From Shewanella baltica (lineage in GTDB: Bacteria; Pseudomonadota; Gammaproteobacteria; Enterobacterales; Shewanellaceae), in contig NZ_UGYM01000002.1 of assembly GCF_900456975.1 (NCBI RefSeq), forward strand, positions 868,001-932,000: 64,000 bases of DNA, given 5' to 3'. A program made the position numbers and the translations under genes. Shown here piece after piece: positions 1 to 64,000 of this stretch. Position 1 is the stretch's first letter; every line of letters starts with the position of its first letter. The notes beneath the pieces were generated by a model that was not told the origin of the DNA, searched no databases, and saw only the letters and a program-made list of their open reading frames with translations.

Positions 1-1
1 A

Positions 2-448
2 TCTGACTCTTTAAGTATTATTGCTGATGCAACAGATGATCAGATAAGAGCTTGGAACGGAATCATCAAAAGGTTTTTGACACAGCTTGTTGAGTTGGAA
101 AAACCGATTAAATATAAGTACATTGGCCGCAATACTAAGCAAAAGTTGCAGTTTTCGCGTTTTATTGGCAGTGATGACTTAGGCTTATATGTTGCAAACC
201 TGTTTGATGTTGTTTATGCAACCAATTTAGTATTTGTGCGTTTAGGTGTTGAACTTTGGTTCGAGGACAACTGGACAATTCACTTTAAATATAAAAATCA
301 GAAGGATTGTTTGGAAATGTTCGAATTGATCGCTAGTCTAGGGCTGTATATTTTGCCTGCCTATTCAGAAGATCATCTAAATAATTACGAGACTCTGTCA
401 GCATATTTGCGTAGCCAGGGCCTTAATCGGGTAGCCGGAGGTATCTAG
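2..448 (+). CDS. Hypothetical cassette protein, 5'-partial, 3' end altered by group II intron
   Basis: The reading frame is open from base 2, so the gene begins before the window; the TTG at 77 is only an internal codon. I do not recognise the protein. It is soluble-looking, with aromatic stretches such as FVRLGVELWFEDNW. A minus-strand group II intron begins at 426, so the last codons (NRVAGGI) are read from intron DNA. Joining base 425 to base 2375 gives an uninterrupted ending ...SQGLKVTSSDC followed by TAA at 2395-2397, directly at the attC-like core. This fits a cassette gene whose stop codon lies at its attC site. The present protein therefore has a slightly altered C-terminus rather than a gross truncation. 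Function unknown. Confidence 0.6.
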   Translation, partial: SDSLSIIADATDDQIRAWNGIIKRFLTQLVELEKPIKYKYIGRNTKQKLQFSRFIGSDDLGLYVANLFDVVYATNLVFVRLGVELWFEDNWTIHFKYKNQKDCLEMFELIASLGLYILPAYSEDHLNNYETLSAYLRSQGLNRVAGGI

Positions 449-494
449 CCTCCAGCCCCCACACCACCCTGCATGCGGCTCCGCACAGGGCGGT
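426..494 (-). ncRNA. Group II intron domains V and VI
   Basis: Domain V is the complement of 463-494: a 9-bp lower stem (ACCGCCCUG with CAGGGUGGU), a two-base UG bulge on the 3' side, and a 4-bp upper stem closed by a GAGC loop. This is the classic shape of the catalytic hairpin. Domain VI, 426-460, pairs GCUGGAGG with CCUCCGGC and carries a bulged adenosine, the likely branch point, seven bases before the intron end. Confidence 0.8.
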
Positions 495-507
495 TCATTT
501 AGAACGC

Positions 508-1857
508 CTAACCTGTTTTCTGGTTCGGATAGTGAACCGCGATCCATCCATCTCTCAGTGAATACAATCCTGCTTTCTTAAGATACTCATTACTCAGCGC
601 TTGCTGTATTCCTGGTGTTTTCGAGCTCCGCCATGGGCCTTTACTTGTGATCCCACAAGCAACGGCAGCTTGGATCCTGACGCCACGTTTAAGTAAGTTT
701 TGTACCTTAGTCCGTGGCTTTCGCCATTGACGCCAGTAGCACATACGTACTCGACGACGGATCCAATGGTCTAAATCGACACACCCTTGATAAGCGTTGG
801 CTATGCCAAAGTAGTTGATCCAGCCTTGCATGTATTGCCGTACTTTAAACAATTGATATCCCATGCTAACGCCCCAATTGCGGTTTGTCAGTCGTCTTAT
901 CTTTTGTTTGAAGATGTGCAGTGTTTTGACATGCCACTGGATCTTTCCGCGGTTAAAGGTAAACCCTAGGAACTTGCTTTGGCCTACCTTAACCACTTGG
1001 CTTTTCTGTTCGTTAACAACCAGTTTTAGCTTAGTGGCAAGATAGCGAGTAATACTCTTGAGGACACGTTCGCCCGCTCGTTGAGACTTGACCAAGATGA
1101 TAAAGTCATCCGCGTAGCGGGCGAAGTGATGCCCTCTGCTTTCCAGCTCTTTATCCAGACTATCCAACATGATGTTTGATAGTAATGGTGAGAGTGGGCC
1201 GCCCTGAGGTACACCTTCGAAGCTTGCTTCAAATTGGTCGTTGATCATCACGCCAGCACGCAGGTATTTACCAATAAGCGCCAGCAGACGCTTATCCTGT
1301 ACCTTGCTCCTTAACTGAGTCATTAAGAGATCATGATTTACTCGATCAAAGAACTTGGACAGATCAACATCGACGGCAAATTTGCGTTTATGTTTGATGA
1401 TATCCCTGACTTGCAAGACTGCTTGTTTGGCATTCCTATTCGGTCTAAAGCCGAAGCTATTGGCCGAGAAGGAAGGGTCAAACAACGGCGTGAGAATTTG
1501 AGCAATTGATTGCTGTATCACACGATCAATGACGTTAGGGATACCCAGTTTGCGTTTACCGCCATCGGGTTTGTCGATCTCTACGCGTCTGACTGCTGAG
1601 GGTTGATATTCACCTAACTCAAGTTGAGATTTACACTGTTGCCAACCGCCTTGCTGCACCCAAAGCGGGAAGGCTTCGATGGTCATGCCATCGATACCAG
1701 CCGCCCCATTATTGGCTTTAATCTGTCGCCAAGCTCGGTGTAGATTCTCAGGCTGAAGCAGTTGTTGGAATAAATCGCTGTTGAAGGCCGGTTGCATATC
1801 AATACGCTGCTGATAGTAATCGTCTGGCGACGTAGTGGGTATCAACAAGTTTGACAA
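508..1857 (-). CDS. ltrA: Group II intron reverse transcriptase/maturase
   Basis: This 449-residue intron-encoded protein combines a reverse transcriptase and a maturase, and supports splicing and retrohoming of its own intron RNA. Visible RT blocks include the GVPQGGPLSP motif at about 215-224 and the catalytic YADD at 248-251. They are followed by a thumb/maturase region and a C-terminal GIIM-type domain (about 365-445, with WIRRRVRMCYWRQW and GPWRSSKTPG). I see no HNH endonuclease domain after it, as in classes that use nascent DNA ends as primers. The start is TTG at 1857, chosen because a near-perfect AAGGAGGAG Shine-Dalgarno lies just upstream and the protein begins like relatives. The frame is intact, so the element may be active. 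Confidence 0.93.
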   Translation of the reverse strand: MSNLLIPTTSPDDYYQQRIDMQPAFNSDLFQQLLQPENLHRAWRQIKANNGAAGIDGMTIEAFPLWVQQGGWQQCKSQLELGEYQPSAVRRVEIDKPDGGKRKLGIPNVIDRVIQQSIAQILTPLFDPSFSANSFGFRPNRNAKQAVLQVRDIIKHKRKFAVDVDLSKFFDRVNHDLLMTQLRSKVQDKRLLALIGKYLRAGVMINDQFEASFEGVPQGGPLSPLLSNIMLDSLDKELESRGHHFARYADDFIILVKSQRAGERVLKSITRYLATKLKLVVNEQKSQVVKVGQSKFLGFTFNRGKIQWHVKTLHIFKQKIRRLTNRNWGVSMGYQLFKVRQYMQGWINYFGIANAYQGCVDLDHWIRRRVRMCYWRQWRKPRTKVQNLLKRGVRIQAAVACGITSKGPWRSSKTPGIQQALSNEYLKKAGLYSLRDGWIAVHYPNQKTG

Positions 1858-2391
1858 GACTCCTCCTTCTTCTAAATGTTCAGGCCTTCACCATGTCCCA
1901 TCCATTACGATGGGCGTTGGGCTACTATGCCGTCTGCTGACTTCTGCTTAATCACATGCCGAGTTGCCCCGTCATGCGCTATCGGTTTTCATCTGGTTCG
2001 CTCTTTTCTGTCGATGACACTGAAAAGCCAAGGCACTTATAAACCAGAGCCTGACTGGTTAATGACCGATCGCGTGTTAAACAGATCTCCCCAGATAAGA
2101 GCATGAACTTTCTTTGCACTGCTGCATCATTTACGGTGGCCATTAGATCACGTGGTTTCGTCGTCTTGTGCCAACTCACCTCTAGCCTACGCCTCATATG
2201 ATGTTCTTGTTCATCAGCTCGCAAATTTGCTAGCGGCTTCCTTCAAACCAATCCTCGCGGATAAGCCCTTGCCATTCGCTAGTAGTTAACGTTTAATAAC
2301 AGCATGTTATTGAACGGTGATCTTCCTACAGAGGACTTTCACCTCATTAGTTCATGCCCATGCTGGGCGTACACAAGTTACTTCATCGGAC

Positions 2392-2423
2392 TGCTAACGC
2401 AGCCGCTGAGTAAAGCGTTATGA
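2392..2423 (+). repeat. Short attC-like core (cassette 1/2 junction)
   Basis: TGCTAAC at 2392-2398 and GTTATGA at 2417-2423 form the outer cores of an attC-like site, with TAACGC pairing to GCGTTA. At 32 bp it is far shorter than the other sites here (78-90 bp) and below the usual attC minimum, so it may be a degenerate site or the remnant of a deletion next to the intron insertion. Confidence 0.45.
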
Positions 2424-2438
2424 GCAACTGGAAGTGAT

Positions 2439-2699
2439 GTGAAATTTCAAATTAATAGCCCACTTATTAAGCAGTTCATCTATACACTTGGGGTTGGTAT
2501 TGCGAGTTTCTCATTTGTTTTATTGCTCAACATCGTTGGTTTGTGGTTTGGTTTTGAGCATGATCAAAATGTACCTATTGAGCAAATAGGTTATTTGAAT
2601 GTAATTTCATTTTTGGCTAGCATCGGAGTTTTGGCTTTTCTAAGCTACGGCTTGATTTTTTACCTCATTAATAAAATTTTTAATTTTAATGCAAGTTAA
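2439..2699 (+). CDS. Cassette-encoded small two-helix membrane protein
   Basis: This is an 86-residue protein with two hydrophobic segments, about 12-34 (FIYTLGVGIASFSFVLLLNI) and 53-80, separated by a polar loop with acidic residues. It is probably an inner-membrane protein. No family was recognised. The GTG start at 2439 follows GGAAGTGAT, an acceptable ribosome binding site, and lies about 15 bases after the preceding attC core, as is usual for integron cassettes. The coding region is AT-rich compared with the core genes to the right, which is consistent with acquired DNA. The gene ends about 12 bases before the next attC. Confidence 0.6.
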   Translation: MKFQINSPLIKQFIYTLGVGIASFSFVLLLNIVGLWFGFEHDQNVPIEQIGYLNVISFLASIGVLAFLSYGLIFYLINKIFNFNAS

Positions 2700-2711
2700 T
2701 CATTAGGTTGC

Positions 2712-2789
2712 TTATAACAATCGCCAGCACAACGCGCCTTCGGCGCTCGACTCGCAACAAGTTGCTCGCGTGTGTGGCGGGCGTTATGA
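2712..2789 (+). repeat. Integron attC site
   Basis: Outer cores TTATAAC (2712-2718) and GTTATGA (2783-2789) bracket a 78-bp imperfect palindrome: AATCGCCAGCACA on the left pairs with TGTGTGGCGGGC on the right, with extrahelical bases, and the centre carries further complementary blocks. The layout matches the attC recombination site of integron cassettes; crossover would occur at the G/TT of the right core. Confidence 0.85.
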
Positions 2790-2794
2790 GCCAT

Positions 2795-3226
2795 ATGAAT
2801 AACTTACTAATTTGTAGCCTGATAATTCTCTTGGTTGGTTGCACAACCATAAAAAATGTTTCAGATAGTTCTCAATTTGAAGGTGACATAGGCATAAAGC
2901 ATTTAGAAAAGAACGCTTTCATTTGCACTGTTGATAATAATGCAATGTTTACGAAAGGCTTACCCGTAAACGAGCTATATGAAAACCATGGCTTCAAATC
3001 CTGTCCTCGCGGAACGGATGTTGCGTCTCTTCTTAAGGGGGCTGAAATTAAAGTTTCAGAGGCTTCTCATAGCTCACACTTCGGTTTAGTGTCTTATACA
3101 GATCATTGGTATTTTGTTGGTTCCGCCGACATTGGCGGTAAAATGGTGAGTTTTTATTACTACTTAGGGTTAACTACTGATGGAAAACCTCCTGCGAACT
3201 ATAAGAATAATTTGTTGTGGCACTAG
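2795..3226 (+). CDS. Cassette-encoded putative lipoprotein
   Basis: The gene codes for about 143 residues starting MNNLLICSLIILLVGCTT, a short signal peptide with an LVGC lipobox, so the mature protein should be lipid-anchored at a cysteine near residue 15. The remaining sequence is polar, with a few cysteines and several aromatic residues near the end (HWYFVGSADIGG, SFYYYLGLTTDG). It looks like a small envelope-exposed beta-rich domain, but I recognise no family. ATG 2795 was chosen because it places the signal peptide at the N-terminus; ATG 2786, inside the attC core, is the alternative. The gene lies between attC sites ending at 2789 and starting at 3234, which defines a complete cassette. 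Confidence 0.6.
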   Translation: MNNLLICSLIILLVGCTTIKNVSDSSQFEGDIGIKHLEKNAFICTVDNNAMFTKGLPVNELYENHGFKSCPRGTDVASLLKGAEIKVSEASHSSHFGLVSYTDHWYFVGSADIGGKMVSFYYYLGLTTDGKPPANYKNNLLWH

Positions 3227-3233
3227 CAAAAGC

Positions 3234-3311
3234 TCATAACAAGGCCAGCCAGCATCGCTCCCTACGGTCGCTGGACCTCGTTTCACTCGGCCGCTGCTGG
3301 CGGCGTTAAAT
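3234..3311 (+). repeat. Integron attC site
   Basis: Outer cores TCATAAC (3234-3240) and GTTAAAT (3305-3311) frame a 78-bp imperfect palindrome: AGGCCAGCCAGCA on the left is complementary to TGCTGGCGGC on the right. It is the same size as the previous site but differs in its central sequence, as expected for attC sites with conserved structure and variable sequence. Confidence 0.85.
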
Positions 3312-3329
3312 CTCTTTAGGTAGTACGAT

Positions 3330-3746
3330 ATGGATTTCGAGATCGAATTAAACAAAGTAAAGTTTGATGAATGTCATGAAGCAGATCTTGGAATGCTTTA
3401 TGACTTTATCGAACGTATTGAAAAGCTTCCAAATAAGAGGGATGCTATTCCAGCGATATTTAGATTCATGGAAGAATCTCATGACAAAGAGTTAGGATCG
3501 CCTGGGCCATTGGTTCACTTCTTAGAAGAAAAAAATGATTATCACAAAGCTTTGAAAGAATCATTGAAGCGTAAGCCTACAGTTCTTACTTTGTGGATGG
3601 TAAACAGAATAATTAACGGTGTTCCTGAAGCTGAAAAATCAGAATGGTTATCGATTTTAGAGACAGTTTCTAGTAATGAATCAACTGATGACATAACTAA
3701 AGATGAAGCTAAAAAGTATTTGGAGTATCAGCGTGGCGAGATTTAA
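3330..3746 (+). CDS. Cassette-encoded hypothetical protein
   Basis: This 138-residue soluble protein has a strongly acidic N-terminus (MDFEIELNKVKFDE), a mostly helical pattern, and a central segment with a distinctive GSPGPLVHFLE motif followed by LKRKPTVLTLWMVNRIING. I cannot name the family with confidence. The size, acidity and GSPGPLVH-type motif recall small immunity-like proteins, but this is only an impression. The ATG start at 3330 follows TTTAGG and lies 18 bases after the attC core. Its stop codon is inside the next attC site (3741-3821), typical of compact cassettes. No toxin partner is visible in the window. Confidence 0.6.
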   Translation: MDFEIELNKVKFDECHEADLGMLYDFIERIEKLPNKRDAIPAIFRFMEESHDKELGSPGPLVHFLEEKNDYHKALKESLKRKPTVLTLWMVNRIINGVPEAEKSEWLSILETVSSNESTDDITKDEAKKYLEYQRGEI

Positions 3747-3821
3747 CAAGCGGCTGTTGTTGCCGCTGGAAAGCGCGGCGGGACGCGTAAAAAGCACTCG
3801 CCCCAAAGCCGAGCGTTATAT
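3741..3821 (+). repeat. Integron attC site
   Basis: Outer cores ATTTAAC (3741-3747) and GTTATAT (3815-3821) frame an 81-bp imperfect palindrome, with AAGCGGCTGTTG on the left and AGCCGAGC on the right. The left core contains the stop codon of the upstream cassette gene. Confidence 0.8.
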
Positions 3822-3834
3822 TTCATCGGTCAGC

Positions 3835-4263
3835 ATGACGATCTTTTTCTATACAAAGACAGATGAGTTTGGAGAGTTTAGTAACTTCTCAAAGTTCGGT
3901 GTTGAGATGGACGGGGTTTGGTGGCCCACAGTGGAACACTACTTTCAGGCTCAAAAATTTGAGAGTAAAGAGTATCAAGAAAGAATCAGAACAGCCCATA
4001 CCCCCAAAATTGCTGCTGAACTTGGCAGGAGCCGGAAAGTAGCCATAAGAACTGATTGGGAAAAAGTTAAGGACAACATTATGTATGAAGCAGTCCTGAA
4101 AAAGTTCAAAACCCATCCTGAGTTAGCAGCATTACTTAAGTTCACAGGAACCCAAGACATAGTTGAGAATGCTCCAGGTGACTATTATTGGGGTTGTGGT
4201 CAAGATGGGACTGGCCAAAATAAACTAGGAAAAATTTTGGTTAAGGTTCGCGATGAAATATAA
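3835..4263 (+). CDS. NADAR-family (YbiA-like) protein in integron cassette
   Basis: This 142-residue protein belongs to the NADAR/DUF1768 family, whose characterised members cleave N-glycosidic bonds, for example in riboflavin-pathway intermediates (YbiA) or ADP-ribosylated substrates. It shows the full family pattern: EFSNFSKFGVEMDGVWWPTVEHYFQAQKF at the N-terminus, with the conserved Glu of TVEHYFQAQKF; an R-x-DW-x-x-VK-x-x-x-MYEAVLKKF helix; and the C-terminal YYWGCGQDGTGQNKLGKIL-x-KVR signature. Length is normal, so the protein should be complete. The start is ATG 3835, placed by homology; an upstream extension would translate the attC site. It is the last recognisable gene cassette. Family call is firm; substrate is unknown. 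Confidence 0.88.
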   Translation: MTIFFYTKTDEFGEFSNFSKFGVEMDGVWWPTVEHYFQAQKFESKEYQERIRTAHTPKIAAELGRSRKVAIRTDWEKVKDNIMYEAVLKKFKTHPELAALLKFTGTQDIVENAPGDYYWGCGQDGTGQNKLGKILVKVRDEI

Positions 4264-4347
4264 CAAGTGGCTGTTATTTGTTACGGCCACAAAAAGCGTG
4301 GCCTCCACCGGACGCGCTAACGCGCGCCGCAAAGCAAAGCGTTAAAC
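4258..4347 (+). repeat. Integron attC site (last in the array)
   Basis: Outer cores ATATAAC (4258-4264) and GTTAAAC (4341-4347) frame a 90-bp site with internal complementary blocks such as GGCCAC / GTGGCC and GCGCGC-rich arms. The left core overlaps the end of the NADAR gene. I find no convincing attC to the right, so this probably marks the distal end of the cassette array. Confidence 0.75.
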
Positions 4348-4467
4348 ACATAGAAATGTTAATCCGAAATTCACTAATTCGAGCTAAAAATCTAACACGA
4401 TTTTGTCCCAAAGCTTGCTGGGTATCTCCTTCATACAGACTGGTTACACTATTGCCCAAAAGGTGAG

Positions 4468-4586
4468 CCATGGTGATTGGCGAGACGACCGTCCGCCCTA
4501 TGGACGGGGCGGTCGAGCATCCAAGGACGGACTGGCTGCGAGTCGACGAGCGAATGCCATGGCAAGCCTGTGAGAGTGGATATCAG
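4468..4586 (+). repeat. Duplicated hairpin-rich element, copy 1
   Basis: Two blocks (4468-4533, 66 bp; 4545-4586, 42 bp) recur at 4713-4778 and 4866-4907 with one mismatch each. The left block contains complementary CGACCG/CGGTCG and CCGTCC/GGACGG arms able to form alternative hairpins. In this copy the blocks are 11 bases apart and an ATG at 4470 opens a 44-codon frame (to 4604) starting MVIGETTVRPMDGAVEHP. I do not recognise the element; it may be a non-autonomous mobile repeat or a structured RNA. Confidence 0.7.
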
Positions 4587-4712
4587 CAAACGCTAAACTG
4601 CTAACAACTAAAATTACAGGTCCCAAACATTAGTCTCCAACACATATCGGTCCAAAAGTATGTTACGTATGTCTTTAAATCTACAGATTACGCGAATGCA
4701 CGAAAGGTGGAA

Positions 4713-4907
4713 CCATGGTGATTAGCGAGACGACCGTCCGCCCTATGGACGGGGCGGTCGAGCATCCAAGGACGGACTTGAACAACGTCCCTGTTTAACT
4801 GCCAGTTCGCCGTCCATGGCTCTCGTTCATAAGATCAGAAAACCTAGGTTTCTATTCACCGAGTTGACGAGCGAATGTCATGGCAAGCCTGTGAGAGTGG
4901 ATATCAG
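4713..4907 (+). repeat. Duplicated hairpin-rich element, copy 2
   Basis: The same two blocks as in copy 1 (4713-4778 and 4866-4907) are here separated by 87 bases of extra sequence with no counterpart in copy 1. The ATG frame from 4715 keeps the first 21 codons but stops at 4798 after 27 codons, so a shared small protein is unlikely. A looser shared flank (AATCTAAC followed by a TTTTGTCC-like run) is seen near 4389 and 4987. Confidence 0.7.
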
Positions 4908-5096
4908 TCAATGAATATGCTGGGTCAAACTAAACTAATCTGGTCGCCATAACTTTGTTGGTACTATCACTCATCTTTAGTGCATTAAATCTAACGTATT
5001 TTTGTCCAAAAGTGAGTTGTGTGGTGTCGAGTGGAGATTGTACGATTAAGTCACGCTATATAATCAAATCAGCCAGTTCGTGTATGAGTTAGTGCA

Positions 5097-5129
5097 AAAA
5101 GGGGAGTCAGTTAACCTGACTCCCCTTTT
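5097..5129 (-). terminator. Rho-independent terminator (bidirectional form)
   Basis: GGGGAGTCAG and CTGACTCCCC form a perfect 10-bp stem with a 5-base loop, flanked by A-runs and T-runs on both sides. It lies just beyond the stop of the minus-strand YjiH-family gene and also seals off the integron end. Confidence 0.9.
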
Positions 5130-5155
5130 AGCTGAGCTATTGTTGCCGTTAGCTT

Positions 5156-6514
5156 TTAGAACAATAAATGCGCTACACCCGCGATAACAGGCAGTGTCAC
5201 TAAGGTACGTAGAATAAACACCACGAAGAGCTCAACAAAGTTCACCGGGATTTTACTGCCGATAAGCAATGCGCCCACTTCGCTCATGTAGATCAACTGA
5301 GTCACAGACAAGGCCGCAATCACAAAGCGAGTCATATCCGATTCAATTGAGCTGGCCAGAATTGACGGAATAAACATATCCGCAAAACCCACCACAATCG
5401 TTTTAGAGGCTTCAGTGGCTTCAGGAATATGCAGCAATTCGAGTAATGGAATAAACGGCATACCCAGATAGTTAAAGATAGGCGTGTGCTCGGCAATAAT
5501 CAGCGCTAGCGTACCAATTGCCATTACCACAGGGATAATGCCAAACACCATATCGACAACGTTTTTAACGCCTTCATTCAAAACGGCTTTGATGCCACCG
5601 GCACTGGCGGCTTTTTCTAAGGCCTTATCAAAACCCCAAGAGAAAGCGTTGTGACCCGCGGGGATCAGCTCATCATCTGGCATGCGTGGGGTATCGTCTA
5701 TGTAGTTGTCTTTCTTCCACGACAGCGGTGGCAACTTAGGTACAATCACAGCCGCCGCAAAACCAGCGAGACACACAGTCAAATAGAAGGGCACAAACAT
5801 GTGCTCTAATTTAACCTGTGAGATCACCACTAGGCTGAAGGTAATCGATACCGCCGAGAAGGTTGTGCCGATAACGGCCGCTTCTCTTTGGGTATAAAAA
5901 CGTGCTTCGTATTGTTTGCTGGTCAGTAAAATACCGACACTGCCATCACCTAACCATGAGGCCATACAATCAATTGCACTGCGACCCGGTAGATTGAACA
6001 CGGGGCGCATGATTTTGGTTAGCAGTGTGCCAAACAGTTCGAGTAGACCGAAGTTCAGCAGCAGCGGCAACAACATACCCGCAAAGATAAAGACGGAGAA
6101 CAACACGGGCAGTAAGTCGTTTAAGACTAATGCACCTGTGCTTGAGGAGTTAATGACCTCTGGGCCTAAGCCTAAATAGGTCAGCACAACAAACACCGCA
6201 CCTACGATCCGCGTGATCAACCATAAAGGACTGACATTTAATAAGGCATTAAGGAAGTGATTCTGGGCCACAAACTTAGGCTTAAATGCTTTTGACAGCG
6301 AAGAGGCCAGCGCCGTAGCCACGATAATCATCGTCACTATGAGGGTTAACACGCCGCTCAATGCGCCTTGCAGTGCTTTAGAGATAATCGCGATTGGAAT
6401 AGTGATCGCATCGTTGTAGCTGATAGGGGTCATAAATAACAACAGACCGATCAGCGAAGGGACGATAAAGGTGAGTATCGTCTTAATGTTTCGATTTTTA
6501 TTTTCAGTAGTCAA
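5156..6514 (-). CDS. YjiH-family membrane protein (nucleoside-recognition Gate domain)
   Basis: This is a 452-residue polytopic inner-membrane protein with roughly ten hydrophobic segments. It resembles the YjiH family, whose two Gate (nucleoside recognition) domains occur in nucleoside and related transporters; the substrate is unknown. A cytoplasmic or periplasmic loop at about 262-305 (KKDNYIDDTPRMPDDELIPAG) separates the halves. The start is TTG at 6514 (TTG ACT ACT GAA); no in-frame ATG lies upstream before a break, and TAAGGTG provides a ribosome binding site. A GTACGA-g-TCGTAC palindrome at 6531-6543 sits where an operator could act. It appears monocistronic, ended by the strong hairpin at 5097-5129. 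Confidence 0.82.
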   Translation of the reverse strand: MTTENKNRNIKTILTFIVPSLIGLLLFMTPISYNDAITIPIAIISKALQGALSGVLTLIVTMIIVATALASSLSKAFKPKFVAQNHFLNALLNVSPLWLITRIVGAVFVVLTYLGLGPEVINSSSTGALVLNDLLPVLFSVFIFAGMLLPLLLNFGLLELFGTLLTKIMRPVFNLPGRSAIDCMASWLGDGSVGILLTSKQYEARFYTQREAAVIGTTFSAVSITFSLVVISQVKLEHMFVPFYLTVCLAGFAAAVIVPKLPPLSWKKDNYIDDTPRMPDDELIPAGHNAFSWGFDKALEKAASAGGIKAVLNEGVKNVVDMVFGIIPVVMAIGTLALIIAEHTPIFNYLGMPFIPLLELLHIPEATEASKTIVVGFADMFIPSILASSIESDMTRFVIAALSVTQLIYMSEVGALLIGSKIPVNFVELFVVFILRTLVTLPVIAGVAHLLF

Positions 6515-7208
6515 TTTTGTACACCTTAAAGTACGAGTCGTACATGGTAAATTTGAATTAATAGCCGCACGTAACGCGCTGTTGACGCCAATTAAGGTGC
6601 ATTTAAATTCAACTCAAAAACGAGAATGGGGAAGATTACTCGCTTAGCTTGTCTATGTAAAACGATTCGCTAGTTAGTTTGATATAAGCAGCAAAACAGC
6701 ATAGTTATTTTACTTAAGTTGTCGGTGATATTAGGTCGATGCTTTCGGGGGGGTTCAGATAAAAAATTATTATAAACATGGTGTTATGGTTTATTGTTTC
6801 TGAGGGGTTAATCGCTTGCATTATGATGTAGTCAAAACGATTGAGATGTTATTTTTGCACGAAAAAACATCAGCAACTTTAGCCTTTTAGCCCTATCGGT
6901 TGGTTTTTTGTGCGATTTAAACGGACTGTCGTGATAACACTTTCTATATAGCGTGGGTAAGCACGCTTTAAGAATGCCACGCTTATGTTCAGTGTATTTT
7001 GCTGCTCGGTACATTTTTATGCGACAGGCAGTTAAATCTGCTTAGAGATAATAGTGATCTTCCTCATCATCTTGATGTTTTGGAGGCTGACTAAAAAGTC
7101 GCTAATAACGATGAAAGTAAAAATATTATTCATAAAGCGGATACCCGCCGCTTTAAATCTTCTCATTTCCATGTAAGTTAGTATCATTCCTATCCAACTC
7201 AAGTATTC
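6515..7208. other. Long divergent intergenic region
   Basis: These 694 bases separate the YjiH-family gene from the DUF998-like gene. They contain a palindrome GTACGA-g-TCGTAC (6531-6543) next to the leftward start and are AT-rich elsewhere. A 60-codon minus-strand frame (6832-7014) has no recognisable features and I do not call it. No structured RNA was recognised. Confidence 0.5.
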
Positions 7209-7922
7209 ATGACTGCAAAAGTAGAGAAGGTTAAGATTAAAGGCGGCTCGACACTGGCCATTAAGTTTGGTTTTCTGGGGATCTTTGGGCTTTTAATCGG
7301 TATTGTGATGACTGTTTTAGGATTTGACGACGCCGAATCCCATCGCTTTAATTTTTTAAATCATACCCTAAGCGAATTGGGGACTTATGGTCATTCTCCT
7401 TTTGCTGTGATCCTCAACGGGGGATTGTTCTTTGGCAGTTTAAGTCTCGTCTTTTATTGTTTGTCTTCGTTACAACAAGTGACATCTTTTTGGGGATATC
7501 CCTTTTTTATCAGTCTGGCATGCACTTTTTTAGCTTTAGCGATCGTGGGATTATTTCCGGTGAACGTGTATCACTTGCACGTTTTAGGGCTGAAATGGTT
7601 TTTCTATCTGGGAAGCTTAAGTGCGATTTTCTACTTAGCTTTAGTTTTTTTCGGCAAGTCTCATTTTGGTCGCTGGACTGGGTTGTTAGCCCTCATTGTG
7701 CTGTGCAGCATGATGACGTTTCTGTATGCGCCGCAATTGGATTTAGGTTTGACCGAAGGCGATAGGCCGTTTTATCATGAGATGGTATTGCAGCTGCCGC
7801 GTCCTAGTTTGTGGTGGCCAGCCCTACTGGAATGGATAGGGCTGGGGAGTCTATTGTGCTGGACCACTGTGCTACTTTTCAGCCAGTTACACTCCAACCA
7901 AGATCGAACCAGCCAAGAGTGA
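7209..7922 (+). CDS. DUF998-like integral membrane protein
   Basis: This 237-residue protein has six or so hydrophobic segments (about 20-38, 58-90, 92-115, 125-148, 152-172 and 200-225). The first part, with FLNHTLSELGTYGHSPFAVILNGGLFF, matches the pattern of the DUF998 family of inner-membrane proteins, in which a conserved HTLSELG-like motif precedes a paired helix set. Function is unknown. The start is ATG 7209; the Shine-Dalgarno is weak (CAACTCAAGT). The gene stands alone between the YjiH region and the convergent ubiV. Confidence 0.7.
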   Translation: MTAKVEKVKIKGGSTLAIKFGFLGIFGLLIGIVMTVLGFDDAESHRFNFLNHTLSELGTYGHSPFAVILNGGLFFGSLSLVFYCLSSLQQVTSFWGYPFFISLACTFLALAIVGLFPVNVYHLHVLGLKWFFYLGSLSAIFYLALVFFGKSHFGRWTGLLALIVLCSMMTFLYAPQLDLGLTEGDRPFYHEMVLQLPRPSLWWPALLEWIGLGSLLCWTTVLLFSQLHSNQDRTSQE

Positions 7923-8004
7923 AACTTCACTGGTTAAACTCATTCCTTAAGTTAACGTCGACGTTGGCTTAAATTCAGATTATGTTTCCCGCTCCGATTC
8001 TCAC

Positions 8005-8937
8005 TTAGATTAAGCTCTGGCTCATGTTTAGGCTCTGAATCTGGCTAGGATTGGCATGCACAGCAAGGCCTGCTTCTCCAAACCAATAGCCGTTACACTG
8101 GGTTCTCTCTAGGTCCGCATCGCTGCCAATCGAGAAGTCTTGAGCATTTTCAGGCGTGTTAATTGCATCGACCAAGGCATTGGCTGTGGTGATGCAGTCA
8201 AAACTACTGGGTGATACCCGAAACACATCGACCCCCATCTGCGCCATTGTCGTTATTTCACTGCGTAAATCTAAACAACTAGCGGATTGAGTTTGGATCC
8301 CATTGAGCCTGAGCAAAGGCTGCTGCTCTTGGGTTTGCGCGAGTAGCCCTTTGCTGTATTCACGGCACACCGTTTCACAATGATCTTTGGTGAGCTGTTT
8401 GTGCCTAGCGGTAAAGCAGCGTGCAGAATGGGCGAGGGGCAAATAGCCGTGGCCGAGGACCTCTACTTCAAATGGCGGCTTTTGTTGGATCACTTGGCTA
8501 AGCCAAGCCTTTGATAGCTCCACTGGCATCACAAACCTTTGCATCCCAAATCGCTGCAAAATGTCTAAACTGGCGCGATTGTAGTTATTGATACTCGCGC
8601 CGCAGACGAAGGGCAGCTTGTGCTCGTTGGCGAGATAGACCGCCGCCATATCGTTCGCTTCGACTATAAATTCGCCGTTATCGACTTGGCGTTTAAGCTC
8701 AGTATATTCCGATGGCGCTTCGATTAATGCCAGCGTTGAAATCACCACTTCTTTACCCGCCTGCTTGAGCATTTGTGCCAGCTCTAGATAATCGCCCCAT
8801 TTGAGTTCGCGTCTGCGACTGCAGACGGCCTCGCCTAAATACACTAAGGGGATTTGACTCGCGGCGACTTGCTGATAAAAATCGCTGACCTGTTGTTTTT
8901 GCCAGCAATACAACAGCGGGCCTAGGGAAATATGCAT
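8005..8937 (-). CDS. ubiV: UbiV, O2-independent ubiquinone hydroxylation protein (U32 family)
   Basis: This is a 310-residue U32-family iron-sulphur protein. With UbiU it forms the complex that, together with UbiT, hydroxylates the ubiquinone ring without oxygen, allowing ubiquinone synthesis under anaerobiosis. The four cysteines that hold the [4Fe-4S] cluster in the characterised enzyme are present with the same spacing: C39, C174, C187 and C191. The sequence starts MHISLGPLLYCW, typical of UbiV. It is the second gene of a minus-strand pair, 41 bases downstream of ubiU, and ubiT lies divergently beyond. It was formerly annotated as peptidase YhbV; no protease role is expected. Confidence 0.93.
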   Translation of the reverse strand: MHISLGPLLYCWQKQQVSDFYQQVAASQIPLVYLGEAVCSRRRELKWGDYLELAQMLKQAGKEVVISTLALIEAPSEYTELKRQVDNGEFIVEANDMAAVYLANEHKLPFVCGASINNYNRASLDILQRFGMQRFVMPVELSKAWLSQVIQQKPPFEVEVLGHGYLPLAHSARCFTARHKQLTKDHCETVCREYSKGLLAQTQEQQPLLRLNGIQTQSASCLDLRSEITTMAQMGVDVFRVSPSSFDCITTANALVDAINTPENAQDFSIGSDADLERTQCNGYWFGEAGLAVHANPSQIQSLNMSQSLI

Positions 8938-8978
8938 AACTTGTCCTTTGTTAATCTGGCGCTCTGTTCATTAACCTT

Positions 8979-9989
8979 TTATTGCCAATCACGCTCGTAG
9001 GCGCCAAGTGTAGTGATTTGACCCTCGGAAACTTTTGCAAGGGCTTGTTCCCAATGGGGTTGGTTTTGGCTTGTTGAGTACAGTTCTGGGTTATCCAGAT
9101 AGGTGTCTATGGCTTGACGCCAAACTCTCGTGACTTGCTCAACATAGGCTGGGCTGCGTTGGCGGCCTTCGATTTTCAACGACACTATGCCTGCCTTAGC
9201 GAGTTCGGGCAGTAAGCTTAAGGTATTTAAACTGGTTGGTGATTCGAGCAAATACTGCGGCGAATCTTGATCTTCCGTGATGTAACGGCCTTTACATACC
9301 ACGGGATAACCCATCTGTTCATCAAGGGCCGACTTATCAATCAACACATCGTTGAGCAGGGTTAATCGGTTCTGTCCTTCTTCATGCCAGCGCACGTGTT
9401 TTGCTGGTGAACAAGAGCCGCCGGTGTTGGGTGATTGACCCGTCACATAGGACGACAGCTGGCAACGACCTTCGGCCATGATGCATAGACTGCCGAAGGC
9501 GAACACTTCTAAATCCACTGGGCTGACCTTGGCAAGGTCACGCACTTGTTTCATCGATAACACCCGCGGCAACACGACTCGGGCGATGTTAAAAGCTTCT
9601 TTATAAAAGCTGAGCGCACCCAGATTGGTCGCACTGGCCTGCACCGATAAATGCAGCGGTAAGTGTGGATAATGTTTATGGGCATAATCGAGCAAAGAAA
9701 GATCGGCAACAATCAACGCATCCATTCCCAGTTTTGCAGCGAGATCGATAGCCTGATGCCAACGGTGCTCTTCGCCCGGTTTTGGAAAGGTATTTAAGGT
9801 CAAAAAAATTTTCTTGCCGTGCTTTTGCGTCAGCTCAGTGGCTTCTTGCAATTTTGCTGGGGTAAAGTTTAATCCTGCAAACGAGCGCGCGTTGGTGTCG
9901 TCTTTTAACCCTAGATATACTGCGTCGGCTCCGGCATGCAATGCCGACTTTAGCGAGGCCAGATTTCCTGCTGGACACAACAGCTCCAT
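8979..9989 (-). CDS. ubiU: UbiU, O2-independent ubiquinone hydroxylation protein (U32 family)
   Basis: This 336-residue protein starts MELLCPAGNLASLKSALHAG, the standard U32 N-terminus, and carries cysteines at 169, 176, 193 and 232, exactly the positions of the [4Fe-4S] ligands in the studied E. coli UbiU. It partners with UbiV in oxygen-independent hydroxylation of the ubiquinone precursor ring. It is first in the ubiUV operon and faces ubiT across a 137-bp gap that should hold both promoters. I looked there for an FNR-type TTGAT-N4-ATCAA site and found only weak partial matches (near 10049-10075). Confidence 0.94.
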   Translation of the reverse strand: MELLCPAGNLASLKSALHAGADAVYLGLKDDTNARSFAGLNFTPAKLQEATELTQKHGKKIFLTLNTFPKPGEEHRWHQAIDLAAKLGMDALIVADLSLLDYAHKHYPHLPLHLSVQASATNLGALSFYKEAFNIARVVLPRVLSMKQVRDLAKVSPVDLEVFAFGSLCIMAEGRCQLSSYVTGQSPNTGGSCSPAKHVRWHEEGQNRLTLLNDVLIDKSALDEQMGYPVVCKGRYITEDQDSPQYLLESPTSLNTLSLLPELAKAGIVSLKIEGRQRSPAYVEQVTRVWRQAIDTYLDNPELYSTSQNQPHWEQALAKVSEGQITTLGAYERDWQ

Positions 9990-10126
9990 AGTGATGCTCC
10001 CGATAAAATGATAGCCGCTGAGTGTAGGTAAGATTGAATGGCGATGAATTGATTTAAAACAGGTTTAAGATCATAAAATCCCGATAAACTGGGATATATA
10101 TGTTTTATTCTTGTAGGGTTTACGCC

Positions 10127-10660
10127 ATGTCCGCTGTTTTTTCCGCAAAAATCGCTCAGCAACTTTTAGAATTCACTCCAAAAGCCATTGGCTTTCCCCT
10201 TGCTAAAATGCCCTTTAGCCTCAAAGCGAAAGTGATCAGCCAATTACTTGGGCTATTACTCGCCGAGCAAGCTGCAGATGATGAACTTGGATTTTTGAGT
10301 GATAAATGGGTTGCGATCCGAGTGGATGATTTAAATCTGGCCTTTGAGGTGAGTTTTAATGGCAAGTGGCAAGTCAGAGAGTTGACCGATGCGCAGGTGA
10401 GCTTTAGTGCCAACTCGGCTGAACTGGTGTTAGTGGCAGCAGCAAAGGAAGATCCCGACACGCTATTCTTCCAGCGTAAGTTGAGTATTGAAGGCGATAC
10501 AGAATTAGGGCTCGAAGTGAAAAACTTGCTGCTCAGCATCGAATTTGCCAGTATGCCGACCCCAATTCGCCTTAGCGTTGAAAAGCTCGCCGCTGTGATC
10601 GAGCGTCTGCAACTCGAAGCCAAACCAACGGTTATTCTCGCTAAGTCTCCAAGTTATTAA
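10127..10660 (+). CDS. ubiT: UbiT, SCP2-domain ubiquinone biosynthesis accessory factor
   Basis: This is a 177-residue SCP2 sterol-carrier-like protein. UbiT is thought to bind the hydrophobic ubiquinone intermediates and supports the anaerobic branch with UbiU and UbiV; UbiJ is its aerobic counterpart. The SCP2 fold is suggested by the central stretch from about residue 45 to 140 (LNLAFEVSFNGKWQVRELTD, FFQRKLSIEGDTELG). ATG 10127 was preferred to ATG 10100, 27 bases upstream, because GTAGGG precedes it and the shorter product starts MSAVFSAKIAQQLLEF like relatives. It is divergent from ubiU and closed by the terminator at 10711-10742. Confidence 0.88.
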   Translation: MSAVFSAKIAQQLLEFTPKAIGFPLAKMPFSLKAKVISQLLGLLLAEQAADDELGFLSDKWVAIRVDDLNLAFEVSFNGKWQVRELTDAQVSFSANSAELVLVAAAKEDPDTLFFQRKLSIEGDTELGLEVKNLLLSIEFASMPTPIRLSVEKLAAVIERLQLEAKPTVILAKSPSY

Positions 10661-10710
10661 TCAAGCTATTAATGCTACTTGGCGAGATAGCCTTCTGAAT
10701 AAACTACTAA

Positions 10711-10742
10711 AAAGCCCACTCAGTTGTTACCTTAGTGGGCTT
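10711..10742 (+). terminator. Rho-independent terminator after ubiT
   Basis: AAGCCCACT and AGTGGGCTT form a perfect 9-bp stem with a 13-base loop between the convergent ubiT and subtilase genes; an A-run precedes it, so it may also work for the minus-strand gene. Confidence 0.8.
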
Positions 10743-10778
10743 GAGTTTGATTCAAAACTCACTGAACCGATTCACTCG

Positions 10779-12668
10779 CTAGTAGCTTGCACTCAGTTGA
10801 ACGCCCGAGTAATTAGCATAACCACGTAACATCACATGGTAAGTTCCCGCTTGAGTCACGGTAATCGAACAGCTTTCATTGTTACCATTTTTATAGGGGC
10901 GACAATCATAGCTGGTGGTCGTTGGGACAGTCTCTGCTTTGACATACAGATCCACGTCGCCAGTGCCGCCACTGGTGGCAATATTCAGCTGGCTATTGGC
11001 AGGGACGACGATTTTATACAGGGCTTCAGTTGCCGTTGCTCCGCTCAAATTCGTGACAGGTACGCCATTGGTTAAGCAGTTCGCATCGGTACAATTTCCG
11101 CCGCCATTAAGGTTGTAGCTGGCGGTAAGCTGGGCGTTAGCATAATTGTTATAGCCTTGAACCATCACATACCAACGACCCGCCGCAGGTGCGGTGAAAT
11201 TACAGCTCTCATTGTTACCATTTTGATATGGGCGGCATTGATAGCTGGTCGTCGTCGGTTTTTGTCCTTGGCTCACATAAATATCCGCATCGCCAGAGCC
11301 CCCCGCGAGGTTGATGCCTAAACTTGCCGCATTTGCGGGGACATCGATATAGTAATAAGTCGCTGAACCTGTGGCTCCACTGATCGCAATACCCACATTA
11401 TTTTGCAGCTGAGTCTCGTCAACGGGGCAATCATTGCCACAGCCACCATCATCATTTGCAAGTGAAAACAGTAACTTATTCGGTGAGCCTGTCTTAGCAT
11501 CTGTGACTTTGTCCGCAGTGGCGCGCGTCTTGAGTAAGTTAGTCACCTGTGCGGGGGAGAGGTTAGGATTTTCATCTAAGTATAATGCCGCGACGCCTGC
11601 CACATGGGGGGATGCCATTGAGGTGCCACTAATGGTATTGGTCGCCGAATTTGAGGTATACCAAGAGGAAGTTATGCTCGAACCGGGCGCATAGATATCA
11701 AGGCAAGTCCCGTAGTTAGAAAAACTCGAGCGGGAATCGTTACTGGTGGTTGAACCGACAGTGATGGCATCTGCGGCACGGGCTGGGGAGTAGTTACAGG
11801 CATTACTATTATCATTGCCGGCTGCGACGACGAAGGTGATCCCTGCGGCAACAGCGGCATTGACGGCATCATCCGTGGCTTGGGAGGCGCTGCCCCCTAA
11901 ACTCATGTTCGCGACAGCGGGGCCAGAAGCATTGTTTTTCACCCAGTTAATCCCTGCAATCACGCCAGAGTTACTGCCAGAACCTGAACAGTTAAGCACT
12001 CTGACACCCACCACATTGACGTTTTTCGCGACACCGTAGGTTGAGCCGCCAATCGTCCCGGCCACATGTGTACCATGACCGTTACAGTCAGTCGCATCGT
12101 AATCATTATCGATAAAGTCATAGCCACTGCTTGCGCGGCCGCCAAACTCATTATGTGTATTAAGCACCCCAGTATCGATAACAAAGGCGGTCACACCAGA
12201 TCCATCGTAATCCGTGTGATAGTTGTTATCCAATGGCAAGTTGCGTTGATCGATTCTGTCTATGCCCCAGGTCGGACTCGGTTGGTCCGCATTGGCTTCC
12301 ATCATGGGCGTTACTGACATCACTTGATCTTGTTCTACGTACTTCACGTTTGGATCTTTAAGCAGTGCCTTAACTTGTTGGGCACTGGCATTGATGAGTA
12401 CACCGTTGAGCACATTACCAAAGTTTTTCATCACTCTGACATCATATTGATTGACTAAACTCTCGGCTTGTTTAACCGCGAATTCAGCTATGGTGTTGTT
12501 ATTACTTAGATTAAGAACACTTGGGGTATTGAATACAACGATGTAAGTATCTTTGATGGCTTTAGATTGTGGGACACTTACCATAGTCGCTTGGTATTCA
12601 TTAGCGTTAACAGGGAAGTAAGCAAGTCCAGTTGCGACTGCGACTGCTATTAAATGTTTCTTATGCAT
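10779..12668 (-). CDS. Secreted subtilisin-like serine protease (S8) with two PPC domains
   Basis: This is a 629-residue extracellular protease precursor. In order it has a signal peptide (MHKKHLIAVAVATGLAYFPVNA), an I9-type propeptide/chaperone (about 39-118), an S8 catalytic domain with Asp165 (FVIDTG), His198 (NGHGTHVAGT) and Ser350 (GTSMASPHVAG), a Cys-rich linker, and two PPC domains of about 95 residues. The PPC domains share GDxDxYV and NGNNESC motifs and are probably removed or used in secretion and substrate contact. The start at 12668 was chosen over 12713 because it puts the signal peptide first and follows ATGGAGTT. It resembles proteinase K-like proteases of marine gammaproteobacteria. 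It is monocistronic, with a long AT-rich upstream region. Confidence 0.93.
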   Translation of the reverse strand: MHKKHLIAVAVATGLAYFPVNANEYQATMVSVPQSKAIKDTYIVVFNTPSVLNLSNNNTIAEFAVKQAESLVNQYDVRVMKNFGNVLNGVLINASAQQVKALLKDPNVKYVEQDQVMSVTPMMEANADQPSPTWGIDRIDQRNLPLDNNYHTDYDGSGVTAFVIDTGVLNTHNEFGGRASSGYDFIDNDYDATDCNGHGTHVAGTIGGSTYGVAKNVNVVGVRVLNCSGSGSNSGVIAGINWVKNNASGPAVANMSLGGSASQATDDAVNAAVAAGITFVVAAGNDNSNACNYSPARAADAITVGSTTSNDSRSSFSNYGTCLDIYAPGSSITSSWYTSNSATNTISGTSMASPHVAGVAALYLDENPNLSPAQVTNLLKTRATADKVTDAKTGSPNKLLFSLANDDGGCGNDCPVDETQLQNNVGIAISGATGSATYYYIDVPANAASLGINLAGGSGDADIYVSQGQKPTTTSYQCRPYQNGNNESCNFTAPAAGRWYVMVQGYNNYANAQLTASYNLNGGGNCTDANCLTNGVPVTNLSGATATEALYKIVVPANSQLNIATSGGTGDVDLYVKAETVPTTTSYDCRPYKNGNNESCSITVTQAGTYHVMLRGYANYSGVQLSASY

Positions 12669-13127
12669 GTTGAACTCCATTTTCTTTTTATGTCTCCACG
12701 GACTTCGAGACATAATCCAATGTAGAAGGTATTTTCAACCTGCCCAGTTTAATGCTTAAGGCTTAACTCATTCACAATATTAAAATGTAACACTTGATTT
12801 ACAATTTGGGCCTGAGTGAATTTTTACTGGGATGACTATTGAGCTGTACAAATAAGTGTCAAAATAATAACTCTCAGTCTATTAAAGTAACAACGTTTGT
12901 AAAATTGGTGATTTATCAAGCGACATTATGTCTTGAACTATAAATTGAGAAGAAGGGATAAATATCGTCTGTTAGTTTTTTGACAGACAGAACTAAATCA
13001 GCGTCAGTCTAAAGTAGTGTTTTTAGTAAACCAGGAATGAATGCTCGGATTTATGCGCTTAAATAGTTTTGCATACTGTTTATATGCATGTCTGTTGCAT
13101 TGTTTTAGGCGGGGATGAGGTAGATTT
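12669..13127. other. Intergenic region upstream of the subtilase
   Basis: These 459 AT-rich bases separate the subtilase start from the end of yfhL. They must hold the protease promoter. I could not pick a specific operator, and no open frame or structured RNA stands out. Confidence 0.5.
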
Positions 13128-13155
13128 GACCGAGAGGTTAGATAACCACTCGGTC
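13128..13155 (-). terminator. Hairpin downstream of yfhL
   Basis: GACCGAG/CTCGGTC and an inner GGTTA/TAACC give a near-perfect 28-base hairpin with a single A-A mismatch, 12 bases past the yfhL stop. There is only a weak T-tract (AAATCT) on the minus strand, so it may be a terminator or an mRNA-stabilising stem. Confidence 0.6.
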
Positions 13156-13166
13156 TGGCGAAGTGA

Positions 13167-13418
13167 TTAAGCTTTTTGCGTTAACACGGCAAATTTCACT
13201 AACAGTTCGTCGTTGGACTCGACGCGGTTTGGATCTGGGTCGATGCAATCAATTGGGCAGACAGACACGCAAGTCGGTTTGTCGTAATGCCCCACACATT
13301 CGGTGCAGCGGTCGGGATCGATTTCATAGATCTCTTCGCCCATAGTGATGGCCTGATTAGGACACTCAGGCTCACACATATCGCAGTTGATGCAGCTATC
13401 GTCGATCAGTAATGCCAT
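13167..13418 (-). CDS. yfhL: YfhL-family 2[4Fe-4S] ferredoxin
   Basis: This 83-residue ferredoxin carries two clusters: the first from CINCDMCEPECPNQAI and the second from CTECVGHYDKPTCVSVCPIDCI. The longer spacer in the second motif is typical of the Alvin/YfhL ferredoxin group. It directly follows trhP with only four bases between stop and start, so the two are co-transcribed. TrhP-type hydroxylases contain an Fe-S site and need electrons, so this ferredoxin may be a redox partner; that is inference from context. It ends near the hairpin at 13128-13155. Confidence 0.92.
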   Translation of the reverse strand: MALLIDDSCINCDMCEPECPNQAITMGEEIYEIDPDRCTECVGHYDKPTCVSVCPIDCIDPDPNRVESNDELLVKFAVLTQKA

Positions 13419-13422
13419 GACC

Positions 13423-14790
13423 TTAACCTAGTTCATGTGGGTTGCGCGTATCCTGACCTTGGGGCAGGTTACGCAGCAAAATACCGTGGCTCAAATCGAC
13501 TTCTTTTGGCACGGGCAGATACACAGTGTGCCCAGAACCTAAGCCCGCTGCAACCGCTTCAGCCTTGCGATTTTCAAGTTGTTCAATCGTCAGACTGATA
13601 TTGCCCTGCGGCGTCATCAGCTCGACACTGTCGCCAACGGAAAACTTGTTCTTCACTTCGATTTCAGCCAGTCCCGCAAGGTTGCGTTTACCCGTTAGCT
13701 CACCCACAAATTGTTGGGTGTCACTGACTGAGTAGCCATAGTCATAATTTTGATATTCATCATGCACATGGCGACGTAAAAAGCCTTCGGTATAACCACG
13801 GTGGGCTAGGCCTTCTAATTGATTCATTAGACTGCGGTCGAAATCTTTACCCGATGAAGCATCTTCAATCGCGCGGCGATACAACTGTGCGGTGCGGGCG
13901 ACGTAATAGAAAGACTTAGTGCGCCCTTCAATTTTAAGTGAGTCTATGCCCATTTTTGTCAGGCGCTCAACGTGTTGAATAGCACGTAAGTCCTTAGAGT
14001 TCATGATATAAGTACCATGCTCATCTTCAAAGGCTGGCATGTATTCGCCGGGACGATTGGCTTCCTGTAGTAGGAAGATTTGATCCGTGGGCGCACCTGC
14101 ACCTAAAGTCGTCGGAGTTTCGATTTGTACTGCATTAGGCATGGCAATGATGTCGCCGCTGTCGTTTTGCTGCGCTTCGTGCACGTCGTATTTCCAGCGA
14201 CAAGCATTAGTACAAGTGCCTTGGTTTGGATCGCGTTTGTTGATATAACCCGAGAGTAAACAACGACCTGAATACGCCATGCAGAGGGCGCCATGCACAA
14301 ACACTTCGAGTTCTATATCTGGGCAGCGTTGACGAATTTCTTCGATTTCATCTAAGGATAATTCGCGCGACAGGATCACGCGTTTGATGCCTTGGGTTTG
14401 CCAAAACTTGACCGAGGCCCAGTTGATGGCATTGGCTTGTACGGATAAATGCACCACTTGATCGGGAAACGCTTCACGTACCATCATGATTAAACCCGGA
14501 TCGGACATGATCAGCGCGTCTGGCTTCATCGCCACTACGGGTTCCATGTCCTTGATATAGGTTTTTAGCTTGGCATTGTGGGGCGCTATGTTGCTCACAA
14601 CATACAGCTTTTTACCCAGCGCATGGGCTTCTTGTATGCCTGTGGCAAGGTTTTCCATTTTGAAGTCATTGTTACGTACCCTTAGGCTATATCTCGGCTG
14701 ACCGGCATACACGGCATCTGCACCATAGGCAAAGGCGTAGCGCATGTTTTTCAGGGTTCCAGCTGGAGACAGCAGCTCAGGTTTAAACAT
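13423..14790 (-). CDS. trhP: TrhP, prephenate-dependent tRNA uridine(34) hydroxylase (U32 family)
   Basis: This is a 455-residue U32-family protein (formerly YegQ). It hydroxylates uridine-34 of certain tRNAs at C5 using a prephenate-derived reaction, the first step to cmo5U-type wobble modifications. It starts MFKPELLSPAGTLKNMRYAF and keeps the Fe-S cysteine pattern in HGALCMAYSGRCLLSGY followed by GTCTNACRWKY. The start at 14790 (ATG, with GAGAG upstream) removes four unsupported residues of the longest frame. It is the third U32 protein in this window, after UbiU and UbiV, and forms a two-gene operon with yfhL. Confidence 0.9.
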   Translation of the reverse strand: MFKPELLSPAGTLKNMRYAFAYGADAVYAGQPRYSLRVRNNDFKMENLATGIQEAHALGKKLYVVSNIAPHNAKLKTYIKDMEPVVAMKPDALIMSDPGLIMMVREAFPDQVVHLSVQANAINWASVKFWQTQGIKRVILSRELSLDEIEEIRQRCPDIELEVFVHGALCMAYSGRCLLSGYINKRDPNQGTCTNACRWKYDVHEAQQNDSGDIIAMPNAVQIETPTTLGAGAPTDQIFLLQEANRPGEYMPAFEDEHGTYIMNSKDLRAIQHVERLTKMGIDSLKIEGRTKSFYYVARTAQLYRRAIEDASSGKDFDRSLMNQLEGLAHRGYTEGFLRRHVHDEYQNYDYGYSVSDTQQFVGELTGKRNLAGLAEIEVKNKFSVGDSVELMTPQGNISLTIEQLENRKAEAVAAGLGSGHTVYLPVPKEVDLSHGILLRNLPQGQDTRNPHELG

Positions 14791-15131
14791 AATCACTCTC
14801 AAATTGGTTAATTAATCGATGAATAAATGGCGCGGTGCGCGGGGGCGGGATTTTACACAATGAAAGTAGGGTTATGCAAATTGCCCTTACTAACTTTAGT
14901 GGTACTTCACATTTTACGAATATAGCGCGTTTAGCTTTGAGCAAGCAGCGAGAAACATTTCAGCTCTGGTGATGATTGATGCAGAAGATTACAGCCGATA
15001 ATTAAGCCAAAATTGATAACGCAATCATACAATTTATTAACGTCCGTTGCTTTTTTCTACGTATCTAATGACGGTCAGCTGATATACTCCAACTATCCAA
15101 TGTTCATGTTTACAGATTGATGGGAGTTAAG
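14791..15131. other. Divergent intergenic region
   Basis: These 341 bases lie between trhP (leftward) and the HDOD gene (rightward). They should contain two promoters, but I recognise no operator, repeat or RNA structure. Confidence 0.4.
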
Positions 15132-15974
15132 ATGTCTACCGAACATCTACTGTTAGTCAGTTTATTAAAAAAACTAAAAGATGATGCCTTAGTGCTACCG
15201 ACGTTGCCTGAAGTGGCGATGCGGGTGCAAGAAGTGGTCGGACGCTCCGATGCGAGCCTTAAACAAGTGGCTGAAGTGATCGGCCAAGATGCGGCGATTT
15301 CTGCCCGTATTATTAAGGTGGCCAATAGCGCTTTATATAGCCGAGGCGTTCCTGCTGAAAGCATTAACAGTGCGGTTTCACGCATTGGTTTAATCCAAAT
15401 TAAAAGCATCGCGACTTCGGTGGCGATGGAGCAATTGTTCATTTCCACCAATGAAATGGTGTGGGAAGTCATGGACGAAGTGTGGCGCACCTCAATCGAT
15501 GTGACTGCCGCCGCCTGTGCCATGTTGCAGATGTATAATAAACGCCATTCAACCAGTCGATTAAATTTTGATACCTTAACCTTAGCCGGACTCGTACATA
15601 ACATTGGCGCTTTACCTGTGTTGACCGAAGCTGAGGCGCAGCCGCATTTATTTACGAGCATTGATCAATTACGCGCGCTCGTTCGTAAAATGCAGGGGCC
15701 CTTAGGTCGTGCTGTGTTAAAGAGTTGGGATTTTTCTACCGAAGTGATGGAAGTGGTTGAGCGCTGGGCCGATTTACCTTATCTGCCCGATCACGTCACC
15801 TATCTCGACTTTATCCGTGCAGCGGCCTTCTATACAGGTGAATTACGTGCTGGCACTGAGTTAGAACAACGTCTTGGTGTGTTTGTCGCCCGTGGTTTAC
15901 CCGTGACAACCGATGATTTAGCCAGTGATGAATTTATGGAAAAATTCCATTCAATTAGAGAAAGTTACCAATAA
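15132..15974 (+). CDS. HDOD domain signalling protein
   Basis: The protein has 280 residues, nearly all an HDOD domain: PTLPEVAMRVQEVVGRSDASLKQVAEVIGQDAAISARIIKVANSALY is the typical start, followed by GLIQIKSIATSVAMEQLF and the degenerate metal site region GLVHNIGALPVL. HDOD proteins lack the full HD metal ligands and act as scaffold or regulatory modules in c-di-GMP, stress and biofilm circuits. There is no fused output domain. The start at 15132 was chosen over ATG 15117 because GGGAGTTAAG precedes it. A GGDEF/EAL gene follows after 94 bases on the same strand, which suggests a shared signalling role. Confidence 0.88.
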   Translation: MSTEHLLLVSLLKKLKDDALVLPTLPEVAMRVQEVVGRSDASLKQVAEVIGQDAAISARIIKVANSALYSRGVPAESINSAVSRIGLIQIKSIATSVAMEQLFISTNEMVWEVMDEVWRTSIDVTAAACAMLQMYNKRHSTSRLNFDTLTLAGLVHNIGALPVLTEAEAQPHLFTSIDQLRALVRKMQGPLGRAVLKSWDFSTEVMEVVERWADLPYLPDHVTYLDFIRAAAFYTGELRAGTELEQRLGVFVARGLPVTTDDLASDEFMEKFHSIRESYQ

Positions 15975-16068
15975 TCGTTAGGCCTAAATGGAACTCAAAT
16001 GGCGCCCGTATCACTGAATTGCAGTGCCATTTGATAATAAGCTTACGCGGTAAAGCAGAGGCCAAGGT

Positions 16069-17562
16069 ATGTTCGAAATTGGGTTAGTTGTTGCTTCGCT
16101 CATTTTATTGATATTTTCATTGTATATACTGCAGGCAAAATATAGATCGCTACGGTCGCAGCAAAAATTCTTAGCACAGCTTTGTCTCCAGCTAGAACAA
16201 CAAAAGATTGAACGCCAAGCATTAGACCTTAGCATCGTTCCCCAAGAGTTTGCGCCTCTCTACCATACCTTAGATGAATTATTGAAGGCCTTACCCGCAA
16301 GCGTGGGTAAGGACAAGTTGACTGGACTAGTGAACCGTGTAGGCCTTAAACGTGCGCTGACCTCCATGATGCCGCTGACTCAAGGGACGCTAGTGCTGAT
16401 TGATATTTATCGATTTCGCTATGTAAATGATCTCTTTGGGTTTGTATTTGGCGATATCTTGCTAAAGCAATTTGCAGAACGGTTAAACAGCTTAAGTTTA
16501 TCTCCAAGATTAATCGCTCGGCTCAATGGTGATGAGTTCTGCCTATATTACGAGCAAGCGTTGACTGAGGAGCAACTCATTCATTTAAGAGGCCGTTTAC
16601 AGGTGCCTTTTAGCATTAAGAACACGCCAGTCAGCGTTAAACTTCAAATCGGTTGTGTGCATTTACAAGAACACCACGCCGACACGAGTCAGATGTTACG
16701 TCGCGTCGATTTGGCGCTGAAGAAAGCCCGTCACTCTCGTAGCGCGATTGCTTACTATGCCGAGAATGATGATATTCAACAGTTAAGAGAACTGAGAATT
16801 ATCGATAGCTTGCCTAAAGGTTTGCAACGCAATCAAGTGTATATGGTGTATCAAGCGAAACAGGATATTGCGACGGGAAGGTGTTTTCAGGTTGAAGCCT
16901 TGATACGCTGGGAACACGACGAGCTTGGGGTTATTTCTCCAGGTGAGTTTATCCCTTTAGCCGAATATGCCGGCATGATTGATTTAGTGAGCCAATGGGC
17001 ACTCGATCAGGTTTTAGCGCAGCAGGAAAAATGGCGCGCCGCAGGGATACAATTGTGCGTCGCAGTCAACCTATCTACACGGGATCTCGACAGTGAAACC
17101 TTGCCCCAAGAAATTGCGGCGAGATTGGCGCATTACAAGCTTCCGCCCGAATCCTTAATGATTGAAATTACGGAAAGTACCTTAATGGCGGATTTAACTA
17201 AGGCGGTCGAAACCTTAGATAAAATTCGTGCTTTAGGGGTGAGGCTCGCAATTGATGATTTTGGTACCGGTCATTCTTCACTGGCTTACTTGAAGCATCT
17301 ACCCGTCAATGAAGTCAAAATCGATAAAGCTTTTCTAAAGGATCTTGAGCAGGATAAACCGTCGGAATATATCCTCGAAGCCAGTATTAATATTGCTAAA
17401 AAACTCGGTTATGAGGTGACTGTCGAAGGGATTGAAACCCCTGAAATTAGAGAGATACTCGTCGCTATGGGCGTCGATACCCTACAAGGCATGTATTACG
17501 CTAAGCCCATGAGAGCTGCAGAACTGGAAATGAACTGGGCCCGGCTGCACAATGCCATGTAA
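16069..17562 (+). CDS. GGDEF/EAL protein with degenerate GGDEF motif (probable c-di-GMP phosphodiesterase)
   Basis: This 497-residue protein has one N-terminal membrane segment (about 3-22), a short linker, a GGDEF domain (about 82-215) and an EAL domain (about 230-490). The GGDEF signature is LNGDEF, so the first glycine is lost and cyclase activity is doubtful. The EAL domain keeps the catalytic set VEALIRW, the Asn of AVNLSTRDL, IEITEST, DDFGTGHSSLAYL, the K of EVKIDK and VEGIE, so c-di-GMP hydrolysis to pGpG is expected at the inner membrane. The start is ATG 16069 after CCAAGG. It is downstream of the HDOD gene. Confidence 0.9.
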   Translation: MFEIGLVVASLILLIFSLYILQAKYRSLRSQQKFLAQLCLQLEQQKIERQALDLSIVPQEFAPLYHTLDELLKALPASVGKDKLTGLVNRVGLKRALTSMMPLTQGTLVLIDIYRFRYVNDLFGFVFGDILLKQFAERLNSLSLSPRLIARLNGDEFCLYYEQALTEEQLIHLRGRLQVPFSIKNTPVSVKLQIGCVHLQEHHADTSQMLRRVDLALKKARHSRSAIAYYAENDDIQQLRELRIIDSLPKGLQRNQVYMVYQAKQDIATGRCFQVEALIRWEHDELGVISPGEFIPLAEYAGMIDLVSQWALDQVLAQQEKWRAAGIQLCVAVNLSTRDLDSETLPQEIAARLAHYKLPPESLMIEITESTLMADLTKAVETLDKIRALGVRLAIDDFGTGHSSLAYLKHLPVNEVKIDKAFLKDLEQDKPSEYILEASINIAKKLGYEVTVEGIETPEIREILVAMGVDTLQGMYYAKPMRAAELEMNWARLHNAM

Positions 17563-17615
17563 ACCCAATGCCATCTAAATCTAATGCTCATTAACCCCTG
17601 TGCTAATTTGATTAA

Positions 17616-17662
17616 GGGCCACTTAAATTTAGTGCACTTAAAATTAGGGCCACTTAAATTAA
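17616..17662. repeat. Short tandem repeat, period 15-16
   Basis: Three units, GGGCCACTTAAATTTA, GTGCACTTAAAATTA and GGGCCACTTAAATTAA, lie end to end in the 329-bp convergent gap between the GGDEF/EAL gene and the thioesterase gene. Nothing else was recognised in this gap (17563-17891). Confidence 0.65.
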
Positions 17663-17891
17663 TGGCTAGTTACATCAACAGCTCGTTAAATCCACTGCGA
17701 GTAACTCAAGTTCACTAAGGCGCCTCAACTGAATCTGAGTGTATTCCTAACGCACCTATTCAAGTTGCTGTTGTTTGAAGTGGTTTTGCAGAGGCTTTTG
17801 TTGCAGTCACTTTTGTAACAGCTACTATTTGTAATCGCCGCTTACGCTTATGTCGAAAGTCAGCTCAGGAAATCGCGCGTGCGTAAGTGTA

Positions 17892-18323
17892 TTAGTTCTG
17901 TTCGCTTGAAACAAAACCCTGACTTAAGACGGCAATTAAATCTGCCGGCATAGGCGCTAGTTGGCGGGCTTGATTCATACACACCATTTCAATTGTGGCT
18001 GTGACCGCAGGCTTTTTACCCTGTGGGCGCCAAATCTCCTGCTGCCACACAGTACGGTATTTACTCTCAAAGTAAAACTTAGTGCGAACATCGATAATAT
18101 CGGCAAATTCCACCCCTTCATGGCACAGCATATCACTACGATACACAGCAAAACCCAGTTGGTTTTGTTGCCACAACGCACTTAAACGCTCGGCACCAAT
18201 CACATGCTCGCGGGCACGCTCGAAGTATTTCAAAAAGTTAGGGTGATACACCACGCCAGAAAAATCAGTATCTTCATAGTAGATTTGCACTGGGAAGGAG
18301 AAGGTCGGGCTAAATTGCAGCAT
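17892..18323 (-). CDS. Acyl-CoA thioesterase, 4HBT/YbgC type
   Basis: This 143-residue hotdog-fold enzyme starts with the family motif YYEDTDFSGVVYHPNFLKYFERARE, where the Asp of DTDFSG-VVYHPNFL is the catalytic residue in 4-hydroxybenzoyl-CoA/YbgC thioesterases. It hydrolyses thioesters of CoA or ACP in the cytoplasm; the substrate cannot be read from sequence. The gene is not linked to tol-pal here, so it is probably a YbgC-like paralogue and not the tol-pal copy. It is monocistronic. Confidence 0.85.
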   Translation of the reverse strand: MLQFSPTFSFPVQIYYEDTDFSGVVYHPNFLKYFERAREHVIGAERLSALWQQNQLGFAVYRSDMLCHEGVEFADIIDVRTKFYFESKYRTVWQQEIWRPQGKKPAVTATIEMVCMNQARQLAPMPADLIAVLSQGFVSSEQN

Positions 18324-18709
18324 GGATTACGGCTATTTTAGATAGTTTTATTGCGCAATAGTTTAGCGGCTTATCTCTTTAAACAAAACCTCTAAAAAAC
18401 CTTTAAAACAGAGATACAAAAGCGCGGTTGTGTAGCGCAAAGGCTATTTGAGGTTGGCAGCAGGCATGATGAGTTTGATCATGATTGAAATGTGACTGCT
18501 GAAAAAGCAATGAGATTCGATTATGGGACGTTTTCCTATTTTATCGATAAAAGTAAGTCTCTGATCAATCCATGATCAAGAAATATCACGCTAATCAGGC
18601 AGTAAAATCACACTATCGTGTCTAAGTGCGTGCCTAAATCATTAATCCCTTCCTATACTGATAGCTGGAATACCTTTCTTAAGTTGATTTGCTAGGTTGA
18701 GAGCTTTAT
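18324..18709. other. Divergent intergenic region before cheV
   Basis: These 386 bases lie between the thioesterase gene (leftward) and cheV (rightward). Several TGATCAA/ATGATCA-like words occur around 18475-18580, but I see no clear sigma-28 promoter and no structured RNA. Confidence 0.4.
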
Positions 18710-19690
18710 ATGAGCGAAATAAAAAAATCAGAAATATTGACCGAAAGTGGCACAAATGAACTCGAAATTATTGAGTTTCATCTGCATAAGATACTCCCTA
18801 ATGGAGGCCATAAAGTGTGTCATTACGGGATCAATGTCGCCAAAGTGAGGGAAGTGATTAGGGTGCCAGAAACCTCAGATTATCCCAATGCTCAGCCGCA
18901 TATGGTGGGGGTGTTCTCGTTGCGAGAAAAGCTGATCCCTTTAGTCGATCTTGCAGGTTGGCTCGGGATCTCTACACCGGAGGATTTAACCCACAAAGTC
19001 GTTATCGTCACTGATTTTAATAAGATGATTAATGGTTTCTTAATAGATAGCGTTCGTAGCATTCATCGGGTGTCGTGGGAGCAAGTTGAATCACCGAGTC
19101 AATTTTTAGAAGCGGGTGAAAATGATTGTGTCGTTGCTGTGGTTCGCCGTGATGGCATGCTGATTATGATATTGGATTTTGAGAAGATTATTGCCGATAT
19201 CAATCCTGAACTGAGTATGGATAAGTACGATGTCACGCTCGATAGGAGTGTGCTGATAAATGACAAAATGCTGGCAAAACGTGAAGCGAAAACGATTTTA
19301 ATCGTCGATGACTCAGCCTTCATTCGCAAAATGATTGAAAATACGCTCCGCAGCGCAGGTTACAACATTATTACCGCCAAAGATGGTGGTGATGCTCTTG
19401 AAATGCTAATGGAATTTGAGAGTCTGGCTGAACAAGATAATGCCTCTATTTCTGATTTTGTCAGTGCCGTGATCACGGATGTTGAAATGCCTCGCATGGA
19501 TGGGATGCATCTGGTTAAACGATTAAGAGAATCCAAGGCATACCAACAAATGCCGATTGTGATGTTTTCTTCCCTAATGAGCGAGGATAACCGCACAAAG
19601 GCGATGGCATTGGGGGCAAATGACACTATTACTAAACCCGAAATTGGCCGTATGGTCGGTATGATAGATAAATACGTATTCGAAGAGTAA
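18710..19690 (+). CDS. cheV: CheV chemotaxis coupling protein (CheW domain + receiver)
   Basis: This 326-residue cytoplasmic adaptor has a CheW-like domain (about 18-165) that links chemoreceptors to the CheA kinase, and a C-terminal receiver domain (about 193-325). The receiver has the acidic pair D200/D201 (ILIVDDSAF), the phospho-acceptor D257 (VITDVEMPRMDG) and K309 in TKPEIG, so it should be phosphorylated by CheA to tune receptor coupling. The start is ATG 18710 with GAGAG upstream. It stands alone, not in a chemotaxis operon. Confidence 0.95.
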   Translation: MSEIKKSEILTESGTNELEIIEFHLHKILPNGGHKVCHYGINVAKVREVIRVPETSDYPNAQPHMVGVFSLREKLIPLVDLAGWLGISTPEDLTHKVVIVTDFNKMINGFLIDSVRSIHRVSWEQVESPSQFLEAGENDCVVAVVRRDGMLIMILDFEKIIADINPELSMDKYDVTLDRSVLINDKMLAKREAKTILIVDDSAFIRKMIENTLRSAGYNIITAKDGGDALEMLMEFESLAEQDNASISDFVSAVITDVEMPRMDGMHLVKRLRESKAYQQMPIVMFSSLMSEDNRTKAMALGANDTITKPEIGRMVGMIDKYVFEE

Positions 19691-19803
19691 TGTCATTTCA
19701 TTAAACTGCGATATTTGAATATCAGATACTTAGTACTAGAAATGCCAATCGCATCTACCAAGGTCTTGAGAGATTCTTCAATGACAAACGATATAAAAGT
19801 AAA

Positions 19804-19833
19804 AAGCCATATTCACCGAAGCGAATATGGCTT
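19804..19833 (-). terminator. Rho-independent terminator after purA paralogue
   Basis: AAGCCATATTC and GAATATGGCTT form a perfect 11-bp stem with an 8-base loop; on the minus strand it runs into a T-rich tract. It lies 16 bases past the purA stop and between convergent genes. Confidence 0.88.
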
Positions 19834-19849
19834 GGGGTAAACTTCGCGA

Positions 19850-21106
19850 CTAGCGGATGATCATTTGATCGCGCTCAGGTCCAACAGAAACCATGCTAAC
19901 GCGCACACCCATTAGGGCTTCAATACGTTCAACATAGTGTTGTGCTGCCACTGGCAGGCTCTCGAAGGTGCGACAACCGGTAATATCTTCGCTCCAGCTT
20001 GGCATTTGCTCATACACTGGGCTCAACGCGGCAGTTTGTGGCCAAATTGGGTTCTCAGTGTGCTCACCTTCATAGGCTACGCAGATTTTCAGATCTTTCA
20101 TGCCTGACAGGCAATCAATCTTAGTCAGGGCAATTTCAGTTGCCGCTTGCAGCTCAACACCATTACGGGTGGCAACAGCGTCGAAGTAACCCATGTCACG
20201 TGGACGGCCTGTGGTTGCACCAAACTCATTGGCGTTTTCACGGAAAGCGTCTTGCTCTTCCATAGCTGTCACTAAAGTGCCAGTCCCCACAGATGAGCTA
20301 AAGGCTTTCGCCACAGCAATCACGCGCTCAGGGCGCAGGGCAGGTAAACCGCTGCCGATACCTGCGTAAGCCGCAGTCACGTTTGATGAAGTAGTATAAG
20401 GATATTCGCCGTACACTAAGTCGCGGCCAGCACCTAATTGCGCTTCAAACAGTAGACTCGCATCTTGTTTTTGTAATGCTTTTAATGGCTCAGTCACATT
20501 ACAAATAAATGGACGCCATGGCGCAGTCACTTCTAACAACCATGCGGTCATTTCAGCGGCGCTTTGATTAAAATCGCAGCTTGGATAAAGTGCCTTTAAC
20601 TGTGGCATTTTCCAGTCGAGCATAAATTGAATACGTTCTTGTAGCACTTCAGGTTGGTTTAACCAACCGACTAAAATGCCTTTTTTCATCACGCGATCAC
20701 CATAGGCAGGTGCAATCCCTTGACGGGTTGAACCATAGGCTAAATCGCCAAGACGTTGTTCTTCTAAGGTATCTTCTAATGCATGCAAAGGTAAGCACAG
20801 GGTCGCACGGTCAGAAATGCATAACTTGACGTCAACACCGGTCGCTTGTACTTCAGCAATTTCAATGCTGAGCTTTTCAGGGCTGATGACCATACCAGGG
20901 CCTAATACTGCGATGCAGTTAGGGTTGAAAATGCCACTCGGTAATTGGTGTAATTTAAAGGTGCCATAGTCGTTGACTACGGTATGTCCGGCGTTGTTAC
21001 CGCCTTGAAAGCGAATACTGGCAGCGGCATCCGCGGCTAAATAATCTACGATGCGGCCTTTGCCTTCATCACCCCAATTTGCACCCACAACCACGATCGA
21101 CGGCAT
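19850..21106 (-). CDS. purA: Adenylosuccinate synthetase, divergent PurA-type
   Basis: This 418-residue protein of the PurA family joins IMP and aspartate with GTP to make adenylosuccinate in AMP synthesis. It has the phosphate loop WGDEGKGRIVDYL near residue 10, FQGGNNAGHTV with the catalytic His, SSVGTG, and NEFGATTGRPR. It differs from the usual PurA in places: the FEGAQG loop reads FEAQLGAG and the IMP-binding TTGRGIGPAYED segment reads TRQGIAPAYGD. With its isolated position and its divergent LysR gene, this suggests a second, specialised copy; the housekeeping gene would be elsewhere. A strong GAGGAGATG ribosome binding site supports the start. Confidence 0.85.
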   Translation of the reverse strand: MPSIVVVGANWGDEGKGRIVDYLAADAAASIRFQGGNNAGHTVVNDYGTFKLHQLPSGIFNPNCIAVLGPGMVISPEKLSIEIAEVQATGVDVKLCISDRATLCLPLHALEDTLEEQRLGDLAYGSTRQGIAPAYGDRVMKKGILVGWLNQPEVLQERIQFMLDWKMPQLKALYPSCDFNQSAAEMTAWLLEVTAPWRPFICNVTEPLKALQKQDASLLFEAQLGAGRDLVYGEYPYTTSSNVTAAYAGIGSGLPALRPERVIAVAKAFSSSVGTGTLVTAMEEQDAFRENANEFGATTGRPRDMGYFDAVATRNGVELQAATEIALTKIDCLSGMKDLKICVAYEGEHTENPIWPQTAALSPVYEQMPSWSEDITGCRTFESLPVAAQHYVERIEALMGVRVSMVSVGPERDQMIIR

Positions 21107-21246
21107 AACAACATCTCCTCATTGATTAAGACGCTATGCTAGACCCGTCATTTGAATAAGAGAAATTAATTATGGTTATCATCTCAATAAGGATTTCATA
21201 TATCATTGGCTATAATTAACGCTAATACACAGCAAAAGGAGGTTTT

Positions 21247-22137
21247 ATGCTCGATATCCATTGGTTAAAGACCTTTGTGACTTTGGCTGAACATAAGCAT
21301 TTTGGCAAAGCGGCCACGGCGCTGCATATGACACAGCCCAATGTTAGCTTGCATATTAAGCAGTTAGAGCAAAGCACTCGAGTCAAGCTGATTGACCGTA
21401 ATCCCTTTCGATTAACGCAAGCGGGATTTCGCCTGTTAGAGAGCAGTCAGAAAACGTTAATGGAGCTGCAAATTTGTCAGGCGGATCTCAATGCGATTAA
21501 CGACCTTAGTCAGGGCACCTTGACCATTGCCGCCAGCGACATTATCTCGCGGTTATTGTTGATCCAGCCGTTTCAGCTCTTTAAGGCGGAGTTTCCGGGG
21601 ATCGATTTCTCGCTGCTCAATACCACATCATCCCAAGCTTCTGAACTGGTGAAAAATGCTGAGGCCGATTTAGGGTTTGTGATCGCGCAAAAGGAGAGTC
21701 AGCCGCTGCATTTTACTGAGTTACAGCAGATAAAATGGTGTGCAATAGGGGACAATTTACAGCAATGGCAGCAGGCAAACCTCTCTGTGGATACGCCCTT
21801 GGCTGAGCAACCGACGTTGATTTTACTGGGCCATGATACGCGAACCCGTGAATTGCTCGATCCCGCACTGCCGTCGCTGAATTTGCCGAATTACAGGATT
21901 ATGGAGGTGGGCAGTGTGGACGCGCAAATCGATTGGGCCGAGGCGGGGTTTGGGGTAGCGATCGTGCCGGAGTTTTCGGTTTATACTAAGGCTAATTTGA
22001 CTACTAAAGTCACCCCTTTGCCGCAATTCCCCACAACCAGTTTGGGTTATATTGTGCGCCAGAATCAGATCCTGTCTAAGGCCATCAAGCAGCTATTATA
22101 TTGGGTGAATCAAGAGATCATTCGCTCGCAGCGATAG
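21247..22137 (+). CDS. LysR-family transcriptional regulator
   Basis: This 296-residue LTTR has an N-terminal winged helix-turn-helix (LDIHWLKTFVTLAEHKHFGKAATALHMTQPNVSLHIKQLEQ) and a C-terminal two-lobed effector domain from about residue 90. The start is ATG 21247 after AAAGGAGG, an excellent Shine-Dalgarno. It is divergent from the purA paralogue across 140 bp, the classic LTTR layout, so it probably controls that gene and itself; the coinducer is unknown. Its stop is five bases from the end of the convergent solute-binding protein gene. Confidence 0.9.
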   Translation: MLDIHWLKTFVTLAEHKHFGKAATALHMTQPNVSLHIKQLEQSTRVKLIDRNPFRLTQAGFRLLESSQKTLMELQICQADLNAINDLSQGTLTIAASDIISRLLLIQPFQLFKAEFPGIDFSLLNTTSSQASELVKNAEADLGFVIAQKESQPLHFTELQQIKWCAIGDNLQQWQQANLSVDTPLAEQPTLILLGHDTRTRELLDPALPSLNLPNYRIMEVGSVDAQIDWAEAGFGVAIVPEFSVYTKANLTTKVTPLPQFPTTSLGYIVRQNQILSKAIKQLLYWVNQEIIRSQR

Positions 22138-22141
22138 GGGA

Positions 22142-22966
22142 TTAGTCAGCGACTAAGAGTAATTTTTCGTATTGGCCTGTGGCTTTTAGCAGTGATAAGC
22201 CCGCGTCGAGTTGGGTCGCTAAGGTCTGCGCCTGTGGGTTTTCCTTCGAGAATGCCAAAAAAATATCGCTGCTGTGGTTAGCAAATACTGGAATGACATC
22301 ATCATCCACGCCCATTTTTTTTAGGTTCTCCTTGGCGACTAAGTCAAACATCAATGCGGCATCTATGCGGCCAATCAACAATAAATTGATTAGCTGCTGC
22401 TGATTAGCGACGGTGACGATATTGAGCTGTTGCTGTTTGACTAACTTGGGAAAATCATCGCCATACTCATAGCTTTTAATCACCCCAATAACCGTGCCTT
22501 TAGGTAGCGCCCATTTATTATCAGCCAAAATAGGCTTCTGTTTCTTTTGATAAAAAGATGCGGTGGCGATAAATAATGGGGTTTTACCGAAGATGAAGCG
22601 CTGTTCGGTGCTGTTCTCGCGAGTGACGTTAAATACCCCGTCTACGGCGCCTTTTTCCGCCATCATTAAGGCGCGAGAATAGGGCACGACTAAGCTATTT
22701 ACTTCAATATGCGATTGTTTAAAGGCGGCTTGGATTAAACGATGGGAAATGCCTTGGCCAAATTGATTGGCAAAGGGCGGCCAACTGTCTTCTGCGGCTA
22801 AGGTTATCGCCTGAGGCTGCGATTCTGCGGGCACGGCATTGCTTTCTTGGGCGAATGCCATGTTGTAAGTCATGGATGCGAGTAATAAAACGATGCTAAG
22901 TATCAATGCTGATGGCAAATTTAATGCCTGCTGCATCCTGAGCTTCACTCTGTTCCCTACACGCAT
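22142..22966 (-). CDS. Periplasmic solute-binding protein, SBP_bac_3 type
   Basis: This 274-residue exported protein has a hydrophobic signal segment at about 18-40 (ALILSIVLLLASMTYNMAFA), preceded by an unusually long basic stretch. The mature part matches the family 3 solute-binding fold (ITLAAEDSWPPFANQFGQGISHRLIQAAF, followed by YSRALMMAEKGAVDGVFNVTR). No permease or ATPase is adjacent. In Shewanella-type genomes such orphan proteins are common, and the ligand is unknown. An internal ATG at residue 11 (MQQALNLPS) would give a more usual signal peptide. Confidence 0.8.
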   Translation of the reverse strand: MRVGNRVKLRMQQALNLPSALILSIVLLLASMTYNMAFAQESNAVPAESQPQAITLAAEDSWPPFANQFGQGISHRLIQAAFKQSHIEVNSLVVPYSRALMMAEKGAVDGVFNVTRENSTEQRFIFGKTPLFIATASFYQKKQKPILADNKWALPKGTVIGVIKSYEYGDDFPKLVKQQQLNIVTVANQQQLINLLLIGRIDAALMFDLVAKENLKKMGVDDDVIPVFANHSSDIFLAFSKENPQAQTLATQLDAGLSLLKATGQYEKLLLVAD

Positions 22967-23225
22967 TTTGCTGCCATCTCCCTGCTTAATATATGGCTTT
23001 TATAGCATAAAGAATTATATCTAGACTAATGATTTGAATATTAATTATTGATAGCGAGTACTTTTGTGATGTTTATAGGATATTTCAACAACCTCAGTTC
23101 ACTGTGTGCGGATCTATTACTTTCGTTTACTGTGTTTACCATGTTTAAGTGGGATTTTGCGCTGGGCAACGAATATTCTGGCTTAGCATTTTTGCTAAAA
23201 TTAAAATGGATAGGTTTCAAAACTG
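22967..23225. other. Intergenic DNA without called gene
   Basis: The gap between the solute-binding gene and the PACE gene (323 bp including the hairpin at 23226-23270) has overlapping frames of 60-76 codons on both strands. None has a recognisable domain or convincing start, so I leave it uncalled. Confidence 0.4.
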
Positions 23226-23270
23226 CCATCAAACGAACCGCTACAGTGCTTAGTGAGGTTCGTTTGATGG
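23226..23270 (-). terminator. Perfect 14-bp inverted repeat downstream of PACE gene
   Basis: CCATCAAACGAACC (23226-23239) and GGTTCGTTTGATGG (23257-23270) are exact complements with a 17-base loop, 20 bases past the PACE stop. There is a weak T-run (CAGTTTTG) on the minus strand; it is likely a terminator, though the length and perfection are unusual. Confidence 0.65.
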
Positions 23271-23289
23271 TGTGTTGATGTTGGCAGGG

Positions 23290-23724
23290 CTATTTGACCT
23301 TAGTGGCTTGCATCGTAAACCAAGTCTTATAGGGCTGATACTTGTCATAGCACCAATGGAATAGGGTGCTGTAAAAGAAGAAAAAGATCAAAAAAACTGC
23401 TTCTAATCCCATGGCTGCCAACCAGCCTATCTGTAAAAACCAAGCGATGGTCGGTATGCTAATGAAAATAAGTCCCCCTTCAAATCCAAAGGTATGCAGT
23501 ATTCGGGTTTTTAAAGTGCGTTGCTCTCGATTTGCCCCAAATACTCTGTCGAATCCTAGGTTGTAGAAGTAGTTCCACACCACGGTATAAAGACTCAAAG
23601 CGATACCGACTATGACAAGCTCACTGGTTCCCTTGCCTGATATGAGGGCAGAAACCGGGATAATAATCGCGAGTGCAATCGCTTCAAAGAGTAAGGCGTT
23701 AAAGATACGTTCTGTCGTTTTCAT
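23290..23724 (-). CDS. PACE-family multidrug/biocide efflux protein
   Basis: This 144-residue inner-membrane protein has four helices in two tandem bacterial transmembrane pair repeats, each with the family marks: MKTTERIFNALLFEAIALAIIIPVSA, VVWNYFYNLGFDRVFG, RILHTFGFEGGLIF and FHWCYDKYQPY. PACE proteins such as AceI export chlorhexidine, acriflavine and short diamines by proton antiport. The start at 23724 was chosen over 23760 because relatives begin MKTxxERI and GGGAAATAG precedes it. It is divergent from a LysR gene, as is usual for PACE genes, which suggests LysR-type induction. Confidence 0.92.
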   Translation of the reverse strand: MKTTERIFNALLFEAIALAIIIPVSALISGKGTSELVIVGIALSLYTVVWNYFYNLGFDRVFGANREQRTLKTRILHTFGFEGGLIFISIPTIAWFLQIGWLAAMGLEAVFLIFFFFYSTLFHWCYDKYQPYKTWFTMQATKVK

Positions 23725-23814
23725 GGCTATTTCCCATTCATTCAATGTGACTATGGCCATAATTTTATCTAGTATAGGGATAACTAATAGTTAGATAGTA
23801 TCGGTAAAAGCGAT

Positions 23815-24702
23815 ATGTTTAGTCTCGAACAACTCGAAGCCTTTATGGAAACCGTAGAATCTGGTTCATTTTCGAATGCCGCAAGGCAACTTAAGAAAGC
23901 ACAGTCCGTGATTAGCCAGCATGTGATGAATCTTGAAATTGACTGTGGGGTTGAGTTATTTGACCGTTCGGGTCGTTATCCGGTATTAACGGCCGAAGGC
24001 AGTAAATTATTGCCCTACGCAAGAGCGACGATTCTTCAACATCGAAGACTCAAACATACCGCCTTATCGCTTTTTAGTCGTCAATCTTCAGAAGTGTGCC
24101 TTGCGATGGATGAAGGCATTCCGATACAGAGAATATCGGAAATTATTCAGTTGTTAGAAAGTGATTTCCCTAATATCGAACTTGAGTTTCTCAGTGCCTC
24201 AAGCATAGATATTATCGACATGGTACATTCGGGAAGAGCATCTACAGGACTGATTTTTAGCGAATTATCTATGCCAAGTAGTATAGATTTTGAGAGTATT
24301 GGTGTGATTGAATTCGATCTTTATGTGGCGAGTTCGCATCCCTTAGCGAAATCAGTTGCACCGAACATGGACTCATTGCGACTGTATCGACAATTATGCA
24401 TCCGCTCACGTAATACTAAAACCAGCAGTTTTCAGCAGGCGTTCAGTCCTGATGTTTGGTATGCCGATAACTATTATGTGTTATTGGAGCTCGCATTACA
24501 GGGCCATGGTTGGTGTCTGTTACCAGAGCACATGGCATCCAGCTCAGTTTTATCGGGCAACTTGACTCGGGTCCCCATAGAGTTTGAGCAGATAGGCTGG
24601 TATGCAAACGTCGATGTGATCCAGCATCAAGATAAAAGCAGCCTGCCATTATTGAAACGACTCAGACAACTGTTTAGAGAACTCTTGGTTGTGCAGAAGT
24701 AA
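23815..24702 (+). CDS. LysR-family regulator, probable PACE regulator
   Basis: This 295-residue LTTR begins MFSLEQLEAFMETVESGSFSNAARQLKKAQSVISQHVMNLE, a standard winged helix-turn-helix, and continues as a periplasmic-binding-like effector domain. It lies 90 bp from and divergent to the PACE gene; such regulators (AceR type) activate their pump in response to the substrate. This is a context inference. The gene ends before a strong terminator at 24736-24769. Confidence 0.9.
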   Translation: MFSLEQLEAFMETVESGSFSNAARQLKKAQSVISQHVMNLEIDCGVELFDRSGRYPVLTAEGSKLLPYARATILQHRRLKHTALSLFSRQSSEVCLAMDEGIPIQRISEIIQLLESDFPNIELEFLSASSIDIIDMVHSGRASTGLIFSELSMPSSIDFESIGVIEFDLYVASSHPLAKSVAPNMDSLRLYRQLCIRSRNTKTSSFQQAFSPDVWYADNYYVLLELALQGHGWCLLPEHMASSSVLSGNLTRVPIEFEQIGWYANVDVIQHQDKSSLPLLKRLRQLFRELLVVQK

Positions 24703-24735
24703 ATGGTTGGACAGAAATAAAGCAAAGCATAAATA

Positions 24736-24769
24736 AAACCCCAGTTAAGTGAGAACTCAACTGGGGTTT
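24736..24769 (+). terminator. Rho-independent terminator after LysR gene
   Basis: AAACCCCAGTT and AACTGGGGTTT form a perfect 11-bp stem with a 12-base loop followed by ATTG; it separates the LysR gene from the convergent TetR gene. Confidence 0.88.
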
Positions 24770-24780
24770 ATTGTTTGTGC

Positions 24781-24808
24781 GCATTAGGATTTGTGCATTA
24801 GGATTTAT
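24781..24808. repeat. 14-bp tandem duplication at the tetR end
   Basis: GCATTAGGATTTGT is followed directly by GCATTAGGATTTAT (one mismatch) immediately before the stop codon of the minus-strand TetR gene at 24812. Confidence 0.7.
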
Positions 24809-24811
24809 GGA

Positions 24812-25435
24812 TCAGGACTCATCATTGCGCGGAAAGTTAGCTAGCACTAGCTCGGCGACTTTGCGTAATTCATTCGGGCAAATCCCACTGGTCGCTTGTA
24901 CGGCCATGCCTTGCAATACTGTGCCGACATAACGGGCAAGCAGTAACGGCTCGGCATCTGCGGGCAAATCCCCTTCATCTTTGGCGCGTTGCAATCTTTC
25001 GCACAGAGCGATTTCACCGTCGCGGCGACGATTAATCAAAGTGTCTTTAATCGCTTGCCCTGCTTCACTGCAGGTTAATGCCCCTTGAACAATCAAACAT
25101 CCCTGCGGATGGCTTTTATCCACCAAGGAGCTCGCGGCCCCGAGCAGCATTGACTCGACCACTAAATAGGCGGTTTTTTGCTCCAGCGCGGGATAGAAAA
25201 ACGCACAGGGGCGTTGTTCATATAATTCTATCGCTTTGAGAAATAACTGTTCTTTATTGCCGAAGGCGGCATAAAGGCTTGGCTTATTAATGCCCATAGC
25301 TTGGGTTAAATCGGTTAACGATGTACCTTCAAAACCTTTGCGCCAGAAGACTTCTAAGGCTTTGGCTAATGCATCGTCAGTGTCGAAGGCACGTGGGCGA
25401 CCTACACAGGGCGTCGGGGTGACGGTTGACATCAT
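24812..25435 (-). CDS. TetR-family repressor of adjacent RND pump
   Basis: This is a TetR regulator of about 207 residues. The DNA-binding helix-turn-helix lies in ALAKALEVFWRKGFEGTSLTDLTQAMGINKPSLYAAFGNKEQLF, and the ligand domain fills the rest. The start at 25435 (ATG ATG) follows GAGGAG; the longer TTG frame at 25447 would start inside that site. It is divergent from an RND pump operon, and the gap carries three TACC-N4-GGTA-like boxes, which suggests that it represses the pump and itself until a drug or metabolite binds. Confidence 0.9.
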   Translation of the reverse strand: MMSTVTPTPCVGRPRAFDTDDALAKALEVFWRKGFEGTSLTDLTQAMGINKPSLYAAFGNKEQLFLKAIELYEQRPCAFFYPALEQKTAYLVVESMLLGAASSLVDKSHPQGCLIVQGALTCSEAGQAIKDTLINRRRDGEIALCERLQRAKDEGDLPADAEPLLLARYVGTVLQGMAVQATSGICPNELRKVAELVLANFPRNDES

Positions 25436-25687
25436 TAGGCTCCTCAATTCTCAATTGCCCCTAGGATAGACATGGGTTTAGTCCGTGTCCAGCCACACTT
25501 GCTGACTGATGACCGACTAAGGGGATTTGTCTACTTAGTCATTCAAGCTGTCACCTAAGTTCAGCATTCAATCCGTGTCAGTCAGTGTTCGCCTCAATAT
25601 TCATAAAAATGCGTTGAAGATCAAACTTGTGGCTTTCCGCCTAAGGGCGCATTGCAAAGTGAAGGTTAGTGCGCGCCTTTAATTTAA

Positions 25688-25772
25688 TACCGATCGGTAC
25701 ATAAATTTGTTGACAGAGTCATTTTACGCTATATATTACCGTCCAGTACAGAATATTTTTTACCAGTCGGTA
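25688..25772 (+). promoter_or_regulatory. RND pump promoter with three TetR-operator-like palindromes
   Basis: TTGACA (25710-25715), 16 bases, then TATATT (25732-25737) form a good sigma-70 promoter for the pump operon. Around it lie TACCGATCGGTA (25688-25699, perfect palindrome), TACCGTCCAGTA (25737-25748, degenerate) and TACCAGTCGGTA (25761-25772). Their position over and after the promoter fits repression by the divergent TetR protein. The rest of the 393-bp gap shows nothing else I can name. Confidence 0.75.
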
Positions 25773-25828
25773 TTTAAATGTGTGTGGTTCGAACAGCGTG
25801 ACATGCCCGCCACTTTGAGGATAGTAAT

Positions 25829-27067
25829 ATGAAGAGCAATAAACCCTTACGAATAATGATGTTAACGGCTGTGGCCGCTTTCGTTCTGTCTGCTTGTGGT
25901 GAGCAAACTGCGCAGCAGGGGCCAGCAACAAGTGCGCCTATGGTGGATGTCGCCCAAGTATTGCATGAGCGAGTGACCGAATGGGACGAGTTTACCGGCC
26001 GTTTACAGGCGCCAGAAAGTGTCACCCTTATCCCGCGTGTATCTGGATATATCGACTCAGTGAATTTTAAAGAAGGCGCCTTAGTGAAAAAAGGCGACGT
26101 GTTATTCCGCATCGACCCGAGCGTATTTGAAGTGGAAGTGGCCCGGTTAAAAGCAGATCTTGCTAGCGCACTCTCTGCAGAGCAACTGGCCACAAATGAC
26201 TTTGAACGAGCCCATAAATTGTTTGACCAAAAAGCGGTGTCTGCCGAGTTACTCGATACCCGTGAGTCAAACAAACGCCAGACCGCGGCTGCAGTGGCCT
26301 CGGTGAAAGCGGCACTGATGCGCGCCGAGCTTGATTTAGCTTATACCCAAGTGCAAGCGCCGATTGATGGTCGCGTGTCTTACGCGAATGTCACTGCGGG
26401 CAATTATGTTACTGCGGGGCAGAGTGTGCTGACCAGTCTAGTCTCTACCGCCAGCATGTATGCCTATTTCGATGTCGATGAGCAAACCTACCTTAAATAC
26501 GTGAAATTAACGGCCGAGAAGAAACGTAACGATCCCCGCGCTGGCGACAACCCTGTGTACATGGCTTTAGCCAATGAGCGTGATTATCAACATATCGGTA
26601 TGGTCGACTTTGTGGATAATGCGATGGATAAGCAAACCGGTACCATTCGCGTAAGAGCCTCTTTTGACAATGAAGACAATAGGTTATTGCCTGGCTTGTT
26701 TGCTCGTCTTCGCACCGCAGGTAGTGGCGCTTATGAAGGTATCTTGATTGACGATAAAGCCGTTGGTACAGATCTGAACAATAAGTTTGTGTTAGTGGTG
26801 GGCGCCGATGGTTTAGTTGAATATCGCGGCGTGACCTTAGGTGAGAAAGTCCAAGGACTGCGCATCGTGACCCAAGGTTTAATGGCCGAAGACAAGATCG
26901 TCGTCAACGGTATGCAGCGCGTGCGTCCTAAGATGCAAATTGATCCGCACATGGTTGAAATGGTCGACAGCGACAAGCTCGAAGCATTACGCCAAGCCCA
27001 GTTAATCCTAGATAAAAACCAAGATACTTTGACGGCGCAAGCGGTCGAAACGGCTAGCCGCGGTTAA
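25829..27067 (+). CDS. RND efflux periplasmic adaptor (AcrA/MexE type), lipoprotein
   Basis: This 412-residue membrane fusion protein has a lipoprotein signal ending LSAC (Cys23). It then has the barrel-sandwich/lipoyl half MVDVAQVLHERVTEWDEFTGRLQAPESVTLIPRVSGYIDSV, an alpha-hairpin at about 95-165, the returning lipoyl segment, a beta-barrel and a membrane-proximal domain. It bridges the inner-membrane pump to an outer-membrane channel. The start follows GAGGATAG. The pump gene begins 13 bases after its stop. No outer-membrane channel gene is present, so a TolC-like protein encoded elsewhere must be used. Confidence 0.94.
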   Translation: MKSNKPLRIMMLTAVAAFVLSACGEQTAQQGPATSAPMVDVAQVLHERVTEWDEFTGRLQAPESVTLIPRVSGYIDSVNFKEGALVKKGDVLFRIDPSVFEVEVARLKADLASALSAEQLATNDFERAHKLFDQKAVSAELLDTRESNKRQTAAAVASVKAALMRAELDLAYTQVQAPIDGRVSYANVTAGNYVTAGQSVLTSLVSTASMYAYFDVDEQTYLKYVKLTAEKKRNDPRAGDNPVYMALANERDYQHIGMVDFVDNAMDKQTGTIRVRASFDNEDNRLLPGLFARLRTAGSGAYEGILIDDKAVGTDLNNKFVLVVGADGLVEYRGVTLGEKVQGLRIVTQGLMAEDKIVVNGMQRVRPKMQIDPHMVEMVDSDKLEALRQAQLILDKNQDTLTAQAVETASRG

Positions 27068-27080
27068 GGAATAGAACACC

Positions 27081-30000
27081 ATGTTATCGCAGTTTTTTAT
27101 TAAAAGACCGATATTTGCAGCCGTACTCTCACTGCTGTTTTTTATCACAGGGGCGATTGCCGTTTGGCAACTGCCGATCACTGAATACCCTGAGGTTGTG
27201 CCGCCCACAGTCGTGGTGACCGCTAACTACCCTGGCGCTAATCCTAAAGTGATTGCCGAAACAGTGGCTTCGCCGCTGGAGCAGGAAATCAACGGCGTCG
27301 AAGACATGTTGTACATGTCATCGCAAGCGACGTCCGATGGACGCATGACCTTGACTATCACCTTTGCCATTGGCACGGATGTGGACAGGGCGCAAACCCA
27401 AGTGCAGAGCCGAGTCGATCGCGCTATGCCGCGTCTGCCGCAGGAAGTGCAACGCTTAGGCATAGTCACCGAAAAGTCATCGCCGGACTTGACCATGGTG
27501 GTTCATTTGCTGTCACCGGATAACCGTTATGACATGTTGTATTTGTCTAACTATGCGGCGCTGAACGTTAAAGACGAGCTCGCACGGATTAAAGGTGTGG
27601 GCGCGGTACGCTTGTTTGGTGCAGGGGAATACAGCCTGCGTATTTGGCTCGACCCGAATAAAGTCTCGGCTCTGGGTTTATCACCTGCGGACATTATTGC
27701 TGCCGTGCGCGAGCAAAACCAACAGGCGGCAGCGGGCAGTTTAGGTGCTCAACCAAGTGGTAGTGCTGACTTCCAACTCTTAATTAACGTGAAAGGCCGT
27801 TTAACTGAACTGTCTGAATTTGAAGATATCATCATCAAAGTCGGCCAAAACGGTGAAGTGAATCGTTTGAAGGATGTGGCTCGTATCGAGCTGGGTGCGA
27901 CAAGCTATGCGCTGCGCTCACTGCTGGATAACAAAGATGCAGTGGCGATTCCAGTGTTTCAAGCATCGGGTTCAAATGCGATTCAGATTTCCGATGATGT
28001 GCGCGCCAAAATGGCTGAATTGTCTAAAGGATTCCCTGAAGGATTAACGTACGAAATTGTTTACGACCCAACCGTGTTCGTGCGCGGCTCGATTGAGGCG
28101 GTGATGAAAACCTTGCTTGAAGCCGTGTTGCTGGTGGTGTTAGTGGTAGTGCTGTTCTTGCAAACGTGGCGCGCCTCAATTATTCCGCTGGTGGCTGTGC
28201 CTGTATCATTAGTTGGTACCTTTGCCTTTATGCATTTGCTCGGCTTCTCGCTTAACGCACTGTCGCTGTTTGGACTCGTGCTCGCCATCGGGATTGTGGT
28301 GGACGATGCAATTGTGGTGGTCGAAAACGTCGAGCGTAATATTGTCGCTGGTTTAAGCCCAGTTGCTGCAACGCAAAAGGCGATGAAAGAAGTGACTGGT
28401 CCGATTGTGGCAACCACCTTAGTGCTGGCGGCGGTATTTATTCCTACGGCGTTTATGAGTGGTTTAACCGGGCAGTTCTATAAACAGTTTGCCTTGACTA
28501 TTACTATTTCGACCTTTATTTCGGCGATTAACTCACTCACTTTGAGTCCGGCATTGTCCGCGTTATTGCTCAAGAGCCATGATGCGCCGAAGGATGGTTT
28601 AACCCGTCTAATGGACAAGTTACTCGGTGGTTGGTTGTTCATGCCTTTTAACCGCTTATTTAGCCGTGCATCCGATGGCTATGGTTGGTTAGTGCGTAAA
28701 GTGATCCGTTTTGGCGGCATTATCGGCCTAGTGTATTTAGGGATGGTAGCGCTAACGGGCGTGCAATTTGCTCATACACCAACGGGTTATGTACCGGGTC
28801 AAGATAAACAGTATTTAGTGGCGTTTGCTCAGTTGCCCGATGCGGCATCCCTTGAACGTACCGATACCGTGATCAAAAAGATGTCTGAGATTGCCCTTAA
28901 TCATCCAGGTGTGGCGCACTCTATTGCCTTCCCAGGCCTTAGCATCAACGGTTTTACTAATAGCCCTAACTCAGGCGTGGTGTTTGTCGCGCTTGATGAT
29001 TTTGAATTGCGTAAGAGTCCAGCGCTGTCGGCGAATGCCATTGCTGGACAATTGAATAAAGAGTTTGCTGGTATTCAAGACGCATTTATTGCCATCTTCC
29101 CGCCGCCACCTGTGCAAGGCCTCGGCACTATAGGAGGGTTCCGTCTGCAAATTCAAGACAGAGCCAACCTTGGTTATGAGGCCTTGTATCAGGTGACCCA
29201 ACAAGTGATGTACAAGGCGTGGGCCGATCCTCAATTAGCCGGAATTTTCTCTAGCTATCAGGTGAACGTGCCACAACTTGAACTGGATATTGATCGAACT
29301 AAAGCGAAACAGCAGGCAGTGTCGCTCGATCAAATCTTCCAGACATTACAAACCTATATGGGCTCGACCTATGTCAACGATTTCAATCGTTTCGGTCGAA
29401 CCTATCAGGTGAATATGCAAGCCGATGAGGCATTCCGTCAAAGCCCGCAGCAGATAAGTCAGCTGAAGGTGCCGAATCTGAATGGTGATATGATCCCGCT
29501 AGGGTCGTTCATCAACGTCAGCCAAAGCTCAGGCCCAGACAGAGTGATGCACTATAACGGCTTTACGACCGCTGAAATCAACGGTGGCCCAGCAGCAGGT
29601 GTGAGTACCGGCCAAGCGCAGGCAGCGATTGAGAAAATCCTCGCCGAGACGCTGCCAAATGGTATGACCTACGAGTGGACTGAGTTGACCTATCAGCAAA
29701 TCTTAGCAGGCAATACGGGCTTGTTAGTCTTCCCGCTGGTGATCTTACTGGTGTTCATGGTGCTCGCAGCCCAGTACGAGAGCTTAAGCTTGCCATTGGC
29801 GATTATCTTAATCATTCCAATGACCTTGCTCTCAGCCCTCAGTGGAGTGTTAATTTACGGTGGTGACAACAATATCTTCACCCAAATTGGCCTGATAGTG
29901 CTGGTGGGACTCGCGACTAAGAACGCTATCTTGATTGTCGAGTTCGCCAAGGAGAAACAAGATCACGGTATGGCACCTATGGATGCGATATTAGAGGCAG

Positions 30001-30239
30001 CAAGATTACGTTTACGTCCTATCTTGATGACTTCCATCGCTTTTATTATGGGAGTCGTGCCTATGGTGTTCTCCACTGGCGCTGGCGCCGAGATGCGTCA
30101 AGCCATGGGCGTAGCAGTATTCGCCGGCATGATTGGGGTGACTGTGTTTGGTCTTATCCTAACGCCATTGTTCTACTACGCACTGGCAAAGCGAGGCAGT
30201 AAAAAAGCCGAAGAGCATAAAGAGCTAACCGTCAGTTAA
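27081..30239 (+). CDS. RND multidrug efflux pump, inner-membrane HAE1 transporter
   Basis: This 1052-residue proton-driven exporter starts MLSQFFIKRPIFAAVLSLLFFITGAIAVWQLPITEYPEVVPP, as in MexF/AcrB-type pumps. It has 12 membrane helices with two large periplasmic loops. The proton relay pair is in GIVVDDAIVVVENVERN (helix 4) and the relay lysine in GLATKNAILIVEFAKE (helix 10). It resembles the MexF branch by eye. It forms a two-gene operon with the adaptor under the TetR-type promoter and ends at the terminator at 30271-30298. Confidence 0.95.
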   Translation: MLSQFFIKRPIFAAVLSLLFFITGAIAVWQLPITEYPEVVPPTVVVTANYPGANPKVIAETVASPLEQEINGVEDMLYMSSQATSDGRMTLTITFAIGTDVDRAQTQVQSRVDRAMPRLPQEVQRLGIVTEKSSPDLTMVVHLLSPDNRYDMLYLSNYAALNVKDELARIKGVGAVRLFGAGEYSLRIWLDPNKVSALGLSPADIIAAVREQNQQAAAGSLGAQPSGSADFQLLINVKGRLTELSEFEDIIIKVGQNGEVNRLKDVARIELGATSYALRSLLDNKDAVAIPVFQASGSNAIQISDDVRAKMAELSKGFPEGLTYEIVYDPTVFVRGSIEAVMKTLLEAVLLVVLVVVLFLQTWRASIIPLVAVPVSLVGTFAFMHLLGFSLNALSLFGLVLAIGIVVDDAIVVVENVERNIVAGLSPVAATQKAMKEVTGPIVATTLVLAAVFIPTAFMSGLTGQFYKQFALTITISTFISAINSLTLSPALSALLLKSHDAPKDGLTRLMDKLLGGWLFMPFNRLFSRASDGYGWLVRKVIRFGGIIGLVYLGMVALTGVQFAHTPTGYVPGQDKQYLVAFAQLPDAASLERTDTVIKKMSEIALNHPGVAHSIAFPGLSINGFTNSPNSGVVFVALDDFELRKSPALSANAIAGQLNKEFAGIQDAFIAIFPPPPVQGLGTIGGFRLQIQDRANLGYEALYQVTQQVMYKAWADPQLAGIFSSYQVNVPQLELDIDRTKAKQQAVSLDQIFQTLQTYMGSTYVNDFNRFGRTYQVNMQADEAFRQSPQQISQLKVPNLNGDMIPLGSFINVSQSSGPDRVMHYNGFTTAEINGGPAAGVSTGQAQAAIEKILAETLPNGMTYEWTELTYQQILAGNTGLLVFPLVILLVFMVLAAQYESLSLPLAIILIIPMTLLSALSGVLIYGGDNNIFTQIGLIVLVGLATKNAILIVEFAKEKQDHGMAPMDAILEAARLRLRPILMTSIAFIMGVVPMVFSTGAGAEMRQAMGVAVFAGMIGVTVFGLILTPLFYYALAKRGSKKAEEHKELTVS

Positions 30240-30270
30240 GCTTGTTTCCCGCGATGGATAAATGCGTAAA

Positions 30271-30298
30271 AAAAGGCCTACATCAAGTAGGCCTTTTT
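30271..30298 (+). terminator. Rho-independent terminator of the RND operon
   Basis: AAAAGGCCTA and TAGGCCTTTTT pair perfectly around CATCAAG, giving a short GC stem with flanking A/T runs. Confidence 0.9.
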
Positions 30299-30370
30299 GT
30301 TTGTTCGCGGCGAAAATCATTAGCGTTGACTATAGTTTAATCAGAGTAAAAGGATGATTGGACAATTGTA

Positions 30371-31675
30371 ATGGACACTTTTCAACCCCATGAACTAAAA
30401 GTGAAAATTGATGTAAGACATGCTTTATTAGCCGTAGCTAAAGCATTAGATTTTGTGGGCGTTGATGACTTACATCATGGGCACAGGGTCGCGTATATGG
30501 CCTATGAATGTGCCTCGGTGTTAAATTGGCCCGATGATAAGAAGCAGTTTGCCTATTTTGCTGGGCTAATTCATGACTGTGGTGTGTCTTCATCGGAGGA
30601 ACATTTGCGTCTACTCAAGCTGATGCAGCCAGAGGGTGCCAACTCCCATTGCGAACGTGGCTATCAAGCTTTAGTAAAGTGTCCACTATTGGATAAGTTT
30701 GCAGCCTCAGTGCGCTATCATCATACCCCATGGATAGAGAGTCAGAGCCTCGTGTTGTCAGCGTTTGAGCGAGATATTGCTGCACTGATTTTTCTGGCAG
30801 ACCGTACAGACTTTTTACGCGCTCGATATACTCAAGGTTATCATGAGGAACTCATCACTTTGCATGAGAGCTTAGTGGCTGAAAATTTAAGGGTGCACAG
30901 TGGCAGTTTATTTGAACCGAATATGGTTGAGGCTATGTGCCAACTGGTTAATAAAGATGGCTTTTGGTACAGCATGGACGTCAATAGCATAGAGCAGATG
31001 GCTGTTGATTTTGAGATAAACCATTTTTATGACAAAGAGTTAGATCTCGACGGCGTTATTCAACTGGCTAGATTTCTCGCAAAAATAGTCGATGCTAAAA
31101 GTCCTTTTACTTTCCATCATTCCGATAAAGTGGCCTTGCTCGCAAAACTGGTTGCCCTCGATTGTGGCGTGCCAGCTCTCGATGCCGAGTTGTTATATGT
31201 CGCCGGTTTATTACACGATGTCGGCAAACTTAAAACCCCCGATGCGTTATTACACAAAGAAGGCAAGTTAACGAAAGAAGAATATTCCATCGTAAAACGC
31301 CACACAGTCGATACCGAAAACACCCTGAAATGTTTTTTCCCAAAATCAGTGATTGGTGAATGGGCTTCAAACCACCATGAACGTCTCGATGGTTCAGGTT
31401 ATCCCTTTAGCAAGCGGCAGGAAGAGTTAGATTTACCATCACGAGTTTTGGCTATCGTCGATGTATTCCAAGCACTCACGCAGAAACGGCCTTATCGGGG
31501 CTCATTGAAACTGACAGAAGTCTTTGAAATTATGGCTCCTATGGTTGAGCAAGGTAAGTTGGACTCGTATGTCTATGGTGTGTTGCAAGCTGATGCCGAT
31601 AGTTTTTATCAGTTATCTACCCAAGAATATAATGAAATGGAATTGCCAGCGTTGAGTCAGCATGGCTCGATTTAA
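30371..31675 (+). CDS. HD-GYP-type phosphohydrolase with two HD domains
   Basis: This 434-residue protein carries an N-terminal HD domain (about 35-165, with GHRVAYMAYEC and FAGLIHDCGVS) and a C-terminal HD-GYP domain (about 235-400). The latter shows HSDKVALLAKL, AGLLHDVGKLKTPDALL, KRHTVDTENTL, NHHERLDGSGYP and DVFQALTQKRPYRGSL. HD-GYP enzymes degrade c-di-GMP fully to GMP. All metal ligands appear to be present in the second domain, so activity is plausible; the first may be a sensory or dimerising module. The start is ATG 30371. Upstream is the RND terminator; downstream is a 246-bp gap. Confidence 0.88.
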   Translation: MDTFQPHELKVKIDVRHALLAVAKALDFVGVDDLHHGHRVAYMAYECASVLNWPDDKKQFAYFAGLIHDCGVSSSEEHLRLLKLMQPEGANSHCERGYQALVKCPLLDKFAASVRYHHTPWIESQSLVLSAFERDIAALIFLADRTDFLRARYTQGYHEELITLHESLVAENLRVHSGSLFEPNMVEAMCQLVNKDGFWYSMDVNSIEQMAVDFEINHFYDKELDLDGVIQLARFLAKIVDAKSPFTFHHSDKVALLAKLVALDCGVPALDAELLYVAGLLHDVGKLKTPDALLHKEGKLTKEEYSIVKRHTVDTENTLKCFFPKSVIGEWASNHHERLDGSGYPFSKRQEELDLPSRVLAIVDVFQALTQKRPYRGSLKLTEVFEIMAPMVEQGKLDSYVYGVLQADADSFYQLSTQEYNEMELPALSQHGSI

Positions 31676-31921
31676 ACGCTTGTGGTTATCCGTGCTTGAA
31701 ATGTGTATATGATGTTGTTTATCCATTATTTGTGGTCACTTTCGTGCGTAATGGCAGTTGGACGATTAGAATGATTACTGTTTTGGCGCTCTTCTATAGG
31801 TTCCAATGGAATATTCGATATATTAGTGATGTACAATGCTAGACGAATAAAAATAGTTTGTTTTACGCCGTACTCAGCTAAGGTACTTGTTGACCTTGCA
31901 TCACTATGCCCGAGGTAACTG

Positions 31922-32599
31922 ATGATCTTAAATCGCGCTTTATTTGCTCTAGTTCTGAGTGTTTCTGCCTCTCTGACGCCTCAAGTCATGGCCGCTGAGC
32001 TCAATATTAAGCTGGTGGATTTACAGCAGCAGGTGATTGCCGATACTGTCGTGGAGTTGATCCCGGCAGTGATGCCCGATAAGGCTATGCCTGTTGGACA
32101 TTATGAAATGTCACAAAAAAATCGAACCTTTATCCCTTTTGTGTTGGCGGTCCCTAAGGGCGCCAAGGTAGATTTTCCTAACCTAGATCGCACTCGTCAC
32201 CATGTGTATTCCTTTTCCGAGGCGAAACCTTTCGAACTTAAACTGTATGTGGGTCAAGCCGAAGCGCCGATCCTGTTCGATAAACCCGGCTTAGTCGCAC
32301 TTGGCTGCAATATTCACGATTATATGCAGGCATTTATCTATGTGGCGGATAGCCCAATTGTTGCGGTGACGGACGAAAAAGGTGAGTTCCAGTTTAAGGA
32401 TCTTGCGGCCGGTCAATATAAAGTCAAACTCTGGCATCCCTGGCAGAAGGCAGCCTCCGAGCCGACTGAGCTAATGCTAACCTCTGGCGTGAATCAACTC
32501 AGTTTGTCCTTAGACATTGAACGCCAAGCTAAACCGTCAGCCCCGCCAGCGGGATTTGGCCACTACGATGCTCAAGGCAAGCCATTACATGCTAAATAG
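31922..32599 (+). CDS. Periplasmic cupredoxin-like (methylamine-utilization-type) copper protein
   Basis: This 225-residue exported protein has a signal peptide ending near VMAAEL (about residue 25). It then has a beta domain with a likely type-1 copper site (His93/His94 in TRHHVYSF, and Cys129, His132, Met135 in GCNIHDYM) and a C-terminal beta-sandwich/carboxypeptidase-regulatory-like segment (EKGEFQFKDLAAGQYKVKLWHP). Proteins of this type are often labelled methylamine utilization proteins, but no methylamine dehydrogenase genes are nearby. GAGGTAACTG precedes the ATG. It is the first gene of a four-gene operon and overlaps the next by a few bases. The role is probably redox or copper sensing for the downstream phosphodiesterase (inference). 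Confidence 0.85.
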   Translation: MILNRALFALVLSVSASLTPQVMAAELNIKLVDLQQQVIADTVVELIPAVMPDKAMPVGHYEMSQKNRTFIPFVLAVPKGAKVDFPNLDRTRHHVYSFSEAKPFELKLYVGQAEAPILFDKPGLVALGCNIHDYMQAFIYVADSPIVAVTDEKGEFQFKDLAAGQYKVKLWHPWQKAASEPTELMLTSGVNQLSLSLDIERQAKPSAPPAGFGHYDAQGKPLHAK

Positions 32600-34895
32600 T
32601 TTTCGCGCACGGCTGATTTTAGTTTTCTTTATTGTGCTGACTCTAGTGCAGTTTGCCACGGCATTTTCTGTATTGACGGCGACCGAAAGGGACAACTTTT
32701 TACAGCAACAAAAAAGTTTAGATATTGGTGCAAATGTGTTTCTCGAAGTCCTTTCGAATCGCGGTATTCAGCTCAGCCAAAGTTTGTCCGTGCTCAGTGC
32801 CGATTTTGGTTTTAAGCGCGCGATTGCCACCGGCGAGCAAGAAACCATTGAGTCAGTGTTATCCAATCACGGTTCTCGTATCGGCGCCGACGCTGCTGTG
32901 TTGTTATCACCTAAAGGGGAGCTCTTGACCTCGAGTCTACCCGGACTCACTCAGGATGACATTCAATCCTTATTCGATATGACCACCAGCAATAACAATG
33001 CTTTAGCTATCCTCAATTTTGATCATGCCAGCTATCAGTTTGTGTTGCAGCCCGTGAAGGCGCCGACCTTGATTGCTTGGGTCGGAATGGGATTCCTATT
33101 GGATGAGAAAGTCGCCCAACAAGCTAAAGCCATTACCGGTATCGATGTCAGCTTTGTCAATCAAGCCACGGGTCGCACCGAAATCGCGTCAACCTTATCC
33201 GACGATGAAAAACGCAGTGTGGTAGAGCAGGCGAGCCTATTCCCCAGTCTACTGAAAATGCCCAGTGAGAACATTCCCGTGGATTATCTGTCCATGGCGA
33301 TCAAACTTTATGATCATAACGGCAGCCAATTAGCCCTATTGCATCAGTCAAACCTTAAGTGGCAGCAAAGTTATCAGCATCTACGCAATAATATGTTGCT
33401 GATTTTTGCCTTGACCTTAGCGCTGGCGATTGTGATTGCGATTTGGTTGTCGGGCAGTTTGACTGAGCCCGTGCATCAACTGGTAACTTATGCCCGTAAA
33501 ATTGGTCAAGGTAAGCAGCCTGGCAGTATTCAAGGTGCGCCAGCAGAACTGCGGGTGTTGGCCAAAAGTTTGTCCTTGATGCGTGACGATATTGAAGCGC
33601 GGGAAAAGGATTTAGTCTATCAATCCCGCCACGACAGTTTGACGGGGTTGCTCAATCGTTTTGCGGCAAAACAGCATTTAGCGGATCTTAAACATGAGCT
33701 ATCCGGCGCTATGGTATTGCTGGATATTAAACATTTTCGCCATATCAACGACATTATCGGTTTTGCTAACGCCGATACTTTGTTGCTGCTTTTTGCCCGT
33801 CGCTTAGAGCAATTAGCCCCGACTCCAGATTTACTCGCGCGATTAGACGGCGACTCATTTTTACTCCTGTATAGCCAAGGCATTCGTCCCGAGCACTTGC
33901 TGAAATCATTGGATATGTTGGAGTCGCCATTTCCAATCCAAGGCTCAAATATCTCTCTTACCGTGCGGGCGGGATTACTTGAAATCGATGGTAATGGTGC
34001 CGATATCGATGTGTTAGTACGCCGCGCCGAAATTGCCCTCAATCAAGCCTGTCTCGAGGAGCAACGCATTGTCAGTTATCGTCAGGGCGCCGATGAGAAA
34101 TACCAGCGTGAGCTGACTATTATCCGCGATTTGCCCATAGGTTTGGCGCAAAACCAACTCTATCTCGTGTTTCAACCTAAGGTGGATTTACACTTAAATC
34201 AGTGTACTGGCGCCGAGGCACTGATCCGCTGGCAGCATCCAACCTTAGGGTTTATTCCGCCCGATGAGTTTATTCAACTCGCTGAAAACTCTGGCAACAT
34301 TGATATCGTCAGCCAATGGGTGTTGCAGCAGGCGATCAAACAATTAGTCGCATGGCAGCAGCGAGGTATGCAGCTAAAACTGGCCATTAACCTGTCGGCC
34401 CATGATTTAGCCGATACCCGTTTGCCGAATCAAATTGCTAGTTTATTAAAAGATAATAATCTGCCAAGCGGCGCACTCTGCATCGAAGTTACCGAAGGCG
34501 CTGTGATGAAAGATGCACAGACTGTGGTGAGCGTATTGCAGCGATTCCGTGACATGGGTGTATCCGTCGCCATCGATGACTTTGGCACGGGGCATTCATC
34601 CTTAGCTTATTTGAAAATTTTGCCCGTCAATGAAGTGAAGATTGATCGTAGCTTTATCAAAGACATGCTCACGAATAGCCAAGATGTGATGATAGTGAAC
34701 ACGAGCATTCAGTTGATCCACGGTCTAGGGTTTACCGTCGTGGCCGAAGGGGTTGAGGAACCAGAAGGTGTTGACATCCTGCGTAACCTCAATTGCGACA
34801 TCATCCAAGGCTATGTGTTTTCAAAACCCTTAAAAGCGGCTGAATTTGATCTGTGGTTTGAAGCGTTTAACCATGCAAATCCCTCAGACACATAA
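32589..34895 (+). CDS. Membrane-bound sensor GGDEF/EAL protein, probable c-di-GMP phosphodiesterase
   Basis: This protein of about 768 residues has a first membrane helix (about 6-27), a periplasmic sensor of about 240 residues (CACHE-like by layout), a second helix (NMLLIFALTLALAIVIAIWLSG), a HAMP linker (LTEPVHQLVTYARKIGQG), a GGDEF domain and an EAL domain. The GGDEF motif is LDGDSF, so it is degenerate and probably not a cyclase. The EAL catalytic motifs (AEALIRWQHP, the Asn of AINLSAHDL, IEVTEGA, DDFGTGHSSLAYL, EVKIDRS, AEGVEEPE) are intact. ATG 32589 was chosen because the first helix then starts at once; ATG 32568 and a further upstream start at 32517 are possible. It overlaps the copper protein gene by 11 bases, implying coupled translation. 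Confidence 0.88.
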   Translation: MLNSFRARLILVFFIVLTLVQFATAFSVLTATERDNFLQQQKSLDIGANVFLEVLSNRGIQLSQSLSVLSADFGFKRAIATGEQETIESVLSNHGSRIGADAAVLLSPKGELLTSSLPGLTQDDIQSLFDMTTSNNNALAILNFDHASYQFVLQPVKAPTLIAWVGMGFLLDEKVAQQAKAITGIDVSFVNQATGRTEIASTLSDDEKRSVVEQASLFPSLLKMPSENIPVDYLSMAIKLYDHNGSQLALLHQSNLKWQQSYQHLRNNMLLIFALTLALAIVIAIWLSGSLTEPVHQLVTYARKIGQGKQPGSIQGAPAELRVLAKSLSLMRDDIEAREKDLVYQSRHDSLTGLLNRFAAKQHLADLKHELSGAMVLLDIKHFRHINDIIGFANADTLLLLFARRLEQLAPTPDLLARLDGDSFLLLYSQGIRPEHLLKSLDMLESPFPIQGSNISLTVRAGLLEIDGNGADIDVLVRRAEIALNQACLEEQRIVSYRQGADEKYQRELTIIRDLPIGLAQNQLYLVFQPKVDLHLNQCTGAEALIRWQHPTLGFIPPDEFIQLAENSGNIDIVSQWVLQQAIKQLVAWQQRGMQLKLAINLSAHDLADTRLPNQIASLLKDNNLPSGALCIEVTEGAVMKDAQTVVSVLQRFRDMGVSVAIDDFGTGHSSLAYLKILPVNEVKIDRSFIKDMLTNSQDVMIVNTSIQLIHGLGFTVVAEGVEEPEGVDILRNLNCDIIQGYVFSKPLKAAEFDLWFEAFNHANPSDT

Positions 34896-34968
34896 GTTAA
34901 TTTACCCAAGAAAGCGCACAAAAGGCGTTAAAATTAGACGTCTTCGAAAGAATAAAGCGGAGTAGCGA

Positions 34969-35850
34969 GTGAACATTGCCATGAATGCATTGAAGTTGAA
35001 TTCATTAGCTTGGAATTATTTGAAGGCTTTGCCTTGCCTGTGTTTACTATTGGGCACAGTCCCTGCATTTGCCGAAGGTAGCCGCGTGGTTGCGACTGGC
35101 GGCGGGACGACGATTGAGGGCAGTGCTGGCGGTGGCATAGTGCCGTGGGCGGTGATCAACGGTTATGGCAGTAGCGATGAATGGTCCGCTACGGCGATGG
35201 CGACAGGCGTTTATGTCGATGACTTTTCGCTGAAAGTGATTGGCGCTTCCTTGAGTTTTGATAATCGATTCGAACTGAGTTTAGCGCGGCAAACCTTTGA
35301 TTTAGATACTATGGGCGGCGAGTTAGGCCAAGATATCTTTGGGGTAAAATACAAGCTTGCCGGCGAGTTACTTTATACGGCTATGCCGCAAATCACCTTA
35401 GGTGCCCAGTATAAAAGAGTCGATGACTTTGCGATTCCTCTGGCGGTTGGGGCGCGGGATGATTGGGGGTTAGATGTGTATATTGCGGCCAGCAAAGTAT
35501 TTTTCGATGCGGTGGCGGGGCGCAATTTATTACTTAATGGTACCGTGCGCGCGACCAAGGCGAATCAAACGGGTTTATTGGGTTTTGGTACCCAAGCCAG
35601 TAATGATTACCAGTTTGTGCTCGAAGCGTCTGCGGCGGTATTGCTGACGGATAATGTGGCGCTGGGTATCGAATATCGCCAGAAACCCAATGAGTTAGCT
35701 TTTGCCCGTGAAGATGATTGGCAGGATGTGTTTTTAGCGTGGTTTATCAATAAGCATCTTTCCGTGGTCACGGCTTATGCGAATTTAGGCAGTATTGCGG
35801 GTTTTGCCGATCAGCAAGGTTGGTATGTGTCGGTAGAGGGAACACTATGA
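34969..35850 (+). CDS. DUF3034-family outer-membrane-like protein
   Basis: This 293-residue exported protein has a signal peptide (hydrophobic to about residue 35, cleaved near AFAEGS). The mature part consists of alternating beta strands with aromatic residues and ends in YVSVEGTL, as expected for an outer-membrane beta-barrel. The GGGTTIEGSAGGGIVPWAVINGYG opening is characteristic of DUF3034. Function is unknown. The start is GTG 34969, supported by GCGGAGTAGCGA; ATG 34981 is an alternative. Its last four bases overlap the ATG of the haemoglobin gene (ATGA), so the two are translationally coupled. It could be the outer-membrane part of the copper/globin operon. Confidence 0.85.
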   Translation: MNIAMNALKLNSLAWNYLKALPCLCLLLGTVPAFAEGSRVVATGGGTTIEGSAGGGIVPWAVINGYGSSDEWSATAMATGVYVDDFSLKVIGASLSFDNRFELSLARQTFDLDTMGGELGQDIFGVKYKLAGELLYTAMPQITLGAQYKRVDDFAIPLAVGARDDWGLDVYIAASKVFFDAVAGRNLLLNGTVRATKANQTGLLGFGTQASNDYQFVLEASAAVLLTDNVALGIEYRQKPNELAFAREDDWQDVFLAWFINKHLSVVTAYANLGSIAGFADQQGWYVSVEGTL

Positions 35851-36323
35851 GTCGTTTATTGCTGAAGCTATTACCTGTCGCCGCTTTGCTTTTTTTCACT
35901 GGTTGCGCAGTGCAAACGGCTGAAACATCGGCGCCACAGGTTAACTCAAATAATGACACCTCAAGCCCGCAAACCTTATACCAAGCGCTAGGTGGTGAAG
36001 CCGGTTTATCGGCGATTGTCGATGGTTTACTTGCCCGCATAGCAACCGATCCACGCATAGTGCATCACTTCCAAGAGACGGATATTGCGTTATTTCGTGA
36101 GCGCGCCATTGAGCATTTTTGTCTGGTTGCTGATGGCGGTTGTGTGTATCACGGTGAAAATATGGCACTGAGTCATCAAGGGTTGAATATTACTCAGGCG
36201 GATTTTGATGCCTTAGTGGGCCATTTAATTGAATCGATGAAGGAGCAACACATACCATTATCGACCCGCAATGCCCTCCTAAAACGTCTCGCACCTATGT
36301 ATTCGGACATTACCTATCATTAG
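35847..36323 (+). CDS. Group 1 truncated haemoglobin, lipoprotein form
   Basis: This 158-residue protein begins with a lipoprotein signal, MSRLLLKLLPVAALLFFTGC (acylated Cys20), followed by a 20-residue linker. The truncated globin domain starts SPQTLYQALGGEAGLSAIVDGLLARI and has the proximal-helix segment YHGENMALSHQGLNIT with the haem-ligand His at about 110. Most truncated globins are cytoplasmic; this one should be anchored in the envelope facing the periplasm. ATG 35847 overlaps the stop of the DUF3034 gene. It is the last gene of the operon, before the terminator at 36363-36396. The ligand may be NO or O2; this is inference from the family. Confidence 0.9.
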   Translation: MSRLLLKLLPVAALLFFTGCAVQTAETSAPQVNSNNDTSSPQTLYQALGGEAGLSAIVDGLLARIATDPRIVHHFQETDIALFRERAIEHFCLVADGGCVYHGENMALSHQGLNITQADFDALVGHLIESMKEQHIPLSTRNALLKRLAPMYSDITYH

Positions 36324-36362
36324 AGGTGTTGTAACTTTGATGGCTAAAATAGTGAATTTAAG

Positions 36363-36396
36363 ATGCTGCTGTCGTGATCGATAGCAGCATTTTTTA
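36363..36396 (+). terminator. Rho-independent terminator after the haemoglobin gene
   Basis: ATGCTGCT and AGCAGCAT arms, extended inward by GTCG/CGAT-type pairing, are followed by TTTTT. It closes the copper/EAL/DUF3034/globin operon. Confidence 0.85.
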
Positions 36397-36402
36397 TGGG
36401 TG

Positions 36403-36876
36403 CTAGAGCAAGAGCGCTGCATCGATGGGGTGAAATTGAGACGCTGCATCCCTTAAGGATTTAGCCGTCAGGGTAGGAACGCCATAGACTTGGGTTTCAA
36501 CGCCATATTTTTGATGGATTTTTTGCAGCAATAAATCGAAATCGCCATCACCAGACAATAAGATAACAGTATCCACTTCACTCGCCGCTTCCATAATATC
36601 GATAGTGATCCCCACATCCCAGTCGCCTTTGGCCGAGCCATCGCTGCGCTGAATGAAAGGTTTTAACTTCACCTCAAAGCCTATGTACTTTAACGCGTCC
36701 TGGAATTTTAACTGCCCATCGTCCCCCTTGTGGATGGCATAAGCCACGGCCAACGCTATGTCGCCTTCGTAACCTAAGTGTTGCCATAATTTACGGTAAT
36801 TAAATTGGCGGCCATAGGCTTCACGGCAGGTGTAATAGATGTTTTGTACATCCACAAATAAAGCGATTTTCTTCAC
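36403..36876 (-). CDS. NYN-domain (LabA/DUF88-like) putative ribonuclease
   Basis: This 157-residue NYN (PIN-like) domain protein has metal-binding acidic residues in LFVDVQNIYY (N-terminus), GDWDVGITIDIMEAA (middle) and LLSGDGDFDLLLQ, followed by VYGVP at the strand near the end. NYN proteins are predicted or shown to be RNases acting on RNA or tRNA. The whole family core is present and nothing is fused. It stands alone, convergent with the globin operon. The physiological substrate is unknown. Confidence 0.88.
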   Translation of the reverse strand: MKKIALFVDVQNIYYTCREAYGRQFNYRKLWQHLGYEGDIALAVAYAIHKGDDGQLKFQDALKYIGFEVKLKPFIQRSDGSAKGDWDVGITIDIMEAASEVDTVILLSGDGDFDLLLQKIHQKYGVETQVYGVPTLTAKSLRDAASQFHPIDAALLL

Positions 36877-37170
36877 AGAGTACTCACGTCAGTAGCAGCT
36901 AAGGCATGACTATAACACAGACTGGTGTGGCCTTTTTTGAAAGGCGCGAAAGTGTGAACTTTACTGAGTCATTTCCAGCGCGAGCATGTTCTATGTACTT
37001 ACATTTTACGCTCATAATGCCAATGAACCGTTTGATTTATCAGCATTGCTACTTCATATACGACTGAAAAATAATCCCTTTAATGCCTAGTTTAACCAGC
37101 GTGCCTAAACGCAGGCTGTGGGCAAAGATTAACGCAGGATTGAATCGAGCAGGGGAATCGTTTTTGTTTG

Positions 37171-38034
37171 CTAGCGGCCTTGATGATGTTTTTGATATTC
37201 GCCCGGTGACATGCCGCTGAGCTTTTTAAAGTAGCGGCCCATGTGGCTTTGATTAGCGAAGCCATTATTGAGGGCGATATCGGTCAAGGATTGCGTTGAA
37301 TGACTCAAGCTTTGTTTGACCTTTTCGATGCGCACTTGCAGCAAATACTCCTGCGGCGTCATCGCAAATTGGCATTTAAACATGCGGCAAAAATGGTACT
37401 CGCTAAGCTGGGCAATCTCGGCCAGTTCAGACAAGTAAATCTGCCGATGTGAATGGCAATAAATAAACTCTTTGATCGCTTTAGCCACTTTAGGTGCTAG
37501 CCCGCCCTTGATTGGCCCCACCGACAAATTAAAGCCGGAACTTTGTAGTAACGTCACCAGCACAGTGTCTGTTACCTGTTCCATCATTAGATGGTTATCA
37601 CTGGTCTGCCAATTGAGCCCGGCAACTTGATGCCTAAATAGCGCCTCTAACCTCGGATTATCGACAAAGGTCAGTTCAGGTAAACGTACTTGGCGTGGAT
37701 CTTTATCAAAGACTCGCACCGCCAATTTCTTCAGATGTTCATCGCTAAAATACAAATGCATAAATTGCTGCGGTTGCCCCAGTTGCCAATGGCTTTGGCA
37801 GCCTTGGGGCATAAGGCAAAACTTGCTGGGCGCGCCATAGTCGGCTTTGATATCGGTTCTGTGGGTTTCGTAGCCGCCATCCAGATACATGCTCAGCGTG
37901 TGTTGTGTGTCGTTTTGGTAATACAAACGCTCGCCCGCATTTTGATAATGGGCCCAAGATAAATCCTCCGTAATCACTTGTTGGCGAAGACAGGTTTTAG
38001 CAGATTTATCAAAACTGGTGTATTTGGGCTCCAT
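37171..38034 (-). CDS. AraC-family transcriptional regulator
   Basis: This 287-residue regulator has an N-terminal sensing domain (about 1-180) and a C-terminal pair of helix-turn-helices (AKAIKEFIYCHSHRQIYLSELAEIAQLSEYHFCRMFKCQFAMTPQEYLLQVRIEKVK, then LTDIALNNGFANQSHMGRYFKKLSGMSPGEY). ATG 38034 follows AAGGACCCC. It is divergent from a DMT-family exporter gene across 194 bp, so it is probably that exporter's regulator. The 294 bp downstream (36877-37170) hold no recognised feature. Confidence 0.9.
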   Translation of the reverse strand: MEPKYTSFDKSAKTCLRQQVITEDLSWAHYQNAGERLYYQNDTQHTLSMYLDGGYETHRTDIKADYGAPSKFCLMPQGCQSHWQLGQPQQFMHLYFSDEHLKKLAVRVFDKDPRQVRLPELTFVDNPRLEALFRHQVAGLNWQTSDNHLMMEQVTDTVLVTLLQSSGFNLSVGPIKGGLAPKVAKAIKEFIYCHSHRQIYLSELAEIAQLSEYHFCRMFKCQFAMTPQEYLLQVRIEKVKQSLSHSTQSLTDIALNNGFANQSHMGRYFKKLSGMSPGEYQKHHQGR

Positions 38035-38228
38035 GGGGTCCTTGTTATCTCACTGGCTAAGTGTTTTGTCTGTCCAAATTATCGCACTTATTAACGCGGC
38101 TCAACGTTCGCTCGCGATTAAAACCGCAATATCGTGTTATGACCCACAAGATGGTGACATAAGGACGAAAGCCATCGCTGTATAGTTCGCCTAATTAAGT
38201 ATTTTATGAAGGTGAGGGGGGGCTCATT

Positions 38229-39140
38229 ATGGCTGCTGTGATGTATTTGCTGATGATTTTTGTGTGGGGTTTTTCGTGGATTGCCATTAAGTGGCAGCAC
38301 GGTGAGGTGGCGACGGAAGTCTCGATTTTTTATCGCTTCGCGATAGCGAGCCTGTTGATGTTCGCCATCGGCTTTGCCTTTAACAAGCTGCAAACGGTAA
38401 AGCTTAGGCAGCATCCTTGGTTTGCACTGCAAGGTGTGTGTCTATTTTGTTTGAATTTTATCGCGTTTTATACTGCAACCCATTATATCGCCAGCGGTTT
38501 AACGGCGGTGATTATGGCCACTGCGCCCATTTTTAATGCGATACATGGCCGCATTTTTTACGGCACGCCCACTACCCGCAACTTTTGGTTAGGAGTCAGT
38601 GTCGGTCTGGGGGGCGTTATCTTACTCTTTGGCGCCGATTTGCTCGCGACTCAGTGGTCACAAACCTTAGTGTGGGGCTTACTGTTTTCGCTGCTAGGTA
38701 CGTGGTTTTTCTCGATTGGCAATATGCTCAGCATGCGTAACTCGCGCGATAATGTGTCGCCTTTTACCTCGACAGCATATGCCATGTGCTACGGCAGTGC
38801 GGCGTTACTGCTGATCATCTGGTTTAAAGGTTTAAGCTTTAGTTTACCGCTAACAACGAGTTATCTTGGCAGCCTGTTCTACTTAGCCGTTGTCGCCTCT
38901 GTGATTGGCTTTACCGCTTATTTGATCTTGGTTGAGCGAATTGGCGCTAACGCAGCGGCGTATCTGTTGGTGATAACCCCTGTGGTGGCGCTTAGTGTAT
39001 CGAGTGTGTTTGAGGATTATCACTGGACTTGGTATTCAAGTGTGGGACTCTTGCTGGTCGCGCTCGGTAACATGTTAACGCGCCGCCAACGACCGCTTGC
39101 TTGGTTTAAGTCTTCTACCACGCCAGCGCTGAAAGCCTAA
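38229..39140 (+). CDS. EamA/DMT-family exporter
   Basis: This 303-residue inner-membrane protein has ten predicted helices in two EamA repeats: MYLLMIFVWGFSWIAIKWQHGEV to about 140 for the first, and VWGLLFSLLGTWFFSIGNM to about 290 for the second. DMT proteins of this group export amino acids, metabolites or drugs. The ATG at 38229 is preceded by GGTGAGGGGGGG. A divergent AraC gene lies on the left and another AraC gene converges from the right. The substrate is unknown. Confidence 0.88.
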   Translation: MAAVMYLLMIFVWGFSWIAIKWQHGEVATEVSIFYRFAIASLLMFAIGFAFNKLQTVKLRQHPWFALQGVCLFCLNFIAFYTATHYIASGLTAVIMATAPIFNAIHGRIFYGTPTTRNFWLGVSVGLGGVILLFGADLLATQWSQTLVWGLLFSLLGTWFFSIGNMLSMRNSRDNVSPFTSTAYAMCYGSAALLLIIWFKGLSFSLPLTTSYLGSLFYLAVVASVIGFTAYLILVERIGANAAAYLLVITPVVALSVSSVFEDYHWTWYSSVGLLLVALGNMLTRRQRPLAWFKSSTTPALKA

Positions 39141-39212
39141 CGTCGCAGCTAGCGTCATGATGCACATGAGGAAAGGCTCGATTCGACGATTATAAGTCAG
39201 TTGAGCCAGTAC

Positions 39213-39980
39213 TTATTTGAAATATTGTGCCGGTGTGGTGCCGGTATATTGCTTAAAAAAGCTGATAAAGGCACTGTCACTGGAAAATTGTAGATTAAAG
39301 CCCACCTGCGCCACCGATTTCCCCGCCGCCAATTGTTCAATGGCCGAGAGTAAACGCCATTGCTGGCGCCATGCTTGATAAGCCATTCCCGTCTGTGCGC
39401 TAAAAATACGGCTAATTGTGCGTTCACTGGCTCCGATTTCTACTGCCATATCCTTAAGATTGGCTGGCGGTTTTTGGTGTAGCTGCAGTTGCGCAAGCCA
39501 GGTTTTTAAACGTTTATCCTGTGGGAGGGGTAAAGCCAGATTTTCTTCCGCGGCATTGCCCAATTCTTCGCAGAGCAGCAAAAAGGCATTGTGCTGAGTG
39601 CTTCTTGGTTTGTCCCAAGGCCAAAACGACATAGTGTCGATTAACGCTTTGAGTAGCGGGTTTACATGGAAAATAGTGACTTTATCGGGCAATGAAGTGA
39701 CGGTTTCTGGTTCAAAGTAGAGTGAGCGATAGGCAACCACATTACGCATGGTGACGCTGTGCTTAACGCCAGCTGGCAACCAAGCCGCGCGCGTTGGCGG
39801 TAACACCATTTGAGTCTCGGCTAGGGTGAATCTCATCACGCCTGTGGGGGCATACAGCAGTTGTGCTTTTCTGTGGTAATGCACTCCCGAGTCGTGTTCG
39901 CCCATATCTGCGGCAATGCCAATGACCAGATTATTCAGCTGGTCTGGATTAAATTGCTGTTCAGGTAGAATAAAGGCCAT
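39213..39980 (-). CDS. AraC-family transcriptional regulator
   Basis: This 255-residue regulator has an N-terminal cupin-like domain (HYHRKAQLLYAPTGVMRFTLAETQMVLPPTRAAWLPAG) and a C-terminal AraC DNA-binding domain (NLKDMAVEIGASERTISRIFSAQTGMAYQAWRQQWRL, FSSDSAFISFFKQYTGTTPAQYF). It matches the class of AraC repressors found divergent to MFS drug or metabolite pumps (NimR-like). The ATG at 39980 follows AGGACAAA. An MFS exporter gene begins 142 bp away on the other strand. Confidence 0.9.
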   Translation of the reverse strand: MAFILPEQQFNPDQLNNLVIGIAADMGEHDSGVHYHRKAQLLYAPTGVMRFTLAETQMVLPPTRAAWLPAGVKHSVTMRNVVAYRSLYFEPETVTSLPDKVTIFHVNPLLKALIDTMSFWPWDKPRSTQHNAFLLLCEELGNAAEENLALPLPQDKRLKTWLAQLQLHQKPPANLKDMAVEIGASERTISRIFSAQTGMAYQAWRQQWRLLSAIEQLAAGKSVAQVGFNLQFSSDSAFISFFKQYTGTTPAQYFK

Positions 39981-40122
39981 TTTGTCCTATTTTTGATGTT
40001 TTTTGTCTAAGTGTTGCTAATGGACACATTTGGATTTTATCTATACTGCGCCATCTTTGACAAGTATGGAGCGACATTTCGGTAAACCAACTCATTTGGA
40101 TGACTGAAATGGACTAAAAATC

Positions 40123-41286
40123 ATGAATATAAAACCACCATTAGGGCTCGTTGTGCTGCTAATGATGTTTCCGCAAATTATGGAAACCATTTATAGCCCT
40201 GCTTTGCCTAATATTGCAGAAAACTTTGCGGTGTCGGTTGCTGGCGCATCGCAAACCTTATCTGTGTACTTTATGGCCTTTGCCATCGGCGTATTTTGCT
40301 GGGGCCGCTTAGCCGACATTATTGGTCGCCGTAAAGCGATGCTCGCTGGATTAGTCTGTTATGCCATTGGCTCAGCGTTAGCCTTGATGGTTAGCGACTT
40401 TAGCCTGTTGTTGATGGCCCGCGTATTGTCGGCCTTTGGCGCGGCAGTGGGGTCTGTGATTACCCAAACTATGATGCGTGACAGTTATAGCGGAGAGGAA
40501 TTAGCGAAAGTACTTTCTGTGATGGGGATGTCACTTGGAATAAGCCCTGTTATCGGATTGCTATTGGGCAGTGTTCTCAGTGCGTATTGGGGATATCAAG
40601 GTGTGTTTGTCGCACTCATGGTCTCTGCAATCGTATTATTATTTTTGTCGGTAAAATATCTACCCGAAACCAAACCCGCACACACCCAGAAAATCGCGAT
40701 AGGCGAGTTAGCGATTAAGATGCTTACCGACAGCGGGATTATTAAGAACACCTTGTTGGTAGCGGCGTTTAATCTGATGTGGTTTAGCTACTTTTCACTG
40801 GCGCCATTTATGTTTGAGGCGCAAGGGTTATCGACGCTCGCCTTTGGTACCAGTGGCTTACTGTTAGGCTTTGGTACATTCCTTGGCAGTTATGTTAATA
40901 AAATAATGCTGGGTCGAGGCCACACTGGTGCACGACTGGTTCGCTTAGCCAGTGCTATTGCACTTGTCGGTGGATTGGGGATTTGGCTGATCCAATCGAC
41001 CTTTATAGGGCTGAATAATGTTTACTTTTTAGCGCCTATGCTATTGATTGTGATTGCTTACGGTATCGCGATTCCGAACATACTCAGCTCTGCTTTGGCA
41101 AGCTACCGTACCTATGCGGGCTCTGCTGGTGCACTCTTCGGACTGTTTTATTACATTCTGTTGGGACTGGGTTTAGGCGGCACGGGAATCGTTCACCATT
41201 TAGGTATGGTGATTACGTTAAGTGCACTGCTTTGTGTTGGCTTAGGTTTACATTTTGGCTTAGCCAATAAAGTAAAAAATGCTTAA
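40123..41286 (+). CDS. MFS exporter (Bcr/CflA-like)
   Basis: This 387-residue protein has twelve predicted helices. It carries the DHA1 marks: IYSPALPNIAENFAVSVAGASQTLSVYFMAFAIGVFCWGRLADIIGRRKAM (helices 1-2 and loop motif A) and SPVIGLLLGSVLSAYWGYQGVF (motif C, antiporter type). It probably exports a drug or metabolite using the proton gradient, under the divergent AraC regulator. It ends at a strong terminator. Confidence 0.9.
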   Translation: MNIKPPLGLVVLLMMFPQIMETIYSPALPNIAENFAVSVAGASQTLSVYFMAFAIGVFCWGRLADIIGRRKAMLAGLVCYAIGSALALMVSDFSLLLMARVLSAFGAAVGSVITQTMMRDSYSGEELAKVLSVMGMSLGISPVIGLLLGSVLSAYWGYQGVFVALMVSAIVLLFLSVKYLPETKPAHTQKIAIGELAIKMLTDSGIIKNTLLVAAFNLMWFSYFSLAPFMFEAQGLSTLAFGTSGLLLGFGTFLGSYVNKIMLGRGHTGARLVRLASAIALVGGLGIWLIQSTFIGLNNVYFLAPMLLIVIAYGIAIPNILSSALASYRTYAGSAGALFGLFYYILLGLGLGGTGIVHHLGMVITLSALLCVGLGLHFGLANKVKNA

Positions 41287-41297
41287 GACGTAAATGA

Positions 41298-41332
41298 GAA
41301 AAAGCCAAGGCACTCAGTGCCTTGGCTTTTTG
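41298..41332. terminator. Bidirectional rho-independent terminator
   Basis: AAAAAGCCAAGGCACT and AGTGCCTTGGCTTTTT form a perfect stem around a short loop, with A and T runs at both ends. It serves the MFS gene and the convergent RND operon. Confidence 0.92.
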
Positions 41333-41362
41333 TTATGTGATTATCAACAGCTATGAGTAGCG

Positions 41363-44300
41363 TTAGGCTTTAGATGCAAGCTCCTGCTGCTTTGCCGTCT
41401 CTTGAGCCGCTAACTCTTGTGCTTTAATTGCCGCTTCGAGCTTAGCTTCAACATATCCCGGTGAATGGGTCGCTGCCGAGATTAATCGATACATGGCAGG
41501 GATGACGAGTAGTGTCACAAAGGTGGCGAATGCCATACCGAAGAACACTACAGTACCCACAGCGATACGACTTTCTGAACCTGCGCCCGTCGAGAAAATT
41601 AGCGGCACAGCGCCCACTAATGTGGTGAAGGCTGTCATTAGGATTGGCCGCAAACGACGGGATGAAGCGTCGATAATGGCTTTATCGAGTTCAAAGCCGC
41701 GGTCACGCAATTGGTTAGCAAACTCCACGATAAGGATACCGTTTTTGGTCACCATACCAATCAACATGATCATGCCGATCTGGCTGTAGATGTTGATCCC
41801 TTGACTGGTTAGCAGTAGGCCTAAGAAACCACCAAACACGCCCATAGGCACAGTAAACATCACCACTAATGGGTTGATAAAACTTTCAAACTGCGCGGCT
41901 AAGACTAAGTAAGCGACCAGTAAGGCCAAACCAAATACGATGAAGATACTGCTTTGGTTTTCCTTAAAGTCTTTGGATTCGCCGGTGTAGCCAATGGAAA
42001 TATCTTTAGGCAATAATTCAATGGCTTTAGCATCAAGAAACTTTAAGCCTTCACCTAAGGTGTAACCTTCACTGACGTTAGCCTTTAGGGTGATCGATTT
42101 TTGCTTATTGGTGTGACTTAATCTTTGGGCCGAAGCAATCTCTTCGATATGGGTCACTGTATCAAGCGTCACTAATTCGCCTTTACCGGAACGCATGTAG
42201 ATTTGGCTAAGATCGCCAACGTTGTTAAAACTATTTTCATCACCGCGCAAGTACACATCGTACTCTTCGCCGCGATCCACATAGGTGGTTTCGGTGCGAC
42301 CGCCGAGCATGACTTCTAAGGTTTGCGACACTTCATCGACACTGATACCCAATTCAGCCGCGCGTTCTTTATCAACAGTGACAATAAGCTCTGGCGTGGT
42401 TTCGGCGTAGTCTAAGTCGGCGCCTTCCATCATAGGGCTGGCATTGGCTTCTTCTTTGAGCACCTGCGCCCACTTAAACAGTTCGGCATAGTCCGAACCA
42501 CCAAGTACAAACTGCACGGGTTCACTCGATTGCCCCCTAAAGCCTGGCATCATAGGGCGAACCATCACATCGGGAATGTCCTTCAATGCTTTGCTTATAA
42601 TCCCAAGTGCTTGCTGCGCTGATGCGGTGCGTGTACCCCAATCTTCAAGCTGCATAATAACAAAGCCTGTTTGATCGCCAGCACGGCCACCAAACGCGGG
42701 GGCTTGCACGCTAAAGGATCGCAGCACACCTTGACCCAGCAAGGGCATGAGTCTGTCTTCAACTATATCCATATTGGCTGTCATACGGTTATAACTGGTG
42801 CCTTCTGCGCCTTTAATAAAGGCGAACAATACACCGCGGTCTTCCTGCGGCGCGAGCTGTGAAGGTACTTGTTGCATTAACCAAGCGCTGCCGCCGATAC
42901 AGGCGATGATAACTAAGGGCGCGAGTAGACGGAGTTTAATTGCCCGAGTCACAGCAACACGATAGACACTTTCCATGCGGGCAAAACCGCGATCGACCCA
43001 ACGATTAAAGCGATTCGGTTTGACGTTAGCTTTCAGCAGTTTGCTGCTCAGTACAGGAGTAAGTGTCAGTGCCACTAAGGACGAGAACAGTACCGATACC
43101 GCTAGCATCACAGAGAACTCGGTAAATAACAGTCCGACCATGCCGTCCATAAAGGATATAGGTAGAAACACCATGACTAATACCGCTGTGGTGGCGACAA
43201 CGGCAAAGCCTACTTCGCGGGTACCTTTATAGGCTGCTAATAAGGGCTCTTCACCTTTTTCGATATGGTGGAATATGTTCTCGACCACCACAATCGCATC
43301 ATCGACCACTAGACCGATGGAGAGGATTAATGCCATCAATGTCAGTAGGTTAATCGAATAACCTAGCATGTTAGCGGCGATAAATGCCGAGATTAACGAT
43401 ACCGGAACCGTTACCGCAGGGATGAGTGTCGCCCGCGCTTGTCCGATAAAGATATACAGCACGAGTACCACTAAGGCGCCGGTGACATAAAGGGTGCTAT
43501 ACACCTCGTTAATCGAGCGGTCAATAAATACGGTAGAGTCGAAGTCGACCACTAGGCTAGTGCCTTCGGGCAGGAAGTCTTGTACGCGATCGACTTCTTG
43601 GTGCACTTCTTTGGCAACGAGCAATGGGTTGGCATCGGACTGGGCAATAATGCCTAAGCTGATGTTAACGATACCGTCGCTTTTGAAGGTAGAGTTTTCG
43701 TTTTGTGCGCCAACAGCCACATCGGCCACATCTTTTAAGTAGATAGGCGTGCCATCGCTGGCGGTACGCACCACAAGGTAGTCAAAATCCTTTGGCGTGT
43801 AGTACAAGCGTTTGGTACGCACCGACATCACAGTGGTGTCGTTTCGCACTTGGCCGCCGGGTGTTTCGATGTTTTCTTTGCGCAGCGCGTTCGTTATGTC
43901 TGTGACTGTGACATTGCGGCCCGCCATTTGCTCGGGTCTGAGCTTGACGTACATGACCTTGTATAAACCGCCAGAAATACTGATGGAGCTCACGCCGCTG
44001 ATAAGGCTAAATCTGTCCTCTAACACGCGCTGGGCGTAATCCGTTAACTGAGTGCGGTCCATCACACTCGAACTTAAATTCACATAGACTGAGGGCTCGC
44101 CCGAACCGTTGTCTTTTGAGACGACAGGATCTTTCGCATCTTCAGGCAGCCTGCGCTGGGCGCGGGCCACAGCGTCACGCACATCACTTACGCCTTCGGT
44201 TAAGTTCCACCCGAGGAGGAATTTCACTGTGATACGCGAGCTACCATTACGTGTGGTCGACGTGATTTCGTCGATACCACTGATCCCCGTCAGTTCATCT

Positions 44301-44503
44301 TCTAGGGTTTTAGTGATCTGGCTTTCCATAATGGCCGCCGACGCACCCGAGTAACTGGTGCTAATTGTGACCACAGGGCTTTCGACGTCGGGCATTTCCC
44401 GTATCGACAATTTAGAGAAGGAGACTATGCCGAATACGCACAGCAGTAAGCTTAAAACGATGGCAACGACAGGGCGTTTAACCGAAACATCGGATAACCA
44501 CAT
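41363..44503 (-). CDS. RND efflux pump, inner-membrane transporter (second system)
   Basis: This 1046-residue HAE1-like pump begins MWLSDVSVKRPVVAIVLSLLLCVFGIVSFSKLSIREMPDVESP, more like the VexF/MexK/MdtB-style branch than the first RND pump here. Key residues are in GLVVDDAIVVVENIFHH (helix 4) and GMVTKNGILIVEFANQ (helix 10). The C-terminal tail, rich in Ala, Gln and Glu, is cytoplasmic. Its ATG overlaps the adaptor stop (TAATG), so translation is coupled. There is no outer-membrane channel gene and no adjacent regulator. Confidence 0.94.
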   Translation of the reverse strand: MWLSDVSVKRPVVAIVLSLLLCVFGIVSFSKLSIREMPDVESPVVTISTSYSGASAAIMESQITKTLEDELTGISGIDEITSTTRNGSSRITVKFLLGWNLTEGVSDVRDAVARAQRRLPEDAKDPVVSKDNGSGEPSVYVNLSSSVMDRTQLTDYAQRVLEDRFSLISGVSSISISGGLYKVMYVKLRPEQMAGRNVTVTDITNALRKENIETPGGQVRNDTTVMSVRTKRLYYTPKDFDYLVVRTASDGTPIYLKDVADVAVGAQNENSTFKSDGIVNISLGIIAQSDANPLLVAKEVHQEVDRVQDFLPEGTSLVVDFDSTVFIDRSINEVYSTLYVTGALVVLVLYIFIGQARATLIPAVTVPVSLISAFIAANMLGYSINLLTLMALILSIGLVVDDAIVVVENIFHHIEKGEEPLLAAYKGTREVGFAVVATTAVLVMVFLPISFMDGMVGLLFTEFSVMLAVSVLFSSLVALTLTPVLSSKLLKANVKPNRFNRWVDRGFARMESVYRVAVTRAIKLRLLAPLVIIACIGGSAWLMQQVPSQLAPQEDRGVLFAFIKGAEGTSYNRMTANMDIVEDRLMPLLGQGVLRSFSVQAPAFGGRAGDQTGFVIMQLEDWGTRTASAQQALGIISKALKDIPDVMVRPMMPGFRGQSSEPVQFVLGGSDYAELFKWAQVLKEEANASPMMEGADLDYAETTPELIVTVDKERAAELGISVDEVSQTLEVMLGGRTETTYVDRGEEYDVYLRGDENSFNNVGDLSQIYMRSGKGELVTLDTVTHIEEIASAQRLSHTNKQKSITLKANVSEGYTLGEGLKFLDAKAIELLPKDISIGYTGESKDFKENQSSIFIVFGLALLVAYLVLAAQFESFINPLVVMFTVPMGVFGGFLGLLLTSQGINIYSQIGMIMLIGMVTKNGILIVEFANQLRDRGFELDKAIIDASSRRLRPILMTAFTTLVGAVPLIFSTGAGSESRIAVGTVVFFGMAFATFVTLLVIPAMYRLISAATHSPGYVEAKLEAAIKAQELAAQETAKQQELASKA

Positions 44504-45612
44504 TATTTAGTCTCCGTAGCTTTTGGGCTTGAAAGCTCAGCCGCACGGGTAGATGCCTTGGCATCAAGCGTCACTTCATTGATTTGCAGACCATCGCGCA
44601 TATTCACTAAGCCCTGCACCACGACTTTGTCACCTATTTTTAAACCGTTTTCAATCAAGACTTGATTATCGATACGCGCCCCTAACTGCACTTCGGTGCG
44701 GTTGGCAATGTGATCGGCATTAACTACGTATACGTAACGTTTAGTGCCAGAATATTCCAGGGCTTGTACTGGCACCATAGGTGCAGAAATCGCAGGGAAC
44801 GTGATAGTGGACGACATCATCATGCCCGGTTTTAAGCGATTTTTTGGGTTGTCGAATTGCACCCGCACTTTAAGGTTTAAGGTTTCTTCATTGACGCGGG
44901 GATCGATAGCGACAACTTTGCCAGTAAAGGTTTCATCCGGCCAAGCACGGCTGGTGGCCGCCACTTGCATACCTATGCTCAATTGCGACAGGAAATGTTC
45001 TGGCACTTGTAAGTCGAGGCGCATGCTAGATAAATCATCAAGCGACATTAATTCAGTGCCTATGCTGACCATCTTGCCTTCGCTGAAATTAATCAGTCCC
45101 GTATTGCCCGCAAACGGCGCAATCAGCGAGTGGTAATGTAAATCGGCTTGGGCTGAAGCTAAGCGTGCTTGGGCGATATCCACACTGGCTTTTTGTGCGT
45201 CAATCTCGGTTTGGGTGATGGCGTTACGGCTGATCAGTTTTTCAAATTCTTTGAGTTTACGCTTTTCATCGTTGAGAAATGCATTAGCCTCGGCGACAGC
45301 GGCTTGGGTTTTCATATCATCGAGTTCGATGAGTAACTGGCCTTTTTTCACCGCTTGGTTTGAGGTCACGGCGACTTGCTTAATCTTACCTGTGACTTGC
45401 GGCGCGATGATCACCGCGCGCTCGGCAGCGAGTTTGCCGATAAGCGAGATAGATTGTGCTAACGGATATTCAACGACTTCACCCGTGACCACTGGAACGG
45501 TACGCATAAGGTGGGGAGCGCTTTCGGGTTTGGCTGCTTGAAGGACATCACTAAAACTCACCGCTGTGGCGATAACCGCAAGCAGGGCAATGGCAATAAT
45601 GGTTTTTTTCAT
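44503..45612 (-). CDS. RND efflux periplasmic adaptor subunit (second system)
   Basis: This 369-residue membrane fusion protein has a single N-terminal membrane anchor or signal (MKKTIIAIALLAVIATAVSF) with no lipobox, unlike the first adaptor. The lipoyl halves (AERAVIIAPQVTGKIKQVAVTSNQAVKKGQLLIELDD and IAPFAGNTGLINFSEGKMVSIG) surround a coiled hairpin at about 100-155, followed by barrel and proximal domains. The start at 45612 (ATG) was preferred to TTG 45633. It is the first gene of a two-gene operon with the pump. Confidence 0.92.
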   Translation of the reverse strand: MKKTIIAIALLAVIATAVSFSDVLQAAKPESAPHLMRTVPVVTGEVVEYPLAQSISLIGKLAAERAVIIAPQVTGKIKQVAVTSNQAVKKGQLLIELDDMKTQAAVAEANAFLNDEKRKLKEFEKLISRNAITQTEIDAQKASVDIAQARLASAQADLHYHSLIAPFAGNTGLINFSEGKMVSIGTELMSLDDLSSMRLDLQVPEHFLSQLSIGMQVAATSRAWPDETFTGKVVAIDPRVNEETLNLKVRVQFDNPKNRLKPGMMMSSTITFPAISAPMVPVQALEYSGTKRYVYVVNADHIANRTEVQLGARIDNQVLIENGLKIGDKVVVQGLVNMRDGLQINEVTLDAKASTRAAELSSPKATETK

Positions 45613-45822
45613 TGTAATTATTATCTCGCGCAAAGGCAGTTGAAAAAGGTGATAGCTCTAATGGGGCTATTCTAGTGAATAACCTATCTGAGTTGGGTAA
45701 AAGTTTGTAAAGGTAAGCAAACGAAAATGAAAGAAATTGTGTTTTTTGAGCCTTGAACACAATTCAACGCGGCTTTTGCGGTTTTTTTGTGCAAAGGGCC
45801 AGTGCGAGAAGACTCTAGTGCG

Positions 45823-46617
45823 CTAGGGATGGACCTCAGTACGCGTTTTTTCCACTGGGGCTTGAGTCGTTTCAACTTGAGGATATTGGCTTAAAATGGA
45901 AGCTAATCGACCATCGCTGCGCATACTTTCTAAGCCTTGATTAAAATCCGTCACTAACTGCTGATGATCCGTCACGGCCAGAGACACCCCTAAGTGAAAT
46001 ACCTCTGTCGCTATGGGTTGACCGACTTGTTCAAAGGCATCGTTATATTCAGCGGGGCCTTTTTTAATTAAGTATCTGGCTAAATTATGGCCAATCAAGA
46101 CTAAGTCGATACGCTTTAAAAATAGCTTCTTGAGGTTCATTTCATCCGAATTACCTTCTTCGGTGGTGAGCCCTGCGGCGAAGATTTCGGGTGGATTAGC
46201 GTAACCGCGACCTATGCCAATCGTGTAGGGCTTGAGCTCAGAGAGCTGACTAAAGCTCAGCGGCGCATCTTTACGTTTATAAAACACGATTTGTACGGGT
46301 TGGATTGGCGCAGAATATTGAGCCCATTGCTCACGCTCTTTGCGATACCAGAGTCCAATAATGCCATCGGCTTGGCCCGTTTTAACGAGTAAGGCTGCGC
46401 GAGCGAAGGGATAAAACTTAAGGCTGGCATTGTAACCTTGGCGTTTAAAGGCTTCTTTGACCACTTGTGCGACGCCGCCCTGTTCGGGTAAAGCATCGGC
46501 ATAAAAAGGAGGGTAGTTAGTGGCGACTAAATGGAGTTCTCGACCCGCAAATGCGGGGTGGATAAAGCCGAGCATAAACAAGCAAAAGCCAGATAATGTG
46601 AGTAATTTTTTCCCCAT
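45823..46617 (-). CDS. Periplasmic solute-binding protein, SBP_bac_3 type
   Basis: This 264-residue exported protein has a clear signal peptide (MGKKLLTLSGFCLFMLGFIHPAFA), followed by a family 3 binding domain (LHLVATNYPPFYADALPEQGGVAQVVKEAFKRQGY, YPFARAALLVKTGQADGIIGLWY). It has no membrane or ATPase partner nearby. It is 190 bp upstream of the second RND operon on the same strand, but with its own gap, so linkage is uncertain. It is similar in layout to the protein at 22142-22966. Confidence 0.85.
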   Translation of the reverse strand: MGKKLLTLSGFCLFMLGFIHPAFAGRELHLVATNYPPFYADALPEQGGVAQVVKEAFKRQGYNASLKFYPFARAALLVKTGQADGIIGLWYRKEREQWAQYSAPIQPVQIVFYKRKDAPLSFSQLSELKPYTIGIGRGYANPPEIFAAGLTTEEGNSDEMNLKKLFLKRIDLVLIGHNLARYLIKKGPAEYNDAFEQVGQPIATEVFHLGVSLAVTDHQQLVTDFNQGLESMRSDGRLASILSQYPQVETTQAPVEKTRTEVHP

Positions 46618-46724
46618 ATCTACTCCAGCACTTAGGTGAGTCGCACTTGGCTTGAGTATAGTCAGAGTTAATAAAAACTGGCGAACTTATGAGTACTAAG
46701 ATGAGTGCATGTTGAGAGCAATAT

Positions 46725-46788
46725 AGATTTAGAACTATGCCGATTAAGAGCCATGCAGATTGAGAACGCTACAGATTTAGAACCATGG
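46725..46788. repeat. Four tandem 16-bp units
   Basis: AGATTTAGAACTATGC, CGATTAAGAGCCATGC, AGATTGAGAACGCTAC and AGATTTAGAACCATGG follow one another exactly (46725-46740, -46756, -46772, -46788) in the gap between the solute-binding gene and the phosphatase gene. Confidence 0.75.
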
Positions 46789-46896
46789 TGGGTGCCCGTT
46801 TTACCTTTGCTTATTTATACATTCGCGCCCTAACTTATTCATGCATTAGGGCGCTTGGGCATTCACATATTATGGCGAAGATATTAGTGAGGTATT

Positions 46897-48099
46897 TTAT
46901 AGCGAAACCTGCTCACCCTGATACAGACCGCGGCTGAGTTTGCCGGCGTCAATAAGTAACAGTTCACCGGATTGACCATTCTTAATGCTGCTGTCTATCG
47001 CAATGATTTTATTGTGATAGAGACCAAGCACTTGCTCCTGCGATGTGTGTCCAACGACAATATGCTCGACCTTGAAATAGTTCAGTATGCTATCGATATC
47101 CGACTCTTTCAGTTCATCTTTAAAGTAACCGCGATACCAAGTCGGGCCATTGGTAAAAAACAGAAAGTTGAGTAAATCATCTTTCTTCAACTCGGCTTTT
47201 TTATCATCTAAATGCTGACGAAATAGTTGGTTAGCCTCGCTGATATGTAATTTACGCTCGACCCATTCAGGGCTGATGCCGCCGTGCATAAACAAGATAT
47301 TATTGATTTTGACTAAGGTGTGTTTGCTGCGAAGCCATTGGCCGATTTCTGTGTCTTTGTTGTAGAGCGCATCGTAGTGGCGTTTGAGTAAATCTGCCGA
47401 GACTTGGTAGCGTTCGTTGACGTAGCGTAAGTCGCCGCGAAACACCATTTGCTCGTGGTTGCCCATGAGTAGATGTAAGCGCCCGCCCGCAGCTTGGGCT
47501 TCTTGATCTAAGGCATATAAAAACCACAATACTTCATTGACTTGATGGCCACGGTCAAACATGTCACCCGTCATTACCATATGACCGTCACCAAAGGCCC
47601 AGTGGTTATCTTTGTCGATAATCTTATGGGCTTTTAGCAAGTTAATCATTACATCAAACTGGCCGTGTACATCGCTAAGGGCGACAATTTTGCTGACATG
47701 AGTAAAGGTATCGGGCTCAACGGTGGCAGCTAGTGTGTGAAGATGGGGCTCTGGTAATTCACCGCAACTGGCAGGGCGAGTTAACTGCGCCTTCGCAATC
47801 GGCGTTTGTTTAAGCTCACTCTGGCAAATCCAATAGGCAGTGTCTTTTTGAGCATTGTCCAAAAACACATAAGGGCCATCGGTGACGCTGCTTTCTTGAA
47901 TCTTTAGTTCTGGCTCGGCCTCACTGGTATTGGCCGCGAATGAGTTAAAGGAGAGTGAGACAAAGGGAAGCGCGGTAACAAGCCATAACAGGGACGCGAA
48001 TTTTCTATGTCGCTTGAGTATCCATTGGCTGGCTCGGCTCAGTCGGGTGATAGAGAGTGTGATTGGGTGAGCCCCGACTGGCATCGAATTGATTCGCAT
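46897..48099 (-). CDS. Shewanella-like PPP-family phosphatase, exported
   Basis: This 400-residue metallophosphoesterase has the PPP-type motif order VALSDVHGQFD, MTGDMFDRGHQV, LMGNHEQM, FMHGGISPEW and VVGHTSQE, which place two metal ions in the active site. It matches the Shewanella-like phosphatases, a bacterial group to which the cold-active protein-tyrosine phosphatase from Shewanella belongs. An N-terminal hydrophobic stretch at about 37-56 (FASLLWLVTALPFVSLSFNSFAA) indicates export; the 36 residues before it make a long n-region, so a later start is possible. It acts in the periplasm on phosphoproteins or small phosphoesters; the substrate is unknown. Confidence 0.87.
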   Translation of the reverse strand: MRINSMPVGAHPITLSITRLSRASQWILKRHRKFASLLWLVTALPFVSLSFNSFAANTSEAEPELKIQESSVTDGPYVFLDNAQKDTAYWICQSELKQTPIAKAQLTRPASCGELPEPHLHTLAATVEPDTFTHVSKIVALSDVHGQFDVMINLLKAHKIIDKDNHWAFGDGHMVMTGDMFDRGHQVNEVLWFLYALDQEAQAAGGRLHLLMGNHEQMVFRGDLRYVNERYQVSADLLKRHYDALYNKDTEIGQWLRSKHTLVKINNILFMHGGISPEWVERKLHISEANQLFRQHLDDKKAELKKDDLLNFLFFTNGPTWYRGYFKDELKESDIDSILNYFKVEHIVVGHTSQEQVLGLYHNKIIAIDSSIKNGQSGELLLIDAGKLSRGLYQGEQVSL

Positions 48100-48424
48100 T
48101 AGACCGCATCCTTGTTCTTGTTTTAGTTATTCATTCTGTCATTTTAGACACTTGAGTTGATGAGTATTCGAATGTGTAACTTTACGAAGTTAATCTCAAG
48201 TGTTCAATTTTAAACGCTCAGACTCAAGCGCTTAATCTCAAGTACTTAGTTTCAAGTGCTCAACATATTGAAAACACTAAATCATACGGATAAGGCTTAG
48301 GGTCGACAAGTCACGAGGCGGGCTAAATGAAACTTGCCCGCCTCATTATTCAGTTATTTCACACTTGTATGTCTATAGCTGATGACTGTCGTTGCATGGC
48401 ATTAAACGTTGCATGCATTGACAC
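48100..48424. other. Intergenic gap with degenerate repeats and a hairpin
   Basis: The 325 bp between the phosphatase gene and the SnoaL-like gene hold several CTCAAGTGCTTAAT-like words around 48195-48260. They also hold a perfect hairpin (GAGGCGGGC 48315-48323 with GCCCGCCTC 48336-48344) that may end the minus-strand three-gene set, although it lacks a T-tract. Confidence 0.55.
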
Positions 48425-48895
48425 TTACATGGCATTGACGACGGTATGACTATCGACAAACTGTTCGAAACTGACGATTTTGCCGCTGTGTATCTTCCAT
48501 AAATGGGCGACTCGGGCGCTAAAATACTTGCCCGTTTTGACATAGGTACCTGAATAAGTGCCGAAGGCAAAAACCTTATCGCCTTGGGCGACATAGTCTT
48601 CGATATCGACGCGGTAGTTATCCCATTCAGTTTCGAGGCGAGCGAACACCTTGGTGGCTATCGCGCTAAAGCCTACGTAAGTGCCCGCATAGGGAAAACC
48701 TGCCGCCTCTGTCCAGCGTGCGTCACTCGCTAAGGCATGCTGAAGATTTTTGGCGTTCTCGGCTGAGCTACTTCCCTCATAGCTGCTTTTAACCAGTGCA
48801 AGATTCGCATCAGTCTGCCTTGCTGTTTCTATAAGACTTAACTGAGCAGGCTCACTCACTAATGAGCCTGTTGAAATACCATTAAGCATTGGCAT
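48425..48895 (-). CDS. SnoaL-like/NTF2-fold protein
   Basis: This 156-residue protein has the cone-shaped NTF2 fold pattern seen in SnoaL-like proteins: LALVKSSYEGSSSAENAKNLQHALASDARWTEAAGFPYAGTYVG, IEDYVAQGDKVFAFGTYSGTYVKTGK and HLWKIHSGKIVSFEQFVDSHTV. Members act as small-molecule isomerases, hydrolases or stress proteins; no catalytic set can be assigned. Its ATG lies two bases after the stop of the DsbA-family gene, so the genes form an operon. There is no signal peptide. Confidence 0.82.
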   Translation of the reverse strand: MPMLNGISTGSLVSEPAQLSLIETARQTDANLALVKSSYEGSSSAENAKNLQHALASDARWTEAAGFPYAGTYVGFSAIATKVFARLETEWDNYRVDIEDYVAQGDKVFAFGTYSGTYVKTGKYFSARVAHLWKIHSGKIVSFEQFVDSHTVVNAM

Positions 48896-48897
48896 GA

Positions 48898-49590
48898 TTA
48901 TGACTCAAACTGTGCTTCAAGATGGCTTAGCCACTGGGCGGGCTGGCCGTAGAAGCGGTTGATATTAATGGCGGTGATGTTGCCATCATCATCCTCTATA
49001 GCCATCGAAGGGAAACCTTGGGCGCCTATCAAATTCAATAATGCTCTGGATTCAACGATATGCTCATACAGCTTGTCATCTCCTTGGGCATAATGCTGTG
49101 CAAAGGTTATAGGGTCGAGCCCAAGTTCAGCGGCTAAGCTGGCGAGATTACCTTCATCACTGGCGCTGTGACCATCGCGGTAATGGGCCAGTTGTACTGA
49201 GTGTAGATAGGCCAAACTGTCGCCGCCCATAGCATTGACTGCGAGCATGGCTTTAATGGGGGGCGCCGAGTCGAGTACGACTGTGGTATCGCGCAGCAGA
49301 CCATCAAAGTATTTTTCACCAAAAGGCTGGCCGGTTAGTTCGCTAATGCGCAGATCGTGGGGCATAACATAGTCGCGCCAGTTGGCATCGATTTGTTTGC
49401 GTCTTGGGCCTGTGAGCATACCGCCGCCGTGAAGCTTAATGGTAAAGCCAGCTTTGGCTGCAGCATCGAGTAACGGCGCTGCGGCATAACACCAACCACA
49501 TAAAGGGTCGATAATCGCGTGCAGAGTACGCACTTTGGCCGTTGGTGTGCTGCTGGCCGTGCTAGCAGAATGAGTTGTTGGGGTAGTCAT
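48898..49590 (-). CDS. DsbA-family (FrnE-like) thioredoxin-fold protein
   Basis: This 230-residue thioredoxin-fold protein has a CGWC active site (Cys31, Cys34) in IIDPLCGWCYAAAPLL, then a helical insertion and the cis-Pro segment GAQGFPSMAI. It lacks a signal peptide, so it is likely a cytoplasmic dithiol oxidoreductase or isomerase. It sits between the MBL-fold gene and the SnoaL-like gene; tight spacing to the latter implies co-transcription. The first 20 residues, rich in Thr, Ser and Ala, are low in complexity. Confidence 0.87.
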   Translation of the reverse strand: MTTPTTHSASTASSTPTAKVRTLHAIIDPLCGWCYAAAPLLDAAAKAGFTIKLHGGGMLTGPRRKQIDANWRDYVMPHDLRISELTGQPFGEKYFDGLLRDTTVVLDSAPPIKAMLAVNAMGGDSLAYLHSVQLAHYRDGHSASDEGNLASLAAELGLDPITFAQHYAQGDDKLYEHIVESRALLNLIGAQGFPSMAIEDDDGNITAININRFYGQPAQWLSHLEAQFES

Positions 49591-49806
49591 AGTGTTAAAC
49601 CTTTTGGCTTAAGTTCGTCGCTACATTAACGACTTAAGCCCTTTGATATCATCGATTAAAATCGTTAGTTTGGTACCGTTATTTAGGTGCATTCATTTAG
49701 CTAAAAAATGGCACGCAATCGCTCACGTGCCTGTCTTTAACTATTTTCACTTAAATGCCTGCACCAAATCACCTGTATATTAAGTGCCGAGATGTGAGTG
49801 CCGGGC

Positions 49807-50730
49807 TTACATAGGCCAGGTCATTTCGCCCATGTAAACTTTGGCGCTGATTTCAAGCCCTGCATCGGCTGGCATTTGTGGGTATAGCGCCAGCATCTTT
49901 TGGATTAATTCGGCTGAATCTTTCGAGGCTTTTGCTGCGACTTCAAAGGCTTTTACATAGTCACGGGTAAAACCGATGGCACGGGTATCAAATCGCGCTT
50001 CGCCTAAATAGTGCCCCGGGATCACTGTGGTCGGCAGCAGTTTTTCCATCGCATCTAAATGAGTTAACCATTCCTGACGCTCTGCGGTAGTTTGAGTGTC
50101 AGCCATCCAAACATGCGTGTTATCAAATACTTCTACGCCACCTGTAATGGTTTTTGCCGATGGTACCCACAGGAAAGTGTGTTTAGGATGTTTATCATTA
50201 AAACCTTCGATAATCACTTGCTCACCGTCGATGGTGAAAGTGTCGCTGTGAATCGCCTTAGGTAACACTAATTCACTTGGCGCATTGTCCTTTAAAATCG
50301 GACCCCAGTAGGCGAGCTTGCCTTCCATTGAGGCTTTAATGGCATCGACTGTGGTTTGAGTCGCGACAATTTGTGCATCGGGGAAATTCTTTTTAATCAC
50401 GGCTAAGCCGAAATAAAAGTCAGGGTCACTATGGCTGATATATACCTGAGTCAGCTTTTTACCGCTGGCCTTAATCGTATCAACCAAGGTTTGGGCATCG
50501 TTATTTTGAAATTGCGCATCGACTAACATCATTTCGTGTTCGCCGCTGATAAAGCTCGATGACACGGCAAAGATGCTGTTTTCGCCCGGATTAAAATGGC
50601 TCACTTGCAATGGTGCCGCATTGACCACACCGAGTCCCGCTAGCAGCAAGGTAGCGGCTAGACTGATTTTAGACGAGGCCTTCAATGTGGCGTTAACTGT
50701 GTTGCGTATAGCATAGGTCGATGTGTTCAT
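49807..50730 (-). CDS. Exported MBL-fold protein with atypical metal motif
   Basis: This protein of about 307 residues has a signal peptide (KISLAATLLLAGLGVVNA) and a metallo-beta-lactamase fold: LMLVDAQFQNNDAQTLVDTIKASGKKLTQVYISHSDPDFYFGL, then TKTITGG-like and VIPGHYLG strands. The usual HxHxDH motif reads HSDPDF, so two histidines are replaced by Asp and Phe and the metal site must differ or be weakened. The start at 50730 (MNTSTYAIRN) places the signal peptide sensibly; the longer frame to 50784 adds 18 residues. It is divergent from a LysR gene and probably heads a set with the DsbA-like and SnoaL-like genes, 216 bp away. Confidence 0.83.
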   Translation of the reverse strand: MNTSTYAIRNTVNATLKASSKISLAATLLLAGLGVVNAAPLQVSHFNPGENSIFAVSSSFISGEHEMMLVDAQFQNNDAQTLVDTIKASGKKLTQVYISHSDPDFYFGLAVIKKNFPDAQIVATQTTVDAIKASMEGKLAYWGPILKDNAPSELVLPKAIHSDTFTIDGEQVIIEGFNDKHPKHTFLWVPSAKTITGGVEVFDNTHVWMADTQTTAERQEWLTHLDAMEKLLPTTVIPGHYLGEARFDTRAIGFTRDYVKAFEVAAKASKDSAELIQKMLALYPQMPADAGLEISAKVYMGEMTWPM

Positions 50731-50946
50731 TTTTGGCTCACTTATAGTCACAGGATGAAAGAGTAAAAAGGTTCGATTTAGCATTCATTGATTTGCAGCT
50801 GCTGCAAAAAGTGAGTTAAGTATAGGTTGCAGTAATCAATAGATAAATGCGAGTATCTGCCCATATTTGTTGCATTAATCGGACGAATAGCCGGATGAAC
50901 TCTTAGTTATTATTCATGTGGGGGCGCGAGTATGTGAGTGGGCCTA

Positions 50947-50988
50947 GTGATTGAACGTGAGTGATTGAACGTTATTGATTGAACATGA
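50947..50988. repeat. Three tandem 14-bp units before the lysR start
   Basis: GTGATTGAACGTGA, GTGATTGAACGTTA and TTGATTGAACATGA run end to end and finish just before the GGAG ribosome binding site of the LysR gene at 51002. Confidence 0.8.
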
Positions 50989-51001
50989 GTGGAGATAAAT
51001 C

Positions 51002-51943
51002 ATGGATAGACTCGAAGCGGCTAAGGTGTTTGTGACTATTGTCGAGCGCGGCAGCATGATCAGCGCCGCTAATGCCTTAGATATGTCGCGTTCTATGGTG
51101 ACCCGTTACTTGAGCGAAATGGAAGAATGGTCCGGTGCTAGATTGTTGCATCGTTCGACGCGCAGCCTCAGCTTAACGCCAGCGGGTGAGCAAGTACTGG
51201 ATTACTGCCATCGACTGCTCGAATTGGCTAATGAAGTGCCAGCGGTGAGTCATGCTTCGGTGGCGATTCCGCGCGGATTATTGCGCATTAGCTGCTCCCA
51301 GTTTTTGGCGCATCAGATTTTAGCGCCCGTGGTGCACCAATACTTAGCCAGTTATCCGCAGGCGAGTGTGAATATCCACGTGAGTAGCCAAACTGTCGAT
51401 CTGGTCGCCGAGCGGATTGATCTGGCGATTCGCATCACCAATGAACTCGATCCCAACCTTATCGCAAGGCGCTTGGGGGAATGTGAATCTGTGGTGTGCG
51501 CTGCACCGAGTTATCTTGCCGCGCGTGCCGCCGTGCTGCATCCCGAAGATTTGACCCAGCATAATTGCTTAACCTATTCCTACTTTGGCGATGTGATGTG
51601 GCGGTTTTATCAAGCCGATCTGGCTGCGAAACAGGCTCAGGCGCTGAACTCCGATCCTAAGTTAAACCAAGGGCAGGCGTTTAATGTGCCTGTGAATGGC
51701 AATTTCAGCGCCAATGATTCTATGGTGGTACTTAATGCCACGCTGGCAGGTGAGGGGATTGCAATGCAACCGCTGTGGGCGGCGAGACCCTATTTAGATT
51801 CGGGTCAGTTAGTGCCTTTGTTAACTGAGTTCATGCCGCAGTCACTGGGTGTGTATGGCGTATATCAATCTCGCAAACATATGCAGCCTGCACTTAGGGT
51901 GATGATGGACATGCTGGTGGCTTATTTTGCCAGTTTGAAATAG
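51002..51943 (+). CDS. LysR-family transcriptional regulator
   Basis: This 313-residue LTTR starts MDRLEAAKVFVTIVERGSMISAANALDMSRSMVTRYLSEMEEWSGARLLHRSTRSLSLT, typical of the DsdC/CrgA-like group that controls small oxidoreductase or efflux genes. It has an effector domain from about residue 88. GTGGAGATAAATC precedes the ATG. It is divergent from the MBL-fold gene, 271 bp away, and is probably its regulator. Short tandem repeats abut both ends of the gene. Confidence 0.9.
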   Translation: MDRLEAAKVFVTIVERGSMISAANALDMSRSMVTRYLSEMEEWSGARLLHRSTRSLSLTPAGEQVLDYCHRLLELANEVPAVSHASVAIPRGLLRISCSQFLAHQILAPVVHQYLASYPQASVNIHVSSQTVDLVAERIDLAIRITNELDPNLIARRLGECESVVCAAPSYLAARAAVLHPEDLTQHNCLTYSYFGDVMWRFYQADLAAKQAQALNSDPKLNQGQAFNVPVNGNFSANDSMVVLNATLAGEGIAMQPLWAARPYLDSGQLVPLLTEFMPQSLGVYGVYQSRKHMQPALRVMMDMLVAYFASLK

Positions 51944-51975
51944 TGCCAGTTTAAAATAGTGTTAGCTTGAAATAG
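51928..51975. repeat. Three tandem 16-bp units at the lysR stop codon
   Basis: TGCCAGTTTGAAATAG (51928-51943, whose last three bases are the stop codon), TGCCAGTTTAAAATAG (51944-51959) and TGTTAGCTTGAAATAG (51960-51975) repeat the last codons of the gene downstream of it. Confidence 0.8.
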
Positions 51976-52015
51976 TGCCAAAGCTTGCGGCACTTATAGC
52001 GTAAGGGGATGCCAT

Positions 52016-52050
52016 AAAAAAGGAGCTTAACCCTTTCGAGTTAAACTCCT
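52016..52050 (-). terminator. Rho-independent terminator after ettA
   Basis: On the minus strand GGAGTTTAACTC, a GAAA loop and GGGTTAAGCTCC pair (with two G-U pairs) and run into TTTTTT; it is 29 bases past the ettA stop. Confidence 0.85.
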
Positions 52051-52078
52051 CAGATACATGCTTGACTAGATTCTAGAT

Positions 52079-53746
52079 CTACTTAATCATGCGCTTGTAT
52101 TTCAAGCGGTGTGGCTCAACCACATCGGCGCCATAGGTGTTCTTCAACCATGCCGAGTATTCTGTGTAGTTACCTTCGTAGAAGTTCACTTGGCCCTCGT
52201 CACGGTAATCCAGAATGTGGGTCGCGATACGGTCGAGGAACCAACGGTCATGCGAAATCACCATAGCGCAACCTGGGAATTCCAGAATCGCTTCTTCCAG
52301 TGCGCGCAGGGTTTCAACGTCTAAGTCGTTGGTGGGTTCGTCGAGTAATAAGACGTTACCGCCCGCTTGCAGCAGTTTGGCTAAATGTACTCGGTTACGT
52401 TCACCACCCGACAAGGTGCCGATAACTTTTTGCTGATCGCCACCACGGAAGTTGAAGCGGCCTACATAGGCGCGGCTCGGGATTTCCATGTTGTTGATAC
52501 GCATGATGTCTTGACCACCGGAGATTTCTTCCCAAATGGTGTTTTTATCATTCATTGAATCGCGGAACTGCTCAACCGATGCCAGTTGCACAGTATCACC
52601 CAGCTCAATGCTGCCGCTGTCTGGCGTTTCAGCGCCGGATAACATGCGGAACAGGGTTGATTTACCCGCGCCGTTGGCACCGATAATACCGACGATCGCG
52701 CCCTTAGGCACAGAGAACGACAGGTTGTCGATGAGTACGCGGTCACCGTAAGACTTGGTCAGGTTATTCACTTCAATAACCTTGTCACCTAAACGTGGTC
52801 CGGGCGGAATAAATAGCTCGTTAGTTTCGTTACGTTTTTGGTAATCGTTAGTGTTCAGCTCTTCAAAGCGCGCCATACGGGCCTTGCCCTTAGATTGACG
52901 GCCTTTCGCACCTTGGCGTACCCATTCCAATTCCTTGGCAATGGTCTTTTGGCGAGCACTTTCGGTGGCAGATTCTTGCTTCAGACGGGCGTCTTTCTGT
53001 TCAAGCCATGAAGAATAGTTACCTTCCCACGGAATACCTTCACCGCGGTCGAGTTCTAAAATCCAGCCAGCGGCATTGTCGAGGAAGTATCTGTCATGGG
53101 TAATCGCGACCACAGTACCGGCATATTCCTGCAAGAAGTGCTCAAGCCACGCCACAGATTCAGCATCCAAGTGGTTGGTTGGTTCGTCCAGTAACAGCAT
53201 TTCTGGCTTTTCAAGCAGCAATCGGCATATCGCTACGCGGCGACGTTCACCACCGGATAACACTTCGATTTTTTCATCCCAATCTGGCAGACGCAGGGCG
53301 TTAGCTGCGCGCTCAAGGATATGATCTAAGTTATGCGCATCCTGGGCTTGGATAATGGCTTCGAGTTCACCTTGCTCTTTGGCAAGGGCGTCGAAATCTG
53401 CATCCGGCTCTGCGTAGGCAGCGTAAACGGCATCGAGGCGAGTCAGGGCATTTTTTGCCTCTGCAACCGCTTCTTCAATCGCTTCACGCACGGTTTGATT
53501 CAGATCGAGTTTAGGTTCCTGCGGCAGGTAACCGATTTTCAATCCCGGCATTGGGCGCGCTTCACCTTCAATTTCGGTGTCGATACCCGCCATAATGCGC
53601 AGTAGTGTCGACTTACCTGAACCGTTGAGGCCGAGTACGCCAATTTTGGCGCCGGGGAAAAAGCTTAAAGAAATATCTTTAAGGATCTGCTTCTTAGGCG
53701 GAACAATTTTACCCACCCGCAGCATGCTGTAAACAAACTGAGCCAT
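52079..53746 (-). CDS. ettA: EttA, energy-dependent translational throttle ABC-F ATPase
   Basis: This 555-residue ABC-F protein binds the ribosomal E site and gates the first peptide bonds according to ATP/ADP level. It has two ABC domains, with Walker A at GLNGSGKSTLL (about 38-48) and GANGAGKSTLFRML (about 355), and signatures LSGGERRRVAICRLL and LSGGERNRVHLAKLL. Each Walker B is followed by a Glu (LLLDEPTNHLD, LLLDEPTNDLD). The arm region lies after the first Walker A and the basic linker (PtIM) is around KELEWVRQGAKGRQSKGKARMARFEEL. Length matches the E. coli protein. It is divergent from glyA. Confidence 0.97.
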   Translation of the reverse strand: MAQFVYSMLRVGKIVPPKKQILKDISLSFFPGAKIGVLGLNGSGKSTLLRIMAGIDTEIEGEARPMPGLKIGYLPQEPKLDLNQTVREAIEEAVAEAKNALTRLDAVYAAYAEPDADFDALAKEQGELEAIIQAQDAHNLDHILERAANALRLPDWDEKIEVLSGGERRRVAICRLLLEKPEMLLLDEPTNHLDAESVAWLEHFLQEYAGTVVAITHDRYFLDNAAGWILELDRGEGIPWEGNYSSWLEQKDARLKQESATESARQKTIAKELEWVRQGAKGRQSKGKARMARFEELNTNDYQKRNETNELFIPPGPRLGDKVIEVNNLTKSYGDRVLIDNLSFSVPKGAIVGIIGANGAGKSTLFRMLSGAETPDSGSIELGDTVQLASVEQFRDSMNDKNTIWEEISGGQDIMRINNMEIPSRAYVGRFNFRGGDQQKVIGTLSGGERNRVHLAKLLQAGGNVLLLDEPTNDLDVETLRALEEAILEFPGCAMVISHDRWFLDRIATHILDYRDEGQVNFYEGNYTEYSAWLKNTYGADVVEPHRLKYKRMIK

Positions 53747-53935
53747 TTTTCTCTATCTTAAGTGACTAATGATGCGGCTAATTCTACTCGATTGCGCGCC
53801 GAACTCAACTCGACAATGAGCCAAGTTCAAGTACTATCCACAGGAATTTCATGTTTCAAATACTGGGATTGTGGTCGCGTTCCGAGTAGAATACCGCGCA
53901 ACCCTACCTATAAGAATTGGCAGCTGGAGTAAGCA

Positions 53936-55189
53936 ATGCTGAAAAAAGATATGAATATCGCAGATTATGATCCGGAACTGTTTAAGGCAATTCAGAATGA
54001 AACTCTGCGTCAAGAAGAGCATATTGAGCTGATTGCTTCTGAAAACTACACCAGTCCACGCGTGATGGAAGCGCAAGGTTCACAGTTAACCAATAAGTAC
54101 GCTGAAGGCTATCCAGGCAAGCGTTACTACGGTGGTTGTGAGTATGTGGACGTAGTTGAAACCTTAGCGATTGAACGTGCTAAAGAACTGTTTGGCGCAA
54201 CTTACGCTAACGTACAACCTCATTCTGGTTCACAGGCAAACAGCGCTGTTTACATGGCATTGTTAAAACCTGGCGATACCGTGCTGGGCATGAACTTAGC
54301 CCACGGTGGTCACTTGACCCACGGTTCGCCCGTTAACTTCTCTGGCAAACTGTACAACATCATTCCTTACGGTATCGACGAGTCAGGTAAAATTGACTAC
54401 GACGAAATGGAACGTCTGGCCGTAGAACATAAACCTAAGATGATGATCGGCGGTTTCTCTGCCTATTCTGGTATAGTTGACTGGGCAAAAATGCGTGAAA
54501 TCGCAGATAAAATAGGTGCTTACCTATTTGTCGACATGGCGCACGTTGCTGGTCTTATTGCTGCTGGCGTTTATCCAAACCCTGTTCCACACGCACACGT
54601 TGTGACGTCAACGACCCACAAAACTTTAGCGGGTCCTCGTGGTGGTGTGATCCTGTCTGCTGCTGACGATGAAGACTTGTACAAGAAGTTGAATTCAGCG
54701 GTATTCCCAGGCGGACAAGGTGGCCCATTAATGCACGTTATCGCTGGTAAAGCGGTTGCGTTCAAAGAAGCCCTAGAGCCAGAATTTAAAGTGTACCAAC
54801 AGCAAGTAGTTAATAACGCTAAAGCTATGGTTGAAGTGTTCCTTGAGCGCGGTTACAAAATCGTCTCTGGCGGAACCAGCAACCACTTGATGCTAGTTGA
54901 TCTGATTGGTCGTGACTTAACCGGTAAAGAAGCCGATGCCGCCTTAGGTAGCGCTAACATTACCGTGAACAAAAACTCAGTGCCAAACGATCCACGTTCA
55001 CCCTTTGTGACCTCAGGTGTGCGTATCGGTACGCCAGCCATTACGCGCCGCGGCTTTAAAGAAGCGGAATCGAAAGAGCTGACAGGCTGGATTTGTGACA
55101 TCCTTGATGATGCAAGCAATCCTGCAGTGATTGAGCGTGTGAAGGGCCAAGTACTGGCACTGTGTGCACGTTTCCCTGTTTACGGCTAA
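53936..55189 (+). CDS. glyA: Serine hydroxymethyltransferase
   Basis: This 417-residue PLP enzyme makes glycine and 5,10-methylene-tetrahydrofolate from serine. The PLP lysine is in [17 protein letters not shown] (about 230); other family motifs are [31 protein letters not shown] and [11 protein letters not shown]. The ATG at 53936 follows CTGGAGTAAG. It is the first gene of the rightward series and ends at its own terminator (55329-55354), so nrdR probably has a separate promoter. I see no riboswitch in the 189-bp leader. Confidence 0.98.
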
Positions 55190-55264
55190 TTTGCTGACGC
55201 ATCTAGGTTTAAGTGCGTATGTGCTTAAGTAGATGATTGGCTGAGAGTGATCGCTTGCTGACTA

Positions 55265-55304
55265 GGTACTTACATGAGGTACTTAACATCCGGTAGTTAA
55301 CCTC
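55265..55304. repeat. Degenerate 13-14-bp tandem repeat after glyA
   Basis: GGTACTTACATGA, GGTACTTAACATCC and GGTAGTTAACCTC follow one another in the gap between glyA and its terminator. Confidence 0.6.
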
Positions 55305-55328
55305 AGCCCATAAATAGGATAAAATCCC

Positions 55329-55354
55329 ATGGCCGCATCAAGCGGCCATTTTTA
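55329..55354 (+). terminator. Rho-independent terminator after glyA
   Basis: ATGGCCGC and GCGGCCAT form a perfect 8-bp stem with the loop ATCAA, followed by TTTTTATT. Confidence 0.9.
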
Positions 55355-55449
55355 TTGGTAAAATCTTAGGCTTAAATCCATTGCGTTTAGCTGAGATTTA
55401 ACAGGTAAAGCCATTAACGCTTTACTCGCATTCACTGGCAGGAGGCTCA

Positions 55450-55899
55450 ATGCATTGTCCATTTTGCAGCGCGACAGATACTAAAGTCATCGATTCTCGA
55501 TTAGTGGCGGAAGGCCATCAAGTGCGCCGTCGCCGAGAATGCACCGAATGCCATGAAAGATTTACCACCTTCGAAGGCGCCGAGTTAGTCATGCCTAGGG
55601 TGATTAAACGTGATGGTTCACGCCAACCCTTCGATGAAGAAAAACTCCAAGGTGGCATGCTGCGCGCCGTTGAAAAACGCCCCGTGTCTATGGATGAAAT
55701 AGAGCAAGCGCTTAGCAAAATCAAATCGACCCTACGCGCCACTGGCGAGCGGGAAGTGCCCTCAGAAATGGTGGGTAACTTGATGATGGAGCAATTGATG
55801 AGCCTAGATAAAGTCGCCTACATACGTTTTGCTTCTGTGTACCGCGCCTTTGAAGACGTGTCTGAATTTGGTGAAGCCATCGCCAAACTGCAAAAGTAG
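55450..55899 (+). CDS. nrdR: NrdR, ribonucleotide reductase repressor
   Basis: This 149-residue regulator senses ATP/dATP and represses ribonucleotide reductase genes. The N-terminal zinc ribbon has CPFC (3-6) and CTEC (31-34) pairs with the basic RRRE between, and an ATP-cone covers about 46-136 ([30 protein letters not shown]). GGCAGGAGGCTCA precedes the ATG. Position before ribD is the common gammaproteobacterial order. Confidence 0.97.
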
Positions 55900-56045
55900 T
55901 TATTCGATTTTTGTGGCCTGTCGTTCAGGCTTCTGGTTGCGCTAGCTTTAAAAGAGGCTTTTGATTAATAGCTTCCGCAAGACAGGTTCTAAAAACAGAT
56001 TTACAAGACTGGTGAAAGCCGAAACCTTTAACAACAGGGTTGAAC

Positions 56046-57200
56046 ATGAGCTTGAACATAAGTTGGTCCGTACTCGATACCCAAATGATGAGCCGCGCGA
56101 TTCAATTGGCGCGCAAAGGCTTTTACACCACGAGACCCAATCCCAGTGTGGGCTGCGTTATCGTTAAAGATAATCAGATCGTCGGCGAAGGTTATCATCA
56201 AAAAGCGGGTGAGCCCCACGCCGAAGTGCATGCACTACGTATGGCTGGCGAACACGCCCGCGGCGCAACGGCCTATGTCACCTTAGAGCCTTGCAGCCAT
56301 TATGGCCGCACGCCGCCCTGCGCCTTGGCACTGATCAATATTGGCGTTAAGCGTGTGGTGGTGGCGGTGGAAGATCCTAATCCGCAAGTGGGTGGTCGCG
56401 GTATTCAAATGCTGCGCGACGCCGGTATTGAAGTGGATGTGGGATTACACCGCGATGAAGCTTATGCCTTGAATTTAGGTTTTATGAAGCGCATGGAATC
56501 AGGTTTACCCAGAGTTACAGTCAAATTAGCTGCGAGTCTCGATGGTAAAACCGCGCTGTCTAACGGTGTGTCTAAATGGATTACCGGGCCTGAATCTCGC
56601 CGCGACGTGCAGCGCTTACGCTTACGTTCCTGCGCGTTGGTGACTGGGATTGAAACCATACTGGCTGACGATCCCTCACTCAATGTACGATATCGAGAGC
56701 TTGGCGGCATAAAAGACAGCGTAACCGAGGCGCAATTACTGCAGCCATTAAGAGTGATACTCGATAGTCGCGCCCGTTTGCCGTTATCGGCTGCCTGTTT
56801 GGCTATCGTATCGTCGATACTCTTGGTCTCGACCGTGGCTTATCCCGCAGAGTTTCAAGCACAATTGCCCTCCCATGTGAGTTGCCTCGTGTTACCTGCG
56901 ATTGCAGGTCGCGTATCCTTACCTGAACTATTAAGCTATTTAGGCCAAAGTTGTAATCACGTGCTGGTGGAAGCGGGTGCAACCTTAGCGGGCGCTTTTT
57001 TAGCAGAGGGGCTGGCCGATGAATTAGTGCTGTACCAAGCGATGAAAATCCTTGGTGGGCAAGGGCGTAATCTGCTGCAGCTACCCGATTATCAAACCAT
57101 GGCGCAAATTCCTGCATTAACTTTGGTCGATGAGCGCAAATTAGGGCCAGATACCCGTTTAATCTTGAGCGTTAAGCTTGATACTTCTTTATTTAATTAA
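56046..57200 (+). CDS. ribD: RibD, bifunctional pyrimidine deaminase/reductase of riboflavin synthesis
   Basis: This 384-residue protein carries two domains. The N-terminal zinc deaminase (HAEVHALRMAGEHARGATAYVTLEPCSHYGRTPPC, about 48-85) converts the GTP-derived pyrimidine. The C-terminal reductase (from about 148: RVTVKLAASLDGKTALSNGVSKWITG) reduces the ribosyl group. Together they carry out steps 2 and 3 of riboflavin synthesis. ATG 56046 was chosen over TTG 56040. ribE follows after 11 bases, so these are co-transcribed. Confidence 0.96.
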   Translation: MSLNISWSVLDTQMMSRAIQLARKGFYTTRPNPSVGCVIVKDNQIVGEGYHQKAGEPHAEVHALRMAGEHARGATAYVTLEPCSHYGRTPPCALALINIGVKRVVVAVEDPNPQVGGRGIQMLRDAGIEVDVGLHRDEAYALNLGFMKRMESGLPRVTVKLAASLDGKTALSNGVSKWITGPESRRDVQRLRLRSCALVTGIETILADDPSLNVRYRELGGIKDSVTEAQLLQPLRVILDSRARLPLSAACLAIVSSILLVSTVAYPAEFQAQLPSHVSCLVLPAIAGRVSLPELLSYLGQSCNHVLVEAGATLAGAFLAEGLADELVLYQAMKILGGQGRNLLQLPDYQTMAQIPALTLVDERKLGPDTRLILSVKLDTSLFN

Positions 57201-57211
57201 GTGAGTTAACC

Positions 57212-57868
57212 ATGTTTACTGGGATTATTGAAGCCGTTGGCACCCTGCGCAAACTGGAGCGTAAAGGCGATGATATTCGTCTTACCGTGGCGAGCGGCAA
57301 ACTGGATTTAAACGATGTGCGTTTAGGCGACAGTATTGCCACCAACGGCGTGTGCTTAACGGTTGTGCAGCAATTAGCCGACGGTTATGTGGCTGATGTC
57401 TCTGCCGAAACAGTGAGTCTCACCGGTTTTGCTCACTACAAAGTGGGCACTAAGGTGAATCTTGAAAAAGCCGTCACCCCAACCACACGCTTAGGCGGAC
57501 ACATGGTCAGCGGCCATGTAGACGGGATTGCTATGGTTGAGCAACGCCTAGTGCGTGGTCAAGCTATCGAGTTTTGGTTAGCCGCACCCGCAGAGCTTGG
57601 GCGTTACATTGCCCATAAAGGTTCCATCACCATTGATGGCGTGAGTTTGACGGTTAACGAAGTGGACGGTAGTCGATTCCGCCTGACCATAGTGCCGCAT
57701 ACCGCTGGTGAAACCACGTTAATCGACCTGCAAGCGGGCGATATGGTGAATATCGAAGTGGATTTAATCGCCCGTTATCTTGAACGCTTGATGAATTATG
57801 ATGGCAAAGACAGCAAGAGCGGTGGTGTCACCATGGAAATGTTAGCCCGTGCTGGCTTTGTGCGTTAG
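57212..57868 (+). CDS. ribE: Riboflavin synthase, alpha subunit
   Basis: This 218-residue enzyme is made of two homologous lumazine-binding barrels (about 1-97 and 98-200). It starts with the invariant MFTGIIEAVGTL, and the second copy has GHMVSGHVDGIAMVE. It dismutates two 6,7-dimethyl-8-ribityllumazine molecules into riboflavin and the pyrimidine product recycled by RibH. The gene is called ribC in some species. It lies between ribD and ribBX in one operon. Confidence 0.97.
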   Translation: MFTGIIEAVGTLRKLERKGDDIRLTVASGKLDLNDVRLGDSIATNGVCLTVVQQLADGYVADVSAETVSLTGFAHYKVGTKVNLEKAVTPTTRLGGHMVSGHVDGIAMVEQRLVRGQAIEFWLAAPAELGRYIAHKGSITIDGVSLTVNEVDGSRFRLTIVPHTAGETTLIDLQAGDMVNIEVDLIARYLERLMNYDGKDSKSGGVTMEMLARAGFVR

Positions 57869-57963
57869 TGCACAGGAGCAGATTATTTAACTTAAGCTTA
57901 TCGGCAGCTTAGGTTATTTAGGTATAGAATTTCATAACAACAGCAAAATCATAAGGTCCTACA

Positions 57964-59067
57964 ATGGCGCTGCACAGTATAGAAGAGATCATCGAAGATA
58001 TTCGTCAAGGCAAAATGGTTATTTTGATGGATGACGAAGACAGAGAAAACGAAGGTGATTTGATCATGGCGGCCGAAATGGTAACGCCAGAAGCGATTAA
58101 CTTTATGGCGAAATATGGCCGTGGACTCATTTGCCAGACCATGACCAAAGCCCGTTGCCAGCAGTTAAATCTGCCCTTAATGGTGACGAACAACAACGCC
58201 CAGTTCTCGACTAACTTTACAGTTTCTATTGAAGCAGCCGAAGGCGTGACTACCGGTATTTCGGCCCACGATCGCGCGGTAACGGTAAAAGCGGCCGTGG
58301 CTAAAGAGGCTAAAGCGTCTGATTTAGTGCAACCTGGGCATATCTTCCCGTTAATGGCACAGGACGGCGGCGTATTAACCCGCGCAGGCCACACTGAAGC
58401 CGGTTGTGATTTAGCCCGTCTTGCGGGACTTGAGCCATCGGGCGTTATCGTTGAGATTTTGAACGAAGACGGCACTATGGCACGCCGCCCAGATTTAGAG
58501 ATTTTCTCCGAGTTGCACGGCATCAAAATCGGCACCATCGCGGCATTGATCGAGTATCGCAACACCAAAGAAACCACGGTTGTGCGTGAAGCTAAATGTA
58601 AACTACCGACCCGTTTCGGCGAGTTCGACATGGTGACTTTCAGAGACACTATCGACAATCAACTGCATTTTGCCTTAGTCAAAGGTGAGGTGAAGAGTGA
58701 TTGTTTGGTGCGCGTGCATCTGCAAAACACCTTCAACGATTTACTCCATTCAGAGCGCGATCAGCAACGCAGCTGGCCACTCGAAAAGGCGATGGAGCGT
58801 ATTTCAGCAGAAGGTGGCGTATTGGTTTTACTAGGGAATCAAGAACATCCCTGTGAAATCCTCTCTAAGGTGAAAGCCTTTGAAGCCGAAGATCAAGGCC
58901 AAGCGCCTGCTTCTGCAAAATGGCAGGGAACGTCGCGCCGTGTGGGTGTGGGTTCGCAAATCCTCGCTAGCCTTGGCGTGACTAAGATGCGCCTGCTCAG
59001 CTCGCCTAAACGTTACCATTCACTTTCGGGCTTCGGCCTTGAAGTGACTGAGTATGTGGCGGACTAA
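57964..59067 (+). CDS. ribBA: RibBX: 3,4-dihydroxy-2-butanone 4-phosphate synthase fused to GCHII-like domain
   Basis: This protein has 367 residues. The N-terminal RibB domain (about 1-200) is intact: [19 protein letters not shown] and [13 protein letters not shown] carry the catalytic and metal residues. The C-terminal part (about 205-367) has the GTP cyclohydrolase II shape, but the zinc site is gone: the usual C-x2-GD...C-x-C region here reads [19 protein letters not shown], with one cysteine only. It therefore matches the known RibBX variant of proteobacteria, and a separate ribA should exist elsewhere. No FMN riboswitch fits in the 95-bp upstream gap. Confidence 0.93.
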
Positions 59068-59197
59068 AACCCAAAGTTACACTGAAGTAAAATTAACAAT
59101 TTCTGATAATTTGCATAGGGCTCTGGGCAATTGGCTGTGATATCATGTCGCCACTTTTCGCCCCGAGCTGGGTGCTTTAGCTAAATTAGGTAAGATA

Positions 59198-59677
59198 ATG
59201 AACGTAGTTCAAGGTAATATCGAAGCGAAAAATGCCAAAGTTGCGATTGTAATTTCGCGTTTCAACAGCTTTTTAGTTGAGAGCTTGCTTGAAGGTGCAC
59301 TTGACACGCTGAAACGTTTTGGCCAAGTCAGCGACGACAATATCACTGTTGTCCGTGTACCAGGTGCGGTTGAGTTGCCGCTAGCTGCGCGTCGCGTAGC
59401 TGCCAGTGGTAAATTCGACGGTATTATCGCATTAGGTGCGGTGATCCGTGGTGGTACTCCTCATTTTGATTTTGTTGCAGGCGAATGTAATAAAGGTCTA
59501 GCTCAAGTTGCTTTAGAATTTGATCTGCCTGTTGCTTTCGGTGTTTTGACCACAGATACCATTGAACAAGCTATTGAACGTTCAGGTACCAAAGCGGGTA
59601 ACAAAGGCGGCGAAGCTGCTTTAAGTCTGCTTGAAATGGTCAATGTTCTGCAAGAACTTGAACAACAGTTGTTATAG
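59198..59677 (+). CDS. ribH: 6,7-dimethyl-8-ribityllumazine synthase
   Basis: This 159-residue lumazine synthase joins the RibD product (after dephosphorylation) and the RibB product. Motifs are [57 protein letters not shown] with the catalytic His, and [30 protein letters not shown] 130-bp gap separates it from ribBX, so an extra promoter is possible. nusB follows 11 bases later. Confidence 0.97.
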
Positions 59678-59688
59678 TAGGAAAAATA

Positions 59689-60093
59689 ATGAAGCCTTCT
59701 GAGCGCCGCAAGGCCCGCCGTTTAGCCGTTCAAGCCATCTATTCATGGCAACTAAGCGGGAATAATATTGCCGATGTCGAGCATGAGTTTTTAACTGAAC
59801 AAAGCCTCGACGGTGTTGATGTAGCTTATTTTCGTGAGCTATTTTCAGGCGTTGCAACGAAGAAAACCCAATTGGATGAGCTGATCATCCCGCATCTGGA
59901 ACGCCCGATTGATGAAGTGTCTCCAGTAGAGAAAGCCATAGTTCGTTTAGCGACCTATGAGCTGACTTTCCGTAAAGATGTGCCATACAAGGTCGCGATT
60001 AACGAAGCGATTGAGTTGGCAAAAGCTTTCGGTGCGGACGAGAGTCATAAGTTTGTGAACGGACTGCTCGACAAACTGGTTGCACGCAAGTAA
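59689..60093 (+). CDS. nusB: NusB, transcription antitermination factor
   Basis: This 134-residue all-helical protein binds boxA of rRNA leaders together with NusE (S10). The Arg-rich N-terminus ([23 protein letters not shown]) and the C-terminal block [29 protein letters not shown] are standard. The ATG at 59689 follows GTAGGAAAAATA. It is part of the rib operon and ends at its own terminator (60101-60126). Confidence 0.98.
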
Positions 60094-60100
60094 TAAAGAC

Positions 60101-60126
60101 AAACGGTATCTTAGGATACCGTTTTT
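60101..60126 (+). terminator. Rho-independent terminator between nusB and thiL
   Basis: AACGGTATC and GATACCGTT pair perfectly around a TTAG-type loop, followed by TTTT. It probably separates or attenuates transcription into thiL. Confidence 0.88.
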
Positions 60127-60171
60127 CATTGCTAACAAAGGTGGCCGATGTAAGTCGTGCCAAACTGTACA

Positions 60172-61128
60172 GTGAAAGAATTCCAATTAATTGAATGTTA
60201 TTTTAGCAACCGCGGCCCCACTCGCCGTGATGTGAAGCTTGGCATCGGTGACGATTGCGCTTTAGTGCAACCCGCAGAAAACAAGTCGATTGCTATCTCC
60301 TGTGACACCTTAGTCGAAAATGTCCATTTCTTCCCCGATATGCCTCCTGCTGCCTTAGGTTACAAAGCCTTAGCGGTAAATTTATCTGATCTGGCTGCCA
60401 TGGGCGCAGAGCCCGCGTGGATGACGCTTGCCTTGACGCTACCCGAAGTCGATGAAACTTGGCTCAGCGGTTTTAGCGAAGGTTTATTTGAAGCGGCCGA
60501 TTACTATGGCATCGCCTTAATTGGCGGCGATACGACTCGTGGCCCACGGGCGATTAATATCACAGTGCACGGCCAAGTCCCACAGGGTAAGGCACTCACG
60601 CGTCATGGTGCTAAAGCCGGTGATTGGATTTATGTCACGGGCACGCTCGGAGATTCGGCCTTAGGTCTGGATATCATTCGCGGCGCCCAACAGGCTAGAG
60701 CTGAGCACAAAGAATTCCTGATTAATCGCCATTATCGCCCAACACCAAGAGTCTTAGCGGGCCAAGCTTTGCGTTCGCTAGCCTCCAGTGCTATCGACCT
60801 TTCCGACGGGTTTATCTCGGATATCGGTCATGTGCTTAAGGCTTCGGCAGTTGGTGCGGTTGTCGATGTCAATTGCATCCCGCTTTCGCGTGCGATGCAA
60901 GATACCGTCAGCGAGGAGCATGCCTTAGGTTATGCGCTGACAGGCGGCGAAGATTACGAATTGCTGTTCACCGTTCCTGAGGCGCAAAAAGGCGCGCTTG
61001 AGACAGCATTAAGCCATGCAGGAGCAAAATTTGTTCGTGTTGGGCAAATTTGTGCGGGCAGTAAGCTCAAGTTACAACTCAATGGTGAGCCGTTTACGCC
61101 GCCGTATCACGGTTTCGAGCACTTTTAA
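60172..61128 (+). CDS. thiL: ThiL, thiamine-monophosphate kinase
   Basis: This kinase of about 318 residues phosphorylates thiamine monophosphate to the cofactor thiamine diphosphate. Motifs are LGIGDDCALV (Mg/ATP site), ISCDTLVENVHF, YKALAVNLSDLAAMGAEP, LIGGDTTRGP and SSAIDLSDGFISDIGH. The start is unclear: GTG 60172 gives VKEFQLIECYF and fits relatives, while GTG 60157 adds five residues; neither has a good Shine-Dalgarno. pgpA starts nine bases after its stop. Confidence 0.95.
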   Translation: MKEFQLIECYFSNRGPTRRDVKLGIGDDCALVQPAENKSIAISCDTLVENVHFFPDMPPAALGYKALAVNLSDLAAMGAEPAWMTLALTLPEVDETWLSGFSEGLFEAADYYGIALIGGDTTRGPRAINITVHGQVPQGKALTRHGAKAGDWIYVTGTLGDSALGLDIIRGAQQARAEHKEFLINRHYRPTPRVLAGQALRSLASSAIDLSDGFISDIGHVLKASAVGAVVDVNCIPLSRAMQDTVSEEHALGYALTGGEDYELLFTVPEAQKGALETALSHAGAKFVRVGQICAGSKLKLQLNGEPFTPPYHGFEHF

Positions 61129-61137
61129 GCGAAGAGC

Positions 61138-61638
61138 ATGTTAATGAAATGGTTGTCAAAGGATCAGGCGTTAACGCGCCTGTCATTAAAAAATCCTGTC
61201 CACTTTTTGGCACTCGGTTTCGGTAGCGGACTCGCCGCTAAAGCGCCCGGTACTTTCGGTACCATAGCTGCTATTCCCCTCTATTTACTGATGGCGCCAT
61301 TACCGCTTGCTTGGTATCTGGGCTTAACTTTAGTGAGTGTATTTGCAGGATTTTATATCTGTGGTAAAGCGGCACATGACATGGGCGTACACGACCATGG
61401 CGCGATTGTGTGGGATGAAGTGGCTGGACTGTTGATCACTATGATAGCGGCACCAGCGGGCTGGATTTGGCTGTTAGTGGGCTTTGGTTTATTTCGCTTT
61501 TTTGACATCATCAAACCTTGGCCAATCCGTTGGCTCGATGCCAAAGTCGAAGGTGGTTTTGGCATTATGATTGACGATGTTTTAGCGGGCGTATTTGCCT
61601 TTATCTGTCTGCAAGGGCTAGTCTGGTGTGTTAGCTAA
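61138..61638 (+). CDS. pgpA: Phosphatidylglycerophosphatase A
   Basis: This 166-residue inner-membrane enzyme removes phosphate from phosphatidylglycerol phosphate to give phosphatidylglycerol. FGSGLAAKAPGTFGTIAAIPLYLL and the acidic VWDEVAGLLITM plus RFFDIIKPWPI motifs are typical, with the DEVAG acid and the last IMIDDVLAG region near the active site. There are three to four membrane helices. It is the last gene of the rightward series, convergent with recN. Confidence 0.95.
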   Translation: MLMKWLSKDQALTRLSLKNPVHFLALGFGSGLAAKAPGTFGTIAAIPLYLLMAPLPLAWYLGLTLVSVFAGFYICGKAAHDMGVHDHGAIVWDEVAGLLITMIAAPAGWIWLLVGFGLFRFFDIIKPWPIRWLDAKVEGGFGIMIDDVLAGVFAFICLQGLVWCVS

Positions 61639-61779
61639 CATGATAGCTAAATTGGCATAATAGTTAACATGGCCAACAACTAACCCTTAGCTTTTGATTT
61701 CGCATTTTTCTGATTGAAGCTTGATTGAAGGGATTAGCTGAACATCCCTTATCTCTTATCCCTTTTCTGTTTGATTCTA

Positions 61780-63438
61780 CTATTGCAGCAGTTCCCTTGC
61801 GTTCGCTAGGGTATTGCTAGTGATAGTATCGCCACCTAATAGTCTTGCAAGCTCTTGAATACGTTGCTCACGATCGAGCGACTTCATTGTGGTCTCAGTA
61901 CTGCCCGCCTTATTAAACTTATCGACGAACATGTGTTGATGACCATTGCCCGCAACTTGCGGCAAGTGAGTCACGCACAGTACTTGGGTCGATTCCCCTA
62001 AGCTGCGTAACATGCGGCCAACCACTGCGGCTGTGGGGCCGGAAATCCCGACATCCACCTCATCGAAAATCAATGTCGGCGTGGCAACTTTCTTCGCGGT
62101 AATGACTTGGATCCCTAAGCCTATCCGTGAAAGTTCACCGCCAGATGCGACTTTCGAAATCGGTTGTAAAGGTTGGCCAGGGTTAGTGGTGACCATAAAT
62201 TCGATATTGTCACTGCCGTTGGCTGACATTTGCTCTGGGTGGAAATTGACTTCGATAGTAAATTTACCCTTAGGCATATTCAGTTCGTGGATTGACTGAG
62301 TCACGAGTTTGTCGAGTTCTTTGGCATATCTAGCGCGGCTTTGGCTGAGTTTTTGTGCGTTGCTAAGGTAAGCGGCTCTACTGGCATCGACCTGTAGTTG
62401 AATTTCTTCGAGCTTGCTTTCGTCACTGTCTAAGGTGCTCAGTTCTGCTTTTAATGCTAGATGATGTTCGGCCAGTTTATTCGGGCTAACATGGTGCTTA
62501 CGCGCCAGTTGCATGGCTTTTGATAGCCGTTCTTCTAAATAGGCAAAGTGGGTTGGATCGAGTTCAAGCTTACTCAAATAGTGCTGTAATTCGCCTGCGC
62601 TTTCTTGCACTTGGATTAAGGCATCATTGAGCATAGTGCTGATATTGCTTAATGCAGGATCGTAGTTTTGCAGATCTTCGGCGAGGGAAACTACTCGATT
62701 AAGCAGCGACTCTATATTGTTCTCTTCGCCTTCAGTGAGTATATCTAGACTCGCCTGACAGGTATCAATCAACTCAGTGCCATTGGCAAGACGTTTGTGC
62801 TCTTGCTCAATTTCATCGAACTCATCGACTTTAAGATCAAACTCATCGAGTTCTTCTACTTGATATTGCACTAATTGCTTACGGGCAATACGTTCATGCT
62901 GGGAGGCTTCGAGTTGTTTTAGATCGGCCTCAATTTGCTTGCAGCGTTGAAAGCTGGCGGCAACCGTATCGATAAGTAATCTGTGGTTGGCATAACTGTC
63001 GAGCAAGGTGAGTTGATGTTCACTTTTTAACATTGCATGGTGCGCATGTTGACCGTGAATACCGATAAGCAACTGACCCAGTAATTTGAGCTGCGTCAGT
63101 GGCACTGGATTACCATTGATGTAGGCGCGCGAGCGGCCATCGCTACCAATAGTTCGACGTAGGATGCACTCATCATCGAGTTCAAGATCGTTATCTTCTA
63201 ACCAACGTTTTGCCAGTGGAATATCATCCAAGGAAAAGCGGGCGCTGACCTCGGTTTTATTGGCTCCTGGGCGAACACTGCTGGCATCGGCGCGATTGCC
63301 TAGGCACAGGCCTAGCGCATCGATGGCGATCGATTTACCCGCACCGGTTTCACCTGTGATGCTGGTCATACCGGGGCGAAAATCCAGTTCTAAAAAACGG
63401 ACGATTGCGAAGTTATTAATGCTGAGTTGGCAAAGCAT
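61780..63438 (-). CDS. recN: RecN, SMC-like DNA repair ATPase
   Basis: This 552-residue protein has an SMC-type head split by a coiled coil. Walker A GETGAGKS is near residue 30, a long coiled region spans about 160-365, and the C-terminal half has GGELSRIGLGIQV (signature) and LIFDEVDVGISG (Walker B). RecN helps to join broken ends in recombinational repair. ATG 63438 was chosen because it follows CAGGAATTCACT and gives MLCQLSINNFAIV. Two LexA boxes overlap the promoter region, so SOS induction is expected. Confidence 0.97.
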   Translation of the reverse strand: MLCQLSINNFAIVRFLELDFRPGMTSITGETGAGKSIAIDALGLCLGNRADASSVRPGANKTEVSARFSLDDIPLAKRWLEDNDLELDDECILRRTIGSDGRSRAYINGNPVPLTQLKLLGQLLIGIHGQHAHHAMLKSEHQLTLLDSYANHRLLIDTVAASFQRCKQIEADLKQLEASQHERIARKQLVQYQVEELDEFDLKVDEFDEIEQEHKRLANGTELIDTCQASLDILTEGEENNIESLLNRVVSLAEDLQNYDPALSNISTMLNDALIQVQESAGELQHYLSKLELDPTHFAYLEERLSKAMQLARKHHVSPNKLAEHHLALKAELSTLDSDESKLEEIQLQVDASRAAYLSNAQKLSQSRARYAKELDKLVTQSIHELNMPKGKFTIEVNFHPEQMSANGSDNIEFMVTTNPGQPLQPISKVASGGELSRIGLGIQVITAKKVATPTLIFDEVDVGISGPTAAVVGRMLRSLGESTQVLCVTHLPQVAGNGHQHMFVDKFNKAGSTETTMKSLDREQRIQELARLLGGDTITSNTLANARELLQ

Positions 63439-63468
63439 AGTGAATTCCTGTCGAAAAACATACCAAAC

Positions 63469-63510
63469 CACTGTATTGATAAACAGTATATACTGATTTT
63501 ATATACAGTA
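63469..63510 (-). promoter_or_regulatory. Two LexA (SOS) boxes upstream of recN
   Basis: Minus-strand TACTGTATATAAAATCAGTA (63491-63510) fits CTG-N10-CAG with the central TATATA-like run. A second CTG-N10-CAG lies next to it at 63471-63486, whose plus strand reads CTGTATTGATAAACAG. Both lie 30-75 bases upstream of the recN ATG, as in other recN genes with multiple boxes. Confidence 0.88.
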
Positions 63511-63566
63511 AAGTGGCTTGGGTAAATAATCGGCATTATCGGCAGTAAATATTTTTAATTGACTGA

Positions 63567-64000
63567 TTATGCATGGGTTCTTACTAAGCTTTCTAAGATA
63601 GGCAAACTAAAAAAAGTGACTAAGGTGCCAAATAGAATGCCCTGAGCACTGGTTGAAGCTTGAGTGTTATAGCGCTGGGCGAGCAAGTACACGCTAGCAG
63701 CTGTGGGTAGTGCGCTCAAGATCACGCCCATGATCAGGTAGTCACCGCTTACACCAAAACGGTTAAGCATAAAGTAGACGAGTGCCGGTTGGACAACTAG
63801 CTTGAAGAGGTTGATAAGGCTCAGTTCGATAAAATTCTTGGGGCTAAATACGCTGCTATCTTTCTGGTAGCGCATCGCTTTGGCGAGCACCATGCCGATG
63901 GCAAACAGCGCGCACGGGCTTGAGGTATTGCCAATTTGCTGGATCATTAGCGCCAGCCCAGAAGGCAGTTTTATCTCTAGCGCCGAAATGCCGACGCCAA
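63567..64000 (-). CDS. AEC-family (auxin efflux carrier-like) transporter, 5'-partial
   Basis: The C-terminal 144 residues of an AEC-type membrane transporter: the frame is open through the right window edge, with ISALEIKLPSGLALMIQQIGNTSSPCALFAIGMVLAKAM, then four hydrophobic segments and the ending LPILESLVRTHA. The ATG at 63947 is internal. The family includes malonate and auxin-like permeases; no substrate can be given from this fragment. It lies behind recN on the same strand, separated by the SOS region. Confidence 0.85.
   Translation of the reverse strand, partial: GVGISALEIKLPSGLALMIQQIGNTSSPCALFAIGMVLAKAMRYQKDSSVFSPKNFIELSLINLFKLVVQPALVYFMLNRFGVSGDYLIMGVILSALPTAASVYLLAQRYNTQASTSAQGILFGTLVTFFSLPILESLVRTHA

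Follow-up and report, generated by a model that had tools for sequence, protein, structure and literature searches.

What joins a predicted copper protein, a membrane receptor, an outer-membrane barrel and an exported globin in a single operon? The question is raised by four genes, g1 to g4, in the window, the stretch of 64,000 nucleotides of Shewanella baltica DNA that was analysed, with the following features.

31922-32599, + strand: g1, 225 aa, predicted periplasmic type-1 copper protein (cupredoxin)
32198-32326, + strand: predicted copper ligands H93, C129, H132 and M135 of g1 (C-x2-H-x2-M loop)
32589-34895, + strand: g2, 768 aa, ATG start, inner-membrane receptor dCache_3-HAMP-GGDEF (degenerate, DGDSF)-EAL
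34969 (GTG; alternative ATG at 34981) to 35850, + strand: g3, DUF3034, predicted 12-stranded outer-membrane barrel
35847-36323, + strand: g4, 158 aa, predicted lipoprotein, group-I truncated globin
35895-35906, + strand: lipobox F-T-G-C of g4, lipidation at Cys20, Ala at residue +2, from the sequence
36120-36143, + strand: Cys92 and Cys99 of g4 (C-x6-C), possible disulfide
36174-36176, + strand: predicted proximal haem ligand His110 (F8) of g4
36360-36393, + strand: terminator hairpin 3' of g4, 15 pairs, 3' side running into a T tract

The frames of g1 and g2 overlap by 11 bp and those of g3 and g4 by 4 bp (ATGA), the gap between g2 and g3 is 73 bp from the GTG start or 85 bp from the ATG start, and the set is closed by the hairpin downstream of g4 (-22.9 kcal/mol, z -7.06), which is absent from the list of the pattern scanner. 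These data confirm the original prediction of four genes joined by overlaps and ended by a terminator, and its placing of the products in the periplasm, inner membrane and outer membrane is supported, as a set of predictions, by sequence and structural models.

The operon is real and its gene set is conserved beyond chance. It occurs in part of Shewanella and in a range of other proteobacteria, and all four genes lie within 5 kb in 61 of the 77 DUF3034 genomes in the union of our draws (Shewanella, 26/27; class draw, 9/17, from 18 found less G207, dropped at a contig edge; phylum draw, 31/39), so the co-occurrence across genomes that had been set as a test of the system was borne out; the second such test, cofactor binding by the globin and copper sites, was followed at the level of the ligand residues, which are intact. 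A gene was counted as linked when its profile match lay no more than 5 kb from g3, whether or not the frame was whole, and at least three of the 61 linked sets have interrupted frames (g2 in G450/L094, g2 and g3 in G085/L108, g1 in G490/L085); eight loci (L020-L026 and L030) on contigs of genomes already drawn were excluded from the conservation counts. In 72/77 DUF3034 genomes no more than 100 bp separate the globin from the barrel, and strong globin matches in Shewanella are present in all 27 barrel genomes versus 1 of the 102 others, where the lone match is a truncated relic. The evolutionary distances of g1, g2 and g4 are correlated (Mantel r 0.88-0.94), as vertical descent would also produce.

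The idea of a conserved set is supported, but the set divides into two modules, g1-g2 and g3-g4, each of which also occurs alone. The pair g3-g4 was seen with no g1 nearby in G280 and G358 and with none found anywhere in G563, and six of the eight phylum-draw genomes that miss the full set hold the missing g1 or g1-receptor pair elsewhere (G738, G691, G862, G702, G723 and G606). In the class draw, g3 stands alone in 4/17 genomes, three of these on contigs shorter than 13 kb, and a DUF3034 locus with a kinase-type receptor (L112) has no g4 match. Conversely, g1 was fetched at 36 loci that are not DUF3034 loci, a sample that does not comprise all g1 matches; 25 of these have a receptor on the same strand no more than 150 bp away. 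In G439 a single deletion took out most of g3 and g4 and spared g1-g2. Because g1-g2 occurs without g3-g4, including in G439, it does not depend on that pair. Fifteen more loci carry g1 and a receptor followed by an outer-membrane-type protein from a different family. No solved relative was found for the third gene of the second operon (L199).

Pfam gave no family above its cut-off for g1, whose relatives are named "methylamine utilization protein" or "plastocyanin" in their source records. Its AlphaFold2 model (pLDDT 91, N-terminal helix at residues 2-17) matched the NirK cupredoxin domain, pseudoazurin and amicyanin in Foldseek with a probability of 1.00, the profile was also compared with PDB sequences, and H93, C129, H132 and M135 are invariant in 67/67 rows. 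As both the fold and the His, Cys, His, Met ligand set are present, g1 is predicted to be a blue-copper cupredoxin. It was found in 38/39 DUF3034 genomes and, in genomes without DUF3034, in 13/359 at 150 bits or more and 50/359 at E 0.001, with no more than seven candidates scored per genome, so that absences of g1 are soft. MauL-like cupredoxins share with g1 the cupredoxin fold and the database name; the methylamine dehydrogenase light chain, found in 2/129 Shewanella overall, is encoded in 0/27 operon-bearing Shewanella, so the g1 family bears no sign of a methylamine link and methylamine use was rejected. At L223 and L226, distant relatives of g1 have CCP_MauG di-haem peroxidases in their vicinity, and a Redoxin-family gene adjoins one g1 (L222).

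The receptor g2 matches EAL (3.2e-71), GGDEF (3.6e-22) and dCache_3 (4.4e-16) in Pfam, and its HAMP match is below the cut-off. The EAL catalytic set comprises the EAL, N, E, DD, K, E and Q residues, and these are intact in 62/62 rows, while the GGDEF motif is canonical in only 13/62, the DGDSF of g2 departing from the GGDEF/GGEEF motif of active diguanylate cyclases; g2 is therefore predicted to lower c-di-GMP. To this extent the original prediction stands, but c-di-GMP cannot be the sole function, since other outputs are found beside the same cupredoxin: the receptor ends in a Ser/Thr kinase at L028, L112 (both DUF3034 loci) and L221, and in a nucleotide cyclase at L213 and L214. This exchange of the output domain while g1 stays suggests that the signalling unit can be fitted with different outputs. 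The sensor domain has one candidate His ligand in 48/62 rows and one Met in 42/62, and two further columns have His in 24 and 29 of the 62. When the genome of origin was compared with the sensor profile, which includes g2, g2 itself was the one full-length match, alongside 19 partial ones. Two hybrid histidine kinases (L223 and L224; 86 and 43 bits, no dCache_3 match) were rejected as the same receptor, as was the assignment of g2 as a LapD receptor (NCBIfam NF045673, 111.6 bits against a cut-off of 1020).

The third gene is a DUF3034 member (PF11231, E 1.9e-111, 372 bits against a curated cut-off of 25), and its AlphaFold2 model, of moderate confidence (pLDDT 67, pTM 0.68), has 12 strands and finds its best Foldseek matches in the outer-membrane barrels FapF, Omp33, OmpG, NanC and KdgM. 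In the literature searched, DUF3034 appears in a retron paper, in a legend that elsewhere reads DUF3037, and as the label of a Streptomyces membrane protein.

The globin g4 matches Bac_globin (PF01152, E 6.3e-14), and its assignment to group I was also drawn from PDB relatives. The Ala at +2 would, by the sorting rule that we assume here, direct the lipoprotein to the outer membrane, and the N-termini of 75 relatives comprise 54 lipobox-like sequences, 16 other hydrophobic export signals and 5 with neither. The proximal His F8 is conserved in 75/75 rows, Cys92 and Cys99 are each kept in 74/75, and the distal pocket (B10/E7/E11) is apolar in 74/75 globins. By its His F8 and apolar pocket, and not by descent, g4 fits the definition of TrHbN-2, a subgroup described in PMC11904497 as having hydrophobic B10, E7 and E11, as in Shewanella benthica HbN, and an expected low O2 affinity. 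The group-I fold and the hydrophobic positions are common to both; g4, unlike TrHbN-2 as described there, carries predicted signals for export and lipidation as well as the conserved C-x6-C, and its operon also encodes a barrel and a receptor; the words "operon", "periplasm" and "signal peptide" do not appear in the text of PMC11904497. Periplasmic truncated globins are also known from cable bacteria, as truncated-haemoglobin domains of pentahaem cytochromes, for which electron uptake from a redox chain in the envelope has been suggested (PMC11976967); these resemble g4 in their predicted location but differ in being fused to multihaem cytochromes, with no cupredoxin or receptor partner mentioned in the passages on them.

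We propose, with a probability of roughly 0.4, that the four genes form one envelope sensor in which g4, at the g3 barrel, sets a redox state that g1 reports to g2, leading to breakdown of c-di-GMP. The observed base of this model is the order and linkage of the genes, the invariant ligands, the predicted folds and the exchange of output domains between lineages. The apolar globin, probably of low affinity, would bind a small ligand, most likely O2, near the g3 barrel and swap electrons with g1, which would signal how oxidised or reduced the outer envelope is. In one of its redox forms, which we guess to be the reduced form at low O2, g1 would dock on the dCache domain of g2, which appears to keep few candidate ligands of its own; docking would switch the phosphodiesterase on, c-di-GMP would fall and the cells would swim or leave the surface. 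A broader proposal, which we offer more tentatively, is that such cupredoxin-coupled receptors may be a new transmembrane class, each served by its own blue-copper protein in the periplasm and reading the redox or ligand state of that protein, with c-di-GMP breakdown, Ser/Thr phosphorylation and cyclic-nucleotide synthesis as outputs. Their input from outside would come through outer-membrane barrels and an apolar globin that is exported.

The barrel, globin and cupredoxin could instead constitute a periplasmic redox or gas-handling pathway, for electron transfer or for O2 or peroxide, with a phosphodiesterase that is merely co-regulated and does not read the cupredoxin. Cupredoxins are electron carriers, the peroxidases and the Redoxin-family gene near g1 relatives would suit such a pathway, and g3-g4 exists without g1-g2; however, g1 tracks the receptor and not the barrel-globin pair, as at the 25 receptor-linked loci of the 36 outside DUF3034, some of them with swapped outputs, and we consider this account unlikely.

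Two further accounts differ from the sensor model in the signal, on which the regions upstream of g1 and the gene content of Shewanella bear. In 68 such regions, scanned against five rounds of base shuffling, there were no convincing sites for FNR, CRP, NsrR, sigma-54, Fur or CueR, the matches to sigma-54 (22 versus 11.8 in shuffles) and Fur (16 versus 6.6) being weak. If g1 signalled its copper loading, bound or empty, to the receptor, with the globin and barrel protecting or supplying it, the invariance of the copper ligands would be accounted for, but the globin would have no clear role in copper sensing and CueR-like sites are not enriched (60/68 regions versus 64.4 in shuffles, at a loose threshold), which makes this improbable. 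Slightly more doubtful still is an NO sensor for dispersal, in which the apolar exported globin would favour NO over O2 and replace the cytoplasmic H-NOX route where it is missing. The apolar distal pocket is consistent with this, as is the scarcity of H-NOX in operon-bearing Shewanella (3/27 versus 38/102 others, Fisher p 0.01, uncorrected for descent), but nirK above its cut-off shows no such association (3/27 versus 13/102, p 1.0), and neither NsrR-like sites (0 versus 1.0 in shuffles) nor FNR-like sites (55 versus 50 of the 68 regions) are enriched. Together the nirK and promoter data did not support NO or copper as the signal.

Should the envelope sensor model be correct, redox or gas state would be read via a diffusible copper protein and not a receptor-held cofactor, and the same copper-protein reader would be reused with several outputs. 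The model would also offer a role that can be tested for DUF3034, for truncated globins that are exported and for proteins that bear a methylamine-use name but show no sign of that use. Control of c-di-GMP, in Shewanella as in other proteobacteria, would gain an input from the outer membrane.

The original prediction knew of no mechanism for this set, and we likewise found no description of the four genes in the literature searched; the one paper in which "methylamine utilization protein" and "EAL domain" appear together lists them as separate Leptospira genes. In NspS-MbaA, the periplasmic solute-binding protein NspS talks to a GGDEF-EAL membrane receptor, an arrangement like that proposed for g1-g2, except that g1 is a predicted metalloprotein. 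YfiBNR has a YfiR-family periplasmic partner and the OmpA-like lipoprotein YfiB; g1 and g4 match no YfiR or OmpA-like Pfam family, g4 being a Bac_globin. As reported for this tripartite c-di-GMP system of Pseudomonas (PMC4887326, PMC4655355, PMC3375315), an outer-membrane lipoprotein, a periplasmic protein and an inner-membrane c-di-GMP enzyme relay the state of the envelope to c-di-GMP, which is the likeness to the sensor proposed here. Unlike YfiBNR as reported there, the present set has a predicted blue-copper periplasmic partner, a globin lipoprotein and an added barrel, and its predicted output is c-di-GMP breakdown by an EAL domain, with outputs swapped between lineages.

Re-reading of the frames in the 5.3-Mb Shewanella genome that carries the window upheld the coordinates, overlaps and terminator of the original prediction, the last being a 15-pair hairpin at the 3' end of the operon whose 3' side enters T residues. 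The g1 and g2 genes overlap by 11 bp, g2 and g3 are separated by 73 or 85 bp, and g3 and g4 overlap by 4 bp (ATGA); the upstream regions contain no prominent regulator site.

The four-gene operon and its neighbours in the window
31922-36323, forward strand: g1, predicted cupredoxin (225 aa); g2, receptor (768 aa); g3, DUF3034 barrel (289 or 293 aa); g4, predicted exported truncated globin (158 aa)
30371-31675, forward strand: HD_5 (HD-GYP-type) gene, 434 aa, ending 246 bp upstream of g1
36403-36876, reverse strand: NYN-domain gene, convergent with the operon

In L094, L097, L099 and L100 a close homologue of the HD_5 gene immediately precedes the operon, and many other Shewanella loci carry a different gene, weakly matching it, that is convergent downstream of g4 (397 aa in L089, L098 and L107). 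A similar NYN-type gene adjoins a truncated globin relic in genome G416 (L227).

The g1 protein matches no Pfam family above cut-off. Its AlphaFold2 model (pLDDT 91) resembles the cupredoxin domain of NirK, pseudoazurin and amicyanin, and a family profile built from 33 relatives retrieves the same kinds of solved structure; the predicted copper ligands His93, Cys129, His132 and Met135 are unchanged in 67/67 rows. The g4 protein is a group-I truncated globin with the proximal His in all 75 rows and Cys92 and Cys99 in 74 each. Apolar residues occupy B10, E7 and E11 in 74 of the 75, as in TrHbN-2 globins, whose O2 affinity is expected to be low (PMC11904497, section 4). Against solved structures the family profile places HbN entry 2gl3 first (aligned B10 Phe, E11 Val), by a narrow lead of 93.1 bits versus 90.7 for the unchanged protein. 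A lipobox-like N terminus was called in 54 rows, another hydrophobic export signal in 16 and none in five, several of which are over-long frames. Between them, g3 belongs to DUF3034, with its nearest named relatives in S. baltica, and its 12-stranded model (pLDDT 67) best matches the outer-membrane barrels FapF, Omp33, OmpG, NanC and KdgM.

The receptor g2 has the architecture dCache_3-HAMP-GGDEF-EAL. Its EAL catalytic positions do not vary in 62/62 rows and its GGDEF motif, DGDSF in the window, is canonical in only 13 of them, so that c-di-GMP breakdown is its predicted activity. In the sensor, Cys stays below 30% of rows in every column of the 62-row alignment, one His is present in 48 rows and one Met in 42. 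Because the sensor keeps so few candidate ligands while the predicted ligands of g1 and g4 are invariant, it is simplest to suppose that g1 and g4 carry the cofactors and that the receptor reads g1. The globin, at its predicted outer-membrane position beside the barrel, would bind a small ligand with low affinity, probably O2 (the ligand is a guess), and exchange electrons with g1, which in one of its redox forms (which one being likewise a guess) would then dock on the dCache domain of g2 and switch the phosphodiesterase on. As a test of the rival involving NO, nirK was counted in 3/27 operon-bearing Shewanella versus 13/102 others (p 1.0). Among the same 129 genomes H-NOX is rarer with the operon (3/27 versus 38/102; p 0.01, kinship ignored), and methylamine dehydrogenase occurs in 0/27 operon-bearing genomes.

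The four genes, originally predicted to form one system, do recur together in other proteobacteria. DUF3034 (PF11231) was found in 27/129 genomes of the genus draw, 18/369 of the class draw and 39/398 of the phylum draw, and neighbourhoods were examined in 77 different genomes; in a further one, G207, a contig edge truncates the locus. Linkage of all four genes within 5 kb was seen in 61 of the 77 (genus 26/27, class 9/17, phylum 31/39), the sole genus miss, G465, having a contig that starts at g3. Barrel and globin are at most 100 bp apart in 72 of the 77 and share a strand in 71. Flanking genes vary among Shewanella loci, so that the unit persists in differing surroundings. Gene order varies as well: besides colinear and g3-g4-g1 arrangements, six phylum-draw genomes from another class (G627, G692, G727, G733, G798 and G804) carry the full set as two divergent pairs, g2-g1 and g3-g4. 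Pairwise distances of g1, g2 and g4 are strongly correlated (Mantel r 0.88 to 0.94, 61 loci), a result that vertical descent by itself would equally produce.

With at most seven candidates scored per phylum-draw genome, g1 was found in at least 38 of the 39 DUF3034 genomes, and in at least 50 of the 359 others at E 0.001 and at least 13 at 150 bits or more. Eight phylum genomes do not have all four genes linked, and in six (G738, G691, G862, G702, G723 and G606) the missing g1 or g1-receptor pair lies elsewhere in the genome. In G107, g3-g4-g1 lacks a nearby receptor. G563 has g3-g4 and no g1 match among the up to seven candidates scored, G280 and G358 have g3-g4 without a nearby g1, and g3 stands alone in G259, G026, G267 and G156, three of these on contigs below 13 kb; apart from G107, these genomes count against one indivisible unit. 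The g4 type, defined in Shewanella at 150 bits or more (next match at 100), is present in 27/27 DUF3034 genomes versus 1/102 others (Fisher p 6e-27, kinship ignored). That one, G416, holds a globin relic without an export signal, with no g1, g2 or g3 match in the surrounding 13 kb. In G439, g1 and g2 are intact and g3 and g4 survive as relics, most of their sequence having been lost in a single deletion of ~1 kb, which shows that g3 and g4 can go together while g1-g2 remains.

L191 9436-9693: deletion scar in G439

The g1-receptor pair is also found apart from DUF3034. Among 36 g1 loci retrieved from outside DUF3034 loci, 25 carry a co-oriented receptor at most 150 bp away, two have hybrid kinases further along and nine have no sensor match; at one of the nine, L209, a PAS-GGDEF gene is 0.9 kb distant. 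The hybrid histidine kinases of L223 and L224, near distant g1 relatives, have no dCache_3 match and were not counted as receptors. CCP_MauG di-haem cytochrome c peroxidases also lie near distant g1 relatives (L223 5184-6194; L226 8206-9327). In four sensor-less loci (L202, L204, L218 and L219) an outer-membrane-type protein directly follows g1, and at 15 other loci a protein of the same family follows g1 and the receptor.

L192-L201, L203, L205-L207, L212: second operon (g1-like cupredoxin, receptor, outer-membrane-type protein)

In these 15 loci a second operon thus repeats the plan of copper protein, receptor and likely outer-membrane protein. Its third protein belongs to a family of about 408-447 aa whose 19 members are joined into a single group by BLAST matches and show no detectable similarity to DUF3034; 17/19 end in an aromatic residue, and a Pfam scan of five gave Porin_4 matches under the cut-off for two and no match for the other three. 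In L202 and L204, genes for a TonB receptor and a PKHD-type hydroxylase precede g1 and the outer-membrane-type gene; these assignments come from Pfam in L202 and only from similar size and N terminus in L204.

The receptor output is itself exchanged. Next to g1, three loci have a receptor with a Ser/Thr protein kinase as output: L028 holds the full set (order g3-g4-g1-receptor), L112 has DUF3034 but gave no g4 match, and L221 lacks DUF3034. In L213 and L214, which also lack DUF3034, the output is a class III nucleotide cyclase. Of these five loci, all but L028 (22.4 versus 25.7 bits) have dCache_3 above cut-off. In L123 and L158 an extra g2-family gene lies directly upstream of g1, besides the downstream one. 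In the window's own genome a sensor profile, built with the window's receptor included, gave one full-length match, g2 itself, and 19 partial matches, of which 18 fall in the second half, so receptors of this kind do not form a common background in it.

We give a probability of roughly one in three (0.35) to the reading that the receptors beside g1 constitute a class of cupredoxin-coupled receptors. Among the matches listed from the open-access literature, a scope that leaves most subscription-journal papers and all preprints outside, the four-gene set is undescribed. The partner families of YfiBNR disagree with those of g1-g4, and the set is therefore not a YfiBNR member; that system is nevertheless the nearest working analogue, the likeness lying in a relay across three compartments.
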